A DNA stretch of 62,170 nucleotides from Alphaproteobacteria bacterium (GTDB taxonomy: Bacteria; Pseudomonadota; Alphaproteobacteria; Sphingomonadales; Kordiimonadaceae), in assembly GCA_006226495.1 (NCBI GenBank), contig SBGU01000009.1, forward strand, positions 1 to 62,170. Reading direction: 5' to 3'. Below are positions 1-62,170 of this stretch, piece by piece. Under the pieces are notes generated by a model. That model saw only the letters and a program-made list of their open reading frames with translations. It searched no databases and had not been told where the DNA came from. Positions within the stretch are counted from its first letter, which is position 1, and each line of letters starts with the position of its first letter. Position numbers and translations under genes: made by a program.

Positions 1-1
1 C

Positions 2-1684
2 ACCTATATAGGTGCGCCCAAGCGCAACATCTATATGAAACAGATGGTCACGGGCACCACCACCTTCGGCCAGGACGTGCGGCGCGAAGGCATGCTGTTC
101 GCCGTTGTGGCCCGCCCGCCCGTGGTGGGTGGCACGCTCAAGTCCTACGACCGGGATGCCGCCATGGCGGTCAAGGGTGTCGTGGATGTGGTCGAACTGC
201 CGGCGATGGAAAAGCCGATCCTGTTCAAGCCCCTGGGCGGTGTGGCTGTGCTGGCCACCAATACCTGGGCGGCGATGAAGGGGCGCGAGGCGCTGAAAGC
301 CGAATTCGACGCCGGCGACAATGGTGACTATGACACCACGGCCTATGAGGCCGAGATGTGGAAGACCATTGAAGGCGCCACTGATGTGCGCCTGAACCGG
401 GGCGATGTGGACGGGGCGCTTGCAGGCGCCAAGGTCAAACTGGCAGCCGACTATTTTGTGCCGCACCTCGCGCACGCGCCGATGGAACCGCCGGCGGCCA
501 CCGCCGAATGGCAGGCGGACGGCAAGCTCAATATGTGGGTCTGTTGCCAGGACCCGCAATCGGTTCAGGAAACCGTGGCCCCCTATGTCGGCCTGCAGCC
601 CGAGGATATCCATGCCGAGGCCACCTTGCTGGGCGGCGCGTTCGGGCGCAAATCGAAGCCGGACTTTGCGGCCGAAGCTGCGATCCTGGCCAAACAGGCC
701 GGCAAGCCGGTGAAGGTGGTCTGGACCCGCGAAGACGACCTGCACCATGGCTATTACCACACGATTTCGGCCCAGCGGGTTGAAGCCGCGCTCGACGGCG
801 AAGGCAAGGTTTCGGCCTGGAAACACAAGTCGGTGTTCCCGTCGATCTGGGAGATTTTCGACCCGTCGGTTACCGGCCCGGTGCCGTTCGAACTGTCGCT
901 CGGGCTTCTGGATATGCCGTTCGATATTCCCAACATGCAGGTGGGTTCGGGCGCCGCGCACGGCAAGGTGCGCATCGGCTGGCTGCGCTCTGTGACCAAC
1001 ATCCAGCATGCTTTTGCCGTGGGCTCGTTTGTTGACGAAATCGCTGCCGCGCGCGGCACAGACAGTCTGGACACCTGGCTTGAACTGATCGGTCCCGACC
1101 GCGAGATCAAACCGGCGGACGATGGTGCCGATTACCCGAACTATGGCGAAGACCTGGGCCGCCACCCGATCGAGACCGCACGCCTGCGCGGTGCCCTCGA
1201 AAAAGTGGTCGAAATGTCCGGCTACCGCGACCGGGCCAAGGAAAAAGGCCGGGGCATCGGCCTTTGTGTACACCGCAGTTTTGTCAGCTATGTCGCAACC
1301 GCCATTGAGGTCGAGGTCGGCCCCGAAGGCACGCTCAAGGTACCGCGCGCCTGGATGGCCATCGACTGCGGCCTTGCCGTGAACCCGGACCGGGTGAAAG
1401 CCCAGATGGAAGGTGCGGTGGTGTTTGCCCTGTCGCATGCGCTGCATGGTGAAATCACCGCCAAGGCCGGCGCCATCGAACAGGGCAACTTCGACACCTA
1501 TCCGGTCTGCCGCATGGACGAAGCCCCGCATGTCGAGGTGGCGGTGCTGGAAACCACCGGCATTCCGGGCGGTGTGGGTGAACCGGGTGTGCCGCCCGTG
1601 GCCCCCGCGCTTACGAACGCGATCTTTGCCGCCACCGGCAAGCGCATCCGCCGCCTGCCGATCCGGGACCAGCTCAGCGCATAA
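2..1684 (+). CDS. Molybdopterin-dependent aldehyde dehydrogenase large subunit, 5'-truncated by window edge
   Basis: This is the C-terminal 560 residues of a xanthine-oxidase-family molybdenum hydroxylase large subunit, of the isoquinoline 1-oxidoreductase beta (IorB) type. The frame is open back to base 2, so the ATG at 35 is internal and the true start lies outside the window. The visible part begins near the family segment that reads like VTGTTTFGQDVRREGMLFA. It continues through the Moco-binding repeats, including LGGAFGRKS (product bases about 630-655), and ends with the glycine-rich GIPGGVGEPGVPP motif that holds the active-site Glu. Such enzymes hydroxylate aldehydes or N-heterocycles and normally pair with a small 2Fe-2S subunit, which should lie upstream. 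A strong terminator follows the stop. Family assignment is firm; the substrate is unknown. Confidence 0.87.
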   Translation, partial: TYIGAPKRNIYMKQMVTGTTTFGQDVRREGMLFAVVARPPVVGGTLKSYDRDAAMAVKGVVDVVELPAMEKPILFKPLGGVAVLATNTWAAMKGREALKAEFDAGDNGDYDTTAYEAEMWKTIEGATDVRLNRGDVDGALAGAKVKLAADYFVPHLAHAPMEPPAATAEWQADGKLNMWVCCQDPQSVQETVAPYVGLQPEDIHAEATLLGGAFGRKSKPDFAAEAAILAKQAGKPVKVVWTREDDLHHGYYHTISAQRVEAALDGEGKVSAWKHKSVFPSIWEIFDPSVTGPVPFELSLGLLDMPFDIPNMQVGSGAAHGKVRIGWLRSVTNIQHAFAVGSFVDEIAAARGTDSLDTWLELIGPDREIKPADDGADYPNYGEDLGRHPIETARLRGALEKVVEMSGYRDRAKEKGRGIGLCVHRSFVSYVATAIEVEVGPEGTLKVPRAWMAIDCGLAVNPDRVKAQMEGAVVFALSHALHGEITAKAGAIEQGNFDTYPVCRMDEAPHVEVAVLETTGIPGGVGEPGVPPVAPALTNAIFAATGKRIRRLPIRDQLSA

Positions 1685-1703
1685 GCGGCTTGGTCACAAC
1701 AAA

Positions 1704-1742
1704 AGAAAAAGGCGGCGCCGAACCCGGTGCCGCCTTCTTTTT
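1704..1742. terminator. Bidirectional intrinsic terminator
   Basis: A GC-rich stem, GGCGGCGCC (1711-1719) pairing with GGTGCCGCC (1726-1734), is preceded by an A-run and followed by a T-run. It therefore works for both the dehydrogenase (+) and the convergent outer-membrane protein gene (-). Confidence 0.85.
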
Positions 1743-1759
1743 GGATCGGTCGTTCGCGC

Positions 1760-2251
1760 CTAGAAGCGGAAAGCCACACCAACCGACGGCACGATGGTGT
1801 CGTCGCTGTAGATGTCGGCTTTCACGCGCAGCGAAATGTTGCTGCCCATGGCGCGCTCGTAACCGAACATGCTGCTGACATCGCTGCCCTTGACCGAGAT
1901 GCCGTTGCCGGAAGCCTTGGCTTCGACATAACCGAAACCGACGAACACCATGTCGCGCTTTTCGCTGCCGAACACATAACCGGCGGTGCCTTTTACGGTC
2001 CAGATATGGTCCAGATGCTGGATGGCGGCGGTGCCGAAGGTGCCTTCAACGCCAAAAACCCAGTTGTTGTCGAACTGTTTGCGCGCGCCGGCCACGGCAC
2101 CATAATAGATGTCGTCTTCGCCGCCGCTGAAGGTGCGGCCAAATTCGCCACCGGCATAAAAGCCGTCAAAATGTTTTTCGTCTTCTGCGTGGGCCGCACC
2201 GGCAATCGCAAGGGTGGCAACCATCATCGCTGTCTTCAGTTTCATGTTCAT
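1760..2251 (-). CDS. Small outer-membrane beta-barrel protein
   Basis: A 163-residue exported protein. The start at 2251 is chosen because GAGGATAAAA precedes this ATG and the N-terminus is then a clean signal peptide: a basic MNMKLK, a hydrophobic core and an AHA-type cleavage site near residue 18. The longer open frame to 2329 has no ribosome site. The mature part alternates hydrophobic and polar residues with repeated aromatic-Gly pairs (FYAGGEFG, YYGAVAGAR, GFGYVEAKA). It ends in FRF, a terminal Phe typical of Bam-inserted barrels. It resembles the OmpW/OmpA-like 8-stranded 'outer membrane beta-barrel' group. No function can be named. It is monocistronic and ends at a shared terminator. 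Confidence 0.7.
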   Translation of the reverse strand: MNMKLKTAMMVATLAIAGAAHAEDEKHFDGFYAGGEFGRTFSGGEDDIYYGAVAGARKQFDNNWVFGVEGTFGTAAIQHLDHIWTVKGTAGYVFGSEKRDMVFVGFGYVEAKASGNGISVKGSDVSSMFGYERAMGSNISLRVKADIYSDDTIVPSVGVAFRF

Positions 2252-2377
2252 TTTTATCCTCGTTGGGTATATACACGCCGGCGATATCCGGCGCGGCGGA
2301 TACATAGTGCTTCGAAAATAGAAGCGCAACTAATCCTAAGTTTATTTTTGCAGAAAATTCGACCTGTGGTGTTTTTG

Positions 2378-3928
2378 CTACATCCAGGCGCGGCGGTCGG
2401 TTGCGACTGCCTTGAGGATTTCGTCGTGCCAGGCCCGGGCTTCATCCAGCGGCATATAGGGCACGGTGATGCTGTTGCCCGCCAGTTCGATGGTCAGGGT
2501 CGCCAGATCGTGCCGGCGCTGGCCGGGCGACTGGTGAAGCGTAACCGTCTGCACCTTGTGGAAGGCGAACAGGCGCAGGCTGTGGCCCACCAGGCCCTTG
2601 CGCACCACACCATGCTTGCCATCGCTCCAGTAGCCATATTGCCGCCAGCGCAGATAAACGAAGGGGCTCATGAGGAGCGGCACCAACAGGATGACAAGGC
2701 CGATGGGGCCAAGCCCGATGCTGGTGCCGATGGCGGCCAGGGTGGCCGGCATGGCGATATTGTAGGTCAGCACCCGACTGATGAAACGGCGGCTGATCGC
2801 CTTCAGCCGGATATTGTCCCAGGCCTGCAATTCCGGGGTCAACAGGCCCACCAGTTCCCTGAGCTTGGTGTCGGTCACGCTGGGCACGATGAATTTTTTG
2901 CTGGGCGCCGCAGCGTCCTGCCCCGTGCTTTGGAAGCCCACCTGCCGGAATACCAGATGGCTGCGATTGAGCAGGATCGCGGGCCAGGGCCGGTCAACCA
3001 GCAAACTTTGTATCTTGCTGTCGGGCAGGCTGGTTTCGCTGCGTTCAAACAGGCCCTTGCTGCGCAGGAATCGTTTGCCCTCGTGGCTCAGCTTGTAATC
3101 ATAATAGGCGATGATGGCGCCGGCGATGGACGCCAGCATCAACAGCAGCAAAAGGCCTGCGACGGACAGAAAGCCGAACAGCACCAAGGCGGCGGTGCCG
3201 GTGCCGACCATGTCGGTCACCTGGTCGCCAATGCCGCTGTCGATGATATTGCCCAACTGGTCCTCGGCCTGCGACAGGGCGGCGGCGGCCAGGCCGGCGA
3301 ACACCCAGACATTATTGTTGCTGAGGCCATAGCGCACCAGTTCACCGATGCCCTGGTGCAGGATCGGCACCACGGGGCCGGTGGGGGCTTCGTCGCTTGA
3401 TGCCGCTGCCTCCGGCTGCGCCGCACCCGGTTTCGCGCGTTCCAGAAGCACGACACGGCGGATATCTTCGGCGAGCCGGCGCGGGATACCGGCCAGGCTG
3501 ACTTCCTCGGCTGACGAGCCGGCACTTTCGAGCCCCAGCGCCACCAGGCCAAAGGGCCGGAAATAGATGGGTTCGTTGATCACCACATTCTGGATGCGTT
3601 CATACGCCAGGGTCAGGCGTTTGCGCTGGATCACGCCCTTCTGGATCAGGAAGGCGCCGCCATTCATGCGGAAACGGAAATGCAGGTAACTGAGCAAACC
3701 CGCGATGCCGATAACCAGCAGCAGGCCGGGCACCCCGAAGGCCAGCACCATCCAGCGCTTTTCCCCCGCCGCCACCAGCGCACCGGCCAGCGGCGCCATG
3801 GTTTGCCAGCCGCCCTTGGCGATATGGCCCAGGAACTGGACCGCAAAATAGATGATCGATGCCGGTGACACCCGGTGCCAGGCGTCGTCAAGCGGCAGGC
3901 CGTCCTGTGCGCCCTGTTCAGACGTCAT
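2378..3928 (-). CDS. PH-domain membrane protein, YdbT-like
   Basis: About 516 residues with several hydrophobic segments flanking repeated bacterial pleckstrin-homology (bPH2, formerly DUF304) modules, the layout of Bacillus YdbT. Paired membrane helices are seen near residues 45-85, around 200-260 and around 380-420. Each is followed by a YxxI/VQ-type PH strand, for example the stretch around RLTLAYERIQNV. It overlaps the stop of the upstream YdbS-like gene, so the two are translationally coupled and probably form a complex in the inner membrane. YdbS/YdbT in Bacillus protect against amylolysin-type bacteriocins; whether that holds here is inference. A GTG start at 3940 is the alternative to the ATG used. 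Confidence 0.75.
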   Translation of the reverse strand: MTSEQGAQDGLPLDDAWHRVSPASIIYFAVQFLGHIAKGGWQTMAPLAGALVAAGEKRWMVLAFGVPGLLLVIGIAGLLSYLHFRFRMNGGAFLIQKGVIQRKRLTLAYERIQNVVINEPIYFRPFGLVALGLESAGSSAEEVSLAGIPRRLAEDIRRVVLLERAKPGAAQPEAAASSDEAPTGPVVPILHQGIGELVRYGLSNNNVWVFAGLAAAALSQAEDQLGNIIDSGIGDQVTDMVGTGTAALVLFGFLSVAGLLLLLMLASIAGAIIAYYDYKLSHEGKRFLRSKGLFERSETSLPDSKIQSLLVDRPWPAILLNRSHLVFRQVGFQSTGQDAAAPSKKFIVPSVTDTKLRELVGLLTPELQAWDNIRLKAISRRFISRVLTYNIAMPATLAAIGTSIGLGPIGLVILLVPLLMSPFVYLRWRQYGYWSDGKHGVVRKGLVGHSLRLFAFHKVQTVTLHQSPGQRRHDLATLTIELAGNSITVPYMPLDEARAWHDEILKAVATDRRAWM

Positions 3929-4472
3929 CGTCGTCGGCACCGGCTTGTTGCAGCACGAAGTTCCGCAGCTTGGTCGCGTCGGCGGACAGGAGGCCCGGTA
4001 TTTTCATATCCGCGCTGCCGCCGCCCGCCGTGAAGAATTTCAGGGTCGCAAGCCCGAACAGCCGTTCAATGGGCCCGCGTTCCACCTCCACATGCTGCAC
4101 GCGCGTGAAAGGCAGGCTGACAAGCGCCTGCCACAGCACACCATGCTTATAGTGCAGGTCGCGTTCCCTGAGCGCATAACCGCAAGCCCGGTGGTGGAAA
4201 TGCAGATAGACAAACACGTCCGCGAAGATGACAAAAAGGCCCAGAAGCGGCGCATACAGCGGGAACTGGCCGTGGGCGTCGTCGGACAGATGATAGAGTA
4301 TGGTCACGATAACCGAGACGGTCACATAGACCGCGCCACAGAGCGCCATCAGCATGCGGCCATAGCCAGGGGCCAGGTCGGTGAAGTCAAGTGCGGCGAT
4401 GGTCGGCAGGTCGCCCGGTGCAACCCGCGCATTGTCGTACCCCGCCGAAGCGCCCAGATTGGTGTCTGTCAT
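3918..4472 (-). CDS. PH-domain membrane protein, YdbS-like
   Basis: 184 residues with two adjacent transmembrane helices (about residues 40-65 and 75-100) followed by a single bPH2 domain. The domain includes LPFTRVQHVEVERGPIERLF, the signature strand-helix of DUF304 proteins. The start at 4472 is chosen because a GGGGGG ribosome site sits 5 bases upstream; an adjacent in-frame ATG is at 4475. It is the first gene of a two-gene operon with the larger YdbT-like protein, a pairing seen in many bacteria. Divergent from uup. Confidence 0.78.
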   Translation of the reverse strand: MTDTNLGASAGYDNARVAPGDLPTIAALDFTDLAPGYGRMLMALCGAVYVTVSVIVTILYHLSDDAHGQFPLYAPLLGLFVIFADVFVYLHFHHRACGYALRERDLHYKHGVLWQALVSLPFTRVQHVEVERGPIERLFGLATLKFFTAGGGSADMKIPGLLSADATKLRNFVLQQAGADDDDV

Positions 4473-4630
4473 CATGTCCCCCCTTTGTCGGCCATTCTGC
4501 GGATTGTCCACTCCCCGCTTGAATGCATACCCCCGAGATGGGTATAAGGCCGCCTGTGCACAATAGGAATGTGCGCCCGTAAATTACAATATGGGTTTTA
4601 CCGGCCCATGCAACCGGCACAGGAACAAAC

Positions 4631-6439
4631 ATGGCCGCACCGATCCTCAGCCTGCGTGATATCGACCTCCATTGGGGTGCCGACCCGGTGCTGGACCGGC
4701 TGGAACTGCATATCGGCGACAATGACCGCCTGTGCCTGATCGGTCGCAACGGTGCCGGCAAATCCACGCTGTTGAAAGTGGTCGCGGGCCTGATTGAACC
4801 CGAAGGCGGCGAACGCTGGGTGCAGCCGGGCAGCCGCGTGGCCTACCTGCCGCAGGAGCCGGACGCCAGCGCGTTCGCGACCCTGTATGATTATATCGTG
4901 GACGGCCTGCCGCTTGATGAACGCGACCAGACCTACCGCGCCGATGTGCTGGTCGATGACCTGTCGATCAACGCCAGCGCCACGCCCGACAGCGCGTCCG
5001 GCGGGGAACTCCGCCGCGCGGCGCTTGCCCGCACCCTGATCGGCGAGCCCGACCTGTTGCTTCTGGACGAGCCGACCAACCACCTGGATATCAATACCAT
5101 CCAGTGGCTGGAGGATTACCTGAAGTCCTGGCGCGGCGCGATGGTGATGATCAGCCACGACCGCACCTTCCTCAACAACCTGGCCACCGCCTGCCTGTGG
5201 CTCGACCGCGGCAAGATCCGCCGGCTTGAGGACGGTTTCCAGTCGTTCGAGGCCTGGCAGGAACGTGTCGTCGCCGAAGAGGCCGAGGCGATGAAAAAGC
5301 TGGACAAGGTGATCAAGGAAGAAACCCGCTGGTCTGTGGAAGGCATTTCCGCCCGCCGGACCCGGAACCAGGGCCGCCTGCGCAGGCTCTATGCCATGCG
5401 CGACGAACGCCGCAACACCGTGAAGGCCGCGGGGCAGGTGTCCATCACCCTCGCGGGCGCCGACCGCTCCGGCAAGCAGGTGATCGAGGCCGAAAAAATC
5501 GGCAAAAGCTTCGGCGGCCGCGCCCTGTTCGAAAATTTCTCCATGCGCATCAACCGGGGTGACCGCATCGGCATCATCGGCCCGAACGGCGTCGGCAAAT
5601 CGACGCTCCTGAAAATCCTGACCGGCGAGATGGCGCCCGACAGCGGCACGGTCAAGATCGGCACCCGGCTTGAAACCGTGGTCATCGACCAGAAGCGTGC
5701 GGCGCTGAAGGACAGCATGACCGTGAAGGATGTGCTCACGGGCGGGCGGGGTGACTATGTGCATATCGGCGACGAGGCCCGCCATTTTGCGACCTATATG
5801 AAGGAATTCCTGTTTGCCCCCTCAAGCGCCAACACGCCGGTTTCGGCGCTGTCAGGCGGGGAACGCAACCGGCTCCTGATCGCCAGCAATTTCGCCAAAC
5901 CGTCGAACCTGATGATCCTCGACGAGCCGACCAACGACCTGGATATGGACACGCTCGACCTCTTGCAGGAAGTGCTGGCCGACTATAAGGGCACCATCCT
6001 TATCGTCTCCCACGACCGGGATTTCCTCGACCGGGTGGTCACCTCCTCCATCGTGCTTGAGGGCGACGGCACGGCGGTCGAATATGCCGGCGGTTACAGC
6101 GACTACAAGGCCCAGAAGGCGCTTCTGGCACCGGCTCCCAAGGCTGCCCCCAAGGAAAAAGCCAGGGTTACGTCCATCGCCGACGCGCCGAAGAAAAAGG
6201 CCGGCAAGCTTTCCTACAAGGACCAGCGTGAGCTGGATAACCTGCCGGCTGAAATCGAGGGCATCACGGCCAGGATCGAGCAGATGGAAGCCGAAATGGC
6301 CGACCCGGAGCTTTACAGTCGCAACCCCAAGCGTTTCGATGCCCTGATGAAGGAGCTCGAACGCCTGCGCGCAAGCCTGGACGAAAAGGAAATGCGCTGG
6401 CTTGAGCTTGAGGAAATGAAGGACCAATTGTCCCAGTGA
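4631..6439 (+). CDS. uup: ABC-F ATPase Uup
   Basis: 602-residue soluble duplicated ATPase with no membrane domain. Walker A motifs are GRNGAGKST (about residues 38-46) and GPNGVGKST (about 318-326). Signature motifs are SGGELRR and SGGERNR. Walker B is LLLDEPTNHLD and MILDEPTNDLD. The C-terminal 80 residues form the coiled coil that marks Uup and binds DNA or ribosome in the family. Uup acts on ribosomes and prevents precise transposon excision in E. coli. An AGGA site precedes the ATG. The GTG of the next gene overlaps the stop, so the two are coupled. Confidence 0.93.
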   Translation: MAAPILSLRDIDLHWGADPVLDRLELHIGDNDRLCLIGRNGAGKSTLLKVVAGLIEPEGGERWVQPGSRVAYLPQEPDASAFATLYDYIVDGLPLDERDQTYRADVLVDDLSINASATPDSASGGELRRAALARTLIGEPDLLLLDEPTNHLDINTIQWLEDYLKSWRGAMVMISHDRTFLNNLATACLWLDRGKIRRLEDGFQSFEAWQERVVAEEAEAMKKLDKVIKEETRWSVEGISARRTRNQGRLRRLYAMRDERRNTVKAAGQVSITLAGADRSGKQVIEAEKIGKSFGGRALFENFSMRINRGDRIGIIGPNGVGKSTLLKILTGEMAPDSGTVKIGTRLETVVIDQKRAALKDSMTVKDVLTGGRGDYVHIGDEARHFATYMKEFLFAPSSANTPVSALSGGERNRLLIASNFAKPSNLMILDEPTNDLDMDTLDLLQEVLADYKGTILIVSHDRDFLDRVVTSSIVLEGDGTAVEYAGGYSDYKAQKALLAPAPKAAPKEKARVTSIADAPKKKAGKLSYKDQRELDNLPAEIEGITARIEQMEAEMADPELYSRNPKRFDALMKELERLRASLDEKEMRWLELEEMKDQLSQ

Positions 6440-7212
6440 AGGCCGCCCTCCGCGAATTCTGGCAGTTCGGATTGGGGCAGGCCTGGGCCTGCCTGTTCGG
6501 GGGCCTGTTGCTGGCCGCGATCCTCGCCACCAAATTCTGGTGGCCGGCGGATGCCTGGCTCGCGCGCTACGATTTCCTGTTTCTCTATGCGCTCACGATC
6601 CAGATCCTGCTGTTGGCCTTCAGGCTCGAAAGCCTTGATGAAGCCAAGGTCATCTTCATTTTCCATGTGGTCGGCACCGGCATGGAATATTTCAAGACCG
6701 GCGTCGGTTCCTGGATATACCCCGAAGAAAACCTGTTCCGGCTGGGCGGCGTGCCGCTGTTCTCGGGCTTCATGTATGCCTCGATCGGCAGTTACCTGGC
6801 CCGCATCTGGCGCGCGCAGGATTTCCGCTACTCAGGTTATCCGCCCAACTGGCAGCCATTGGTGCTGGGCCTGCTGATCTATGTGAATTTTTTCAGCCAC
6901 CATTATCTGCCGGACATGCGCTATGCGCTGTTTGGCCTGACCGTGCTCATCTTCCGGCGGGCGGTGATCTATTTCACGCCCTGGCGCATCCGCTGCCGCA
7001 TGCCCGTGCTGCTCGCGTTGTTCCTGGGCGCCTTTTTCATCTGGGTCGCCGAAAATGTCGGCACCTTCGCCGGTGCCTGGCTGTACCCCAACCAGCTTCA
7101 CGGCTGGTCTTTGGTGCCCCTCAGCAAATTCGGCTCATGGTTCCTTCTGATGATCCTCTCCGGCGCGCTCCTCACCCTCGTGCAGAAACCGAAGCCGGAG
7201 CCCAAACAATAG
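6436..7212 (+). CDS. DUF817 integral membrane protein
   Basis: 258 residues with seven or eight hydrophobic helices and the conserved blocks of DUF817, including FKTGVGSWIYPE (about residues 93-104), NFFSHHYLPDMRY and FAGAWLYPNQLHGW. The function of DUF817 is unknown; its His- and Trp-rich loops have been compared with membrane enzymes. It starts at a GTG overlapping the uup stop by four bases (GTGA). A 230-base leader with a riboswitch, not a gene, follows. Confidence 0.82.
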   Translation: MKAALREFWQFGLGQAWACLFGGLLLAAILATKFWWPADAWLARYDFLFLYALTIQILLLAFRLESLDEAKVIFIFHVVGTGMEYFKTGVGSWIYPEENLFRLGGVPLFSGFMYASIGSYLARIWRAQDFRYSGYPPNWQPLVLGLLIYVNFFSHHYLPDMRYALFGLTVLIFRRAVIYFTPWRIRCRMPVLLALFLGAFFIWVAENVGTFAGAWLYPNQLHGWSLVPLSKFGSWFLLMILSGALLTLVQKPKPEPKQ

Positions 7213-7246
7213 GGCTTCCCTTCGCCCTTCATCTGCGCTATCTCTG

Positions 7247-7396
7247 CCCCCGCTCCGTAGGGGAGTAGCCGCCTTCGTCTGAAGAAGGGCCCGTGTCAAC
7301 AAACTTGGACCTGCCGTTTGGCGGGCCATGGTACGGGCAGGCCGGGTTCCGGTTTGGCGAGACCTATGGCGTGCGCGTGCCGGTTTCGAGGGAGCT
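7247..7396 (+). promoter_or_regulatory. yybP-ykoY manganese riboswitch
   Basis: The leader contains the conserved pieces of this class in order: GGGGAGTAGCC (7260-7270), GTGTCAACAAACTTGG (7293-7308) and GCGAGACCTATGGC (7357-7370). The Mn2+/Ca2+ site forms where the first and last pieces come together. Downstream, GGGAGC (7390-7395) can pair with GCTCCC (7426-7431) around an inner GGCGG/CCGCC hairpin. That would sequester the translation start region of the exporter just behind it. The class classically controls GDT1/TMEM165 (UPF0016) and MntP exporters, which matches the gene that follows. Edges are approximate. Confidence 0.88.
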
Positions 7397-7444
7397 GGCG
7401 GTTCGCGCCGCCATGGTTATTGCCCGCTCCCTCCCGAGACTGTC

Positions 7445-7729
7445 ATGGAAGCCTTTTTCGCAATTTTCATCACCGTGTTCCTGGCCGAACTGGGGGACAA
7501 GACCCAGCTTGCCACCGTGCTGTTTGCCGCCGACGGCAAACTGCCGCCCTTTGTCGTGTTCCTGGCCGCCGCCGCCGCCCTTGTGGCATCAACCGCCATC
7601 GCCGTGGTCCTGGGCCAGATGGCCGAACGCTACCTGACCATGATCCCCCTGAAGCTGATCGCCGGCCTTGGTTTCATCGCCATCGGCGCCTTCACCGTAT
7701 GGGGGCATTTCCAGGGTGGCTCGGCCTGA
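7445..7729 (+). CDS. Half-size GDT1/TMEM165 family Mn2+ exporter
   Basis: 94 residues: three hydrophobic helices and one copy of the family motif E-x-G-D-K/R-T/S, here ELGDKTQ at about residues 14-20. Full eukaryotic members have two such motifs, so this protein presumably dimerises. The start at 7445 gives the canonical N-terminus; the longer frame from 7328 runs through the riboswitch and is rejected. Members export Mn2+ (and Ca2+), which fits the upstream manganese riboswitch. A degraded copy of the 3' half of this gene lies at 9749-9823, on the other side of the accessory island. Confidence 0.88.
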   Translation: MEAFFAIFITVFLAELGDKTQLATVLFAADGKLPPFVVFLAAAAALVASTAIAVVLGQMAERYLTMIPLKLIAGLGFIAIGAFTVWGHFQGGSA

Positions 7730-7760
7730 GGGGGTAACTTCCGCCCTGTTGTTATGGTGA

Positions 7761-7806
7761 GGGAATTCAGGGACTTGAATTAGGTATTGAGTCTCCCTGA
7801 ATTCCC
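7761..7806. repeat. Inverted-repeat hairpin carrying island repeat copy A
   Basis: GGGAATTCAGGGA (7761-7773) and TCCCTGAATTCCC (7794-7806) are a perfect 13-base inverted repeat around a 20-base loop. Read on the minus strand, 7777-7804 matches the repeat consensus GAATTC-GGGGACA-(C)AATACCTAATTC shared with copies B, C and D. Similar REP/RAYT-associated sequences are scattered through many proteobacterial genomes. Confidence 0.75.
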
Positions 7807-7858
7807 GCAGAAGCATCCTGCGAGGGCGAAGCCTATGGCGGCTCTCTATAGGCTTGAA

Positions 7859-7885
7859 TTGATTTTCCCGTAAATTACGTATAAT
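7859..7885 (+). promoter_or_regulatory. Toxin-antitoxin promoter with embedded palindrome
   Basis: TTGATT (7859-7864) and a perfect TATAAT (7880-7885), separated by 15 bases, form a sigma-70-like promoter. CGTAA-A-TTACG (7869-7879), a palindrome of the kind autoregulated by Phd/YefM antitoxins, lies between the boxes. Confidence 0.6.
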
Positions 7886-7915
7886 GTGGAATTCACGGAT
7901 TTTATGGAGAGCATC

Positions 7916-8173
7916 ATGATTACCGTTACAGCCGGCGACATTCAGAAGAAGTTTGGCGCCTACAGGGCAAAGGCCCATGCCGAGCCGGTGCTTGTCACAA
8001 GCCACGGGAGGCCCGACCTGGTCCTCATGTCCCATGCCGAGTTTGTTTCCTTGCGCAAGCGTGCTCGAAGCGTCATTCAGGCCGCAGACCTCTCGGATGC
8101 CGACGCCGCCCTCATCGCCGACGCCGAGGCCCCGGCAGAGAGCCACGCTTTCAACCATGAAGACACCGTCTAG
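7916..8173 (+). CDS. Phd/YefM-like antitoxin
   Basis: 85 residues. The N-terminus (VTAGDIQKKFGAYRAKAHAE) and the central 'PVLVTSHGRPDLVLMSHAEF' block match the Phd/YefM DNA-binding fold, in which an 'xxxVTxHGRPxAVLxSxxEY' pattern is diagnostic. The C-terminal 35 residues are acidic and Ala-rich, as expected for a toxin-neutralising tail. The start at 7916 is chosen because GGAGA lies five bases upstream; the frame from 7886 begins inside the -10 box. It lies five bases before the toxin gene, the standard antitoxin-first order. It probably represses its own promoter through the adjacent palindrome. Confidence 0.8.
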   Translation: MITVTAGDIQKKFGAYRAKAHAEPVLVTSHGRPDLVLMSHAEFVSLRKRARSVIQAADLSDADAALIADAEAPAESHAFNHEDTV

Positions 8174-8178
8174 GCGTC

Positions 8179-8613
8179 ATGGCCCTTCCAGAGCCTCAGC
8201 CGGCCCTCGTGATCCGGTACAATTACCTGTGGGCCGATGAGCAGGCGCAGGGGGCCACCGAGGGCAGCAAGGTGCGCCCCGCCGCAATCATTGTAGCAAC
8301 CCGGACGGACGAGGGCGAGCAAGTCGTCTTCGCCGCTGCGATCACCCACACCAGGCCGGCCGACCTCTCGTTCGGCATCGAACTGCCCGAAGCGACCCGC
8401 AAGCGTCTCGGCCTCGATGACGAACCCTCATGGGTGATCACCACCGAACTCAACCGCTTCGTCTGGCCCGGCCCCGACCTCAGGCCCATCCCCGGCTCGG
8501 ACCCCAAGGCATGGGCATACGGCTTCCTGCCCGCCAGCTTCTTCGACAGGGTCAAAGCCTCGATCATCGAACACCGGAAGAACGGCACCGGCAGGATCAC
8601 AAGCCCCGCCTAA
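8179..8613 (+). CDS. Putative toxin, PemK/MazF-like
   Basis: 144 residues. The segment GSKVRPAAIIVATR (about residues 29-42) resembles the 'K-x-RP-x-x-V-V' strand of the MazF/PemK SH3-like barrel. The following 'TxxxPxD' turn (THTRPADLSFGIEL) also fits. MazF-type toxins are mRNA interferases. The C-terminal half, with a Trp-rich WVITTELNRFVWPG stretch and a final basic helix, is longer than in MazF (about 110 residues), so this may be a related but distinct subfamily. Translation is probably coupled to the antitoxin five bases upstream. Toxin role is inferred from context and a partial motif. Confidence 0.55.
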   Translation: MALPEPQPALVIRYNYLWADEQAQGATEGSKVRPAAIIVATRTDEGEQVVFAAAITHTRPADLSFGIELPEATRKRLGLDDEPSWVITTELNRFVWPGPDLRPIPGSDPKAWAYGFLPASFFDRVKASIIEHRKNGTGRITSPA

Positions 8614-8685
8614 ACCGGTCGGCAGGCGTCACCTCACACCAGCTCGTGCCGCACCATATAGTCGTCCAAGGGAATTTCGGGGACA

Positions 8686-8712
8686 GAATTTCGGGGACAC
8701 AATACATAATTG
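8686..8712 (+). repeat. Island repeat copy B
   Basis: Reads GAATTTCGGGGACACAATAC then ATAATTG, matching the consensus of copies A, C and D in direct orientation. The GAATTTCGGGGACA half is doubled at 8671-8684, as from slippage or a nested insertion. Confidence 0.75.
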
Positions 8713-8784
8713 AGGACTTTCCCAAAAAGCTTGAAGCCAAAACCGGCCACGACCTCGCCAACAAGAAGCCCGGCCCGACACCGG

Positions 8785-8813
8785 GGAATTAGGCATTGTA
8801 TCCCCTGAATTCC
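8785..8813 (-). repeat. Island repeat copy C
   Basis: On the minus strand this reads GAATTCAGGGGATACAATGC then CTAATTCC. It is inverted with respect to copies B and D and lies 72 bases beyond B. Confidence 0.75.
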
Positions 8814-8969
8814 CTTCAACTGCGAACGCCATCTGATCACCAGACAGACCTACCGAGCCTTGCGCGCCGCCAAATTGGTCGAGTGGCGGATGTTGCTTGC
8901 CTGAGGTACTGCCCCGCCAGGACCACTTTGTGACCGATTATTTTCCTCTGACAATGCCATTTTTGGAGA

Positions 8970-9506
8970 TCAATCTCCGCACAAATTTAATTTCGGTCCC
9001 ACAGCTTTCCACATGAACGCTGTATCCTTCTTCCCCTCCTGCTCGCGGAACCCCACTATGGAGTCTATCGCATGGCCTTCAAAGAAAACGACCCATTCTT
9101 TTATTGTTTCGGCGTGTTGCAAATTCGTTCTTCTAACCTCAACGGCGAACTCCCCTGAAGCCGTCCAACTTGATACTTTGTACGACCAATCGCCCTTCGA
9201 CCATTTTCTGTCTGCCATAACTTGGCATTCCGGAAGAGAAAGCTGCATGATTCCCCCCACATTTATACAAGCTACAACCTCTGGCCCCCGGCAATTGACG
9301 ACTGACACCCGGTCATCTTGATCAAGATAGCCAAATGCCCCCCAATAGTCTGGCGCATCGGTGGTACGTCTTTCGAAAACCAATTTCGTGCCCGGTGATG
9401 TGGCCACTACAAAGGTATATGTACGCTCATCCGCAAAGACATAACTAGGTGAGAGACAAAAAAGTAACCCAACACCTACTTTTAGCTTCCTAATAATCGC
9501 CATCAT
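8970..9506 (-). CDS. Secreted orphan protein, unknown function
   Basis: 178 residues, no family recognised. The start at 9506 has a good GAGGTGAG site. The N-terminus is a signal peptide with a basic IIRKLK, a hydrophobic GVGLLFCLSP core and an FADE-type cleavage near residue 26. The mature protein has four cysteines (in VNCRG, VACIN, PECQV and LNLCGD contexts), which could form two periplasmic disulfides, and is rich in beta-type alternation. Its base composition is visibly lower in GC than every flanking core gene, and it sits inside repeat pair C-D. Both point to horizontal acquisition. Exported to the periplasm or outside; role unknown. Confidence 0.65.
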   Translation of the reverse strand: MMAIIRKLKVGVGLLFCLSPSYVFADERTYTFVVATSPGTKLVFERRTTDAPDYWGAFGYLDQDDRVSVVNCRGPEVVACINVGGIMQLSLPECQVMADRKWSKGDWSYKVSSWTASGEFAVEVRRTNLQHAETIKEWVVFFEGHAIDSIVGFREQEGKKDTAFMWKAVGPKLNLCGD

Positions 9507-9646
9507 TACTCACCTCTGTTGCTCGCTTTCAGGGAAAATTCGATCCCGAGTATAGGCGGTCATTGACTGAAATGGACTTGGAAGAACACCGATACGCTGC
9601 ATCCAAGCGATGGATCGCTCATCGGTTATGACGTGACTCGCATCGC

Positions 9647-9675
9647 GGAATTCCGGGGACATAATACCTAATTCC
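9647..9675 (+). repeat. Island repeat copy D
   Basis: Reads GGAATTCCGGGGACATAATA then CCTAATTCC, the cleanest of the four copies. It marks the right edge of the island, only 25 bases from the terminator and about 75 from the exporter remnant. Confidence 0.78.
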
Positions 9676-9699
9676 ATATGCTTACAGGCTCTCGGCGTT

Positions 9700-9736
9700 G
9701 CCCGGGGCCTCTTTTTTGCGGCCCTTGGGCTTTTTT
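9700..9736 (+). terminator. Terminator-like hairpin beside exporter remnant
   Basis: GCCC-G-GGGCC (9700-9709) pairs with GGCCC-TT-GGGC (9720-9730) and is followed by six T. No plus-strand gene precedes it now. It may be a leftover of a lost leader or gene. Confidence 0.5.
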
Positions 9737-9748
9737 ATTCCGGCCCCC

Positions 9749-9823
9749 GCGCTTGTGGTCTCAACCGCCATCGCCATCGGCGCCTTCACTGTGTGGGGGC
9801 ATTTCCAGGATGGCGCGGCCTAA
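9749..9823 (+). pseudogene. Remnant of a second GDT1-like exporter gene
   Basis: The frame reads ALVVSTAIA-IGAFTVWGHFQDGAA then stop. The intact gene at 7445-7729 contains ALVASTAIA and, 26 codons later, IGAFTVWGHFQGGSA at its C-terminus. The fragment is therefore a diverged duplicate that lost 26 codons in frame between two ATCGCC repeats, and lost its 5' half. The ELGDKT motif is gone. Its stop codon overlaps the stop of the convergent GFA gene. Confidence 0.8.
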
Positions 9824-10260
9824 AGCCCGACGTCCCAGCAGTCCTTCACGGTCACACGCGGTATCCAGACCTTGTCCCAGCGCGCCAGTTTTTCGTCGGC
9901 GGAAAGCTGTTTGGGGGAAACGGGGGTCGCCGGGGCGAAGGCGGCGCGGTCTTCCATTGCGCCCGCATTCACGGCGCCCTTGCGCACACCGTGGATGTCG
10001 GCGGTGACGGCGGTCACGACACCGCAGCGCTGGCACAGCCAGAAACGCGCACTTTCCGAGCCCTGTTCATACAGGCTGATGGCGGCTTCATTCTGGATTT
10101 CGATCTCGAGCGTGCCTTCGGCGTCAGAGAGCCAGCTTGCGCCATGCATGGTGCAGAAATCGCAGTCGCAGGCGCGCGGGGTGATGGTGGCGGGCTCGGC
10201 GCCGGTTTCCAGGCGCACGGTGATATTGCCGCAATAACAGCCGCCTTCCAGTGTGGCCAT
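9820..10260 (-). CDS. GFA/CENP-V-fold zinc protein
   Basis: 146 residues. The zinc ligands of the glutathione-dependent formaldehyde-activating enzyme fold are in place: GGCYCGNI (Cys8, Cys10), ACDCDFC (around residues 30-35) and LCQRCG (around 75-80). Gfa was proposed to help form S-hydroxymethylglutathione, but most family members, including this short form, have unknown substrates. A GGGGAGG site lies five bases before the ATG. Single gene. Confidence 0.83.
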   Translation of the reverse strand: MATLEGGCYCGNITVRLETGAEPATITPRACDCDFCTMHGASWLSDAEGTLEIEIQNEAAISLYEQGSESARFWLCQRCGVVTAVTADIHGVRKGAVNAGAMEDRAAFAPATPVSPKQLSADEKLARWDKVWIPRVTVKDCWDVGL

Positions 10261-10458
10261 GGCTTCCTCCCCTCATCGTCAAGTGCAGGCTGGAGCTTGC
10301 CACAGCCCGCCTGCAATAAACAGGGCAAACGGGCCATAATTTCCCTGTTCAAGGCAGGGAAATCTGCTAAATAGGGGCCAACCGTCGCCGGGCCCTTCGT
10401 TTGCGGCCCGATGGCATCATCGAAATAACAATTCCAGGATAAGCTGCAGAGGGTAACC

Positions 10459-11208
10459 ATGGCAGGCCATTCCCAGTTCAAGAACATCATGCACCGCAAG
10501 GGTGCGCAGGACAAAAAGAAGTCCAAAATCTTCTCCAAACTCAGCCGCGAAATCACCATGGCGGCCAAGATGGGCGGCGAAGACCCCAACTCGAACCCGC
10601 GCCTCAGGCTGGCCGTTGCCACCGCGCGCGCCCAGTCCATGCCCAAGGACAATATCGAACGCGCAATCCAGAAAGCGCTTGGCGGCGACGCCGAGAACTA
10701 TGACGAAATGCGCTATGAGGGTTATGCCCCGGGTGGCATCGGCATCATTGTCGAGGCGCTGACCGACAACCGCAACCGCACCGCATCGGACGTGCGCTCG
10801 ATCTTCGGCAAGGCCGGCGGCAACCTGGGTGAAAGCGGTTCGGTGGGCTTCATGTTCACCCGCGTGGGCGAGATCATTTTCCCGGCCTCGGTCGCCGACG
10901 CCGACGCCATGTTCGAAGCCGCGCTTGAAGCCGGTGCCGACGAGGTTGAATCGGACGAGGACGGCCATGCCGTCTATACCGACCCCGCCGACCTGCATGC
11001 GGTTGTGGCCACGCTCACAGAAGCGCTGGGCGAAGAACCTGAATCCGCCAAGCTGATCTTCAAGCCGAACGAACCGGTTGAAGTCGACAAGGAAGGCGCC
11101 GAAAAACTGCTGCGTCTCCTCGATGCGCTCGAGGATAACGACGACGTGCAGACCGTTTACGGCACCTATTCCATTCCGGCTGACGTTCTGGCCGAACTGG
11201 ACAAATAA
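10459..11208 (+). CDS. yebC: YebC/PmpR family protein
   Basis: 249 residues, full length for the family. It opens with the canonical [18 protein letters not shown] and carries the acidic second and third domains ([27 protein letters not shown]). YebC proteins were annotated as transcription regulators. Recent work shows that YebC-type proteins relieve ribosome stalling at proline stretches. It lies directly upstream of ruvCAB, as in very many bacteria. A terminator-like hairpin lies between yebC and ruvC. Confidence 0.95.
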
Positions 11209-11218
11209 ATCGCTTCGC

Positions 11219-11253
11219 ACGGCCGGGGGCAGGGGCTTCCGGCCGTTCGTTTT
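11219..11253 (+). terminator. Terminator or attenuator hairpin between yebC and ruvC
   Basis: ACGGCCGG (11219-11226) pairs with CCGGCCGT (11239-11246), followed by TCGTTTT. The ribosome site of ruvC (AGGAGGGGG) starts immediately after, so the hairpin probably only reduces read-through. Confidence 0.6.
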
Positions 11254-11276
11254 CAGGAGGGGGACGACAAGGGCAT

Positions 11277-11774
11277 ATGCGTCTTTTGGGGCTCGATCCG
11301 GGTTTGCAGCGCACGGGCTGGGGCATTGTGGAATCCGAAGGCACGCGCCTTCGCCATATTGCCAACGGCACCGTCACCTCGGACGCCAAAAAGACCCTCG
11401 CCGAACGCCTTGTCGAACTGCATGACGGCCTGGTGGCCGTGATCGCCGAATGGCAGCCGCAGTCCTGCGCGGTTGAAGAAACCTTCGTCAACAAGAACCC
11501 GACATCGACCCTCAAATTGGGGCAGGCGCGCGGTATCGCTTTGCTGGTGCCGGCCATGCACGGCCTTAATGTTGCCGAATATACCCCCAATCATGTGAAG
11601 AAATCGGTGGTCGGTGTCGGCCACGCCCGCAAGGAACAGGTGGATGCCATGGTGCAGGTCCTGTTGCCGGGCGTCAAAATAAATGGCCCCGATGCCGCGG
11701 ATGCGCTTGCGGTTGCTATCTGCCATGCGCATCATGTGGCAACCATGAAGAATATCGGGGGAATTGCGTTTTGA
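11277..11774 (+). CDS. ruvC: Holliday junction resolvase RuvC
   Basis: 165 residues. Acidic catalytic residues sit in the expected contexts: [14 protein letters not shown] (Asp7), [11 protein letters not shown] (Glu near 67) and the C-terminal [11 protein letters not shown] pair. RuvC cuts Holliday junctions held by RuvAB. A strong AGGAGGGGG site precedes the ATG. Its stop overlaps the TTG start of ruvA. Confidence 0.97.
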
Positions 11775-12406
11775 TTGCAAAACTGAAGGGCATTGTCGAC
11801 GCGGTTGGCGATGATTGGGCGATCATCGATGTCACCGGTGTTGGCTATCTGGTGCATGCCTCGTCGCGCACCCTCAACGGCCTGCCGCCGGCGGGCCAGC
11901 CCGCGGGCTTGCACATCGAAACCGTGGTGCGCGAAGATGCCATCACCCTGTATGGTTTTGGCGATGTCGCCGAACGCAACATGTTCCGGCTGCTGACCAG
12001 CGTGCAGGGGGTCGGTTCGAAGGTTGCGCTTGCCATCCTGTCGGTGCTGGCACCGGGCGAACTCCAGAACGCGATCGCGGCCCAGGACAAGACATCCGTC
12101 AGCCGCGCCAACGGGGTCGGGCCCAAACTTGCCACCCGCATCGTCACCGAACTCAAGGACAAGGTGGTCGGCCTGGTGTTCCAGCCCAAAGCTGTTGCAT
12201 CTGCAACAGTTTCCGGTACCGGAAATCCATCCAGGGTTGCGCCAGAGGACACAATTGTTGCCGATGCAACATCTGCACTCGTCAACCTCGGCTACCGCCC
12301 CGGCGATGCGCACGGCGCTGCCGCCAAAGCCTACCAGATGTTGGGTGAAGGGGCCACGGTTGCCAAGATTGTACCCGCCGCGCTGAAGGAACTGTCGAGC
12401 CTATGA
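11771..12406 (+). CDS. ruvA: Holliday junction branch-migration protein RuvA
   Basis: 211 residues, a DNA-junction-binding tetramer that recruits RuvB. The TTG at 11771 is the start: it overlaps the ruvC stop (TTGA), gives the family N-terminus [10 protein letters not shown], and no ATG is available nearby. Domain II helix-hairpin-helix motifs ([32 protein letters not shown]) and the C-terminal RuvB-binding three-helix domain ([11 protein letters not shown]) are present. The flexible linker between domains II and III (about residues 141-170) is encoded by DNA packed with perfect palindromes (see the repeat entry). Ends at an ATGA overlap with ruvB. Confidence 0.96.
12192..12270. repeat. Palindrome cluster inside the ruvA linker
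   Basis: Three palindromes stand almost end to end: CTGTTGCA-TC-TGCAACAG (12192-12209), TTTCCGGTACCGGAAA (12210-12225) and GTTGC-CGAT-GCAAC (12257-12270). They encode only the flexible linker of RuvA. The first shares TGTTGCAT and TGCAACAG with a palindrome behind mnmA at 53188-53203. Confidence 0.7.
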
Positions 12407-13452
12407 CCGACACGGAAGAAAACCGGCTGGTGAGCGGGCAGGAAGGCATGGGCGATACGCTCGATGCCGGCCTAAGGCCCCAGACTCTAAACGATTTTAT
12501 CGGCCAGAAGCAGGCGCGCGAGAACCTGAATGTGTTCATCGGTGCCGCCCGCACACGCGGCGAAGCCATGGACCATGTGCTGTTTTTCGGCCCGCCGGGC
12601 CTTGGCAAAACCACCCTCGCACAAATCGTCGCCCGCGAACTGGGGGTGAATTTCCGGGCCACCTCGGGCCCTGTGATCTCGAAGGCAGGCGACCTTGCGG
12701 CGCTACTGACCAACCTGCAGGAACGTGATGTCCTGTTTATTGATGAAATTCATAGGCTTAACCCGGCGGTCGAGGAAATTCTCTATCCCGCGATGGAGGA
12801 TTTCCAGCTTGACCTGATCATCGGGGAAGGCCCGGCCGCGCGCTCGGTGCGTATCGACCTGCCGCCCTTCACGCTCGTGGGCGCGACCACCCGTTCGGGC
12901 CTGATCACCAAGCCGCTCAGGGATCGTTTCGGTATCCCAACGAGATTGGATTTCTACACCACCGAAGAATTGACCGAAGTTGTGCGCCGGGGTGCCCGGC
13001 TGTTGAACCTCGCCATGACCGAAGATGGCGCCCGTGAAGTCGCCGCCCGGTCGCGCGGCACACCGCGCATTGCCGGCCGCCTGCTGCGCCGGGTCAGGGA
13101 CTTCGCTTTGGTCGCCGAAAAAGACGTGGTCGATGCCGTCTCCGCCGACGCCGCGCTCACCCGGCTTCAGGTGGATAACCTCGGCCTCGACACCATGGAC
13201 CGGCGCTATCTGCAGTGTATCGGCGTCACCTACACCGGTGGCCCGGTGGGCATTGAAACCCTGGCCGCCGCGCTCAGTGAACCCCGCGATGCCATCGAGG
13301 ATATTATCGAACCCTACCTGATGCAGATCGGCCTGGTGCAGCGCACCCCGCGCGGGCGCATGCTGTCGCCCGACGGCTGGAAACACCTGGGCATGAACCC
13401 GCCAGCGGGCAAGGAAACGTCCCAACTCGACATGCTGGGAGGCGCGAAATGA
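12403..13452 (+). CDS. ruvB: Holliday junction helicase RuvB
   Basis: 349 residues, an AAA+ motor for branch migration. Walker A is [11 protein letters not shown], Walker [10 protein letters not shown], sensor 1 GATTRSG, the arginine finger lies in the [13 protein letters not shown] region, and the C-terminal winged helix ends LDMLGG. Start and stop overlap ruvA and ybgC by four bases each (ATGA), so translation of the series is coupled. Confidence 0.97.
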
Positions 13453-13943
13453 GCGCACAGGTTTCGGTAGGTGCCTGGAATGATGGCGTTTTTCAGTTCC
13501 CGATGCGGGTCTATTATGAAGATACCGACATGGGCGGCATGGTCTATCACGGCCGCTATGTCAGCTTCTTCGAACGGGTGCGCACCGAAAGCATCCGCGG
13601 CACCGATGCCGACGTTGATGCCCTGATGGCGGTGTCGTCTGAAGACGGCGGCCCCCTGGTGTATGTGGTGTCGAACCTGAATATCAGCTACCGCCAGCAG
13701 GCGCGCATCGGCGATGTCTTGATGGGCCACAGCATGGTCAAGCGTGTGCGCGCGGCAGCGGTTGAAGTGAAACAATGGATCAGCCGCGACGACCAGATTG
13801 TGGCCGAAGCGGAATTGTTGGTGGCCGTGATCGGCCCCGACGGGCGCCCCCGGCGCTGGCCCCAAAAAACGCGGGCCGCGTGGGAACGCTGGATGAATGA
13901 AGCCCAAGAGCAAGCCTTGCAGGCGAGGAGCAGAGTAGAATGA
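13449..13943 (+). CDS. ybgC: Acyl-CoA thioesterase YbgC (Tol-Pal associated)
   Basis: 164 residues, a hotdog-fold 4-hydroxybenzoyl-CoA-type thioesterase. The active-site block [22 protein letters not shown] (bases about 13509-13575) has the catalytic Asp in the 'EDTD' turn and the H-x-x-Y pair. YbgC hydrolyses short acyl-CoA or acyl-ACP and is found at the head of tol-pal operons, as here. ATGA overlaps at both ends (ruvB, tolQ). Confidence 0.93.
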
Positions 13944-14662
13944 TCGGTCAGACCGTAGAAGCCGTTCAACTGGGTGGCAATGCCCCCGATTTTTCCATCA
14001 TCGGCATGTTCCTGCAGGCCGACATCATCGTGCAATCGGTGATGATCATGCTTCTGGTCGCCAGCGTCTGGAGCTGGTCGATCATTTACAATACCTGGTC
14101 GCGCATGAAGGCGGCCACGTCGCAAGCCAATGATTTTGAAGATACTTTCTGGTCCGGCAACAGCCTTGACGACCTGTATAACCGGGTCAAGGGCGCGCCC
14201 AACCACCCGCTGGCGGCCGTGTTCGTGGCCGCGATGCGCGAATGGCAGCGCTCCTTGGGCACCCGCACCAGCGGCGTCGACAAGGTCACGGTGCAGGACC
14301 GTATCTACAAGGCCATGCATGTGACCACGGGCCGCGAGCTGGACCGGCTTGAAGGCCAGGTCGGATACCTGGCCACCATCGGTTCCGCTGCGCCGTTTGT
14401 GGGCCTGTTCGGCACCGTCTGGGGCATCATGAACAGCTTTACCTCTATCGCCATGGCGTCCGACACCTCGCTCGCCACGGTGGCGCCGGGTATCGCCGAG
14501 GCCCTGTTGGCCACCGCCTTCGGCCTCGTGGCCGCCATTCCGGCCGTGATCGGTTACAACAAGCTGTCGACCGATATCGGGCGTTATGCCGGCCGGGTTG
14601 AAGGGTTCGCGGACGAATTCGCGGCGATCCTGTCGCGCCAACTTGACGAGCGGGGGCACTAG
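13940..14662 (+). CDS. tolQ: Tol-Pal motor subunit TolQ
   Basis: 240 residues with three membrane helices of the MotA/TolQ/ExbB proton-channel family. Helices 2-3 read ATIGSAAPFVGLFGTVWGIM and GIAEALLATAFGLVAAIPAV, holding the conserved channel Thr residues. With TolR it uses the proton gradient to energise TolA during outer-membrane constriction. It overlaps ybgC by four bases; tolR starts two bases after its stop. Confidence 0.95.
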   Translation: MIGQTVEAVQLGGNAPDFSIIGMFLQADIIVQSVMIMLLVASVWSWSIIYNTWSRMKAATSQANDFEDTFWSGNSLDDLYNRVKGAPNHPLAAVFVAAMREWQRSLGTRTSGVDKVTVQDRIYKAMHVTTGRELDRLEGQVGYLATIGSAAPFVGLFGTVWGIMNSFTSIAMASDTSLATVAPGIAEALLATAFGLVAAIPAVIGYNKLSTDIGRYAGRVEGFADEFAAILSRQLDERGH

Positions 14663-14664
14663 AC

Positions 14665-15111
14665 ATGGGTGCTTCGGTCACAGGTGGCGGCAAACAGGAC
14701 CGCAGCCGCGGCCGGCGCGGGCGCTATCGTCCGCTGGCCGAAATCAACGTTACGCCCTTTGTGGACGTGATGCTGGTGCTGTTGATCATCTTCATGGTCG
14801 CGGCCCCCTTGCTGACCGCCGGTGTGCAGGTCGACCTGCCGAAGGCGCAGGCCCGGCCGCTGCCGCAGGACAACAAACCGCTTGAGGTCACGCTCAATCA
14901 AAATGGCGCCATATTCCTTGTGGACACTGAGGTGACGATGGATCAGTTGATTCCGCGCCTGAGCGCCATCGCGGGCGAGAACCGCGAGCTTCGGATTTAT
15001 GTGCGCGCGGACAGCCGGCTTGATTACGGCAGTGTCATGAAGCTGATCGGTGCCATCAACGCGGCCGGTTTCACGAAAGTGGCGCTGGTGGCGGACAACA
15101 AGAACAAATAG
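14665..15111 (+). CDS. tolR: Tol-Pal motor subunit TolR
   Basis: 148 residues: a basic N-terminus, one transmembrane helix with the proton-carrying Asp34 in EINVTPFVDVMLVLLIIFMV, then a periplasmic ExbD/TolR domain ending in the typical AGFTKVALVAD strand. It partners TolQ at the inner membrane. Confidence 0.95.
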   Translation: MGASVTGGGKQDRSRGRRGRYRPLAEINVTPFVDVMLVLLIIFMVAAPLLTAGVQVDLPKAQARPLPQDNKPLEVTLNQNGAIFLVDTEVTMDQLIPRLSAIAGENRELRIYVRADSRLDYGSVMKLIGAINAAGFTKVALVADNKNK

Positions 15112-15140
15112 GCGGATTGCCAGGGTTTTGAGGTCTTTCT

Positions 15141-16001
15141 GTGAACGGTGAACGCACAGGTTGGGTATTTTCTGCGGCGCTGCACATCGGTGTGGCGGTC
15201 GCCGCCATTGTGGGCCTGCCGCATCTGGCGCGCGAGCATGATCCCACGCCGCCGCCGATGATTGATATCGAGTTTGTCAAGATCCAGGAACAGACCGAGG
15301 TCATCGCGCCGAAGGAAGAAAAGCAGCAGGAAGAAAGCCAGCCGGAACCGGAACAGCAGGTGGCTAAGGCCGAGCCGATTCCCGAAGACGTGCCGGATGT
15401 GGTGCCACTGCCGAAGCCCGAGCCCGAGGTGAAGAAGGACCTGCCGAAACCGCAGCCAAAGCCGGAGATTTCCGAGCGCGAGAAACTGCGCGACAGCATC
15501 ACGGTGCAAACCAAACCGAAGGCGCCCAGCCGGCTGAAAAGCGCCAGCATCTCGTCGGTGATCGACAAGGCGCTGAAGGAAGAAAAGCTGAAGACCCAAG
15601 CCGACGAAAAGAAGGAAGAAAAGGTCAAGGCCAAGGAAGAGGCGAAGGCCGACCCCTTTGCCGGCATTCGTGGCCGCCTTGCCGCCGCATCCCTGCAGGA
15701 TGCCCTGAGCCAGAAACTGGCGCGCTGCTGGACCTTTCCGCGCGGCGCCAAGGGTATCGAAGACATGCAGGTGACAGTCCGTATTCACCTGCGTCCGGAC
15801 GGAAACCTGGCCCGGTCGCCCGAATTCCTGGACGCCGGGGACCTTAATGACCCGAGCCGGGGTTTTTACCGGACATTTGTGGAAAGCGCGCGCCGTGCCG
15901 TGCAGCTTTGTCAGCCCTATACCGAGGCGATCGAATATCTGCCGTCCGGCATGGGCTATATCGATTTCAATTTCTCGGGCGCGGAATTCGCCGGCGGCTG
16001 A
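15141..16001 (+). CDS. tolA: Tol-Pal protein TolA
   Basis: 286 residues. A GTG start gives a short cytoplasmic tail and one membrane anchor (about residues 10-28). The long Pro/Glu/Lys-rich linker (about 50-175) has a coiled Lys-Glu run, and the C-terminal TolA/TonB-like domain (about 185-286) has two Cys (ARCWTF, VQLCQPY) likely joined by a disulfide. It bridges the TolQR motor to TolB/Pal. The poor sequence conservation of the linker is normal. Confidence 0.9.
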
Positions 16002-16027
16002 GGTTAAAAAGCGGGGACTTGTTGACC

Positions 16028-17398
16028 ATGGTTATGCAGATCAAACGCAAAATCGCATCCTTCGTCGCAGTGCTTTGCGCGGCGCTTGTCATCACGGGCA
16101 CAGCATCCGCGCAGTTGAAGGTGGACGTGAACCGGGGCACGATTGACCCGGTGCCGATTGCGGTGCCCGATTTTGCGCCGGTGGCCGACATTGAAACCCC
16201 GACCGGCAAACTGTCCGACATTGGTGCCAGCATATCGCAGGTCATTACCTCGAACCTGGTGTCGACCGGCCTGTTCCGGGCGGTTGACCAGGCCGCGTTC
16301 ATCGAAAAGATCACCGCAGCCCCCACGCGCCCGCGCTTTGCCGCATGGCGCCCCTTGGCCGTGCAGGCGCTGGTGACCGGTCGGCTTGAAATGCTGCCCA
16401 GCGGCAACCTGCGGGTTGAATTCCGCCTGTGGGATGTGGTGGCCGAAGTGCAGATGGAAGGTGTCGGTTACACGACCCCGGTACCCAACTGGCGCCGCAT
16501 CGCCCATGTGATATCCGACCGTATCTACAGCCGCCTGACCGGTGAAGAAGGCTATTTCGACACCCGCATCGTTTATATCGCGGAATCGGGTGAGCCGCTC
16601 AACCGCAGCAAGCGCCTTGCGGTCATGGACCAGGATGGGGCCAACCAGCAGTTCCTGACCGATGGCAGCTATCTGGTGCTGACCCCGCGTTTTTCACCGA
16701 ACCGGCAGGAAATCACGTTCCTCAGCTATTTCAACAACAAGCCGCGGGTTTACCTGTTCAATATCCTCAGCAACCGGTTCGAGGTGCTGGGTGATTTCCC
16801 GAACATGACCTTCGCGCCCCGCTTCTCGCCGGATGGCGACAAGGTGATCATGAGTTTGGCGGAAAATGGCAACTCGGATGTCTATGTCATGGACCTGCCG
16901 ACCAGGAAGGTTTCGCGGCTGACCGACGATCCGGGCATCGATACCTCGCCCTCTTACTCGCCGGACGGGCGCCATATCGTCTTCAACTCGGATCGGGGCG
17001 GCAGCCAGCAGCTTTATGTCATGGATGCCGATGGTTCGAACGTGCACCGCATCAGCTTCGGCAATGGCCGCTACGCCACACCGGTGTGGTCGCCGCGCGG
17101 TGACCTGATCGCCTTCACCAAAATTGGCGACGGCAAGTTCCGCATCGGTGTCATGCGGCCTGACGGCAAGGGCGAGCGCGTGCTGACCAACGCCTATCAG
17201 GATGAAGGTCCCACCTGGTCGCCGAACGGCCGTGTGCTGATGTTCTTCCGCACCACGCCTTATGACAGCGCGGGCCGGGGCGGCAAGGCCAGCCTGTGGT
17301 CGGTGGACCTGACCGGCTATAACGAGCGCCAGATTCCGACACCGTTTGACGCATCCGACCCCGCATGGTCGCCGCCGCTGCCGGTGACAAAAAGATAG
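16028..17398 (+). CDS. tolB: Periplasmic beta-propeller TolB
   Basis: 456 residues. The start at 16028 gives a signal peptide (MVMQIKRK, a hydrophobic core and an ASA-Q cleavage near residue 28). An N-terminal alpha/beta domain ([16 protein letters not shown]) is followed by WD-like propeller repeats with the TolB 'FSPDG'/'W/YSPNG' signature at least five times (RFSPNRQ, RFSPDGD, SYSPDGR, VWSPRGD, TWSPNGR). TolB normally binds Pal, but no pal follows. A terminator lies directly downstream and the next gene is convergent. Confidence 0.95.
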
Positions 17399-17426
17399 TG
17401 CCGGTTCATTGAGCCCGGGAAAAAAT

Positions 17427-17457
17427 CGCGCTCGTCCCCCATGGGGCGGGCGCGTTT
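17427..17457. terminator. Terminator of the ruv-tol operon
   Basis: An imperfect 12-base GC stem (CGCGCTCGTCCCC from 17427 pairing with GGGGCGGGCGCG ending 17454) is followed by TTT. It sits between tolB and the convergent monooxygenase. Confidence 0.7.
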
Positions 17458-17461
17458 CATT

Positions 17462-18919
17462 TCAGCGGAACAGATAATTTTCGCGGTCGAAACGGCGCAG
17501 CGCCTTGCGGAAGCTGACCGTGCCGCGTGGCCACAGGGTATAGATGCGACCGTCCGCGCCCTGGTACCAGCTTTTGCAATGCCCGGCCCAGACGGTGTCC
17601 TTCAGGTCGGCCTGGATGGCCTGGTCGAATGCGGCCATGGCTTCGGCTTTTGGTTCAAGCGTCTTGGCACCGGCTTGCCGCGCGGCGTGGATGGCCTGCA
17701 GCACATATTTCACCTGCGCCTCAATGATCAGGATGATCGAATTGTGCCCCAGGCCACTGTTGGGGCCGAGCAAGCTGAAATAGTTCGGGAAACCGGGGTA
17801 GGACACGGTCTTGTGCGCCCGGATGCCGCCATGGGCGAAAAAATCCGCCATGGTCTGGCCGCCGCGCCCCTGGATGCTGACGCCGTCATTCATGGCGAAG
17901 GGTTTGAAGCCGGTGGCATAGATGATGGTGTCGACCGGCCGCAAGGTGCCGCTGGTACAGACAATGCCGTCCGCTGTGACGTGGCTGATGCCCTCGGTGA
18001 TCAGATCGGCATTCGGGTGCTGAAGGGCGGGGAAATAGGCATCGGACGCCAGGATGCGCTTGCAGCCCACGGGGTAATCCGGGGTCAGCCTGGCCCTCAG
18101 GTCCGGGTCGGCCACTTGTGCTTCCAAATGTTTCAAAGCCATCTGTTCGGACCGGCGGGCGAAAAAGCCATTGCGCCGGAACAGCGGGAACCGCATCTCG
18201 AACAGGCAATAGATACGAAACCGGTGCAGTTTCTCAAGGAACGGGAACCGCGCGAAACGCGCCTTGGCAGTGTCGCCGTAGGCACGGTCGGGCCGTGGCA
18301 GCACCCAGTTCGGGGTGCGCTGGTAGATATCCAGATGCGCGACCTTGTCGACGATCTCGGGGATCAGTTGCAAGGCACTGGCCGCCGTGCCGATGACCGC
18401 GACACGTTTGCCGGTCAGGTCATGGTCGGTGCGCCACCGGGCGGTGTGGAAACTGGTGCCCTGGAAATCTTCGGCGCCATCAAATGCCGGCGTGGCAGGG
18501 ATATGCAGGCCGCCCATGGCGCCGATCAGGAAGTCCGCCGTGGCCTTTTGGCCGTCAGCGAACTCAAGCTGCCAGCCGGCGTCAAATCGCGCGCTCTTCA
18601 GTTCGGAACCGAAACGAATATGCGGTGCGAGGTTATATTTTTTCGTGACCGCCTCGATATAGGTCTGGATTTCGGCGCCGGGCGAAAAAACCTTGGTCCA
18701 GTCTGCCTTGGGCGCAAAGGAATAGCTGTAAAGGTGCGATGGCACATCGCACGCCACACCGGGATAACGGTTGTCGCGCCAGGTGCCGCCGACCGTTTCA
18801 GCCTTTTCATAAAGGGTGAAGTCGCTGAAACCGGCTTCCCTGAGCTTGATGGCCATGCACAGGCCTGACAGCCCGGCACCGATGATCGCGATACGTGGTG
18901 ACGATGCCTGCGCCGCCAT
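17462..18919 (-). CDS. Flavin-containing/Baeyer-Villiger-type monooxygenase
   Basis: 485 residues. The FAD-binding Rossmann motif is GAGLSG (about residues 14-19), and the second NADPH-type motif is VIGTAASA (about 170). Between them FQGTSFHTARWRTD (about 153-166) matches the Baeyer-Villiger fingerprint FxGxxxHTxxW, with Arg in place of the usual Pro/Asp after Trp. The IYATGF motif near residue 330 is also typical. Such enzymes insert oxygen next to ketones or oxidise soft heteroatoms using NADPH and O2. Whether it is a true BVMO or an N/S-oxidising FMO cannot be told. Monocistronic. Confidence 0.85.
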   Translation of the reverse strand: MAAQASSPRIAIIGAGLSGLCMAIKLREAGFSDFTLYEKAETVGGTWRDNRYPGVACDVPSHLYSYSFAPKADWTKVFSPGAEIQTYIEAVTKKYNLAPHIRFGSELKSARFDAGWQLEFADGQKATADFLIGAMGGLHIPATPAFDGAEDFQGTSFHTARWRTDHDLTGKRVAVIGTAASALQLIPEIVDKVAHLDIYQRTPNWVLPRPDRAYGDTAKARFARFPFLEKLHRFRIYCLFEMRFPLFRRNGFFARRSEQMALKHLEAQVADPDLRARLTPDYPVGCKRILASDAYFPALQHPNADLITEGISHVTADGIVCTSGTLRPVDTIIYATGFKPFAMNDGVSIQGRGGQTMADFFAHGGIRAHKTVSYPGFPNYFSLLGPNSGLGHNSIILIIEAQVKYVLQAIHAARQAGAKTLEPKAEAMAAFDQAIQADLKDTVWAGHCKSWYQGADGRIYTLWPRGTVSFRKALRRFDRENYLFR

Positions 18920-18989
18920 AATCTTCCCCAGTTTTCTTCCCGGGCAGAATGTTAATTGAATTCATTAATATGTAAAGCGGCATACGCCG

Positions 18990-19772
18990 TCAGGGCGTGT
19001 CGGGCTCGTCGTGAATATATTGCGCGAGCGACTTTTTGCGCAGATCGTCCAGCGTGCGGTTGACGCGGTTCAGGTCGGCGATCAGCGCCGTGTCCGTGCC
19101 TTTGCCACAGGCGAGACTGAGGTCGGCCTTTTTCCAAAGCAGGGCGAGTTCAGGCGCCGGCATGCTGATGGCGCGCGCGGCAATGGGGCCGTCCAGCACA
19201 CCCGAAATCCAGAGGTCTGCGCGGCCATGATACAGCATGCGCGCGGCCAGTTCGTCATTCATGGTGGTGATCACCTTGATGCCGGCGGCTACTTCGAGCG
19301 AAGTGACGGACGCACTGCCCTTCTTGCCGGCAACGACATAGTTCCTGAGGTCGGAAATGTCGTTGATCACAAGGTCGCTGCCAGGCCGGCGGTATATGGC
19401 CCAACCGCCTTCGATAATGGGACCGACCCAGTCGAAGAAGGGTTCGCGTTCATCGGTGCGGTTGATGACAAACACACAGGTGCCGGCATTCTCCTGCGCC
19501 TCGCGGTAGGCGCGGGCGCTGGGCAGCATGTTGAGGCTGTAGTCGACGCCAGCCTGGCGCATCAGTTCCTTGACGACCTCGACAGCGCTGCCGCCAATGG
19601 CACCGCCATCCGGCTGGCGGAAATTGTAAGGCGGGTTTTCTTCGGTCAGCAGGCGGAGATGGCGGGCAGGGGGATCGGATGGCGACGAGGCGGTATCGTC
19701 GGCACAGGCCGGGACAGCGGTGCCCACAAGAAGGCCAAGGAAAACATGTTTCAATCTGACCACGACTGGCAT
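18990..19772 (-). CDS. Periplasmic solute-binding-like protein, paralogue 1
   Basis: 260 residues with a signal peptide (cleavage near the ACAD stretch, residues 23-25) and a family 3 (PBP type II) solute-binding fold. LLTEENPPYNF opens the first lobe, and ADLWISGVLDGPIA and LACGKGTDTALIADLN follow in the second. It is about 40 percent similar by eye to the next upstream gene, sharing NPPxxF, TCxFVxNRxxxRE, FxWVGPxxEGGWxIYxRPGSD and GRADLWxSG. No permease gene is adjacent, so it may be an orphan sensor-type binding protein of the kind found in DUF/transporter-independent 'amino acid ABC substrate-binding' families. Confidence 0.75.
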   Translation of the reverse strand: MPVVVRLKHVFLGLLVGTAVPACADDTASSPSDPPARHLRLLTEENPPYNFRQPDGGAIGGSAVEVVKELMRQAGVDYSLNMLPSARAYREAQENAGTCVFVINRTDEREPFFDWVGPIIEGGWAIYRRPGSDLVINDISDLRNYVVAGKKGSASVTSLEVAAGIKVITTMNDELAARMLYHGRADLWISGVLDGPIAARAISMPAPELALLWKKADLSLACGKGTDTALIADLNRVNRTLDDLRKKSLAQYIHDEPDTP

Positions 19773-19864
19773 TCACCTATCGTCTTTGTGCTGATCGCCC
19801 CAAAGCTGAATGGGACCATAGAATAGAGGATACGCAAACAGTTTTAACAAGGTCTTTAAAAGTT

Positions 19865-20644
19865 TCAGGGGTGCGAAGGCTTGCGATCGCCTGCCCCTTC
19901 CGGTGGTTGGCTGTGCCGGTCCAGGCTTGCATTGCGCTCTTCATCCAGCTCGGTATTGACCGCATTCAGATGCGCGGTCAGCGCCGCCGATGTATCCAGG
20001 CTGCAGGCCAGATAGAGGTCGGCGCGGGTCAAGAGGAGCGCCAGTTCCGCCGGGGGCTCGCCGATCACGCGGGTGACCGCCCGGTTGCGCAACAGGCCCG
20101 AAAGCCACAGGTCGGCCCGGCCCATATACAGAAGCTTCGCAGCAGCGATATCGTCTTCAACCCTCAGCGGCGTGGCATGGTAGGCGTGTTCGACAAACTG
20201 GGCCTGGTCGGCATTGAAGGTGCCGGCAATGGCCTTGCCGGCCAGATCGTCAATGCCCTGTATCTTCATGTCGCTGCCCGGGCGTTTGTAGATGCCCCAG
20301 CCGCCTTCATACAGGGGGCCAACCCAGCGGAACTTGTCCTCCCGGTCCGGCAGGCGATTGGTGACGAACAGGCAGGTATTGGCGTCCTCAAGCGCATGCT
20401 GGTAAGCCCGGTTCCAGGGCATCAGGGTCAGGCTGTAGGGCACCTTGCCGTCCTGCATCATCTTGCGCATCAGGTCGACCGAGGCACCGGCAGGCACACC
20501 GTCCTGGAGTGCGCCATAGGTGAAGGGCGGGTTCTCCGACGTCAGCAGGGTCAGTTCAGGCCAGTCCGTGTTCGCAACAGACGCCGGTCCGCCCCAAAGG
20601 GCCGAAACCAGAAATGCTGCAGCAATATGCGCGCGGGCCGGCAC
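19865..20644 (-). CDS. Periplasmic solute-binding-like protein, paralogue 2
   Basis: 259 residues, tandem paralogue of the preceding entry with the same family 3 binding-protein fold (TSENPPFTYG, WNRAYQHAL, FRWVGPLYEGGWGIYKRPGSD, GRADLWLSG). The signal peptide is less clear: MPARAHIAAAFLVSALWGGPASVA. The C-terminus is an extended, polar, Pro- and Ser-rich tail (RHSQPPEGAGDRKPSHP) not seen in paralogue 1. It begins nine bases after the nnrU-like stop, so it is probably in one operon with it. Confidence 0.75.
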   Translation of the reverse strand: MPARAHIAAAFLVSALWGGPASVANTDWPELTLLTSENPPFTYGALQDGVPAGASVDLMRKMMQDGKVPYSLTLMPWNRAYQHALEDANTCLFVTNRLPDREDKFRWVGPLYEGGWGIYKRPGSDMKIQGIDDLAGKAIAGTFNADQAQFVEHAYHATPLRVEDDIAAAKLLYMGRADLWLSGLLRNRAVTRVIGEPPAELALLLTRADLYLACSLDTSAALTAHLNAVNTELDEERNASLDRHSQPPEGAGDRKPSHP

Positions 20645-20653
20645 GGGCCTGTC

Positions 20654-21217
20654 CTACGGCATCGGCCGCACGCCGATCAGCCATTCATGGATCATGATGA
20701 AACCGGCATAGAGCGCGGCGGCGATAACCACCGTGACGATATCCTTGATGACAGGTTGTTTTTCGGGTTTCACCCACGGGCCGTCGCGGCGGCTTGAACC
20801 CCACATGCTGACGATGGCCCAGACCGCGAAGCCGCCAAACAGCGCGACAGAGCGGTTTTCGCCGTTCGCGAACAGGTGGCCGACAGCCCACAGCAGCACG
20901 GCGGTCAGTTGCGGATGCCGCACATAGCGCCGGAAATTGCCCGGCGCGCGGCTGCCGATGAACAGGATGAAGGCCACCAGCACCAGGAGCGGCGTGACAT
21001 GCATGCCCCAGGCGGGCGGCACATAGACATCCGCGAGATCAGTGGCTTTCCAGCCCATCACGACAAGATAAAGCGCCCCGAACGAAGCCAGGGCAAACAG
21101 GCCCTGATAGGGCCGCATGCCGATGATATTCACGGCGCCGGCGCGCACGGGGCGCGCAAAGATCGGCACAAGGTGAACCAGAAAAAACAACGCCAGACCC
21201 AGGTAAAGCATGGTCAT
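20654..21217 (-). CDS. NnrU family membrane protein
   Basis: 187 residues with five or so membrane helices and the NnrU/isoprenylcysteine-methyltransferase-like layout, including RPYQGLFALASFGALYL, YVRHPQLTAVLLWAVGHLFANG and an IHEWLIG C-terminal helix. NnrU was first linked to nitric-oxide metabolism in Rhodobacter; a similar fold is shared with 15-cis-zeta-carotene isomerase Z-ISO. The start at 21217 is chosen for the GGAGG site six bases upstream. First gene of a run with the two solute-binding paralogues. Confidence 0.82.
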   Translation of the reverse strand: MTMLYLGLALFFLVHLVPIFARPVRAGAVNIIGMRPYQGLFALASFGALYLVVMGWKATDLADVYVPPAWGMHVTPLLVLVAFILFIGSRAPGNFRRYVRHPQLTAVLLWAVGHLFANGENRSVALFGGFAVWAIVSMWGSSRRDGPWVKPEKQPVIKDIVTVVIAAALYAGFIMIHEWLIGVRPMP

Positions 21218-21292
21218 GTCGGACCTCCCCATTTTCCGGGGGTCAGACTAGCGCGCTTTGGCTTTCCGTGAAAGGCCCGTGTTGTCTGTGGC

Positions 21293-22108
21293 TCAGGCCT
21301 CGAGCGGCGGCACCGGGAAGCTGGTGTCGGCCAGGCACATGAACCAGGGGTTCAGGAAGGTCGTCAGGTCCTTGCCATAACCGAGCGGCTTGCCGTCGAC
21401 GGCATCGACACGCCCGCCCGCTGCCAGCAGTACCGCATGCGCGGCTGCCGTGTCCCATTCGCAGGTCGGGCCCAGGCGGGGGTACATGTCGGCTTCACCG
21501 GTGGCCAGCAGGCAGAATTTGAGGCTGGAGCCGATGGAGACATGGTCAGCAGTCGGGAAATGCGCCAGCCAGGCTTCTAGCTCGGGCGACCGGTGCGACT
21601 TGCTGGCGACGATGACCAGATTGTCCCTGTCGGCCTTGCGTGTTGCGATGGGGCGCGCATTTTCGGCCTTGCCGGTTTCGGTGTTGGCGATCCAGGCGCC
21701 TTTGCCGACGATGCCCCAGTAAAGCTTGTTCAGGGCCGGTGCCAGCACAAAGCCCATCACGGGCACGCCGTCGCGAATGAGGCCGATATTGACCGTGAAG
21801 TCATTGCCTTTCTTGATGAATTCCTTGGTGCCGTCCAGCGGGTCCACCAGCCAGAAGGTGCCGCCCGACACGTCAGGGCACTTGCCTTCCGATTTGGCTT
21901 CCTCACCCACGATGGGGATTTCCGGCGCGATCTGCTTCAGGGCCGCTTCGATGACCACTTCACCCCGGCGGTCGGCTTCGGTGACCGGCGACGCATCCTG
22001 TTTGCCAAAAACCTCGAAGTCAGAATTATAGACGTCCATCACGACTTTTCCGGCAGCCAGAATGGCTTCGATGATGGGGTCGACCATGGTTTCCAGCGTG
22101 GCAGGCAT
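21293..22108 (-). CDS. cysQ: 3'(2'),5'-bisphosphate nucleotidase CysQ
   Basis: 271 residues of the inositol-monophosphatase fold. Metal-binding motifs are GEE (about 69-71), DPLDGTKEF (about 89-97) and the C-terminal WDTAAAHAVL block. CysQ removes phosphate from PAP formed in sulfate assimilation. Monocistronic, divergent from chpT, with a GAGAG site before the ATG. Confidence 0.92.
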   Translation of the reverse strand: MPATLETMVDPIIEAILAAGKVVMDVYNSDFEVFGKQDASPVTEADRRGEVVIEAALKQIAPEIPIVGEEAKSEGKCPDVSGGTFWLVDPLDGTKEFIKKGNDFTVNIGLIRDGVPVMGFVLAPALNKLYWGIVGKGAWIANTETGKAENARPIATRKADRDNLVIVASKSHRSPELEAWLAHFPTADHVSIGSSLKFCLLATGEADMYPRLGPTCEWDTAAAHAVLLAAGGRVDAVDGKPLGYGKDLTTFLNPWFMCLADTSFPVPPLEA

Positions 22109-22267
22109 AATTCTCTCGTCCTAAAATGGTTTTAAATCGTTTCGTCACTTGGCCCGATGCCATTGGTTGGCTATGGTTCTGACATGGCAGCCGGAAATGG
22201 CAAGGGAAAATGTCCCTTGCGATGGCCGATGCCTTTGCGATTTGGGGTTGGAAGGGGAGAAGGCCTG

Positions 22268-22909
22268 ATGATGACCATGGATTTTGCGGCCCTGTTGTGC
22301 TCGCGCCTGTGTCACGACCTTGTCAGCCCTGTTGGGGCCATCAACAACGGACTGGAGATACTTCAGGAAGAGCATGACGCCGCAATGCGCGACGCCGTCG
22401 TTGACCTGATCGAAAAATCGACCCGCCAGACCAGCAACAAACTTCAGTTTTTCCGGCTTGCTTTTGGCGCTGCCGGCGGCTTTTCAGCGCAACTGGATAT
22501 GCGGGAATCGGAGCGGGCCCTGCGTGCTTTCCTCGATGGCAGCCGCATTGCCCTTGAATGGCAGGTCAATGTGCCCAATGCCTCCAAGAGCCTGGTGAAG
22601 CTGTTGCTGAACCTTGCCCTGGTCGTTTCCGAGACCCTGATCCGCGGTGGTGCGCTGACCGTGCGCATGGTCGAAAAGCATGGCGACATCGCGATCGATA
22701 TCGAAGGCTCGGGCGAGCGCATCATCATGCAACCCGCGGTGCGGGCCGCGCTCGCGGGCACTTTGTCGGAACAGGACCTCGATCCGCGCACCGCACCGGC
22801 CTATCTGGCCGCCTGGGTTGCTGGCAGCCAGGCCGGGTCTATAAAGATTGTGGATATTGCCGAAACTTCGGTGCATGTGTCTGCGACAATGCCGCAGGCG
22901 GAACGCTGA
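22268..22909 (+). CDS. chpT: Histidine phosphotransferase ChpT
   Basis: 213 residues. The phospho-relay His is His16 in LCSRLCHDLVSPVGAINNG, the ChpT signature, followed by a helical hairpin and a degenerate Bergerat-type domain (VSETLIRGG, then IDIEGSGERI). In alphaproteobacteria ChpT relays phosphate from CckA to CtrA and CpdR. The start at 22268 has GGGAGA upstream; the longer frame from 22157 lacks support. It sits directly before the chemotaxis operon and 6 kb from ctrA, so relay and target are linked on the chromosome. Confidence 0.92.
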   Translation: MMTMDFAALLCSRLCHDLVSPVGAINNGLEILQEEHDAAMRDAVVDLIEKSTRQTSNKLQFFRLAFGAAGGFSAQLDMRESERALRAFLDGSRIALEWQVNVPNASKSLVKLLLNLALVVSETLIRGGALTVRMVEKHGDIAIDIEGSGERIIMQPAVRAALAGTLSEQDLDPRTAPAYLAAWVAGSQAGSIKIVDIAETSVHVSATMPQAER

Positions 22910-22939
22910 GGGCATCGGTATCCGGTTATATCCTATAGT

Positions 22940-22955
22940 TTTACACGTTCTTAAC
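22940..22955 (+). promoter_or_regulatory. CtrA-type site before cheA
   Basis: TTTA (22940-22943), seven bases, then TTAAC (22951-22955) fits the CtrA consensus TTAA-N7-TTAAC with one mismatch. It is 89 bases upstream of the cheA start. Confidence 0.6.
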
Positions 22956-23043
22956 TCTTTTTGGCGAAGGTGCGAGTTGAGGATTCTGTGCATGGGGACA
23001 CAGGTACACACAAGCGCCGAGCCAATCCGCGGGAACCACGAAT

Positions 23044-26000
23044 ATGGATGATCTGTTAAACGAATTCCTGACCGAGACAGCCGAAAGCATCGACGTTGTG
23101 GACGTCGAACTCGTCAAGCTGGAGCAGGACCCCAACAACAAGGAAGTGCTGGATAACATCTTCCGGCTTGTGCACACGATCAAGGGCACATGCGGCTTCC
23201 TTGGATTGCCCCGGCTGGAATCGGTTGCGCACGCGTCCGAAAACGTTCTCGGCAAGTTCCGGGACGGCGAATTGCAGGTCTCCGAACATTCGGTGACGGT
23301 CATCCTGGAAAGCCTGGACCGCATCAAGGAAATCCTCGCGGGCCTCGAGGCAACGGAGGAGGAGCCGGAAGGCGACGATACCGACCTGATTGCCCGGCTG
23401 GATGCCATCGCGGAAGGGGCGCTGGCAGCGCCCGCGCCTGAACCCGACACCGTGGAAGGCGAGATTATCGACCCCGGCCTTGGCCGTCCGCTCAAGGCAG
23501 GCGAGGTTTCGCTGGCCGAGCTTGAGGCCGCCTTTGCGGCGGCACCCGGGCCCGAGGAAATGGCCGCAGCCCCCGAGCCCGCACCCAAAAAACAGTCCGC
23601 TGGCAAAAAAGCCAGCCTGTTCGACCGGGTTGGCGGCGAAGACACGATTGCCGTTGCTGCCCACCTTCTGTCCCAGCGGCTTGAAAGCCACAAGGAACTT
23701 GGTAAGTTTTTCAGCGGTACTGCGGCGGACCTGCGCAAGGGCCGCTTCATGGGCATGATGCTGGCGCTTTACAAAGACGACCTGGACGCCGCCGACAATG
23801 TCGGTCGCCAGCTTGTCAGCGCTTCCGGCTTTACCGAACAGAATTTCAACACGCTTCTGGGCCTCGTGAAGGATGTGCTGGTCGGCTGCCAGGTAGATGG
23901 TGACACGGCTGATGAAGCCGTCATGTCCTTCGAACTGGTTCGCGAGGCGGTACTGACGGCTTCCAAGGCTGTCGCCAAGGCAGAGACCAACAAGGCGGGC
24001 CGTGCGGCCGGTGGCGCCAGTGCGGCGGCTGCATCGTCCGACGAACATGCGGCAGCCGGCGGCGAAGGTGGCAAACGTGTCAGCCAGTCGATCCGTGTCA
24101 GTGTCGACCTTCTGGAAGACCTGATGAACCTGGTCTCCGAACTGGTGCTGACCCGGAACCAGCTTTTGCAGATTACCCGCAATGTCGAGAATTCCGAACT
24201 TGGTGTGCCGCTGCAGCGCCTGAGCCAGTGTACGACCGAGCTGCAGGAAAACGTCATGAAGACGCGCATGCAGCCCATCGGTAATGCCTGGGCCAAGCTG
24301 CCGCGTATCGTGCGCGACCTGACAGTGGAACTGGACAAGAAGATCGAGCTTGATATGCGCGGCGCGGAAACCGAGCTCGACCGCCAGGTTCTGGAACTGA
24401 TCAAGGACCCCCTGACCCATATGGTGCGCAACTCGGCCGACCATGGCATCGAGAAGCCGGCGGAACGCCTGGCGCTTGGCAAGCCAGAGGGCGGCACCAT
24501 CACCCTGAACGCTTTCCATGAAGGCGGTCATATCATCATCGAGATCAAGGACGATGGCCGTGGTATCCCCGTCGCCAAACTGTCCAAGAAGATTCTGGAA
24601 AAGCGCCTCGCCACCGAAGCCGAACTGGCGGAAATGTCGGATGCGCAAATCCAGAAGTTCATTTTCCATCCCGGCTTTTCAACCGCCGAACAGGTGACCA
24701 GTGTATCCGGCCGCGGTGTCGGTATGGACGTGGTGCGTTCGAACATCGAAAAGATCGGCGGCACCATCGATATGCAGTCGGTGGAAGGCAAGGGCACGCG
24801 CTTCTCCATCAAGATCCCGCTGACCCTCGCGATCGTGGCCGGCCTGATCGTGAAGGCGCAGGAAGAGCGTTATGCCATTCCGCAAATCAGTGTGCTTGAA
24901 CTGGTGCGGGCTTCGCAAAACAGCGAACACAAGATCGAGACCATCAAGAATACGCCGGTGCTCAGGCTCCGGAACCGGCTGCTGCCGCTTGTATATCTGA
25001 ACGAGATCCTCGGGTTCATGACCCGCGAGGAAATCGACGCCCGCGACAACAAGGACGACTTCATCGTTGTGGCCCAGGTTGGTGCCTTCTCCTTCGGTAT
25101 CGTAGTCGACCAGGTGTTCGACACCGAAGAGATCGTGGTCAAGCCGGTCGCGCCGATCCTGAAGGACCTGGAAATCTATTCCGGCAATACCATCCTCGGG
25201 GATGGCAGTGTGATCATGATCCTTGATCCGAACGGCATCGCCGCCAAAGCGAACGCCAGTGCCGGTGATCATGAACATGAAGAAGAAAGGGCGAAGGAAG
25301 ACGCCAAGCGCAGGACCGTGCGGGACGAAAAAGAAAGCATGCTTCTGTTCCGCGCCGGCGGCAAACATCCGAAAGCGGTGCCGCTCGGCCTTGTCGCGCG
25401 CCTCGAAGAAATCGAAATCGGCAATATCGAGGAATCGGACGGCCGCCTGATGGTTCAGTATCGTGGTGCGCTGATGCCGCTCATCCTCGCCGACCAGAAT
25501 ATGTCCATCCGCGCCGAAGGCAAACAGCCGGTCCTGGTGTTTACGGACGGTGATTATACGATGGGTCTGGCGGTTGACGAGATTCTCGACATCGTTGAAG
25601 ACAAGCTGGAGATCAAGCTGGCGTCCGACCGCAAGGGTGTGGTGGGTTCGGCCATCATCGCCGGCAAGGCGTCCGAAGTTATCGATGTGGCCTACTATCT
25701 GGGCCTTGCCTTCGCAGACTGGCTCAAGAGCCGCGACATGTCCGAGGACGTGGCGCCGGTCAAGGGGGCAGACCTTCTGCTGATCGACGACAGCGATTTC
25801 TTCCGCAACATGCTGAAGCCGGTCCTGACGGTTTCCGGCTATCAGGTCCGGGCGGTATCGAGCGCAAAAGCGGCCCTGAAGTTGATGGAAGAGGGTTACA
25901 TGTTCGACCTCATCATCTCGGATATCGAGATGCCGGACATGAACGGCTTCGACTTTGCCCGCATGGTACGCGATGGCAGCCGCTGGGAAACAACGCCGAT

Positions 26001-26145
26001 GGTGGCCCTGTCGGCGCTCGCGACCGAGCGCGATGTCCAGCGTGGCCACGATGCCGGTTTCGATGACTATGTCGCCAAATTCGACAAGGAAACCCTGCTC
26101 CGCAGCCTTTCGCAGCAACTGAAGATCAAAGGAGATGCGGCATGA
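23044..26145 (+). CDS. cheA: Hybrid chemotaxis kinase CheA with globin-like insert, two CheW domains and receiver
   Basis: 1033 residues. HPt domain (1-105) with phospho-His44 in LVHTIKGTCGF; acidic/Ala-Pro linker (106-189); a truncated-globin-like domain (about 190-308) where P2 usually lies; dimerisation P3 (about 347-415); ATPase P4 with N box HMVRNSADHGIE, G1 DDGRGI and G2 GRGVGMDV (about 416-595); CheW-type P5 (596-735); a second CheW-like domain (about 762-895); and a C-terminal receiver (907-1028) with Asp915/916, phospho-Asp960 and Lys1012. It should phosphorylate CheY and CheB; the receiver may act as a phosphate sink, as in FrzE-like hybrids. The globin-like part has the SLFDRVGGED start and the GFTEQNF helix but Val258 where the haem-binding His should be. 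First gene of cheAWYBR. Confidence 0.9.
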   Translation: MDDLLNEFLTETAESIDVVDVELVKLEQDPNNKEVLDNIFRLVHTIKGTCGFLGLPRLESVAHASENVLGKFRDGELQVSEHSVTVILESLDRIKEILAGLEATEEEPEGDDTDLIARLDAIAEGALAAPAPEPDTVEGEIIDPGLGRPLKAGEVSLAELEAAFAAAPGPEEMAAAPEPAPKKQSAGKKASLFDRVGGEDTIAVAAHLLSQRLESHKELGKFFSGTAADLRKGRFMGMMLALYKDDLDAADNVGRQLVSASGFTEQNFNTLLGLVKDVLVGCQVDGDTADEAVMSFELVREAVLTASKAVAKAETNKAGRAAGGASAAAASSDEHAAAGGEGGKRVSQSIRVSVDLLEDLMNLVSELVLTRNQLLQITRNVENSELGVPLQRLSQCTTELQENVMKTRMQPIGNAWAKLPRIVRDLTVELDKKIELDMRGAETELDRQVLELIKDPLTHMVRNSADHGIEKPAERLALGKPEGGTITLNAFHEGGHIIIEIKDDGRGIPVAKLSKKILEKRLATEAELAEMSDAQIQKFIFHPGFSTAEQVTSVSGRGVGMDVVRSNIEKIGGTIDMQSVEGKGTRFSIKIPLTLAIVAGLIVKAQEERYAIPQISVLELVRASQNSEHKIETIKNTPVLRLRNRLLPLVYLNEILGFMTREEIDARDNKDDFIVVAQVGAFSFGIVVDQVFDTEEIVVKPVAPILKDLEIYSGNTILGDGSVIMILDPNGIAAKANASAGDHEHEEERAKEDAKRRTVRDEKESMLLFRAGGKHPKAVPLGLVARLEEIEIGNIEESDGRLMVQYRGALMPLILADQNMSIRAEGKQPVLVFTDGDYTMGLAVDEILDIVEDKLEIKLASDRKGVVGSAIIAGKASEVIDVAYYLGLAFADWLKSRDMSEDVAPVKGADLLLIDDSDFFRNMLKPVLTVSGYQVRAVSSAKAALKLMEEGYMFDLIISDIEMPDMNGFDFARMVRDGSRWETTPMVALSALATERDVQRGHDAGFDDYVAKFDKETLLRSLSQQLKIKGDAA

Positions 26146-26627
26146 ACGATCTCGTTGTCCGCAAGGAACTGAATGTGGTTGCCACCGGCTCGCAGGACTA
26201 TGTGACTGTGCGCCTGGCCGGGCAAACCCTTGGCATCCCTGTGCTGGCAGTCCATGACGTGCTGAATGCCCAGAAGATCACCCGCATCCCGCGCGCACCC
26301 GAATGGGTGTCCGGTGTCTTGAACCTCAGGGGCCGCATCGTAACGGCAATCGACCTGCGTCGTCGCCTGGGGCTGCCGCCGCGCGAGGCCGGCAAGACCA
26401 GCATGTCGGTGGTTGTGGAGCATAATGAAGAGCCTTACAGCCTGCAGATTGACAGCGTCGGCGAGGTGCTCTCGCTCGACAACCAGCTTTTCGAGAAAAA
26501 CCCGGTCACGCTCGACCCGCGCTGGCGCGAAGTCAGCCGCGGCATCTACCGGCTGGAAAAGGAACTTTTGCCAATTCTCGACGTCGACAAGCTTCTTGCC
26601 TTTGAAAGCAAAGACAAAGCTGCATAA
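26142..26627 (+). CDS. cheW: Chemotaxis coupling protein CheW
   Basis: 161 residues, a single SH3-like CheW domain (about 20-155) with LNLRGRIVTAIDLRRRLGL, the receptor- and kinase-contact segment. It links methyl-accepting receptors to CheA. It overlaps cheA by four bases (ATGA), giving coupled translation. Confidence 0.94.
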   Translation: MNDLVVRKELNVVATGSQDYVTVRLAGQTLGIPVLAVHDVLNAQKITRIPRAPEWVSGVLNLRGRIVTAIDLRRRLGLPPREAGKTSMSVVVEHNEEPYSLQIDSVGEVLSLDNQLFEKNPVTLDPRWREVSRGIYRLEKELLPILDVDKLLAFESKDKAA

Positions 26628-26690
26628 GATAGCGGTAGAAATCGTTCAGAAGATTTCACCGACAGGGTGGAATGAGGAGACACCTGAGAA

Positions 26691-27056
26691 ATGAAATTAT
26701 GTCTTGTCGTCGATGACTCGAAAGTGATCCGCAAGGTCGCCCGGCGCATTCTAGAGGAACTGAATTTCGAGATCGATGAGGCCGTCGACGGCCAGGATGC
26801 CCTGGATGCCTGCGAACGCAACCTGCCGGATGTCGTGCTTCTGGACTGGAACATGCCGGTGATGGACGGGCTGGAGTTCCTGAAGGCGCTCAGGGCACGT
26901 GACGGCATCGAACAGCCGGTCGTGGTATTCTGCACCACCGAAAACGACATGGCGCACATCCGTACCGCCATCGAGGCGGGGGCCAACGAATATATCATGA
27001 AACCGTTCGACCGCGAGATTATCGAAGCGAAATTCTCCCAGGTCGGTTTGCTCTAG
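26691..27056 (+). CDS. cheY: Chemotaxis response regulator CheY
   Basis: 121 residues, a lone receiver domain. The acidic pocket is VVDDS (Asp8-Asp9), phospho-Asp52 is in LLDWNMPVMDG, the switch Thr is in FCTTEN, and Lys is in YIMKPFD. Phospho-CheY binds the flagellar switch proteins (fliG and fliN are in this window). A 63-base gap separates it from cheW; a GAGGAG site precedes the ATG. Confidence 0.94.
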   Translation: MKLCLVVDDSKVIRKVARRILEELNFEIDEAVDGQDALDACERNLPDVVLLDWNMPVMDGLEFLKALRARDGIEQPVVVFCTTENDMAHIRTAIEAGANEYIMKPFDREIIEAKFSQVGLL

Positions 27057-27072
27057 GCGGGAAAAACAGTCA

Positions 27073-28359
27073 GTGACGTCAGCCGTGTCCAAATCGAGTA
27101 TGGCAGTGAAGGACGGTGGACCGTTTCGGGTGATGGTTGTCGATGACAGCGCCATTATCCGTGGTTTTTTGTGCCGCTATCTCTCTGAAGATCCCGATAT
27201 CGAGGTTGTCACCACCGCAAACAACGGTGTTGTGGCCCTGCGCCAGCTTGAAAGCTATGACATCGAAGTGGTGGTGCTGGATATCGAAATGCCGGAAATG
27301 GACGGCCTGACCGCGCTGCCGCGCATGATCGAGCAAAAGCCCGACCTGCAGGTGGTGATGGCGTCGACCCTGACCCGCAAGAATGCCGAGATCAGCCTCA
27401 GAAGCCTGCAGATGGGGGCGGTCGATTATGTGCCGAAGCCCGAAACCGCGCGTTCGGTGAACGCCAATATCGATTTTCGCCGCGAACTGGTCGACAAGGT
27501 CAAGGCCTGGGCGGGCCGCCGCCGCAAGAAGCGGGGCGAGACCATGCCCGGCGCCGGCGACGACGGCGCGGCGTCCCCAGGGGGGGTGACCGCGGCCGGC
27601 CTTGGTGCCCGGACAGCGTCTGCCGGTGGTTTCGTGACCGCCCGCCGGCCTGTTGCCCGCCCTGTCACTGTGGTCAGCGCGCGCCCTGCGGCGCCTGCGG
27701 CTGCACGTGTGGACCCGCTGTTGCCCATGGGCGCCATGTCGGGCAAGGAAATCAAGCTGCGCCAGGGCTCGTTCCGGCGCCCGAAAGTGCTGGCTGTCGG
27801 CTCGTCGACCGGCGGGCCGCAGGCGCTGATGAAATTCTTCAAGAGTTTCGGTCGTCAGCCGCAGGTGCCGATCCTGATCACCCAGCATATGCCGGCCACG
27901 TTTACCGCCATTCTGGCCGACCATCTGCAGCAGTCCACGGGCTGGCCTTCGCAGGAGGGCAGGGACGGCATGCTGCTTGAGGCCGGGAAAATCTATGTGG
28001 CGCCTGGCGGCAGGCATATGGAAGTGGCGGATGACGAGGGCGTGAAACGCATCCGCCTGACCGACGAACCGCCGGAGAATTTCTGCCGCCCCGCTGTTGA
28101 CCCGCTGTTCCGCAGCCTTGCCACGGCTTATGGCGAGAATGTGCTGGCGGTGGTGCTGACCGGCATGGGGCATGACGGCCTGAAGGGCGCGCGGGAACTG
28201 ACCCGTGTCGGTGCCACGGTGCTGGCCCAGGACGAAGCCTCCAGCGTGGTCTGGGGCATGCCCGGGGCGGTGGCGACGGCCGGGCTGTGTACGGAAGTAT
28301 TGCCGGTGGACCAGTTGGGTGAAACCACGTCCAAGCGGCTGCAAGGAGGAATCGGGTGA
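27073..28359 (+). CDS. cheB: Chemotaxis methylesterase CheB
   Basis: 428 residues: a receiver domain (about 15-140; phospho-Asp in VVVLDIEMPEMDG), an Ala/Arg/Val-rich linker (about 150-230), and a C-terminal methylesterase with Ser in GSSTGGPQAL, His in QHMPATFTAIL and Asp in LTGMGHDG. It demethylates or deamidates receptors. The start codon is a GTG at 27073; later GTG or ATG codons (27085, 27100) are possible because no clear ribosome site is seen. It overlaps cheR. Confidence 0.94.
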   Translation: MTSAVSKSSMAVKDGGPFRVMVVDDSAIIRGFLCRYLSEDPDIEVVTTANNGVVALRQLESYDIEVVVLDIEMPEMDGLTALPRMIEQKPDLQVVMASTLTRKNAEISLRSLQMGAVDYVPKPETARSVNANIDFRRELVDKVKAWAGRRRKKRGETMPGAGDDGAASPGGVTAAGLGARTASAGGFVTARRPVARPVTVVSARPAAPAAARVDPLLPMGAMSGKEIKLRQGSFRRPKVLAVGSSTGGPQALMKFFKSFGRQPQVPILITQHMPATFTAILADHLQQSTGWPSQEGRDGMLLEAGKIYVAPGGRHMEVADDEGVKRIRLTDEPPENFCRPAVDPLFRSLATAYGENVLAVVLTGMGHDGLKGARELTRVGATVLAQDEASSVVWGMPGAVATAGLCTEVLPVDQLGETTSKRLQGGIG

Positions 28360-29198
28360 AGACTGAAGATTTTGAATTCCTTGCCGGCATGCTCAAGGAA
28401 CGGTCGGGCCTGATGCTGACCCCTGACAAGGTCTATCTGCTCGAAAGCCGGCTGACACCGCTTGCGCGCAAGCGTGGCCTCGATACGCTCGATGCCCTGG
28501 TGCAGAAGCTGCGCCTGAGCCGCGAAGAAAGCCTGATCCGCGACGTCACGGAAGCGATGACCACCAACGAGTCGTTCTTCTTCCGCGACAACACGCCGTT
28601 CGACCTGTTCAAGAACCATGTGTTGCCGGCGATGGAAAAGTCGCGTACCAGCCAGAAACGCCTGCGCATCTGGTGTGCGGCTGCCTCGACCGGGCAGGAG
28701 CCCTATTCGCTGGCGATCCTTTTGCGTGAAAACTGGATCAAGTGGCAGAACTGGAACATCGAGATCGTCGGTACCGATATCTGCACCCAGGTGCTGGAAA
28801 AAGCCAAGGCCGGCACCTACAGCCAGTTCGAGGTCCAGCGCGGTCTGCCGATCCAGATGCTGATCAAATATTTCCGCCAGGAAGGTGACCAGTGGCGCAT
28901 CAGCGATGATATCCGCCGTATGGTCAGCTTCCGACCGTTCAACTTGCTCAGCAACTTCATCGGCATGGGCACATTCGACGTGATCTATTGCCGCAACGTG
29001 CTGATCTATTTCGACCAGCCGACCAAAAAGGACGTGCTTGAGCGCATGCGCAAATGCCTGGCGCCGGATGGCACCGTGTTCCTGGGCGCGGCAGAGACCG
29101 TGCTCGGCATCACCGAAGCCTTCCGCCCGGTTCGTGGCCAGCGTGGCATGTATGTACCGTCTGACGGCACGGCCGAAAAACTGATGGGCCTTGGTTAA
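28356..29198 (+). CDS. cheR: Chemotaxis methyltransferase CheR
   Basis: 280 residues: an N-terminal helical domain (about 1-70) and a SAM-dependent methyltransferase with the WCAAASTGQEPYSLAI motif I and FDVIYCRNVLIYFD (about 205-218). It methylates receptor glutamates. A GTG start overlaps the cheB stop, with an excellent AAGGAGGAAT site. Last gene of the operon; a terminator follows. Confidence 0.95.
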   Translation: MKTEDFEFLAGMLKERSGLMLTPDKVYLLESRLTPLARKRGLDTLDALVQKLRLSREESLIRDVTEAMTTNESFFFRDNTPFDLFKNHVLPAMEKSRTSQKRLRIWCAAASTGQEPYSLAILLRENWIKWQNWNIEIVGTDICTQVLEKAKAGTYSQFEVQRGLPIQMLIKYFRQEGDQWRISDDIRRMVSFRPFNLLSNFIGMGTFDVIYCRNVLIYFDQPTKKDVLERMRKCLAPDGTVFLGAAETVLGITEAFRPVRGQRGMYVPSDGTAEKLMGLG

Positions 29199-29223
29199 GG
29201 GCCTTCCGGACAGCTTTCAAAGC

Positions 29224-29252
29224 AAAAGGGCGACCGCAGGGTCGCCCTTTTT
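29224..29252. terminator. Bidirectional terminator between cheR and ctrA
   Basis: GGGCGACC (29228-29235) and GGTCGCCC (29240-29247) form a perfect stem, with an A-run before and a T-run after, so it serves both convergent genes. Confidence 0.9.
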
Positions 29253-29275
29253 GTTTCTGTGCGAAGGTCAAGGCT

Positions 29276-29977
29276 TCAGCTTGCGACGGCTTCGGCTTCG
29301 TCCGACGGGTTCCTGAGCACATAACCCCGGCCCCAGACGGTTTCGATATAGTTGTCGCCGTCCGACGCCGACGCCAGCTTCTTGCGAAGCTTGCAGATGA
29401 AGACGTCGATGATCTTCAGTTCGGGCTCGTCGATGCCGCCATAAAGATGGTTCAGGAACATTTCCTTGGTGAGCGTGCTGCCTTTCCTGAGCGAAAGCAG
29501 CTCAAGCATCGCATATTCCTTGCCGGTCAGGTGCACACGCTGGTTCGAAACCTCGACGGTTTTGGTATCAAGGTTAACGGCCAGCTTGCCGGTCTTGATG
29601 ATCGACTGGCTGTGGCCTTTCGACCGCCTGACAATGGCATGGATGCGGGCCACCAGCTCTTCCTTGTGGAAGGGCTTGGTCAGGTAATCGTCGGCACCAA
29701 AGCCAAGGCCCTTGACCTTGTTTTCCATTTCCGTAAGGCCGGAAAGGATCAGGATTGGTGTATTCACCTTGGCCGTGCGCAGTTTCTTCAGCACGTCATA
29801 TCCGTGCATGTCCGGCAGGTTCAGGTCCAGAAGGATAATGTCGTAATCGTAGAGTTTACCGAGGTCCAGGCCCTCTTCGCCCAGGTCCGTGCTGTAAACA
29901 TTGAAACCTTCGGCATTCAGCATCAGTTCGATGCTGCGGGTCATTGTCGGATCATCTTCAATCAGAAGAACACGCAT
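29276..29977 (-). CDS. ctrA: Cell-cycle master regulator CtrA
   Basis: 233 residues, an OmpR-family regulator. Receiver: Asp8-Asp9 in LLIEDDP, phospho-Asp51 in [14 protein letters not shown] and Lys in [10 protein letters not shown], the exact spacing of Caulobacter CtrA. The C-terminal winged helix (about 125-225) has the recognition region [18 protein letters not shown], near-identical across CtrA proteins. The C-terminus ends AVAS rather than the Ala-Ala needed for ClpXP recognition in Caulobacter, so turnover may differ. A cluster of TTAA sites lies upstream, suggesting autoregulation. Divergent from fliI. Confidence 0.96.
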
Positions 29978-30087
29978 GACTTGTTCTCCACCAAAATCAG
30001 GTTAATCAGTCCGGGCCGGCCGTCCGGCCCGCGGGAAGCGTCGTCAATCCCAAAACGGGATGACCCCCTACCTGACAGGCTTCCATC

Positions 30088-30109
30088 GTTAATGTTAACG
30101 AAGGTTAAC
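30088..30109. promoter_or_regulatory. CtrA-like GTTAAC cluster between ctrA and fliI
   Basis: GTTAAT (30088-30093), GTTAAC (30094-30099) and GTTAAC (30104-30109) stand together in the ctrA-fliI divergent region. The last two TTAA cores are separated by six bases rather than the canonical seven. Confidence 0.5.
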
Positions 30110-30227
30110 AAATTGTCCAAGAAAAATCGGTTAAGCATGAAAGGGGTTTGACTGAAATGCCCCGGGCTTTTACCAATCTTTAAAGTCGTTGGGGCATAGT
30201 GGGCTCCGGCGTCATATGGGGGGCAGG

Positions 30228-31589
30228 GTGCTCAGTCTCATCCAGGAAATCGAGCGGATACACACAGAGCGGCGATATGGCCGGGTCACGGGCGTGCGTG
30301 GCCTTCTGGTCGAGGTCGCGGGTATCGGCCAGCATATCTCTATCGGCTCCCGCCTTGAGGTTGAGGCGCGCGACTGGCGCCGTGTCTCCGTCGAGGTGGT
30401 CGGCTTCCGTCACAATACCGCGCTGTGCATGCCGTTTGACGCCCTTGAAGGTGTCGGCGTCGGCTGCAAGGCGGTGGTCACCCAAAGCGAACCCTTTGTT
30501 TTTCCAAGCTCTGCCTGGCTTGGCCGTGTGGTCAATGCCCTTGGCGAACCGATCGACGGCAAGGGGCCGATCCGGCAGGGTACACGCCCGCAGCTCCTGC
30601 GCTCAGGGCCGCCGGCGGCCCACAGTCGCCAGCGTGTCGGCGGCAAAATCGACCTTGGCGTGCGTGCCCTGAACACTTTTGCAAGCTGTTGCCGTGGCCA
30701 GCGTATGGGTATCTTCGCGGGGTCCGGTGTGGGCAAGTCGGTGCTGTTGTCCATGGTCGCCCGCCATTCGGAATCGGATATCAGCGTCATTGGCCTGATC
30801 GGCGAGCGCGGACGCGAAGTCCAGGAGTTCATTGAAGACGACCTGGGCGAGGACGGCCTGGCCCGTTCGGTTGTTGTGGTGGCAACGTCCGACGAATCGG
30901 CGCTGATGCGCCGGCAGGCCGCGCACCTTACCCTTACCCTCGCAGAATATTTCCGCGACCGCGGCTCGGATGTCATGTGCCTGATGGACAGCGTGACCCG
31001 TTTTGCCATGGCGCAGCGTGAAATCGGCCTTGCGGGCGGCGAACCGCCCACCAGCAAGGGTTATACCCCCACCGTGTTCACGGAACTGCCGCGCCTCTTG
31101 GAGCGCGCGGGGCCGGGGCCGAAGGGTGCTGGCAACATCACCGGGCTGTTTACCGTGCTTGTGGAAGGCGACGACCATAACGAACCGGTGGCCGATGCCG
31201 TGCGCGGTATCCTTGACGGCCATATCGTGATGGAACGCGCCATTGCCGAACGTGGCCGTTACCCGGCCATCAATATCCTGAAAACCATTTCGCGGACCAT
31301 GCCACGCTGCAACACCGACGATGTGAACACCCTGGTGCGCGAAGCCAAGCGCTATATGTCCATCTATTCGGACATGGAGGAAATGATCCGTCTGGGTGCC
31401 TACCGGCAGGGCAGCAACCCGGATGTGGATGCCGCCATCGCCTATAACCCCTATCTCGAGGAATTCCTCGGCCAGTGGAAAGACGATGTCACGCCGATGG
31501 CGAAGGGTTATGAACGCCTGCGCGAAATCATGATGATGGGCCCGGCCGCCGACGTGCTGTCCGGCATTCGCCTGTCGGGCGCGGCATAG
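30228..31589 (+). CDS. fliI: Flagellar export ATPase FliI
   Basis: 453 residues, homologous to the F1-ATPase beta subunit. Walker A is AGSGVGKS (in [14 protein letters not shown]), Walker [13 protein letters not shown], and [10 protein letters not shown] is conserved. It energises type III flagellar secretion with FliH and FliJ. The GTG at 30228 is preferred because GGGGGG lies just upstream and the product then matches the family N-terminus; an ATG at 30216 and a TTG at 30189 are in frame. It is followed at 11 bases by fliJ. Confidence 0.94.
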
Positions 31590-31600
31590 GGGGCTGACCG

Positions 31601-32053
31601 GTGGCAAGCAGGCTCGATAACATCATCCGCCTCCGCAAGTGGGAACTGGACGAACAGCGCCGCATCCTCGCCGAATTGCAGGCGCAGGAAGATGCCATCA
31701 TCGACCGGATCGATATGCTGGAAGCCGAAGTGGCCGAACAGGCGCGCCATGGCGGCGGCCTTGAAGTTTCCGCCGTTACCCTTGGTGCCTATCTCGAAGG
31801 GGCGCGCCGGCGCCACGCCCAATTCGAAGACGCGCTCCGGAAAAAGTCCGAGGAAGTGGGCGAACAGCAAGACAAGGTCGCCGAAACTTTCCGCGAACTG
31901 AAAACCTTCGAAATCGCGCGCGATCAGGAAACCAAGCGCAAGCAGACGAAGGAAGCCAAGGAAGAACAGGCCGCCTTCGACGAACTGGGCATCCAGGCGC
32001 ACGCCCGCGAAGAAGCGCTGACCGACCCGCGTTATATCGAGATGCGCCGCTAG
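31601..32053 (+). CDS. fliJ: Flagellar export chaperone FliJ-like
   Basis: 150 residues, nearly all a charged two-helix coiled coil (LDNIIRLRKWELDEQRRILA, then EVGEQQDKVAETFRELKTFE), the build of FliJ. It binds FliI and the FlhA export gate. A GTG start has AGGGGG upstream. The family is too divergent for residue-level proof; position after fliI is the main support. Confidence 0.82.
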   Translation: MASRLDNIIRLRKWELDEQRRILAELQAQEDAIIDRIDMLEAEVAEQARHGGGLEVSAVTLGAYLEGARRRHAQFEDALRKKSEEVGEQQDKVAETFRELKTFEIARDQETKRKQTKEAKEEQAAFDELGIQAHAREEALTDPRYIEMRR

Positions 32054-32124
32054 GCGGCAGCTATTCTGTTTCCAAAAGCCTGTTGATCCTGTTAAGTTTT
32101 TCGCGCTGACAGGAGGGCCCTTTC

Positions 32125-33528
32125 ATGAACAAGACATCGAAGATGGACGACCCGGCGGTTACCATGGCCCGCCTTCAGGCGCTGGACCGTCGGTACCATC
32201 TTCATCCCTTCACAGACCCCCAGGCGCTGGTGCAGGCGCCGCCGTTCCTGATGGAAACGGCAGAGGGATGTTATGTCAGCGGGCAGGGCATCCGGCTTCT
32301 GGATGCCATGGCGGGGCTTGGCTGCGTGAACATCGGCTATGGCCGCAAGGAAATGGTGGAAACCGCAGCGTCCGCCATGGAACAGCTCAGCTATTATCAC
32401 AGTTTTGCGGCGGTCACGAACCCGGCGGCGGCGGCGCTCGCCGGCAAGCTGGTGTCCCTGATGCCCGAAGGCCTGAACAGGGTCTTTTTCGCGAATTCGG
32501 GCTCGGAAGCCAATGAAACCCTGATCAAGCTGGCGCTGATGTACTGGCGCCGCAAGGGCAAACCCAAAAAGCGTGTCTTCATCACCCGCGACTATAGCTA
32601 CCACGGCAGCACCATTGCGACCTCGCTTCTGGGCGGCAATGACGAGATGATCGCGGATTATGGCCTTGATGCGCACGGCGAAGTCGCCCGCGTTGTGGCG
32701 CCTTTCTGGTACCGCGACGGCGGCGATATGGACGCCGAAACCTTTGGCCTGCATGCGGCGCGCGCCATTGAACAGAAGATTGTCGAACTGGGCGCCGACA
32801 AGGTGGCTGCGGTCATTGCCGAACCGATCCAGGGCACCCTGGGGGCTGTCATGCCGCCAGACAGCTACTGGCCGGAAGTCGAACGCATTTGCCGGCGCCA
32901 CAATGTGCTTCTGATCGCTGACGAGGTGGTAACCGGCCTTGGCCGCACGGGTGCCTGGTTCGCCCAGCAGACCTATGGTTTCAAGGCCGACATGATGGCG
33001 CTGGCCAAAGGCCTGTCGTCCGGTTATTTCCCGATTTCGGCAGCCGTTATCAGCGACGAGATTGCCGATGTTGTGACTGCGGAATCGGCGATCATGAACC
33101 ATGGTTTCACCACATCGGCCCACCCGGTCGGCTGTGCGGTTGCGCTCAAGAACCTCGATATCCTCGAGCGGGAAAACCTGGTCGACCGGGTCGCGAACGA
33201 CATCGGGCCCTATTTTGCCACCCGGCTGGTCGAGCTTGAAAAACACCCGCTGGTCGGCGAAGTGCGGGTGCGCGGCCTGATCGCGGGCATCGAACTGACC
33301 CGCAACAAACAGACACGCGAACAATATCCGGTCAATTTCAACCTGGGTGGCCATGTCGGCCACGCGGCCATGATCCGGGGTGTGATTGCCCGGCCTGCGG
33401 GCAATGCCATCGTCCTGTGCCCGCCCTTCATTATCAAGCGCGGTGAAGTGGACTATATGGTGGCAAGCATGATGGATGCGCTCAACGACACTTTGGCGCT
33501 CATGAAACAGCAGGGCATCTGGCCCTAA
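32125..33528 (+). CDS. Class III omega-aminotransferase
   Basis: 467 residues, PLP-dependent fold type I. The PLP Lys is in MALAKGLSSGYFPISA (about residue 295), Asp in LLIADEVVTGLGRTG (about 266), and FANSGSEANET binds phosphate. YHGSTIATSLLGG and MNHGFTTSAHPVGCAVAL are typical of the omega-amino acid:pyruvate / putrescine-type group (annotated 'aspartate aminotransferase family'). It likely transfers an amine from a polyamine, beta-alanine or similar donor to pyruvate. Good GGAGGG site. Single gene, unrelated to the flagellar neighbours. Confidence 0.88.
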   Translation: MNKTSKMDDPAVTMARLQALDRRYHLHPFTDPQALVQAPPFLMETAEGCYVSGQGIRLLDAMAGLGCVNIGYGRKEMVETAASAMEQLSYYHSFAAVTNPAAAALAGKLVSLMPEGLNRVFFANSGSEANETLIKLALMYWRRKGKPKKRVFITRDYSYHGSTIATSLLGGNDEMIADYGLDAHGEVARVVAPFWYRDGGDMDAETFGLHAARAIEQKIVELGADKVAAVIAEPIQGTLGAVMPPDSYWPEVERICRRHNVLLIADEVVTGLGRTGAWFAQQTYGFKADMMALAKGLSSGYFPISAAVISDEIADVVTAESAIMNHGFTTSAHPVGCAVALKNLDILERENLVDRVANDIGPYFATRLVELEKHPLVGEVRVRGLIAGIELTRNKQTREQYPVNFNLGGHVGHAAMIRGVIARPAGNAIVLCPPFIIKRGEVDYMVASMMDALNDTLALMKQQGIWP

Positions 33529-33547
33529 GCCCGCTCAGGCCTTTTGC

Positions 33548-34444
33548 TCAGGCTTCCGGGGCAGGCGCGGCGGCGGCCTTCCGGTTGATCATCACCACAT
33601 TGCCGGCAATCACCAGCGCAAGGCCCGCCACCGAATAGGCGGTCCAGTGGAAGCCTTCCATGAAGGTGGAGATGGTCAGCGCCACCACGGGGGTCATGAC
33701 CGCCATATAGGCCGCGCGCGCCACACCGACACGCCCCACCAGCCACAGGTACATTAAAAAGGCCACCACGGTTCCCAGCACCGACAGGTACAGAAGCGAC
33801 AGCCAGTATTCAGGCCGCGGGTCGAAGGCCGGCGGTTTGCCGGACAACAGCGCAAACAGGGTGTTGAACAAGGCGCCGTAAAACAGGCCCCAGGCATTGA
33901 AGGAAAACAGCGGCAGCGCCCGCACGGGGGCCGAGCCGACGATGGTATTGCCCCAGGATGCGATCAGGGTCGCGACCACACAGATGGTCAGGCCCAGGGC
34001 GCTGTCGTCCGCGAAGGAAAAATGGTCGATCTCGGGTTTGAAGATCAGGATCAGGCCGACCACACCAATCAGCGCCGACGCCAGCACCGACGGCTGCACT
34101 TCGGCCTTCAGGAACAGGCGGCTGTTGACGATATTCAGGAACGACAGCAGCGAGAAGCTGACCGCCACCAGGCCGGACGTCAGGTATTCGGTACCCCAGT
34201 AAACCAACAAATAATTGCCGGAAAACAGGAAAAAGCCGGTCGCCATCATCCAGCCATGGTCGCGAAGCGGGAACCGAAGCCGCTTGCCGCGGACCAGGCA
34301 CCACAGGAATAAAAGTGCGGCTGCCAGGCTGAAGCGGAAAGCCAGCGACCATTCCTTGGGCACGACACCCAGTTGCAGTTCGATCGCGTACCAGGTGGAA
34401 CCCCAGATCAGAACACAGCCCAGAAAGGCCAGAATGACGCCCAT
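33548..34444 (-). CDS. EamA/DMT-superfamily transporter
   Basis: 298 residues with ten predicted membrane helices in two EamA repeats (for example FLGCVLIWGSTWYAIELQLG at the start, and VAFLMYLWLVGRVGVARAAY in repeat two). Family members export amino acids or other small metabolites; the substrate cannot be deduced. A GCGAGG site precedes the ATG. It lies downstream of the flagellar operon on the same strand but 54 bases away, with no evident role in motility. Confidence 0.85.
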   Translation of the reverse strand: MGVILAFLGCVLIWGSTWYAIELQLGVVPKEWSLAFRFSLAAALLFLWCLVRGKRLRFPLRDHGWMMATGFFLFSGNYLLVYWGTEYLTSGLVAVSFSLLSFLNIVNSRLFLKAEVQPSVLASALIGVVGLILIFKPEIDHFSFADDSALGLTICVVATLIASWGNTIVGSAPVRALPLFSFNAWGLFYGALFNTLFALLSGKPPAFDPRPEYWLSLLYLSVLGTVVAFLMYLWLVGRVGVARAAYMAVMTPVVALTISTFMEGFHWTAYSVAGLALVIAGNVVMINRKAAAAPAPEA

Positions 34445-34497
34445 TTTTATGCCTCGCTATCCCTTGGACAACCGGCATATCAGGTGCCGGGGCGGGG

Positions 34498-36876
34498 TCA
34501 AGACAATTGTGGCGCCACTTCCCCGGCGCGCCGGGCCATGATCTCGTCAACCGCAATCGGGAAGGCGCCGGGTTCGGCAATTGTCAGTTTGCCCTTGAAG
34601 CCGTTGGCGCCCAGGGCGGCATCGAACAATTGTGCTGCGTCGGTTTTCAGGCCGGGGGACAATGCTTTTTCGCTCCTGAGGGTCAGGTCGAATTGCTGCT
34701 CGCGGATGAAACCGTCCAGTTGCACGGCGCCCAGGATACTGAAACGCACCTCGACCACAAAACGCTGGCCTTTGGCGTTTTCGTCGCCGCCTTCCTTGCC
34801 GCCCGCCCGGTCCCGGTCCGGATGCACCTGCTCGGCATGGCCGAACAACAGGGCCGCCAGGGGCATGTCGGGGTTCCGAAGGTCCAGCGGCAACAGCGCC
34901 GTGCGCCATTCGCCGGGCGTGGCGTCGCCCGCCATGGCCGCCATATGGCGCACATCATGTTTCAGGCTTTCGAACAGGGCCGTGTCCCGGCTTTGCAGGC
35001 TGCGCGCGGCTTCATCGCCGATCCAGCTTTCCGGGCTGCGGCCGGCGGCATTCAGGAAAAACAGCAGGCTGTTGGTCAGCTTCGCACCACCCGCGGCATC
35101 GCGCCCGGCCAGTTGGGCGGCGGCGCCCGGTGCTGCGGTCGCCAGCAGGGTCTGGGTCGCAGCCGCCAGCGCGGGCCAACCGGTGGTGGCGGCAAGGACC
35201 TGTGCCTCGGGCGTTACGGCAGCAGCGGCGGCGGCGGTGGCTTGCACCGGTATCGCAGCGCCGGTCGCCTGCGGCATGGCCGGGTTCGCGGCTTCCGGCA
35301 GTATAATCTGCAGCGGGTCGCCGGGTGTTGGCCGGATGGCATTCGGCAGGGTCAGGCTGATCATGCCGCGTGTGGTCTCCAGCCTCAGGTCGGCCTTGGG
35401 GCCCTCAGGGGTCAGGAAGGCGCGCACCGTATGCACGGCTTTCACCTGTGCGGTGCTGGCATCCGGCGGTACCTGCGCCGGGTCCGGCAGGGCGACCTTC
35501 ACAGCCTGGGCCACGCTGGCGCCCGGTGGGGTCAGCCGCGCGGTAAACAGTTGCGCCGGCGGTTGCGATTTTGCAGCCTCTGCCGCCGTGCCTTCCGTGA
35601 TCCTGACCAGTTCACCCGCAAGCGGCGCCGCCTTCTCGTAGGGCAGGATCAGCGGGCCCTTGCTGGTTTCCACATGCGCTAGCGCGACACCGCCCTGCAG
35701 GGCCGAAAGCGGCAGGTTCAGGACCCGCGCTTCGTCGGGTGCCAATTGTCGCACCTGCAACACTTCCGCAACCTCGCGCGGTGGCACGCGGCTGATGGCG
35801 GCATCGATATGTTGCACCTGTTTGGCTGCCCCCTCGGGGCTGAAAGCCGGGATGGCGGGGCCAAGGCCGGAGGCGACTTCCTTCGGTGCCTGCAGTTCGG
35901 TCAGCGCCGACGGCGGGATCAGGTGCCCGGCGGCGGGCGCCGGGGAGTCGGTCGGAATGGCATTTGCCTGCAGAAGGACGCCGGGCGGTTGTCCCGGCAG
36001 GGCCGCGGCCTGCGGGATGGTGGCCGGCTGCGGCGTGCTGGGGGGCAAGGGCGCAACTTGCGCAGGCGGGGCCGGCGTGCCTGCCGTGGGCGGCACCAGT
36101 GCGGTGGTGGTCCGGTAAAGGCCCTGGCCCGTCACGGGCGCGCGCCCCTGCTGGGCATTGATCAGCGCCGCCAGGTCGCTGCTGCTGGTGCGCGGGGCCA
36201 GCGGGTCATGCACCTGGGCCGATGCCTGAATATCCGCCTGCGTGGTGCCCTTGGCGGCCAGGGGCGGCAGCGGTACCCGCCCGCCCAGGATGGCACTCAA
36301 CGTCTCGGGCGGGGCGTCATGACCCTGGCTCGGCCCTGCAACCCTGCTGTAGGGCACACTGGACGTCGTGGCCGAGGTGGCCGGCGCACTGTAGGCGGAT
36401 TGTTCGGTCGGGGCCTTCGGTTCGCTGCCATGCACGGAAATAACCACCAGCGACAGGCGCACCGGCGGGTCGAACGGCCTGCCGTTGCGGACCAAGAGGT
36501 CGGCGGCAATGGTCTTGCCGGTGTCGACAATCGACAGCACCACATCGTCGCCCGGTTTCAGCCCGGCGTCCGGGCGAAGCGCGAAGGTGGCATTTTCGGT
36601 GACAATGATCGGCCGGCCTTCGGTATCGACCGACTGGACCTGTTTTTTGACCTGATCGCCCACCTGCAAATGGGCCGCGCTGGCGGAAATGGAAACCGCG
36701 GGGTCGCGCACATCGCTGGGCTGTTGGCTTTCACCGCCCCGGGCGCGGGTGTCGGGCTTTTCGCCGCCGCCCTGGGTCGTGGACTGGCCGGGATCGCGCG
36801 ATACCCCTGTGGCCCGGTCGGTGCGGGCAACGGCGGGAATGCCGTTCGGGACCGGTGCACCAGTGATATCGCTCAT
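34498..36876 (-). CDS. Large Ala/Pro-rich FliK-like flagellar protein
   Basis: 792 residues, no close family recognised. Low-complexity Ala/Pro/Gln/Thr stretches separate three beta-type modules: about 50-140 (LQVGDQVKKQVQSVDTEGRP, then LKPGDDVVLSIV), about 360-435, and about 480-540. The C-terminus (about 690-792, VEVRFSILGAVQLDGFIREQ and then FDLTLRSEKALSPGLKTDAA) resembles the FliK_C / hook-length control fold, in which an 'LxLxPxxLGxVxV' pattern is followed by a two-helix bundle. It is the last gene of the flhA-flhF-flhG series. It could be a second hook-length or substrate-switch protein beside the canonical FliK at 49780-51723. No signal peptide. Confidence 0.6.
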   Translation of the reverse strand: MSDITGAPVPNGIPAVARTDRATGVSRDPGQSTTQGGGEKPDTRARGGESQQPSDVRDPAVSISASAAHLQVGDQVKKQVQSVDTEGRPIIVTENATFALRPDAGLKPGDDVVLSIVDTGKTIAADLLVRNGRPFDPPVRLSLVVISVHGSEPKAPTEQSAYSAPATSATTSSVPYSRVAGPSQGHDAPPETLSAILGGRVPLPPLAAKGTTQADIQASAQVHDPLAPRTSSSDLAALINAQQGRAPVTGQGLYRTTTALVPPTAGTPAPPAQVAPLPPSTPQPATIPQAAALPGQPPGVLLQANAIPTDSPAPAAGHLIPPSALTELQAPKEVASGLGPAIPAFSPEGAAKQVQHIDAAISRVPPREVAEVLQVRQLAPDEARVLNLPLSALQGGVALAHVETSKGPLILPYEKAAPLAGELVRITEGTAAEAAKSQPPAQLFTARLTPPGASVAQAVKVALPDPAQVPPDASTAQVKAVHTVRAFLTPEGPKADLRLETTRGMISLTLPNAIRPTPGDPLQIILPEAANPAMPQATGAAIPVQATAAAAAAVTPEAQVLAATTGWPALAAATQTLLATAAPGAAAQLAGRDAAGGAKLTNSLLFFLNAAGRSPESWIGDEAARSLQSRDTALFESLKHDVRHMAAMAGDATPGEWRTALLPLDLRNPDMPLAALLFGHAEQVHPDRDRAGGKEGGDENAKGQRFVVEVRFSILGAVQLDGFIREQQFDLTLRSEKALSPGLKTDAAQLFDAALGANGFKGKLTIAEPGAFPIAVDEIMARRAGEVAPQLS

Positions 36877-36920
36877 TCAGGTTCCCCGAAATCGTTTCGC
36901 CCAGGGAATGAAGCCGCTTT

Positions 36921-37709
36921 TCAGCGCCCGACGAGGGTTGCAGCCAGTGCCCGGACATCCTTTGCCGCTTCGGACTGCGGGTGCCGGGTCAGGATCGGAA
37001 CCTGCGACCGGATGGCATCCACAACCTTGGCGTCGTTCTTGATGATACCGGCAAGGGGCGGTGAAATCTTCAAAAATCCTTCGCAGGCGCGTTTGATCGC
37101 CTCGTAGGCGCGTTCGCCCTCGCGCTTGGTGGCGACATTATTCACCACCACGGCGATGTCGGCGCGCGGGTTGCGCATGATGGTAACCTTGATGAAGGCA
37201 TAGGCGTCGGTGAGCGACGTCGGGTCCGCGGTCATGACCACCAGGATCTTGCCGCGGTGGAACGACAGGGTGGTCACCGCAGGGTCGATACCGGCCGCAA
37301 GGTCCAGGAGCACATGGTCATAGTTTGCCGCGGCATCGATGAGGCTGGAGCGGATACGGCCCAGCATGTCCTTGGTCAGATTGCCAAGCGCGCCGGAACC
37401 CGATTTGCCGGGCAGCACGTCAAAGCCGGTGCCGTCCTGGTCGCGGTAGGGCACAACCACCTGTTCAACCGTCATGTCGCCCGAGATGACCTGCCCGAGG
37501 TCGCGGTCCGGCATGATGCCAAGCTGGATATCCACGTTGGCAAGGCCCAGGTCGCCGTCGAACAGCAGGACCTTGCGGCCCGCGTGCGACAGCGCGTGGG
37601 TCAGGGTGACCGACAGCCAGGTCTTGCCCACGCCGCCCTTGCCGGAAGCGATGGTGATGAGCCGGCGTTCCTGGGCGGACCGGTCCGGGGTCATGGTTGC
37701 GTCTGTCAT
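36921..37709 (-). CDS. flhG: Flagellar number/placement ATPase FlhG (MinD-like)
   Basis: 262 residues, a ParA/MinD-family ATPase. The deviant Walker A is GKGGVGKTW, Walker A' DGDLGLANVD and Walker B LLDLAAGIDP. FlhG (FleN/YlxH) restricts flagellar number together with FlhF. The N-terminal DQAxxLR activation motif that stimulates FlhF GTPase in other FlhG proteins is not visible in the first 20 residues. The start overlaps the flhF stop by four bases (ATGA). Confidence 0.92.
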   Translation of the reverse strand: MTDATMTPDRSAQERRLITIASGKGGVGKTWLSVTLTHALSHAGRKVLLFDGDLGLANVDIQLGIMPDRDLGQVISGDMTVEQVVVPYRDQDGTGFDVLPGKSGSGALGNLTKDMLGRIRSSLIDAAANYDHVLLDLAAGIDPAVTTLSFHRGKILVVMTADPTSLTDAYAFIKVTIMRNPRADIAVVVNNVATKREGERAYEAIKRACEGFLKISPPLAGIIKNDAKVVDAIRSQVPILTRHPQSEAAKDVRALAATLVGR

Positions 37710-38725
37710 CGTCTGTCATCCATGGGTTTGTCGGTTTTCTTGCGGCCGGGCAGGGCGGTCAGCAGGCGCGACAGGCCCATCGGCGTCGCGGTCTCCAGCC
37801 CTTCGGCGATATAGGGGCTGCGGCTGACGGCAGCCAGCGCCAGGTGCCCGGGACGCGCAGCCATGACAATGCCGGCATAGCGGCGCGCGGCATCGAGCCG
37901 GGTGGCAATGAAACGCTGGCAGCCCATGCGGGAAAAGACGCTGGCGATTTCCTGCGCATCCAGCGGGTCAAGGCCCGCCGGCAGCACCAGCACGGGTTCT
38001 GCGTCCACACGCTGGATGAATTTCAGCAGGCCTTCGAGTTCCTGCATGTCGAACGGGTTGGTGCCCGGCGTGTCGATGATCGTGAGGCCGCCTTCCATGG
38101 TCCGGCCACGGATCACCGCTTCCAGTTCACCCGGCGTGTCGGCGGTGCTGACGGTCTGTTTCATCAGTTGGGCAAAATGGTCAAGCTGCTGGATACCCGC
38201 GGCCTTGACCGTGTCGGTCGAGATCAGGTGCACGGGGCGCGCATGCAACAGCGCGTCGGCGGTCAGCTTGGCGGCACAGATGGTCTTGCCGGCACCGGGC
38301 GGGCCCACCAGCATGATGGGCCGGCTGTGGGCGTCGGTGATCGGGCTGAAGCGGATCGCGGTTTCCAGCGCCGCCGAAAAGGCTTCCGACAGGCTGGCGG
38401 CCTCGATGGCGCGGATGGCTTCACTCAGGCGCGCGGCGGTGTCGAACGGCACACCATGATGGCTGAGCACGGCATTCACGTCGGCATTGTCGAATTCCCG
38501 GCTGGGCGGCAGCGGGTGTGAAATCTCGAACGCCAGCGGTGTCTGGTTCGGTTCAGGCGCGCGTTTGGGCGGCGGCGGTGTTGCGCCGGCCTCAAGTGCG
38601 GCGGTGACACGCACGCCAGCCTTGCCTTCCTCGATCTGGATGATGATGGCGTCGGGCCCGAGTTCGTTTCGGACCATATCCATGACTGCCGCCATCGATT
38701 TGGCATGAAAGGTCTTTAAACGCAT
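37706..38725 (-). CDS. flhF: Flagellar GTPase FlhF
   Basis: 339 residues, an SRP-type GTPase. The N-terminal MRLKTFHAKSMAAVMDMVRNELGPDAIII is the FlhF hallmark. G1 reads GPPGAGKTICAAKL, the Asp of G2 is in STDTVKAAGIQQLDHF, G3 is IIDTPGTN, and the G4-like RFIATRLDAARRYAGI replaces TKLDE. FlhF marks the pole where flagella assemble. The G1 and G4 boxes are more divergent than usual, so GTP affinity may be altered. Operon: flhA upstream, flhG downstream. Confidence 0.92.
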   Translation of the reverse strand: MRLKTFHAKSMAAVMDMVRNELGPDAIIIQIEEGKAGVRVTAALEAGATPPPPKRAPEPNQTPLAFEISHPLPPSREFDNADVNAVLSHHGVPFDTAARLSEAIRAIEAASLSEAFSAALETAIRFSPITDAHSRPIMLVGPPGAGKTICAAKLTADALLHARPVHLISTDTVKAAGIQQLDHFAQLMKQTVSTADTPGELEAVIRGRTMEGGLTIIDTPGTNPFDMQELEGLLKFIQRVDAEPVLVLPAGLDPLDAQEIASVFSRMGCQRFIATRLDAARRYAGIVMAARPGHLALAAVSRSPYIAEGLETATPMGLSRLLTALPGRKKTDKPMDDRR

Positions 38726-38769
38726 GGCCCTAGTTCTGCCCCCTTTGAACCGGTTTCATCGTTCGCAAC

Positions 38770-40881
38770 TCATATCTGGCCCAGGGTGCGGATCTTGGCC
38801 TGCGGATGGATTTCATTCTGGCTCATGACCACGGTGGACGGGCGGAAGCGTTCGATGATCGAGCGCACATAAGGCCGTACCAGCGGGCTTGTCAACAGGA
38901 CGGGGCTTTCGCCGCGTTCCGCCTGCTGGTCATAGACCAGCCGCACGCCATTGATGAATTCCTGCAGGCGCGTTGGCGCCATCGCCAACTGCCGGTCTTC
39001 ACCGTGGCCCACGAGGCTTTCGGCAAAAGCCTGTTCCCATTCCTGCGACAGGGTAATAAGCGGCACCAGCCCCTGGTGGTTTGAATTCACCGCACAAAGC
39101 TGGCGCGCGAGGCGCGAACGCACATGTTCGGTGATCGACACGATATTCTGGGTGAAGCCCGTGGCTTCGGCGATGCCTTCGAGGATGGTCGGCAGGTCGC
39201 GCACCGATACCCGTTCGGTCAAGAGCGCCTGCAGCACCCGCTGGATACCGGACACGGTGATCTGGCTGGGCACGATGTCGGACACCAGTTTCTGGTGGTC
39301 GGTCGGCAGGTCGCTGATCAGTTTCTGGGTTTCGGCATAGGACAGCAGTTCGGACATATTGTCCTTGATCACCTCGGTCAGGTGCGTGGTGATAACCGTT
39401 GCTGCATCCACCACCGTATAGCCCCGGAAGCTTGCTTCCTCGCGCGCCGAGCTGTCCACCCAGGTGGCCGGCAGGCCGAAGGCGGGTTCGGTGGTGGCTT
39501 CGCCCGGTATCTGTACCGGGTGGCCTTGCGGGTCCATGACCAGCAGCATGCCGGGGCGGATGTCGCCACGGCCCACTTCGGTTTCCTTGACCCTGAGCAC
39601 ATAGGTATTGGCCGGCAATTGCATATTGTCGAGGATGCGCACCGACGGCATCACGAAACCCATTTCGCCCGCAAGCTGGCGGCGGAGCGCCTTGATCTGG
39701 TCGGTCAGGCGGAAGCCGGCATCGTTGCTGATCAGGGTCAGGAGCCCATAGCCGAGTTCAAGGCGCAACTGGTCGATGGCCAAAGCGGACGAAATCGGTT
39801 CCTCGACCGGGGTGGCCTTCTGTTCGGCGGTTTTCTTTTCCTTGACCGCCATGGCCGCCTGGTCCTGCTTCTTCTTGCTCAGAAGGAATGCGGTATAACC
39901 CAGGGTGCCGCTCATGATCGCAAAGGGGATGAAGGGAATGCCCGGCATCATGCCCATGGCGATCAGGAGGCCGGACGATACACCCAGTGCCCTGGGATAA
40001 CCGCTCAGTTGCCCGAACAGAGCCTGGTCGGTACGGCCCGATACCCCGGCCTTGGTGACCAGGAGACCGGCCGCGGTCGAGACGATCAGCGCCGGGATCT
40101 GCGACACAAGGCCGTCGCCCACCGTCAGGATGGTATAGCGGTCCAGTGCGTCGCCGAAACTGAGGTCGTTGATGACCACGCCGATGATGATACCGCCGAT
40201 CACGTTGATGAAGGTGATCAACAGGCCGGCGATGGCGTCGCCGCGCACGAATTTGGCCGCACCGTCCATCGACCCGAAGAAGGTGCTTTCGTCCTCGAGT
40301 TCCTGCCGGCGGCGGCGGGCTTCGCCCTCGTCGATCAGGCCGGCCGACATGTCGGCGTCGATGGCCATCTGTTTGCCGGGCATGGCGTCCAGGCTGAAAC
40401 GGGCCGCCACTTCGGCGATACGGCCGGAACCCTTGGTGATGACCACGAAGTTCACGATGACCAGAATCGCGAACACGATGATGCCGATCACCACCTGGCC
40501 GCCCATCAGGAACTCGCCAAAAGCCTTGATCACCTGTCCCGCGGCGTCCGTGCCCTTGTGTCCTTCGGACAGAATGAGGCGTGTTGACGCCATGTTCAGG
40601 GATAGCCTGAGCATGGTGGTGATCAGAAGGACGGTCGGGAAACTGCTGAATTGCAGCGGTTTTTCAATGAACAGGCAGGTCATCAGCACCATAACCGACA
40701 GGGTTATGGAACAGGCCAGCATGAAGTCCAGCAGCCAGTTGGGCATGGGCATGATCAGCATCAGCAGGATGCCGACCATGCCAATGGCGAACGCTACGTC
40801 CGAGCTTTTGAGGCCCGCCAGCAGGTTGTTGAGGCCTTGTCCGCCTCCACCTTCCTGATTTCCCGATGCTGTGTCGCTCAT
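38770..40881 (-). CDS. flhA: Flagellar export gate protein FlhA
   Basis: 703 residues, full length. The N-terminal half holds eight membrane helices; the FHIPEP signature region is represented by RLSLNMASTRLILSEGHKG (about 82-100). The cytoplasmic domain (about 360-703) contains VQIPGEATTEPAFGLPA and the C-terminal RSIIERFRPSTVVMS. FlhA forms the nonameric gate of the type III secretion apparatus. It follows flbD. Confidence 0.97.
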   Translation of the reverse strand: MSDTASGNQEGGGGQGLNNLLAGLKSSDVAFAIGMVGILLMLIMPMPNWLLDFMLACSITLSVMVLMTCLFIEKPLQFSSFPTVLLITTMLRLSLNMASTRLILSEGHKGTDAAGQVIKAFGEFLMGGQVVIGIIVFAILVIVNFVVITKGSGRIAEVAARFSLDAMPGKQMAIDADMSAGLIDEGEARRRRQELEDESTFFGSMDGAAKFVRGDAIAGLLITFINVIGGIIIGVVINDLSFGDALDRYTILTVGDGLVSQIPALIVSTAAGLLVTKAGVSGRTDQALFGQLSGYPRALGVSSGLLIAMGMMPGIPFIPFAIMSGTLGYTAFLLSKKKQDQAAMAVKEKKTAEQKATPVEEPISSALAIDQLRLELGYGLLTLISNDAGFRLTDQIKALRRQLAGEMGFVMPSVRILDNMQLPANTYVLRVKETEVGRGDIRPGMLLVMDPQGHPVQIPGEATTEPAFGLPATWVDSSAREEASFRGYTVVDAATVITTHLTEVIKDNMSELLSYAETQKLISDLPTDHQKLVSDIVPSQITVSGIQRVLQALLTERVSVRDLPTILEGIAEATGFTQNIVSITEHVRSRLARQLCAVNSNHQGLVPLITLSQEWEQAFAESLVGHGEDRQLAMAPTRLQEFINGVRLVYDQQAERGESPVLLTSPLVRPYVRSIIERFRPSTVVMSQNEIHPQAKIRTLGQI

Positions 40882-40931
40882 GCTTTTACCCGAAACAGTT
40901 TAAAGGCCCGATACACTCGGGGAAATGCCGG

Positions 40932-42320
40932 TCAGTAGGCGCGGCTGCCGTCGCCCGGCTGCGGCACATTCACACCTTCCGAATGATACTGGTTCAGCTT
41001 GTTCCTGAGCGTGCGGATCGAAATGCCGAGGATATTGGCGGCATGGGTCCGGTTGCCAAGGCAGTGCTTGAGGGTATCGATGATCAGGTCGCGTTCCACT
41101 TCGGCCACGGTCTTGCCGACCAGCGAACCGCCGGCGGCATCGCCGTCTGCGCCCGCGTCGCCATGGTCGGCGCTGCCATTCGACGCCGGTGCCGACGCCG
41201 GCGCAATGCCGGTCAGGTGGCCGCTGCCGTCCGGCAACAGGATGGCACCGATACCGATTTCGTCACCGTGTGCCAGCAGCACCGACCGGTGCATGGTGTT
41301 TTCCAGTTCCCGCACGTTGCCGGGCCAGGTGTGGGCCTTCAGCATGCGCAAGGCATCGTCCGAAATCTTGCGCATGGGCACATGGTTCACTTCGGCATAT
41401 TTCTTGGCAAAATGGTCTGCCAGTGCCTGCACGTCGGCCGGGCGTTCCCTGAGCGGCGGTACCCGCAGGTTCACCACGTTCAGGCGGAAGAAAAGGTCTT
41501 CCCGGAATTCGCCGGCCTTCACCGATTCTTGCAGGTTGCGGTTCGATGTGGCGATAATGCGGATATTAACGTTAACAGGCTTGCTGCCACCCACGCGGTC
41601 GATCTGGCGTTCCTGGATCGCGCGCAGCAGTTTGGCCTGCAACCGCACATCCATCTCGGAAATCTCGTCCAGAAGCAGAGTGCCGCCGTCAGCTTCCTCG
41701 AATTTGCCGATCCGGCGGGCAACCGCGCCGGTGAAGGCGCCTTTTTCATGCCCGAACAGTTCGGATTCCAGAAGGTTTTCCGGGATGGCGGCACAGTTTA
41801 CCGCCACAAAGGGCTTGCCGGCCCTGCGGCTTTTCTGATGGACAAAATGCGCCATCACTTCCTTACCGGTGCCGCTTTCACCCGTGATCAGGATACTGGC
41901 TTCTGACGGGGCCACCTGTTCGGCGAGCGCAGCCACATTCTTCATCACCGGGTCGCGGTAGATGAATTGCTGGCTGTCCTCGGCCACGGCCTCCAGGACG
42001 GCTGCGATCAGCTCGGCGTCCGGGGGCAGGGGGATATATTCCTTGGCGCCGCCACGGATGGCTGCAGCCGCGATCTTGGGGTCGGTGCCGATACCGCACG
42101 CGACCACCGGGATCGAGAAATGCTCGGCCCTCAGGCTCGGGATCAGGCCCGGGATATCCAGGCTGATTTCGACCATAAGCAGGTCGGCGCCGCGGGTCCT
42201 GAGGATGTTGAGCGCGGTATCGATGTCGGGCGCGTGGGTAACCTTCGCGCCGCGTTCCATGGCAATCTGGCTGGCTGCACCCAGTTGCCCGTCGAGTGTG
42301 CCCACAATCAGCAATCGCAT
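40932..42320 (-). CDS. flbD: Sigma-54-dependent flagellar activator FlbD
   Basis: 462 residues. Central AAA+ domain (about 120-355) with Walker A GESGTGKE, the sigma-54 contact loop GAFTGA (in EKGAFTGAVARR) and Walker B GGTLLLDEISEM; C-terminal Fis-type HTH (RTHAANILGISIRTLRNKL). The N-terminal receiver-like domain (about 1-115) starts with MRLLIVGTLDGQLGAAS, typical of FlbD. It lacks the acidic pair and has Glu in place of the phospho-Asp (LLMVEISLD). In Caulobacter FlbD is likewise controlled by FliX rather than by ordinary phosphorylation. It should activate the sigma-54 promoter before fliK. A GGAG site precedes the ATG. Confidence 0.93.
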   Translation of the reverse strand: MRLLIVGTLDGQLGAASQIAMERGAKVTHAPDIDTALNILRTRGADLLMVEISLDIPGLIPSLRAEHFSIPVVACGIGTDPKIAAAAIRGGAKEYIPLPPDAELIAAVLEAVAEDSQQFIYRDPVMKNVAALAEQVAPSEASILITGESGTGKEVMAHFVHQKSRRAGKPFVAVNCAAIPENLLESELFGHEKGAFTGAVARRIGKFEEADGGTLLLDEISEMDVRLQAKLLRAIQERQIDRVGGSKPVNVNIRIIATSNRNLQESVKAGEFREDLFFRLNVVNLRVPPLRERPADVQALADHFAKKYAEVNHVPMRKISDDALRMLKAHTWPGNVRELENTMHRSVLLAHGDEIGIGAILLPDGSGHLTGIAPASAPASNGSADHGDAGADGDAAGGSLVGKTVAEVERDLIIDTLKHCLGNRTHAANILGISIRTLRNKLNQYHSEGVNVPQPGDGSRAY

Positions 42321-42378
42321 GGTTTTTTCTCCGTATTGTCGCGCCGCGTGCTGAGCGGTTCAAAGTCCTGTGCCTGAG

Positions 42379-43143
42379 TCATTTGTAAAAGGTGATCCTT
42401 TTGGCCGGCGGCAGGACCGTATTGAGAAGCATCTCAAGCCTGCGCGGGTTTTCCTGCCGGCGGATCGAAGTGGCGGCCATGGTGTAAAGATTGTTCACCA
42501 GCGCCTCCTCCGTCGTGCAGTGTTCGGTTTTTGCGGCCAGCGGGATGAACACAAGATGCGCCATCACCGCGCCGTAGAAAGTGGTCAACAGCGCCACGGC
42601 CATCGCGGGGCCGATCAGCGCCGGGTTGTCCAGGCTGCCCAGCATGCGCACCAGGCCGATCAGGGTGCCGATCAGGCCCATGGCCGGGGCCACATCGCCC
42701 GCGCGGCGCAGGAAATCGACCGCGCGCATGTGGCGGGACGATGCGGTCGAGGCCTCGCGCCGCATGATCTGTTCGATCTCGTCAGGCTGCGCGCCGTCGG
42801 CCACCAACTGGATGGCCTGTTGCAGGAAGGGTGTATCCTTCAACTTTGGCACCAGCCGCTCCAGCAAAAGCACGTCATTATGCTTGCGCGCCTCGACCGC
42901 GATCTTCATCACCTTGATCGCCTCTTCGCTGGGGTCCCGCTGGCTGTGGCGCAAGAGGGCCCAGATGTTGGCCGGCAGCGAAATCATCTCCTGCAGGCGG
43001 AAGCTGATGGCGGTGACAGCAAAGGTGCCGGCGACCACAATCAGGATACCCTGCAAATTGACAAACGCCCGGGGCGATCCGCCAAGCAGTATGGCGCCCA
43101 CCACCAGAATAAACGCTGTCAGCATGCCGAAGACTGTGCTCAT
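42379..43143 (-). CDS. motA: Flagellar stator protein, MotA/PomA family
   Basis: 254 residues with four membrane helices. Helices 3-4 (DVAPAMGLIGTLIGLVRMLG and AMAVALLTTFYGAVMAHLVF) carry the proton/sodium-channel residues, and the cytoplasmic loop (about 60-140) has the charged segment facing FliG. The sequence is closer to PomA-type than to E. coli MotA by eye (GLIGTLIGLVxML-LDxP). No motB/pomB partner is in the window. It lies between fliN and flbD, an arrangement inside the fliF operon. Ends in ITFYK. Confidence 0.82.
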   Translation of the reverse strand: MSTVFGMLTAFILVVGAILLGGSPRAFVNLQGILIVVAGTFAVTAISFRLQEMISLPANIWALLRHSQRDPSEEAIKVMKIAVEARKHNDVLLLERLVPKLKDTPFLQQAIQLVADGAQPDEIEQIMRREASTASSRHMRAVDFLRRAGDVAPAMGLIGTLIGLVRMLGSLDNPALIGPAMAVALLTTFYGAVMAHLVFIPLAAKTEHCTTEEALVNNLYTMAATSIRRQENPRRLEMLLNTVLPPAKRITFYK

Positions 43144-43173
43144 AGGCGCCTCTATCCCCCCCGGTATCCGGTC

Positions 43174-43527
43174 CTAGTTGTTGCCGCCATCGAGCTTGAT
43201 GATCTCGGTCATCGTGACACCGAGATGGTCTTCGACCAGTACCACTTCACCGCGCGCCACCAGTCGGTTGTTCACATAGATGTCGATGGCTTCACCGACC
43301 TTGCGGTCCAGTTCGATCACGGCGCCGGGCGCCAGTTTCAGAAGCTGGCTGACCTCGAGGGTCGAGCGGCCAAGCACCGCCTGCACCCGCACGGGTACGT
43401 CGAACACCGGCTCCAGCTCCTGGGCGGTGCGGATCTGGCCGTCTTCCTTCTGGGCCAGTTCCGGGGACCGGCCGCTTGTGTCCGACAGGTCCTGGTATCC
43501 GACGTCATTGTCTCTTCCGTTGGCCAT
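43174..43527 (-). CDS. fliN: Flagellar switch protein FliN
   Basis: 117 residues. A disordered 40-residue N-terminus is followed by the SpoA/FliN fold with the conserved VFDVPVRVQAVLGRSTLEVS, LKLAPGAVIELDRKVGEAID and LVARGEVVLVEDHLGVTMTE. FliN forms the C-ring base with FliM (not in this window). Member of the fliF-G-H-N operon. Confidence 0.95.
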   Translation of the reverse strand: MANGRDNDVGYQDLSDTSGRSPELAQKEDGQIRTAQELEPVFDVPVRVQAVLGRSTLEVSQLLKLAPGAVIELDRKVGEAIDIYVNNRLVARGEVVLVEDHLGVTMTEIIKLDGGNN

Positions 43528-43552
43528 TTATGGTTCCTTTTCCCCCTAAGCC

Positions 43553-44206
43553 CTACTGCATGCCTTCATGTCCGGCGTCGCCATCCATGGCTTCGTCGCC
43601 GTCCGACATGACATACCGCTGTACGGCATCTTCGATCTGGCGCTGGATGTCCGTGTGGCGGCGCTCCGTTCCACCATCCGGCCATTCAACGCGGCAATCC
43701 AGTTGTCCAAAATCGGCTTCCGCCACCAGGACGATATCGCCCGGGAAGCTGGTTGCCTGTTTCATCGCCTCGATCCGTTCATTCACGGGATCGAGCATTT
43801 CCTCGGAAACCCGCACCACGAGGCGCGGCTCCTTGTTGGCCGTGGCCATGCAGTCCTCGATCAGCGCTTCGATCTCGCTCATCGGTTTGGTGCGCACCAG
43901 GGCCGGCGCCAGCTTGGACGCGATCGTATAGGCCAGTTGCACCATTTCGGTCTTCAGGTGTTGTTCCAGTTGCGCACGCTGGCTGAACAGCGACTGGGCG
44001 GCGTTCGACAGTTCGCCCATCAACTGGCGGGTCGATTCCTCGACCTGGCCCAGGGCCTCCTGGCGCCCGGCCTCGAAACCCTGCCGGTGGCTTTCGTTGC
44101 GCACCTGGTCGGTTTCCTGGCGCAGGCGGTCAAGCTCGATGTCATAACGGCTGCGGGCGCCGCCATCGAAGGCCTGATCGAACGTGAATTTAACCGGTTC
44201 GCGCAT
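43553..44206 (-). CDS. fliH: Flagellar export stator FliH
   Basis: 217 residues: a charged, Gln/Glu-rich coiled coil (about 20-100, with SHRQGFEAGRQEALGQVEES) and a C-terminal FliH/V-ATPase-E-like domain (about 110-200, containing RTKPMSEIEALIEDCMATA and IEWPDGG-type closing strand). FliH docks FliI at the C-ring via FliN, which is encoded next. An AGGA site precedes the ATG. Confidence 0.88.
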   Translation of the reverse strand: MREPVKFTFDQAFDGGARSRYDIELDRLRQETDQVRNESHRQGFEAGRQEALGQVEESTRQLMGELSNAAQSLFSQRAQLEQHLKTEMVQLAYTIASKLAPALVRTKPMSEIEALIEDCMATANKEPRLVVRVSEEMLDPVNERIEAMKQATSFPGDIVLVAEADFGQLDCRVEWPDGGTERRHTDIQRQIEDAVQRYVMSDGDEAMDGDAGHEGMQ

Positions 44207-44222
44207 AAACTGCCGTCACATC

Positions 44223-45230
44223 CTAATAAATGAGCTCGTCTTCGCCCTTGTTGTCCGACAGCAGGATTTCGCCCGCTTCGGCAAGGTCCTTGGCCTTGTT
44301 GACCATATCCATCTGGGCTTCGTCCACGTCGCGCAGGCGCACGGGGCCCATGGCTTCCATGTCTTCGCGCAGGATTTTGGCCGCGCGCTCGGACATGTTC
44401 GAAAAGAAAAGGTCGCGCAGGGTATCGGACGCGCCCTTCATCGCCAGCGCCAGCCGGTCCTTGTCCACGTTCCTGAGGAGGGTCTGCACACCAGACGGGT
44501 CCAGGTTCGCCAGGTCCTCGAAGGTGAACATCAGGGCGCGGATACGTTCGGCGCTGTCGCGGTTGCGGTCCTCGAGCGACGCCAGGAAGCGCGCTTCGGC
44601 CGAGCGGTCCAGATAGTTGAAAATCTCGGCGATGGTTTCATGGCTGTCGCGGCGGCTGGTACGCGCCAGGTTGTTCATGAACTCGACGCGCAGGGTCTGT
44701 TCCACCTTGTCCAGGATGTCTTTCTGGACCGATTCCATCCTCAGCATGCGCATGATGACTTCCATGGAGAAGTCCTCGGGCAGCACCGACAGCACGCGCG
44801 CGGCATGTTCGGCCTTGATCTTCTGCAGCACCACGGCAACGGTTTGCGGATATTCGTTTTTCAGGTAGCTGGCCAGCACCACTTCGTTCACGTTGCCGAG
44901 CTTGTCCCACATGGTGCGGCCCGCGGGGCCCCTGATCTCGTCCATGATCTGCTGCACACGGTCGCCCGGCAGCATTTTCTTCAAGAGGCGTTCCGTGCTT
45001 TCGAAGCTGCCGTTCAGGTTGCCGACGGTGGAAACCTTGGACGCAAACTCGATGAACAGGTCCTCGACCGCGCCGGCGGCGACCGAGCCCAGGTTGGACA
45101 TATGCTGCGACAGTTCCTTGATCTCGTCCTCGGACAGGCTCTGCCAGATCGGGCGGCCATGTTCCTCGCCGATCGCCAGCATGAAGGCGGCGGCTTTCTG
45201 GGACCCGGACATTTTGTTGATTTCGGCCAA
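44223..45230 (-). CDS. fliG: Flagellar switch protein FliG
   Basis: 335 residues with three helical domains. The middle domain has the [14 protein letters not shown] repeat, and the C-terminal torque domain has [20 protein letters not shown] and then [19 protein letters not shown], the charged helix that meets the stator. The start is TTG at 45230 behind AGAGGA. No ATG fits. It overlaps nothing and lies 28 bases after fliF. Confidence 0.96.
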
Positions 45231-45258
45231 TTCTATAGTCCTCTCGTCGCGTCAGCGG

Positions 45259-46962
45259 TTAGTCGGCATAAAGCCATGTGCGCACGATGGCGACAGATTC
45301 ATCGGGGTTGGCGCGGATAATGTCCGCCACTTTCTTGATGGCGCTTTCCTGGATGCGGCCCTCGACCTGCGCGACATCGATCTTGGAATCGGTGCGCATC
45401 ATGTCGACGGGCAGGGTGCCTGCCTGTTTGGCCGCGCGCACCAGGGCCGCGGCATTTTCGTCACCCTTGGCAGCCAGCGCCATCAGTTCCGGGGTCAGGG
45501 GCGTGCCGGGGCCGGCGATGGCCGGCATGTCGGTCGTGCGGTCCTCGATCTGGCCCTGGGGCGCGGGCGGTGGCGCGTCGGGGATCGATTCAATGATCCG
45601 CATCACCAGCGGCCGCACGATGGTAAACAGCACGACCAGACCCAGCAGGATCAGGCCGCCGGTTGTCGCCAATTCGATAAAGTCCTGCTTGGTCAGGCCA
45701 AACAGGTTGAATTCGGGAACAGAAGCCTCGATGGGCGGCGCATCCGCAAACTGCATGGAGGTGACGGTGATCTCGTCGCCGCGGCGCTGGTCGAAGGGCA
45801 CAGCGGTCAGCACCAGGTTGCGCAGTTGGTCCATTTCATCGTCCGACCGCGGGCGCGGCGCCAGCGCTTCGCCATTGGCATCGAAATCGCGGATATAGTC
45901 CACCAGCACGGCAACCCTGATCTGGGTCACTTCACCCGGTTCCTTGACCACCACGGTTTCGGTTTTCGAGTTTTCGAAATTGGTGACCTCTTCGGTCTTT
46001 TCGCTCGAATTTTCCTGGCTCGGGTCGGTGCCGGTTGCGTCCGGCAGGTTGTTGGCCACGGTCACCTGGCCACCATCCTTGTCGGCCTCGCGCGAGCGTT
46101 CCTCGCGGGTCTGCTGCGACAGGACCACCTGGTTGTCGGGGTCGAAACGGGTCTGGCTCGTGGTCGTGCGGCTCATATCCATCTGCAGGGACACTTCAGC
46201 CCGCACGCTGCCCGTGCCCACGCGCCGCGCCAGCAACTGTTCGATCTTGTCGCGGTACAGGCGTTCCTTTGAAAGTCGTGCTTCTTCAAGGCTGGAGAAG
46301 CTCGAGAAATTGCGGTCCTCGGAGCCGTTGACCAGCAACCGACCGGACGTGTCCGAAATGGTCACACGTTCCGGCGACAGGCCGGGCACGGCAGAGGCCA
46401 CCAGCGCCTGGATGGCTTCGGCTTCACGCTGGCCAAGGCCCGAACCCTTGGTTTTCACGAGGATCGAGGCCGACGGTTCGGCAGCTTCGCGCTGGAAGGG
46501 GCGGCGTTCGGGCATCACGATATGCACCCGCGCTTCGCTGACACCCTTGAGGTATTTGATGGTGCGGGCCACTTCGCCCTCAACCGCGCGCACATAGTTG
46601 ACATTCAGTTCAAAGCTGGTGCGGCCGAAGCTTGAATCCTTGTCGAAGATTTCCTTGCCGACAATGCCGCCCGACAGGCCTTCGCCAGCAAGGCTGAGGC
46701 GCAGGCGGTCGACCTGGTCCTGCGGCACACGCACAATGCGGCCGCTGGCGTCGGCCTCGTAGGGCACGCCTTCGGCTTCCAGCTTCTGCACGATGGCGCT
46801 GGCGTCTGCCGGGTCAAGGTCGGTGAAAAGCGGTGTCATCGGCGCGGACTGCCACCGGCCGATAATCAGGAAAAAGAAGGCAATGAGTGCGATACCGACG
46901 ACGCTCAGAACCAGAAGCCGCCCTGTGCCCAGGTTACGGAGAAACTGCAGAAAACTGTCCAA
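45259..46962 (-). CDS. fliF: Flagellar MS-ring protein FliF
   Basis: 567 residues. The start is taken as TTG at 46962: GAGG lies six bases upstream and the product then begins MDSFLQFLRNLGTGRLLVLS, as in other alphaproteobacterial FliF. A GTG at 46986 is the longer alternative. Two membrane helices (about 18-38 and 435-455) bracket the periplasmic ring-building domains (YscJ-like LFTDLDPADASAIVQKLEAE, GLVASAVPGLSPERVTISD). The cytoplasmic C-terminus (about 540-567) ends in the FliG-binding AIVRTWLYAD. First gene of the main flagellar operon; a CtrA-like site lies upstream. Confidence 0.96.
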   Translation of the reverse strand: MDSFLQFLRNLGTGRLLVLSVVGIALIAFFFLIIGRWQSAPMTPLFTDLDPADASAIVQKLEAEGVPYEADASGRIVRVPQDQVDRLRLSLAGEGLSGGIVGKEIFDKDSSFGRTSFELNVNYVRAVEGEVARTIKYLKGVSEARVHIVMPERRPFQREAAEPSASILVKTKGSGLGQREAEAIQALVASAVPGLSPERVTISDTSGRLLVNGSEDRNFSSFSSLEEARLSKERLYRDKIEQLLARRVGTGSVRAEVSLQMDMSRTTTSQTRFDPDNQVVLSQQTREERSREADKDGGQVTVANNLPDATGTDPSQENSSEKTEEVTNFENSKTETVVVKEPGEVTQIRVAVLVDYIRDFDANGEALAPRPRSDDEMDQLRNLVLTAVPFDQRRGDEITVTSMQFADAPPIEASVPEFNLFGLTKQDFIELATTGGLILLGLVVLFTIVRPLVMRIIESIPDAPPPAPQGQIEDRTTDMPAIAGPGTPLTPELMALAAKGDENAAALVRAAKQAGTLPVDMMRTDSKIDVAQVEGRIQESAIKKVADIIRANPDESVAIVRTWLYAD

Positions 46963-47046
46963 TGCCCACCTCGGAAATTGCCACACTTGCCGGGCCTGCC
47001 GCCCGCTCCAGTCAGCTAACCCTAATCTGCCTCGGTAAACAGATGG

Positions 47047-47070
47047 TTAAATCTAGGCAAATTTTGCCTA
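47047..47070. promoter_or_regulatory. CtrA-like site and perfect palindrome before fliF
   Basis: On the minus strand TTTG, seven bases, TTAACC fits the CtrA consensus with one mismatch (plus-strand TTAA at 47047-47050, CAAA at 47058-47061). Overlapping it, TAGGCAAA (47054-47061), one base, and TTTGCCTA (47063-47070) form a perfect palindrome. It lies about 85-110 bases upstream of the fliF start, between fliF and sciP. Confidence 0.55.
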
Positions 47071-47131
47071 TAATTGTAAAGGGAATTCTGGCAAGGGGCC
47101 AATTGTCAGGGTCGGGCGGGAAGCAGGACCG

Positions 47132-47413
47132 TCAGGCGGTCCTGGCGTCGCGGTATTTCTGGACGCGAGTCGCCCTGAGGCCGGCCAGGCCGTTCTTGTG
47201 GATGGCCTGTTGCCAGGACAGGAATTCTTCCACGGACAGCGAATAGCGCGTGCAGGCTTCTTCAAGGCTCAGGAGGCCACCCTGTACGGCTGCGACCACT
47301 TCCGCCTTGCGCCGGATAACCCAGCGCGTCGTGTTTTGGGCGGGCAAGTCGTCCAGGGTCAGGGGACGCCCGGTCGGACCGATCACCTGATGACCGTTTT
47401 TACCTTTTTTCAT
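47132..47413 (-). CDS. sciP: CtrA inhibitor SciP (DUF1153)
   Basis: 93 residues. The core from VIGPTGRPLTLDDLP through TRWVIRRKAEVVAAVQGGLL to SLEEACTRYSLSVEEFLSWQ matches SciP. SciP binds CtrA or CtrA-site DNA and represses CtrA-activated genes in G1. The start is ATG at 47413 (GAGG just upstream); a TTG at 47422 is also in frame. A CtrA-type site precedes it, which suggests the same negative loop as in Caulobacter. It sits between fliF and flgE and is read in the same direction. Confidence 0.92.
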   Translation of the reverse strand: MKKGKNGHQVIGPTGRPLTLDDLPAQNTTRWVIRRKAEVVAAVQGGLLSLEEACTRYSLSVEEFLSWQQAIHKNGLAGLRATRVQKYRDARTA

Positions 47414-47495
47414 CCACCTCAACCATCATTGCGTTACTGAACTACAGGGCGGAATTGTAGGCAGCATGACTTTAAAAAAAGCCTAATGGTCAGGG

Positions 47496-47511
47496 TAAAT
47501 AAGCCGTTAAC
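47496..47511 (+). promoter_or_regulatory. CtrA-type site before sciP
   Basis: TAAA (47496-47499), seven bases, TTAAC (47507-47511) fits TTAA-N7-TTAAC with one mismatch. It is about 85-100 bases upstream of the sciP start. Confidence 0.6.
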
Positions 47512-47528
47512 CAATGCCCGAACAGGCA

Positions 47529-47554
47529 GCCGGGCGGCACAAGGGCCGCCCGGC
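47529..47554. terminator. Perfect GC hairpin after flgE
   Basis: GCCGGGCGGC (47529-47538) and GCCGCCCGGC (47545-47554) form a 10-base perfect stem with a 6-base loop just beyond the flgE stop. No T-run follows on the flgE strand, so it may stabilise the mRNA 3' end rather than terminate. Confidence 0.55.
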
Positions 47555-47582
47555 AAAGGCAAAAGAGGCTGAAGATCAGACC

Positions 47583-48953
47583 TTAGATACGGGTCAGTTC
47601 CTCAAGGATCTGGTCGGCGGTGGTGATGATCCGGGTCGAGGCCGAGAAGGCACGCTGGACCTTGATCAGTTCCGCAAATTCGCTGGCCAGGTCGACGGTC
47701 GACTGTTCAAGCGAGTTCGGCGAGATGTTGCCGGCGCCGCTTTCACCCGGGTGTTGCAGGTTCACGGTACCCGACAGGTCCGACGAGCCGAAGGCGTTGC
47801 CTTGCCGGCGGCTCAGGCCGTCCGGGTTCTGGAACACGGCAACCGGCAGCTTGTAAACCGACAGGGTCAGGCCGTTGTCAAACAGGGCGGTCACGATACC
47901 GTCTTCACCGATCGAGACACCGTTGATGTTGCCAAACGCGGCACCGTCAACGCTGAAGGACAGGCGCGAGGAGTCGGTCGCCGACTGGGCGAAACCGTTC
48001 TTGAAGCCGTCGTCACCAAAATCGAAGGTGATGGCGCCGTCTTCCACCTGCGTGCCGTTCACGGTCGCATAGCTGATCGGGATCGAGCCACCGGGGAAGG
48101 TGATTGCGTTGCCCTGGCTGTCGTTCATGGTCGAGCCGGCATCGATGATGCTTTCAAGGTCGATCGAACCGTTGGCGTTGAACAGCAGGTCGCCCGAGGC
48201 AATCAGCCCGTCCGGGTGCAGGGTGCTGTCCACCGAGGTCGGATCGTCGAAATAGATCTCGTAGCTCCAGGTATTGGTGCCGGTCTTGGTGGTGGCGATG
48301 TTCACCAGATGCTCGCGGCCCTGGCTGTCATAGATCGTGACGTTGGTTTCGAAATCCGGGGTCACGGTGCCGTCCGCCATTTCACCAACCGTGGTGTAGG
48401 TGCTGTTCACAGCGGTTTCCGTGTCCAGGTTCACACGCAGCGACACTTCACTGGTGGCCGAACCAAAACCGTTCAGGCTGTTGATGTTGATCGGCTCCAG
48501 CTCGTTCAGGTCGCTCTGGTTGCTGGCCGCGACATTGCCATCGGCATCGGTCGGCCAGCCCATCAGGTAAAGACCTGCGGTGTTCTTGTAGAAACCTTCC
48601 GAGTCCTGGCTGAAGGCACCGGCGCGGGTGAACAGGAATTCACCGTCGGTGTCTTCGGCGCCGTTGCCCGACCGGACAACAAAGAAGCCTGCACCGTCGA
48701 TCGACAGGTCGGTCGCCGACGAGGAGGGCTGCAGAAGGCCCTGCTTGGACACAAGCGTGTCCGAGTAGGAGCGCACGCCGCCCGGGGAATAGGACGACAG
48801 GGCTGCGGTTTCGGTGACAAGGGTCGAAAAGCGCGAGCGCGTTTCCTTGTAACCAATGGTGTTAACGTTGGTGATGTTATCGGCGATGACGCCTACGCCT
48901 TCGGTGAAGGACTGGAGGCCCGATACGCCTGCTGCCAGAGCAGTGAATGCCAT
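47583..48953 (-). CDS. flgE: Flagellar hook protein FlgE
   Basis: 456 residues. The N-terminal rod/hook signature (SGLQSFTEGVGVIADNITNV, then NTIGYKETRSRF) and the C-terminal helix (VDLASEFAELIKVQRAFSAS) are intact, with variable beta domains between. It polymerises to form the hook. An AGGAGAAG site precedes the ATG. It is probably co-transcribed with fliK and flgD from the sigma-54 promoter. A GTCCGGCA-CC-TGCCGGAC hairpin (49010-49027) sits in its leader. Confidence 0.94.
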   Translation of the reverse strand: MAFTALAAGVSGLQSFTEGVGVIADNITNVNTIGYKETRSRFSTLVTETAALSSYSPGGVRSYSDTLVSKQGLLQPSSSATDLSIDGAGFFVVRSGNGAEDTDGEFLFTRAGAFSQDSEGFYKNTAGLYLMGWPTDADGNVAASNQSDLNELEPININSLNGFGSATSEVSLRVNLDTETAVNSTYTTVGEMADGTVTPDFETNVTIYDSQGREHLVNIATTKTGTNTWSYEIYFDDPTSVDSTLHPDGLIASGDLLFNANGSIDLESIIDAGSTMNDSQGNAITFPGGSIPISYATVNGTQVEDGAITFDFGDDGFKNGFAQSATDSSRLSFSVDGAAFGNINGVSIGEDGIVTALFDNGLTLSVYKLPVAVFQNPDGLSRRQGNAFGSSDLSGTVNLQHPGESGAGNISPNSLEQSTVDLASEFAELIKVQRAFSASTRIITTADQILEELTRI

Positions 48954-49009
48954 ATTACTTCTCCTGTACTCTCTTTTGCCTTTTCACTTGCTTTGGGCGT
49001 TCTGCTCTG

Positions 49010-49027
49010 GTCCGGCACCTGCCGGAC
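49010..49027. repeat. Perfect hairpin in flgD-flgE spacer
   Basis: GTCCGGCA, CC, TGCCGGAC: an 8-base perfect stem with a 2-base loop 57 bases before the flgE start. It may set relative expression of flgD and flgE by mRNA processing or stability; no T-run follows. Confidence 0.55.
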
Positions 49028-49066
49028 CTGCGGGGCACTTCGGTCCCGCCTTACTGGATACTCGTG

Positions 49067-49744
49067 TTACCTCTTGCCGTAGATCAGTTGGTAAATCTGG
49101 TCTTCGGTAATGTCTTGGTTCGGCCCGATCGTGAAGACCGGGGTCGTGGTCGTGGTATCGACCGCTGTAATGGTCTCTTCGACCGCAATGGCCGGTGTCA
49201 GCTTGTTGCCGTCGTCATCTTTCGCGGTAATGGACAGCGAATAGGTGCCGGCGGGCGCCATGGTGCCATCGTCCATCAGGCCGTCCCACGCGAAGGTATG
49301 GATGCCGGTCTTGGTCTCGCCCACGTCGGAGAAGACCACATTGCCGTCTGCATCCTTGACCTCAAGCAGTTCGTTGCTGGCAACGGCTGTGTTCTGGTAC
49401 TGCCAGGTGATGCCGCCGGCGCCGTCGGTGTCGCCATATTCGCTGTCGATCAGCGCGGTGTTGCCCAGATAGCCCGCTGAATTCGCCAGATTGTTCAGGA
49501 TCATCAGCGCGTTCAGAGCCTCGAGGTTCTGGTTGGTGTTGATCTGCTGTTCAACGCTTGCGAACTGCACCAGTTGCTGGGTGAACTGGTTGCTGTCCAT
49601 CGGGTCGGTCGGGTCCTGGTTCTGAAGCTGCGTGGTCAGAAGGGTCAGGAAGTCGTCGAAATCGTCCGCCAGTTTGGCCGCCGAGCCGTTAGCCAGCGTG
49701 TTCGACGAAAACTGCGTTGAGGATGCTCCGGTAATATCAACCAT
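49067..49744 (-). CDS. flgD: Flagellar hook cap protein FlgD
   Basis: 225 residues. The N-terminal FLTLLTTQLQNQDPTDPMDS (about 31-50) and NQFTQQLVQFASVEQQINTN (about 51-70) are the FlgD signature. A Tudor/fibronectin-like region (about 90-190, with FAWDGLMDDGTMAPAGTYSL) follows. It is the scaffold for hook assembly. An AGGAATAAAAG site precedes the ATG. Confidence 0.94.
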   Translation of the reverse strand: MVDITGASSTQFSSNTLANGSAAKLADDFDDFLTLLTTQLQNQDPTDPMDSNQFTQQLVQFASVEQQINTNQNLEALNALMILNNLANSAGYLGNTALIDSEYGDTDGAGGITWQYQNTAVASNELLEVKDADGNVVFSDVGETKTGIHTFAWDGLMDDGTMAPAGTYSLSITAKDDDGNKLTPAIAVEETITAVDTTTTTPVFTIGPNQDITEDQIYQLIYGKR

Positions 49745-49779
49745 GATCTTTTATTCCTGCGGTCCTGTCTGTTCTGCCG

Positions 49780-51723
49780 TCAAACCCGAATGTCGAGGCC
49801 GGTTTCGGCCGTGACATGGGGCAAGATGTTTTCGAGCGGGACCTGCTCTTCTGCTGTGTCCATCATCAAGCCATGCGGCATGGCCGAACGTGCGGCCAGT
49901 TCGTCGCGCATTTTTTCCTGCTGTATCGCTTCTGCGAAAGCGCGGCCGGCACTTTCCTGACCGCTGTTGTCCAGGCTGAAGCTGATGCCGCCCTGGTCGA
50001 CCTTCTGGCCGCCGGACGTCAGGGCCTTTTCAAGGCCTTTGGCGTCGCGTTGCAACAGCTCAAGCGTTTCCGGCCGTTCCGCCGTTACCCTGGCACGGAC
50101 TTCGCCGTCCTTGGTGAAATGCAGCTTCACTTCCACCCGGCCCAGTTCGGCAGGGTCAAGCCGCATTATGAATTGTTGTTCGCCCGACGACACGGCCTTG
50201 CTGACCTGCAGGTTGAACTGCTGCGCCACGTTGGCGGCAAAGGTCGGCGACGGGCGTCCGCCCATCAGGCTCATGCTGTCCATGAAGCTGGGCTGGCCGC
50301 GCAGGCTGCTCAGGCCGGCGGCAACGGCATCATGGCTGCTGCTTTCCGGCAGGCCGGCAAGCCGTTCGGGGGTCAGCGCCAGTTGCGGGTCGCGCGACAC
50401 GGGCACGGGGGCCTGGGTCGATTGTTGCGCCGCCTGGCCCTCGGCACGCGCCGTAACCGGGTCGACCGCGCGGCTGGTAAGTTGCTCGCTCGCGCCTTCC
50501 TTGCCGGCAACGGTGTCGGTCTTGGCGGCGGCGTGGGTATCGATTTTCTGGCTGGCGCCCTGTTCAGCGCCGGTCTTGCGACCGGCCGGCTGTTGGGCAG
50601 CCTTGGCCTGCTGTTGTGCATTCTGGGCCGGTACGACATAGCCGTCGGCGGTGCCGTCGCCGGCGGTGGCAGCCTGGTCGGCGGCGCCAGCCTCAGCATC
50701 GGCGGCTGCGGTCGCGGCATTGTTGGCAAGGGCCAGGGCGGCTGCATCGTCAGCGGTGGCCGGGTCCATGAGGGCTGCAAGCTCGGCTGTGTTGCCACCA
50801 TCGGCGGGCGGCGGTGCAACAGGCGCCTTGGCATCCTGTGCGGCAACCTGGGGCGTGCCCGGCATTGCGGCTGTGCCTGCGGGCAGGGCATCAGGCAGCG
50901 CAACCTCGCCCGGGACGGCAGGCCGCGGCAGGCCGGGGATTTGCGGCAGGGCTGCGGTTGCGGCGTCGGTCGCCGGGGCTGATGTGGCGCCTGCGGCGGG
51001 CACGGGCATGGCCGGTGCGGTCGGTGCAGACGGCACTGCAGCAGCGGCAGCAGCCGTGCCAGCGGTGGCGTTCGCCGCGATGTCGGACACGGGTACCGTT
51101 TTCGCCGTCGGAACAGCGGCGGCGGCAGCAACGGCTGTTTCCGGTGCCGTGGTGACAGCGTCAGGGGTCGGTGCGGCAGCGGCGGCGCCAACCGGCGCGG
51201 CATAGGGCGACAGGCCGTCGATCAGCGCGGTCAGCTCGCCGATGGGCAGCAGGTGGCCGGCATCCTCGGGGGCTGCCGCAGCGCCCGGGCCTTGCGGTGC
51301 AGAAAGGGCAGGCGCGGCAAAATTGACCGCATCTGTGCCCAGTTCAACCGTCAGGGCGGCCGGCGACAGGCTGGCGGCATTGGCCGACAGGGTTTCCGAA
51401 ACCTGAAGCTGGGGGTCAATGCCGGCAAGTCCAGAGATATGGCCTGAAATCTGGCCGGAGGAAAGCTGGCCCGCAGCCGTTGTGGGCTGCACAGTCGACA
51501 GCGCCGGGACCAGGGCACCAAACGACGAGACATAATCAAGCGGCAGGGCGGCCTGGGTATGGGCAACTTCGGTGCCGGCGCCCATGCCGTTCAGTGCATC
51601 GGCAAATCCTGCAGTCGGCGCCGCGCCCTGGGGCTTGCTGGCGCCTGCGCCACCGATAAGGGCGGCCAAAGCCTGCGAAGCTGCGGATGCTGACGACTGT
51701 GTCATATGGTCGATGGGGTTCAT
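49780..51723 (-). CDS. fliK: Flagellar hook-length control protein FliK
   Basis: 647 residues. A long Ala/Pro/Thr/Gln-rich ruler (about 1-510) is followed by the FliK_C domain (about 520-620). There FIMRLDPAELGRVEVKLHFT and ETLELLQRDAKGLEKALTSG give the hallmark L-x-L-x-P-x-x-L-G-x-V-x-V and its helix. It measures hook length and switches export specificity. The start at 51723 is set by the sigma-54 promoter at 51783-51797: the open frame to 51786 begins inside that promoter and cannot be the start. A GGCAGGG site precedes the ATG. Confidence 0.88.
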   Translation of the reverse strand: MNPIDHMTQSSASAASQALAALIGGAGASKPQGAAPTAGFADALNGMGAGTEVAHTQAALPLDYVSSFGALVPALSTVQPTTAAGQLSSGQISGHISGLAGIDPQLQVSETLSANAASLSPAALTVELGTDAVNFAAPALSAPQGPGAAAAPEDAGHLLPIGELTALIDGLSPYAAPVGAAAAAPTPDAVTTAPETAVAAAAAVPTAKTVPVSDIAANATAGTAAAAAAVPSAPTAPAMPVPAAGATSAPATDAATAALPQIPGLPRPAVPGEVALPDALPAGTAAMPGTPQVAAQDAKAPVAPPPADGGNTAELAALMDPATADDAAALALANNAATAAADAEAGAADQAATAGDGTADGYVVPAQNAQQQAKAAQQPAGRKTGAEQGASQKIDTHAAAKTDTVAGKEGASEQLTSRAVDPVTARAEGQAAQQSTQAPVPVSRDPQLALTPERLAGLPESSSHDAVAAGLSSLRGQPSFMDSMSLMGGRPSPTFAANVAQQFNLQVSKAVSSGEQQFIMRLDPAELGRVEVKLHFTKDGEVRARVTAERPETLELLQRDAKGLEKALTSGGQKVDQGGISFSLDNSGQESAGRAFAEAIQQEKMRDELAARSAMPHGLMMDTAEEQVPLENILPHVTAETGLDIRV

Positions 51724-51782
51724 AAGCCCTGCCAAAATTCTTGCCCGAAACCGGGCGGGTTCAATTCTTCGCATCCTTACAA

Positions 51783-51797
51783 GCAAGGGGCGGGCCA
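51783..51797 (-). promoter_or_regulatory. Sigma-54 promoter of fliK-flgD-flgE
   Basis: On the minus strand: TGGCCC, five bases, TTGC, the flagellar sigma-54 consensus (TGGCCC-N5-TTGC in Caulobacter). The GC of the -12 box is at 51783-51784, so transcription would start near 51771, about 48 bases before the fliK start. FlbD encoded at 40932-42320 is the likely activator. Confidence 0.72.
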
Positions 51798-52006
51798 GTT
51801 TTGGGCGGTGGGGTGAATCTTCAGGGATGCCCTTGATATGGCAGGTGCAATTCAGAAGGCGGGTTCATAGGGGGCTGCACAAGGGTCGTTTCTTGCCCGG
51901 CAAAAAAAATCTTGCCCGGCAGGTGGGGCGGAATCGCTTGCCTCTTTGGCGTCGAAGGCTTATATCGGCGGCGACAAACAGCAAAAGCTGACGAAAGTGG
52001 TATGGA

Positions 52007-53152
52007 ATGACGACGCCTGTAAACAGCCTTGGATTTGCCCGCACACCCGCCGAAACGCGGGTGGTTGTTGCCATGTCCGGCGGGGTCGACAGTTCCGTGA
52101 CCGCAGCGCTTCTCAAGGAAGAAGGCTATGATGTTGTCGGCATCACCCTGCAGCTTTACGACCATGGTGTCGCGGTCCAGAAAAAGGGCAGTTGCTGCGC
52201 GGGCCAGGATATCCATGACGCCCGCCGCGTGGCCGAGGCGCTCGCAATCCCGCATTATGTGCTCGACTATGAAAGCCGGTTCAAAAACCAGGTGATGGAA
52301 GAGTTTGCCGACAGCTATATCAAGGGCGAAACCCCGATCCCCTGCGTGCGCTGCAACCAGACGGTCAAGTTCAAGGACCTTCTGGAAACCGCGCGTGACC
52401 TGGGCGCCGATTGCATGGCGACCGGGCATTATGTGCAGCGTGTGGTGGCGGACGATGGCCGTGCCTATCTGGCGCGCGGGCTCGATATGGGCAAGGACCA
52501 GAGCTATTTCCTGTTCGCAACCACCCAGGAACAGATCGATTTCCTGCGTTTCCCGCTTGGCCATATGGACAAGGACACCACCCGCCGGCATGCCGAACGC
52601 TTCGGCCTCAGTGTCGCCGACAAGCCGGACAGCCAGGATATCTGTTTTGTGCCCGAAGGCCGCTATGTCGATGTGATCGAACGGCTGCGCCCGGGTGCCC
52701 TGGAACCCGGCAAGATTGTCGATATCGACGGCAATGTGCTGGGGGACCATGAAGGCATCATCAAATATACCATCGGCCAGCGCCGCGGCATCGGTGTCGG
52801 TGGCGCGACCGAGCCTCTGTATGTGGTGAAACTCGACCCCGCCAAAAAACAGGTTATCGTCGGCCCCAAGGAAGCACTGATGACCCGCGAAATCGGCGTC
52901 AAGGATGTCAACTGGGTCGCGGGTCCGGTGCCCGCCGAAGGTCTGGCCATCAAGGTCAAGATCCGGTCCACCCGCCCGGGTGTCGACGCGACGGTGTTCC
53001 TGGAAGGTGGTCGGGCCCGCCTCGTGCTCACTGAGCCCGAAGCCGGTGTCTCGCCCGGACAGGCCGCTGTGTTCTATGACGGCGACCGGGTTTTGGGCGG
53101 TGGCTGGATCGATCGTGCCACCAGCGCCGACCCGCGGCTCGCCGCAGCCTGA
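52007..53152 (+). CDS. mnmA: tRNA 2-thiouridylase MnmA
   Basis: 381 residues. PP-loop SGGVDSSV (about residues 24-31), catalytic Cys in [12 protein letters not shown] (about 111-114) and the alphaproteobacterial Cys pair [11 protein letters not shown]; second Cys in [10 protein letters not shown]. It thiolates U34 of tRNA-Lys, -Glu and -Gln with sulfur from a desulfurase relay. Single gene. Confidence 0.95.
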
Positions 53153-53165
53153 CCAGGCCCCGCTT

Positions 53166-53238
53166 TTGTTGCATTAACCCCCGATTTTGTTGCATATGCA
53201 ACAGAACAGGCGGGCCCGGATGGGTCCGCCTGTTGCAT
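53166..53238. repeat. TGTTGCAT repeats and palindrome behind mnmA
   Basis: TGTTGCAT occurs at 53167-53174, 53188-53195 and 53231-53238. The middle copy is followed directly by ATGCAACA (53196-53203), forming a perfect 16-base palindrome close to the one in the ruvA linker. Confidence 0.65.
53205..53238. terminator. Bidirectional terminator between mnmA and DUF1328 gene
   Basis: AACAGGCGGGCCC (53205-53217) pairs with GGGTCCGCCTGTT (53222-53234) and is followed by TTTT. Confidence 0.8.
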
Positions 53239-53256
53239 TTTCCACAGCCTGTTTTG

Positions 53257-53424
53257 TCAGAGCGGCGGCGTGCGCCGGCCCGCGATCAGCATGATGATGA
53301 ACAATATGATGAAGGCGACAAACAGCATCTTCGCGGCCCATGCAAAGGTGCCCGCAAGGCCGCCAAAACCAAGGGCTGCAGCCAATACCGCCAGAATGAA
53401 AAACGTTAATGCCCAACCAAGCAT
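53257..53424 (-). CDS. DUF1328 (UPF0391) small membrane protein
   Basis: 55 residues with two membrane helices ([20 protein letters not shown] and [19 protein letters not shown]), the entire DUF1328 domain. The start at 53424 has GGGAG upstream; the open frame to 53475 adds a spurious tail. Function unknown; the family is widespread in proteobacteria and often stress-induced. Confidence 0.85.
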
Positions 53425-53571
53425 GACATATCTCCCGTCTGTTGTGAGCTTCGAGCCTAGCCGGGGCGACATCAAATCTCAGTCCGGGCTTATGGCCCTT
53501 TGCATAAACGGGAAATAAATGCAGACGGCGCACCCGATGGCGCGCCGGTGCGGGCGGTACTGTGGCGCGCG

Positions 53572-54750
53572 CTATTCCGCCGCTTGAAGCGCCGCTTCAG
53601 GATTATGGTATCTTTTCATAAGCTTGGCGCGCCTTGACGGCTTGATATAGGCCTTTGTCAGGTCGCCGTTCATCTGGCGCGCGACCAGGGGGTCCATGAT
53701 ACGGAACCAGATCGGCGGGTTCCAGGCTGCCATGAACATGGTGAAATAACCGGCAGGCAGTTGCGGCGAACTGTCGAAATGCCGGAGGCACTGGTACGGC
53801 CGTTCGGCATGGGCATGATGGTCGCTGTGCCGCTGCAGGTGAAACAGAAGTACGTTTGAAATCACATGGTTGGCGTTCCAGCTATGGTGCGGCTGCACCC
53901 GTTCATAGCTGCCGTCGGCGCGTTTCTCGCGCATCAGGCCATAATGTTCGACATAGTTGGCGGACGACAGCATCAGGTTCGACAACAGGGCACCGGCCAG
54001 CAGGTACGGCAGCACGATCAGGCCGAAGGCGATGGTCAGCGCGGCATAGATGCCCACGGTGATCAGGGTGTTCACCAGCACCTCGTTCTCGAGGCTAAAG
54101 GCGGACTTGCCCTTGCGGCCAAGGCGCGTTTTCTCGATCCGCCAGGCGCGTCGGATTCCGCCCGGCAGTTCATGCAGCACAAACTGGTAAAAGCTTTCGC
54201 CCATCATGGCGGTGGCGCTGTCCTCCGGTGTCGCAACCTGCACATGGTGGCCCATGTTGTGTTCGATGCGGAAATGGCCCATGCCGCACAGGCACAACAG
54301 GAAACGCGCCACATTGATGGACGTGCGGTCGCGTCGGTGGCCAACCTCGTGCGCTGTGTTCAGGGCGCCCGCGCCCATCAGGCCATTGGCGACCGTGATG
54401 GCGATATAACCATTGAGGCCCAGGGGCGCGACCGATACGAACCAGGCCCCCATGATCCAGACCAGGTAACAGACGGGCAGGGCCGAAAACGCCGCCCAGC
54501 GGTAATAGGTGTCGTCCCTGAGCGCGGGGATCGCCTCGCGCGGCGGGTTCGACCGGTCGGTGCCCACAAGGCCTTCAATCAGCGGGATGAACACATAGAA
54601 AAACACCGGCGACAGCCACAAAACGGCTTCGGACCCGGTCTGGAAATAAAGCCACATGGCCAAGATGGGCAGGAAACCAAGCACCGAAGCCAGCGACCAG
54701 AGATATCGTTTGCTGTCCCGGTAACCAAAAAGGGCATCCGTCTGTGCCAT
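53572..54750 (-). CDS. alkB: AlkB-type alkane 1-monooxygenase
   Basis: 392 residues, six membrane helices and the diiron His boxes in order: AHEVGHRRD, EHNMGHHVQV, NYVEHYGL and QRHSDHHAHAERPYQCLRHF. AlkB hydroxylates terminal methyl groups of medium-chain alkanes with rubredoxin as electron donor. A rubredoxin is not fused at the C-terminus nor encoded next to it, so electrons must come from elsewhere. The start at 54750 is supported by GGGAG; the longer frame from 54831 is rejected because it runs through the operator. Divergent from a TetR regulator. Confidence 0.9.
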   Translation of the reverse strand: MAQTDALFGYRDSKRYLWSLASVLGFLPILAMWLYFQTGSEAVLWLSPVFFYVFIPLIEGLVGTDRSNPPREAIPALRDDTYYRWAAFSALPVCYLVWIMGAWFVSVAPLGLNGYIAITVANGLMGAGALNTAHEVGHRRDRTSINVARFLLCLCGMGHFRIEHNMGHHVQVATPEDSATAMMGESFYQFVLHELPGGIRRAWRIEKTRLGRKGKSAFSLENEVLVNTLITVGIYAALTIAFGLIVLPYLLAGALLSNLMLSSANYVEHYGLMREKRADGSYERVQPHHSWNANHVISNVLLFHLQRHSDHHAHAERPYQCLRHFDSSPQLPAGYFTMFMAAWNPPIWFRIMDPLVARQMNGDLTKAYIKPSRRAKLMKRYHNPEAALQAAE

Positions 54751-54794
54751 GTCGCAGTCTCCCAAATCCTCGCCTTTGACCCAGATGATAGCTT

Positions 54795-54816
54795 TTATTG
54801 ATAAAGTTATCAATAA
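54795..54816. promoter_or_regulatory. Operator between alkB and tetR genes
   Basis: TTATTGATAA (54795-54804), AG, TTATCAATAA (54807-54816) is a perfect 10-base inverted repeat. An outer CCAGAT (54781-54786) and ATCTGG (54822-54827) frame it. TetR-family proteins bind such sites as dimers; repression of both genes is inferred. Confidence 0.75.
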
Positions 54817-54887
54817 TGAAAATCTGGCCAAGGTGGCATGCCGGGTGTATGGTCAAATAAGCGTTTGGCGAAAAGGGGATACCGGTT

Positions 54888-55481
54888 TTGGGTGCAGTCA
54901 GGAAACGTGTGCGGCTTCAGCCGGAGGAACGGCGGGGCCAGCTTCTGGAAGCGGCGGTTGAACTTTTCGCGCGGCACGGTATCGGCGAGGCCAAACATGC
55001 CGACATCGCGCGCGAGGCCGGCGTGTCCGTTGCCACGACATTCGTCTATTTCCCGAGCCGCGAAGCGCTGATCGATGCCGTGCTCGACGAAGTCGCCACT
55101 GTGAACCTTGCAGTGTTTGACGAGGTCGACGCCGAAGGCCTGAGCCCTGCCGAACTGTTGACGGCATTGGCCGAACACATGACCGCCCTGTCCGACCGCA
55201 AGCGTGCCTATGCCAAGGTTTGGATCAGTTGGTCGGCGATCTTCGCGCCGGCCCTCAGGGCCAAGTTCCTGGCCTGCCAGAATATCGTGCTCGACCGGCT
55301 GGCGGCCATCCTGTCCACCGCGCATGATGCCGACTATATGGATGCCCGCGACGATGCGCGCATCCTGCTGGGGGCCTCGCAGATGCTGGGTGTCATGAAG
55401 CTTGATGGCGAAGCGCAGGAGCGCATGGACCGCTTCACCCGCCACACCATCGATGTGGTTCTGGCCTACGGCAGGGATTGA
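54888..55481 (+). CDS. TetR-family regulator (AlkB-linked)
   Basis: 197 residues. N-terminal HTH (about 15-60): LLEAAVELFARHGIGEAKHA then DIAREAGVSVATTFVYFPSR, the TetR signature. The C-terminal ligand domain is helical and unremarkable. The start is TTG at 54888 behind an AGGGGA site ten bases upstream; no in-frame ATG is near. Divergent from alkB across the inverted repeat, so it likely represses alkB and itself in the absence of an alkane or fatty-acid signal. Confidence 0.82.
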   Translation: MGAVRKRVRLQPEERRGQLLEAAVELFARHGIGEAKHADIAREAGVSVATTFVYFPSREALIDAVLDEVATVNLAVFDEVDAEGLSPAELLTALAEHMTALSDRKRAYAKVWISWSAIFAPALRAKFLACQNIVLDRLAAILSTAHDADYMDARDDARILLGASQMLGVMKLDGEAQERMDRFTRHTIDVVLAYGRD

Positions 55482-55485
55482 TCCG

Positions 55486-55959
55486 TCAATCCCACTCAAT
55501 CGTCGGTTCGCATTCCACCGGGCAGTTCAGGGTGTTGGCGATGAAACAGGCGTGGTGGGCGTTTTCATGCAGGGCTTCCGCCTTCGCGACATCGCTTTCC
55601 GCCGTGATCGTGATGCGGGGCCTGAGCACGATTTTGGTGAAATGGCCGGGGGCTTCCTTGTTGCCTTCGTCCATGATGCCTTCGGCTTCGTCGATATAGC
55701 TTTTCACCACCACACCGTTTACCGCACAGAAATGCAGGTACCAGAGCATGTGGCAGGACGAGGTGGCGGCAACCAGCATCTCTTCCGGGTTGTGGCGTGT
55801 GGCATCGCCCCGGAAATTGGGGTCGGACGATCCCAGGATCGCGGGCCGGCCGTCCATCGCCAGCGTATAGTCGCGGCTGTAGGCCTTGTAATTGGTGGTG
55901 CCGGTCTCGCCGGCGCCGGTCCAGGTGGTGCGGATATTATATTGGTGAAGCTTGCTCAT
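55486..55959 (-). CDS. OsmC/Ohr family peroxiredoxin-like protein
   Basis: 157 residues. The two redox Cys lie in ATSSCHMLWYLHFCA (about 68-82) and HHACFIANTLNCPVECEP (about 135-152), in the OsmC fold with RGDATRHNPEEMLVAA. It likely reduces organic hydroperoxides; the extra Cys in the C-terminal motif is typical of the YhfA-like branch. It ends just after the tetR stop, convergent. Confidence 0.85.
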   Translation of the reverse strand: MSKLHQYNIRTTWTGAGETGTTNYKAYSRDYTLAMDGRPAILGSSDPNFRGDATRHNPEEMLVAATSSCHMLWYLHFCAVNGVVVKSYIDEAEGIMDEGNKEAPGHFTKIVLRPRITITAESDVAKAEALHENAHHACFIANTLNCPVECEPTIEWD

Positions 55960-56134
55960 GGCGCATATCCTTCATGGCTGTCGCTTGGCTGGTCCCATCA
56001 TACCGGTGCATGCGGCACCCGGGCCAGTACCAATTTGGGGAAAACCGAAGGACCAGATGTCGCACCCGCCGCCGGCCTTCGCCGCCTGATGCCGGCCCCT
56101 GCCGGGGGGCGGTAATTTTTGTGTCAAAATCGGC

Positions 56135-56163
56135 TTGACGGACGGGGGCGGGTCTTTTATACC
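56135..56163 (+). promoter_or_regulatory. Sigma-70 promoter of tRNA-Met
   Basis: TTGACG (56135-56140), a 17-base spacer and TATACC (56158-56163), 70 bases upstream of the tRNA. The GC-rich discriminator following it is typical of stringently controlled stable-RNA promoters. Confidence 0.7.
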
Positions 56164-56232
56164 GGCGCAGCTTTCGGCGGCTGTGTGCCTGTGTCGAGTA
56201 TCCGCACAAACGCGCCGGGGCGACTATCTTGT

Positions 56233-56309
56233 GGCCGAGTAGCTCAGTTGGTTAGAGCAGCGGAATCATAATCCGCGTGTCGGGGGTTCAAGTCCCTCCT
56301 CGGCTACCA
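56233..56309 (+). tRNA. tRNA-Met (CAT), elongator
   Basis: 77 bases including the encoded CCA. Acceptor GGCCGAG pairs with CTCGGCT; D arm GCTC-AGTTGGTTA-GAGC; anticodon stem GCGGA/TCCGC with anticodon CAT at 56267-56269; T arm GGGGG-TTCAAGT-CCCTC. G1-U72 pairing excludes initiator tRNA, and the anticodon and T arms match alphaproteobacterial elongator tRNA-Met. A lysidine-type tRNA-Ile2 is less likely. Confidence 0.93.
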
Positions 56310-56428
56310 CACAACCCACAGACGCCGGTGTGCCTCCCTGATCAGGTCGAGACCACCGGCGTTTGCTTTTCCCGCGACATTGCCCGCACTGTTTGACTTG
56401 GCGCCGCCTTTGCCCCAAAAGATGCGGC

Positions 56429-56785
56429 ATGCAAACCTTTGACGGCATCATCACCGACCGCGGGTCCAAATATGCGGTATCCGGCGGGCCCTGCGCTTCG
56501 CCAGACGACGCACGTGCCTTCATCAAGGACCTGTGCCGCACCAAAAAATTCGCCAAGGCAACCCATAACACCTGGGCTTTCCTGCAGGATGGCGTGCCGG
56601 TCAAGAATGACGATGGTGAAAGTGGTGCCGGCATGGTGATTGTGCGCATGCTGGAGCGCGAGGGCGTTCACAACCATATCGTGGTGGTGACCCGCTGGTA
56701 TGGCGGCAAACATCTGGGCGGCGACCGGTTCCGCCATGTGCAGGATGCCGTGCGCCATTACCTGGACCATGCCGACCTGCGCTGA
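56429..56785 (+). CDS. Short IMPACT/UPF0029 family protein
   Basis: 118 residues covering the N-terminal IMPACT domain only: ATHNTWAFLQDGVPVKNDDG and then NHIVVVTRWYGGKHLGGDRF, the signature K-N-D-D-G-E and V-V-T-R-x-Y-G-G. Classical YigZ members have about 200 residues with an added C-terminal domain, which is missing here. The GTAG usually following NDDGE reads SGAG. IMPACT proteins in eukaryotes dampen GCN2 signalling; the bacterial role is unknown. Confidence 0.8.
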   Translation: MQTFDGIITDRGSKYAVSGGPCASPDDARAFIKDLCRTKKFAKATHNTWAFLQDGVPVKNDDGESGAGMVIVRMLEREGVHNHIVVVTRWYGGKHLGGDRFRHVQDAVRHYLDHADLR

Positions 56786-56931
56786 AGCCTGTCCCCGCGT
56801 CCATGCGTTTTTCGCATAGCAGCCCGGCGACGAAATCCGAATTTTCACATGGCTGATATTTTCCTGAAACAGGGCCCGGCGATAAGGAGCCCGCGCAACA
56901 AAGAGCGCAGACAAAGTTTCAGGAGCACAAA

Positions 56932-57615
56932 ATGTCTTTCCCCATGTTCAAAGCCGCCATCCTTGCAGCCGCCTGTGCCGCCACCCTGCCGGTCGCGGCC
57001 TCGGACACCCAGACCGACCAGGCCATGGCCGTCTGGAACAACCAGGTTCGCGCCGACCTTCAGCGCGCCCAACAGTATCCCGACCGCGCCATCGCGCTTG
57101 GCCTTGAAGGCACCGTGAAGGTCCGTGTCGACGTTGCCCGTGACGGCAAGGTCACCGACATCGAAGTTGTCGAAACCTCGGGTGCCAACATGCTCGACCA
57201 TGCCGCCAAGCAGATGATCCGCAGGCTGGGCAAACTGCCGGCGCTGAGCGCCGACATGGACAGCTATTCGCTGGTGGTGCCGGTCAAGTTCCGCCTTGCC
57301 GGTGAAGCCGCCGATGCCGAAGGCGCCGATGTCAAATGGCGTGACGCCGTTCGCCGCCGTGTTGCCAGCAGCCTGTCCTACAACAACCGCATGGCAGCCA
57401 ATGAACTGGAAGGCCATGTGAAGGTGCGCCTGGTTCTGGATGCAAACGGCAAGGTTGTCGGGCGCGAAATCCATCAGTCGTCGGGCAACGAAAGCCTCGA
57501 CGCAGAAGTTCTGCACATGGCGGGCCGCATCGGCAAACTGCCGAGCCTGCCTGCCGGTGAAGATCACGCCGAACTGGTTCTCCCGCTGACCTACCGTCTG
57601 GCTGGCGACCGCTGA
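56932..57615 (+). CDS. Secreted protein with two TonB_C domains
   Basis: 227 residues: a signal peptide (MSFPMFKAAILAAACAATLP, cleavage near ASD) and two tandem TonB C-terminal folds. The first is about 40-120 (GLEGTVKVRVDVARDGKVTD and then NMLDHAAKQMIRRLGKLPAL) and the second about 130-227 (ELEGHVKVRLVLDANGKVVG and then SLDAEVLHMAGRIGKLPSLP). There is no membrane anchor or Pro-rich linker, so this is not a TonB energy transducer. A soluble periplasmic TonB_C dimer of unknown use is most likely. GGAG site before ATG; a terminator follows. Confidence 0.83.
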   Translation: MSFPMFKAAILAAACAATLPVAASDTQTDQAMAVWNNQVRADLQRAQQYPDRAIALGLEGTVKVRVDVARDGKVTDIEVVETSGANMLDHAAKQMIRRLGKLPALSADMDSYSLVVPVKFRLAGEAADAEGADVKWRDAVRRRVASSLSYNNRMAANELEGHVKVRLVLDANGKVVGREIHQSSGNESLDAEVLHMAGRIGKLPSLPAGEDHAELVLPLTYRLAGDR

Positions 57616-57649
57616 GGCACTCTTTAATATTCCTCTTCCCAAGAACTGA

Positions 57650-57680
57650 ACGGGGTGGCTGGGCTGCCCCGTCTTTTTTT
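57650..57680 (+). terminator. Intrinsic terminator after the TonB_C gene
   Basis: ACGGGG (57650-57655) and CCCCGT (57667-57672) close a stem with an inner TGGC/GCTG part, followed by C and seven T. Confidence 0.85.
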
Positions 57681-57791
57681 GCGTAGAAAACGGGAATCGG
57701 GTATAACGGGATTTGCGGTGATGGCGTCACACTGTCATCACTTTCTCCCTGCATACCAGTCGCTTAGACAGGCTCATATAACAAGGTGGCT

Positions 57792-58775
57792 ATGGCGCTC
57801 GACAGCAAACGCACGCTGCACATCCGGTGCGGCCAGGATATTGAAGGCGGGCTGCGAGAAGCCGGCTTCGTGGGTGACTTTCTCGATTTCTCCGATCCAT
57901 TCTGCCAGGGGCCGGTCCATGACCTGCCGGTTGATGAATTCGTGCAAATGCGGTCTGCCTTCATTGCAGATGCCTATGGCCTGCCGCCCGACGAAGTGAT
58001 GGTGGAGCAGGAACGCCGCTACAGCGCGCTTGATGCCGTTAAGGCCTATGACAATCTGGTTCTGTGGTTCGAGCACGACCATTATGACCAGTTGATCCTG
58101 GCCTATCTGTTGAAACGCCTTGGCGAGCTGCAGGGCGGTCCTGCGACCGAGCTTGTCTGTATCGATGACTATCCGGTCCTGCCGCGCTTTACCGGGCTTG
58201 GCCAACTGGGCCCGAAGGACCTGCTGGCGATCTGGGAACAGCGTGTGCCTGTGGGCCCCGCGCAGTATGCACTTGGGTCGGCGGTCTGGCGTGCCCTTGC
58301 ATCGCCATCGCCCGAGGGGCTTCTGGATTTTGCACAGGGCGGCACGCCTGCCGTACCGCAGATGGCCGGCGCGATTGACCGGCACCTGTCGGAACTGCCG
58401 TCGTCGCGCCACGGCCTCAGCCTTACGGAAACACTGAGCCTGCGTATCCTGGCGGAGCAGGGCTTCACCAGTGGCGGGCGCATGTTCGCGGCCCTGATGC
58501 TGCGCTATGAACCCCGGCCCTATCTGGGTGACCTGATGTACTGGTACGAGCTCGACCGGCTGGTGCGGGGCGGTGCCGCTGTAATCCGCACCGATGCCGA
58601 CAGTTGGCGCGACCGCGTGCTGGCGCTCAGCCCCCTGGGCGAACGCATCCTGATGACCGAGGATGACTGGTTGGCCCATATCCCGGCACCGCGCCATGTG
58701 GGCGGTGTTGTCATTACCCGCGGCAAGCCTGCCTGGCGCAGGTTGCCGCGCGGTGGCGTGAAGCTGATGCCTTAG
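57792..58775 (+). CDS. DUF1835 domain protein
   Basis: 327 residues. The N-terminus reads like DUF1835: LHIRCGQDIEGGLREAGFVG, then DPFCQGPVHDLP, with LVLWFEHDHYDQLILAYLL in the middle. A DUF3658-type C-terminal helical region (LSLTETLSLRILAEQGFTSG) follows. The function is unknown. It has no signal peptide and no partner gene. The ATG at 57792 is chosen over the GTG at 57786 for the AAGGTGG site. Confidence 0.75.
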   Translation: MALDSKRTLHIRCGQDIEGGLREAGFVGDFLDFSDPFCQGPVHDLPVDEFVQMRSAFIADAYGLPPDEVMVEQERRYSALDAVKAYDNLVLWFEHDHYDQLILAYLLKRLGELQGGPATELVCIDDYPVLPRFTGLGQLGPKDLLAIWEQRVPVGPAQYALGSAVWRALASPSPEGLLDFAQGGTPAVPQMAGAIDRHLSELPSSRHGLSLTETLSLRILAEQGFTSGGRMFAALMLRYEPRPYLGDLMYWYELDRLVRGGAAVIRTDADSWRDRVLALSPLGERILMTEDDWLAHIPAPRHVGGVVITRGKPAWRRLPRGGVKLMP

Positions 58776-60013
58776 GTTACCGCGCCGCGGGTCTGGTATC
58801 TGGCGTCGCGCCAGGTTTCGCGCGCGAGGATGTCCTCAAGGATTTCGACCGCGCGGTAGATATCCTCGAAGCCCAGATACAGCGGCGTGAAGCCAAAGCG
58901 CATATGGTCGGGTGCGCGGAAATCGCCGATCACGCCCCGGTCGATCAGCGCCTGCATCACCGCATAACCGTTGTCGCAGCGAAGCGACACATGGCTGCCG
59001 CGCACGCGCGGGTTTTCCGGTGTCACACATTCAAGACCAAAGCGGGCCAGCCGTTCGCGCGACAGGGCGATGAACAGGTCGCCCAGCGCCACCGATTTGC
59101 GCCGGATGGTTTCCATGTCGACGCCCGTGAAGGCATCCAGTGCGGCATCAAGGGCCGAGGCACCCAAAACGGGCGGTGTGCCCACCAGCATGCGGCGGAT
59201 GTCGGCGGCGGGCGTGAAGTCGTCGACAAAGTCGAACGGTGCCTTGTGGCCAAACCAGCCGGACAGCGGCTGGCGTGCGACCTCAAGATGGCGTTCGGCG
59301 ACATACAGGAACGCGGGCGCGCCAGGGCCGCCGTTCAGATATTTATAACCGCAGCCGACGGCAAAATCGGCATTCGCGCCATTCAGGTCCACCGGCACGG
59401 CACCCGCGGAATGGCTGAGGTCCCAGATCATCATCGCACCGGCCTTGTGGGCCAGGTCGGTCACCGCCTGCATGTCATACATGTCGGCCGTGACATAATG
59501 CACGTGGGTCAGCAGGACGGCGGCAGTATTGGGGCCGAGGGCGTCCATGATCTCGCCGCGTGGCACGGTCTTCAGCACATAGTCGGGGCCCAGGAAATCG
59601 GTCAGCCCCTGCATCATATACAGGTCGGTCGGGAAATTGCCGGGCTCGGAAATGATTTCCGTGCGGCCCGGGTTCAGCCGGCAGGCGGCTGCGGCCACCT
59701 TGAACAGGTTCACCGACGTGCTGTCGGCCATCACCACTTCGTGGGGCTTTGCACCGATCATCGGGGCAATGCGGGCGCCGATGCGCCGGGGCAGATCAAC
59801 CCAGCCGGCGGTGTTCCAGCTTTTGATCAGGTCGGTGCGCCATTCGCTTGCTACCACATGGGCCAGCCGTTCGGCCACGCCCCTGGGCAGCGGGCCCAGG
59901 CTGTTGCCGTCCAGGTAAATGGTGCTTTCGGGCAGGTCGAAGCGGTCGCGGCAATGGGCCAGCGGGTCGGCAGCGTCCTGTGCGCGGCACCAGTCCAGCG
60001 AGGTCGGGATCAT
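58772..60013 (-). CDS. kynU: Kynureninase KynU
   Basis: 413 residues, PLP fold type I. The PLP Lys is in AVGCGYKYLNGGPGAPAFLY (about residue 227), and LYLDGNSLGPLPRGVAERL opens the protein. It cleaves kynurenine to anthranilate and alanine. It overlaps kynB by four bases (ATGA). Last gene of kynA-kynB-kynU. Confidence 0.95.
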   Translation of the reverse strand: MIPTSLDWCRAQDAADPLAHCRDRFDLPESTIYLDGNSLGPLPRGVAERLAHVVASEWRTDLIKSWNTAGWVDLPRRIGARIAPMIGAKPHEVVMADSTSVNLFKVAAAACRLNPGRTEIISEPGNFPTDLYMMQGLTDFLGPDYVLKTVPRGEIMDALGPNTAAVLLTHVHYVTADMYDMQAVTDLAHKAGAMMIWDLSHSAGAVPVDLNGANADFAVGCGYKYLNGGPGAPAFLYVAERHLEVARQPLSGWFGHKAPFDFVDDFTPAADIRRMLVGTPPVLGASALDAALDAFTGVDMETIRRKSVALGDLFIALSRERLARFGLECVTPENPRVRGSHVSLRCDNGYAVMQALIDRGVIGDFRAPDHMRFGFTPLYLGFEDIYRAVEILEDILARETWRDARYQTRGAVT

Positions 60014-60639
60014 GCGAGGCTCCTCAAAATGGCGCGCAGGGGGCTGCCATCGGCACCCGCGATCTTCAGGGGCAGGGCAATCAGTTCATAGTCGCCGGGT
60101 GGCACATCGTCGAACACCAGGCCTTCCAGAATGGCCATGCCGGCGGCATCGACCGCAAAATGGGCATCGAGCGTCTTGCTGTCCTGTGGGTCGAGGGACG
60201 GCACGTCAAGGCCGATCAGCTTGCAGTCGCGCGCCGCCAGGAAACGGATCGCGTCGGCGCTGATGGCGGGGAAATCAGGGTCCCAGCCGTCGTGCGGGAA
60301 GCTTTTGAACAGCTTCAGCAATACACGTTCCACGGTTGCGGGCAGGCCCGCGAGATGTTCGGGGCGCACGAGGTCGGTCACGACATCGGACAGGTCCAGA
60401 AGGAGCGCGGGACCGATATAGGCCTCCAGCGCCGTGTTGGCGCTGTCCACGCCTTTCTCGTCGAAATGCAGGCGCGCGTCGGCATGGCTGCCGGTGTGGG
60501 TCGACATGCTGATTTCGCTGACATTGACCGGGCAACCGGGTTCGATGTGCCACGTGCGGGTCAGGCTGAATTCACGGTCGCCCGGCCAGACCGGGATGCC
60601 GGGGCGGATGGTCTGGCTGATATCATAGAGGCGTGTCAC
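60010..60639 (-). CDS. kynB: Kynurenine formamidase KynB
   Basis: 209 residues, metal-dependent cyclase/formamidase fold: SMSTHTGSHADARLHFDEKG holds the Zn His/His/Asp ligands. It hydrolyses N-formylkynurenine. The start is GTG at 60639, overlapping the kynA stop (GTGA); the longer frame to 60780 is inside kynA and rejected. Confidence 0.94.
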   Translation of the reverse strand: MTRLYDISQTIRPGIPVWPGDREFSLTRTWHIEPGCPVNVSEISMSTHTGSHADARLHFDEKGVDSANTALEAYIGPALLLDLSDVVTDLVRPEHLAGLPATVERVLLKLFKSFPHDGWDPDFPAISADAIRFLAARDCKLIGLDVPSLDPQDSKTLDAHFAVDAAGMAILEGLVFDDVPPGDYELIALPLKIAGADGSPLRAILRSLA

Positions 60640-61520
60640 AGCCGGGTCCTTGCGGTCCAGAGTTCGGGGAAGAAGCGCAGGTCCAGTGCTTTCACCAGAT
60701 AGGAAACACCCGCAGTGCCGCCGGTGCCGCGTTTGTAGCCGATGATGCGTTCCACCGTTTTCATGTGGGCGAAACGCCACTGGTGGAAATGATGCTCAAG
60801 GTCGACCAGCTTTTCCGCCAGTTCATAAAGGTCCCAGTGGTGCGCGGTGTCGCGGTAGATGGCCAGCCAGGCGTCCTCGACTTCCGTGCAGGCGACATAG
60901 GGCTCGCGCCATGTGCGGTCCAGCCGGTCGACCGGGATCGCGAAACCGCGCCGGGCCAGAAGCTGCAGGCACAGATCGTAGAAACTGGGCTGGTCCAGCA
61001 CATCCTGCAGGCGCTGGTACCGTTCCGGCACCGCTTGGTGGGCGTCGGCCATCTTGGCATTCTTGTTGCCAAGGCGATATTCGATCTCGCGGTACTGGAA
61101 GCTCTGGAAACCCGAGCTTTGGCCCAGATCGTCGCGGAAGGCGGCATAGTCGGCGGGTGTCAGCGTCGACAGGATTTCCCAGGACTGCTGCATGTTGGTC
61201 TGGATACGTGCGACCCGCGACAGCATCTTGAACACGGGGCCCAGGTCGTCGGCCTTCAGATGGTCCATCGCCGCCGCCAGTTCATGCAGGCACAGTTTCA
61301 TCCAAAGTTCCGACGCCTGATGGATGGTGATGAACAGCATTTCGTCATGCTTGTCGGATACCGGCTTCTGGCAATCGAGCAGGGCATCAAGCTGCAGGTA
61401 GGCGCCGTAGCTCATGTCCTGTTGCCAGTGGATATTCTCGCTTGAAAGGTCAACCGCCGTTTTCGGCGCTTGGGGCGACTTGCCGGTCGTGCGGCCCGGG
61501 CCCGGCTGATTGGCGCTCAT
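60636..61520 (-). CDS. kynA: Tryptophan 2,3-dioxygenase KynA
   Basis: 294 residues. FITIHQASELWMKLCLHE holds a distal-side His and substrate residues; HHFHQWRFAHMKTVERIIGY holds the proximal haem His. It opens the indole ring of tryptophan to N-formylkynurenine. First gene of the operon; no Lrp-type kynR regulator is adjacent. Confidence 0.96.
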   Translation of the reverse strand: MSANQPGPGRTTGKSPQAPKTAVDLSSENIHWQQDMSYGAYLQLDALLDCQKPVSDKHDEMLFITIHQASELWMKLCLHELAAAMDHLKADDLGPVFKMLSRVARIQTNMQQSWEILSTLTPADYAAFRDDLGQSSGFQSFQYREIEYRLGNKNAKMADAHQAVPERYQRLQDVLDQPSFYDLCLQLLARRGFAIPVDRLDRTWREPYVACTEVEDAWLAIYRDTAHHWDLYELAEKLVDLEHHFHQWRFAHMKTVERIIGYKRGTGGTAGVSYLVKALDLRFFPELWTARTRL

Positions 61521-61549
61521 GCTGCCTGTCCCTCCGGTATAGATGACTT

Positions 61550-61565
61550 GGCTAATATTTTAGCC
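61550..61565. promoter_or_regulatory. Palindrome upstream of kynA
   Basis: GGCTAA (61550-61555), TATT, TTAGCC (61560-61565): a perfect inverted repeat 30 bases upstream of the kynA start, within its likely promoter. A candidate operator for a tryptophan- or kynurenine-responsive regulator. Confidence 0.45.
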
Positions 61566-61638
61566 CTAAACTATTTCGATGATACACCCTCTGGCAGGGC
61601 TTCGCAACGCGTCAATTTCTGTTGGGTGCGGGGCTTCT

Positions 61639-61758
61639 TCAGTCGATTACGTCGACGGCAACCTCGACCGTTTTGGCTGCCACCTTCACGGGCACGGTCA
61701 CAACGGCACAGCCCGCAAGGGCGAGCACGGTTGCGGCAAGGGCAAGAAATCTGGTCAT
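61639..61758 (-). CDS. Mini-lipoprotein
   Basis: 39 residues: a signal sequence with lipobox LALAGC (Cys about residue 18) followed by a 21-residue Val/Ala/Lys tail (AVVTVPVKVAAKTVEVAVDV). It is exported and lipidated at the N-terminus. The start is ATG at 61758. Similar entericidin-like or 'NF033894-type' mini-lipoproteins are known, but I cannot name this one. Divergent from the following hydrolase. Confidence 0.6.
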   Translation of the reverse strand: MTRFLALAATVLALAGCAVVTVPVKVAAKTVEVAVDVID

Positions 61759-61971
61759 TGTCGGGTCCCTGACTGGTTGCACAAACAAAGTGCCACAGCG
61801 GGAATCCGCGGGGCAAGCCTTTAATTCCCGTGCGGCCGACATAGATAAAACCTGTGATTCTGCTGCCACATGGACCCAAATGCGGGCCTTGGCGGCCTTG
61901 CGTGCCGGCCCATGGCGGGCTAGGGTGCCGCCGCAAACAGATGCCGCCTGCGGGCGATGAAGGATTGTTGA

Positions 61972-62170
61972 ATGCTCAAAGCCCAGATCGTGCCGGTGAC
62001 GGCCTTTTCCCAGAACTGCAGCATCATCTGGTGCGACGAAACCATGGAAGGCGCGCTGGTGGACCCCGGTGGCGATGTCGACCGCCTGATGGAAGTGGTG
62101 GACAAGCTGGGCGTCAAGCTGACCAAGATACTGTTGACCCACGGGCATCTGGACCATGCGGGTGGTGCGG
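61972..62170 (+). CDS. Metallo-beta-lactamase-fold hydrolase, 3'-truncated by window edge
   Basis: First 66 residues, ending at the window edge. [20 protein letters not shown] is the typical N-terminal strand pair of the glyoxalase-II-like MBL family. [11 protein letters not shown] at the edge is the T-H-x-H-x-D-H metal motif. AAGGA lies seven bases before the ATG. Likely a YcbL-type hydrolase. Confidence 0.85.

Follow-up and report, generated by a model that had tools for sequence, protein, structure and literature searches.

CheA is presented in the literature as a histidine kinase without a sensor domain, dependent on receptors, and the auxiliary domains named in the excerpts of a CheA survey are only P2, CheY-like and CheC/CheX domains (PMC10782961). 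According to the same excerpts, two CheW domains are the hallmark of class F5, where a receiver is also common, P2 is absent from most receiver-bearing CheAs, and F5-class CheAs occur in Rhodospirillum centenum, Azospirillum brasilense, Caulobacter crescentus and Azorhizobium caulinodans (PMC10782961). The word globin is absent from the main text of this survey and of the preprint, and the globin-bearing chemotaxis proteins in the excerpts of other papers are receptors (PMC3770913, PMC13401364, PMC1592074, PMC6194562). Globin-coupled sensors (HemAT and others) are described there as carrying an N-terminal sensor globin on a receptor (PMC13401364), and Cc_4972 of Corallococcus coralloides as an MCP with PAS and Bac_globin domains (PMC6194562). 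A haem-less globin in signalling is likewise found in RsbR, a stressosome protein with another output, whose N-terminal non-haem globin acts, in the portion of the source available, via protein contacts (PMC6614362). A search of the open-licence literature on globins together with CheA or histidine kinases, outside which most subscription papers lie, did not find a CheA with a globin; the sequence-only reading of the DNA studied here was likewise aware of no described CheA with this arrangement.

The window, by which we mean the whole stretch of 62,170 nt that was analysed, contains a cheA gene of 1033 codons (23044..26145, + strand) whose open reading frame and Pfam domains follow the F5 layout (PMC10782961), the assignment being by architecture, from two CheW domains and a receiver, and not by a class model. 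In order, and all on the + strand, the product has P1 (Hpt, residues 3–96, 23050..23331; PF01627, 5.4e-16), the P3 dimerisation domain (residues 347–407, 24082..24264; PF02895, 3.9e-15), the P4 kinase (HATPase_c, residues 455–594, 24406..24825; PF02518, 3.3e-19), P5, which is the first CheW-like domain (residues 600–734, 24841..25245; PF01584), a second CheW-like domain (residues ca. 766–883, 25339..25692; PF01584, 2.7e-6) and a receiver (residues 912–1020, 25777..26103; PF00072, 2.4e-20), the last two as previously read from the sequence. The histidine of the HTIKG motif, residue 44, is presumably the phosphorylation site. Pfam gave no match to P2 in this protein. The window CheA thus has in common with the F5 class the Hpt, dimerisation and kinase domains, the two CheW domains and the C-terminal receiver, but differs by a truncated globin in the P1–P3 linker, at residues 190–310 (23611..23973, + strand), a domain without haem residues that was identified by phmmer, profile searches, profile-profile comparison and shuffles and that includes the segments SLFDRVGGED (residues 191–200) and GFTEQNF (residues 262–268).

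Pfam is silent on residues 190–310, with no match at E ≤ 1 for either the full protein or a 135-aa piece, and this silence would suit a region that is no globin at all, such as a P2 that has diverged or a helical domain of unrelated origin. The other searches make this extremely improbable, because their significant matches are globins. With the 135-aa piece, all eight phmmer matches to PDB sequences up to an E value of 10 were globins, including HbN from Mycobacterium tuberculosis (2.5e-5) and GlbN (5ab8, 6.2e-5). A profile of 12 orthologues retrieved 21 PDB entries at E ≤ 1, all of them globins (best 9.5e-8), and a larger profile of 27 rows had THB1 (4xdi) on top at 1.7e-15 and its first non-globin at an E value of 0.032. 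The larger profile (A1) holds 27 of 33 domains, five from the genus of the window and the diverged L037 having been dropped, and the smaller one (A2) is made of 12 of these 27 rows. Profile-profile comparison scored 98.1 % against 11 standalone truncated haemoglobins (trHbs) and, equally, 98.1 % against nine haem-type CheA globins; the 11 standalone rows (A5) are those kept from 13 listed, themselves 13 of 19, and the six dropped include both rows without the F8 histidine.

Chance similarity to globins was ruled out by controls, since the 12-row profile scored 35.7 bits against the 11 standalone trHbs in its real order and 0.6 bits when reversed, and 100 column shuffles of it averaged no more than 2.7 bits, none coming near the real profile. 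A divergent P2 was ruled out with hhalign, which gave 0.1 % against the domains that we take, from their position, to be the P2 of three other CheAs from the order of the window. The Pfam model for truncated globins, PF01152, scored above its cut-off in the CheA of eight of 40 genomes searched, five of which pass only when neighbouring in-frame pieces are summed, and the window CheA lies outside these eight; at E ≤ 0.1 the model matches 13 of 27 CheA domains from the order. The closest named loci to the domain are in Kordiimonas marina (82 % identity), K. gwangyangensis (72 %) and other Kordiimonadales, and on this basis we assign the window to an alphaproteobacterium of the Kordiimonas type. 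On the profile evidence, residues 190–310 are derived from a group I trHb, as had been proposed for residues ca. 190–308.

With group I trHbs (PF01152; HbN, GlbN, THB1) the domain shares the sequence family, the GG motif that follows the first helix and the length, but it differs from them in being fused within a CheA and in the loss of haem residues in its lineage. The globin-coupled sensors, in the portion of the literature available (PMC13401364), are alike in joining a globin to a chemotaxis signalling protein, but theirs is an N-terminal sensor globin on a receptor, whereas that of the window is a trHb inside the kinase, being internal, of the trHb type and devoid of haem residues. The suggestion that the fold had been borrowed from oxygen sensors needs correcting: the source is the trHb family PF01152, not the globin-coupled sensors to which that term commonly refers. 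Cc_4972, as excerpted, shares the presence of a PF01152 domain in a chemosensory protein but is a receptor, not a CheA (PMC6194562).

The haem residues of trHbs are a distal Phe-Tyr pair at positions B9–B10 and a proximal histidine at F8. In our alignment, FY is found in 14 of 19 standalone trHb rows and the F8 histidine in 17 of 19. At B9–B10 the window has L209-S210, which agrees with the previous observation that the distal FY is replaced. The former F-helix region contains the segment NVGRQLV (residues 252–258, 23797..23817, + strand), where the alignments find the proximal histidine missing. Its F8 position falls on R255 in a 73-domain alignment, on G254 in the profile-profile alignment (judged by eye) and on V258 only in an ungapped pairing with HbN. 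Because H207 and H216 are the sole histidines between residues 185 and 315, no register provides a proximal histidine; its loss, already noticed from the sequence, thus stands, but the placement on Val258 is valid for just one of the three registers. The F8 histidine is absent from all 32 CheA domains aligned from the order of the window, 20 of which have arginine there, and, compared with standalone trHbs, the window domain has a pre-F segment that is shorter by ca. 4 residues.

With the proximal histidine, the distal FY and part of the pre-F segment gone, the window domain is very probably a non-haem globin that has lost haem binding, as the earlier reading had also judged, and we classify it as a haem-less derivative rather than as a functional member of the trHbs since none of the 32 domains retains the F8 histidine. 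The one residue that might argue for haem still being held, through another ligand, is H207, conserved in at least 90 % of the 27 rows. Nevertheless, it lies in the helix B region and not in the F helix, the distal tyrosine is missing as well, and we consider haem binding by the window domain very unlikely; residual binding was rejected on the missing proximal histidine and distal FY.

Within the class, 385 genomes were covered, and among the matches listed 122 of them have a CheA that scores no less than 564 bits; the globin is present in that CheA frame in 18 of the 122, including the genome of the window, with no globin found in this CheA in the other 104. Three further genomes carry the globin outside these 18 (G119 and G233, with shorter matches, and G359, with a weak one), and diverged globins may be missed in the count. 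Presence is constant in the family of the window, with a globin in all 24 genomes searched, although the copy in G006 spans two contig pieces; within the order, three genomes of one family (f4) lack the globin, and G025 has one that has diverged beyond recognition. Beyond the class, four long frames had globin matches and none of them a CheA core match, among the matches listed; frames of ca. 290–316 aa were left out there, so further cases may be missed. In two genomes of the genus of the window, G003 and G012, we observed a second CheA (L041 and L043) with an apparently ordinary P2, and the globin-bearing CheA is therefore not their only one.

The linker that corresponds to the globin is of low complexity and often rich in proline and alanine, as judged by eye, in 26 globin-free CheAs, three of them from the order of the window. 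The globin therefore seems to be an optional insert in the P1–P3 linker and not a replacement of P2: the P2 position formerly assigned to it is correct as a mere location, and its absence from 104 of the 122 genomes implies that docking through a globin is dispensable for the class. In a tree of the CheA core with 49 of 61 rows, a set enriched in globin-bearing rows, presence changes at least nine times, at least three of these changes being forced by well supported branches. A tree of the domains themselves, from which 16 of 73 rows were dropped, neither established nor rejected a single clade of all CheA globins (p-AU 0.307), the best tree needing five changes. The patchy presence could reflect either one ancient insertion followed by many losses or several insertions.

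Outside the order of the window we aligned 22 globin copies from the CheAs of 19 genomes, and 11 of these copies, from nine genomes, have the F8 histidine (AHxxLV...HFD region), so that the search of CheA homologues for the same insert, proposed when the sequence was first read, did recover the proximal residue. The distal pair of these 11 copies is FY in eight, LY in two and FF in one, and three more genomes in the order of G119 show the F8 histidine by eye. PF01152 matches all nine rows of the corresponding alignment (A4, nine of the 11 histidine-bearing copies, without L083 and the first copy of L077), with a best value of 1.5e-20. This strong match makes it plausible that protein databases may already display the globin-CheA architecture, unremarked. 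These haem-type CheAs are candidates for a kinase with a built-in gas sensor; haemoglobin-bearing CheAs, with haem residues kept or lost according to the family, would directly break the rule of a sensorless CheA.

A conserved sensor is disfavoured by two results. Firstly, its occurrence is sporadic in four of six groups searched further: wider searches at E ≤ 1e-5 found a globin-bearing CheA in one of 11 genomes in the order of G342, one of four in that of G097, one of five in that of G129 and one of two in that of G133, with two of two in the family of G161 and five of 22 in the order of G119 (a sixth, in G403, is partial). Secondly, L066 and L089 score equally against standalone trHbs and against other CheA globins. 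We stop a little short of an even chance for the broader scenario, in which some alphaproteobacterial F5-type CheAs would bind haem and detect O2 or NO directly through a trHb in the P1–P3 linker, bypassing receptors, and the window CheA would be a descendant that lost haem and reused the globin. In two of the genomes concerned, G097 and G119, sensing would also involve P5, inside which there is a second globin with the histidine, between the equivalents of window residues 635 and 665. The second truncated globin within P5 spans residues 708–830 in L065 and 656–776 in L077, and in several other orthologues the alignment breaks at ca. 658–670 (window numbering); the P5 site is perhaps a loop tolerant of insertions.

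For the globin, dN/dS could be computed in four of six pairs, with values of 0.12, 0.05, 0.07 and 0.06 that are rough, synonymous sites being near saturation in several pairs. The same pairs gave 0.02–0.11 for the receiver, 0.085–0.51 for the flanking linkers where measurable, the preceding linker being equally low (0.085) in one pair, and 0–0.04 for P1, P3–P4 and P5 apart from one value of 0.055. These ratios suggest that the globin is under purifying selection between close relatives. In identity to the window, compared across 12 relatives, the globin exceeds the following linker in all 12, is lower than the preceding linker in eight, higher in three and equal once, and is below the receiver in 11 and equal once; between families its identity falls to 28 %. 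The globin thus evolves more quickly than the core of the kinase and, at longer distances, than the receiver, and from both comparisons it is constrained among close relatives yet diverges readily.

This combination bears on whether the domain is today a functionless passive spacer or a slowly decaying remnant of a gas sensor. Its absence from most counted orthologues, the patchy presence with nine changes on the tree, and its fast divergence between families, below the preceding linker in most relatives, would all be expected of a remnant, but the low ratios of the four pairs, the consistent excess over the following linker and the retention in every family genome searched speak against it, and we regard it as unlikely. 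Instead, the explanation that we favour, and find fairly probable as a whole, is that a trHb was inserted in the linker of an F5-type CheA, lost haem and is now a protein-binding or regulatory module. For the present role taken separately, our commitment is more tentative: a protein-binding or regulatory function is the likeliest mechanism, at well under an even chance. It ranks first among the readings of the domain, followed by the passive remnant and then by a sensor of small ligands.

Under the favoured explanation, a group I trHb with a haem-binding ancestry entered the P1–P3 linker, as sequence homology shows, and, in a lineage of the Kordiimonadales type, the loss of the proximal histidine, the distal FY and part of the pre-F segment should have left a non-haem globin. 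Tethered between P1 and the dimer core, the folded globin might set the mobility of P1 or, alternatively, bring a partner (CheY, CheB, an array protein or ChpT) to it, since a folded module at this site can alter the access of P1 to the kinase or to partners; related CheAs with haem residues may adjust their kinase activity according to O2 or NO. For a haem-less globin that acts by contacting proteins, RsbR provides a precedent, as far as its excerpted description goes (PMC6614362), and in the haem-less branch the conversion of a gas sensor into a protein module could be studied.

Lipid-binding sensor globins without haem exist, and the vacated pocket could analogously bind another small ligand, hydrophobic or anionic, that tunes the kinase. 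Purifying selection among close relatives is compatible with such a sensor, as is the conserved H207, a position mostly occupied by Asp or Glu in haem-type CheA globins (by eye), but the F8 position is charged, with the arginine of 20 of the 32 domains, and we find this reading doubtful.

The cheA gene lies in a row with a chpT-like gene for a histidine phosphotransferase (22157..22909; PF10090, 2.5e-27; NCBIfam ChpT models, 1e-54 and 6.4e-48, both under cut-off), cheW (26142..26627; PF01584, 8.4e-35), cheY (26691..27056; PF00072, 2e-30), cheB (27073..28359; PF01339, 1.1e-59, and PF00072) and cheR (28356..29198; PF01739, 9.5e-60), all on the + strand, and is adjoined by fliI and by ctrA on the opposite strand (29276..29977, − strand; NCBIfam NF045991, 7.7e-129, above cut-off). 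ChpT and CtrA are parts of the CckA-ChpT-CtrA phosphorelay, and their genes here stand on either side of the chemotaxis operon. A chpT homologue accompanies 23 of 28 CheA loci checked, and cheW 25 of the 28, and this frequency of chpT raises the question of signal exchange between CheA and ChpT. As in the window, a chpT homologue is present in the fetched stretch of the haem-type loci L065, L066, L069, L077 and L089; none was found in the fetched stretches of L067, L068, L083 and L085.

The linker between P1 and the globin contains the motif GEVSLAELEAAFAAAPGP (residues 153–170, 23500..23553, + strand), identified from pattern counts in orthologues with and without the globin. Its pattern, (A/D/E)(D/E)LExxF...GP, occurs in all 32 globin-bearing CheAs of the order of the window, in 13 of 26 globin-free F5-type CheAs and in none of 20 globin-bearing CheAs of other families; L136 has it twice. 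This motif could be a competing short docking site, used instead of the globin.

The genome of the window has three more matches to PF01152, in frames of 253, 139 and 172 aa on contigs C13, C47 and C50, respectively, which are probably standalone globins.
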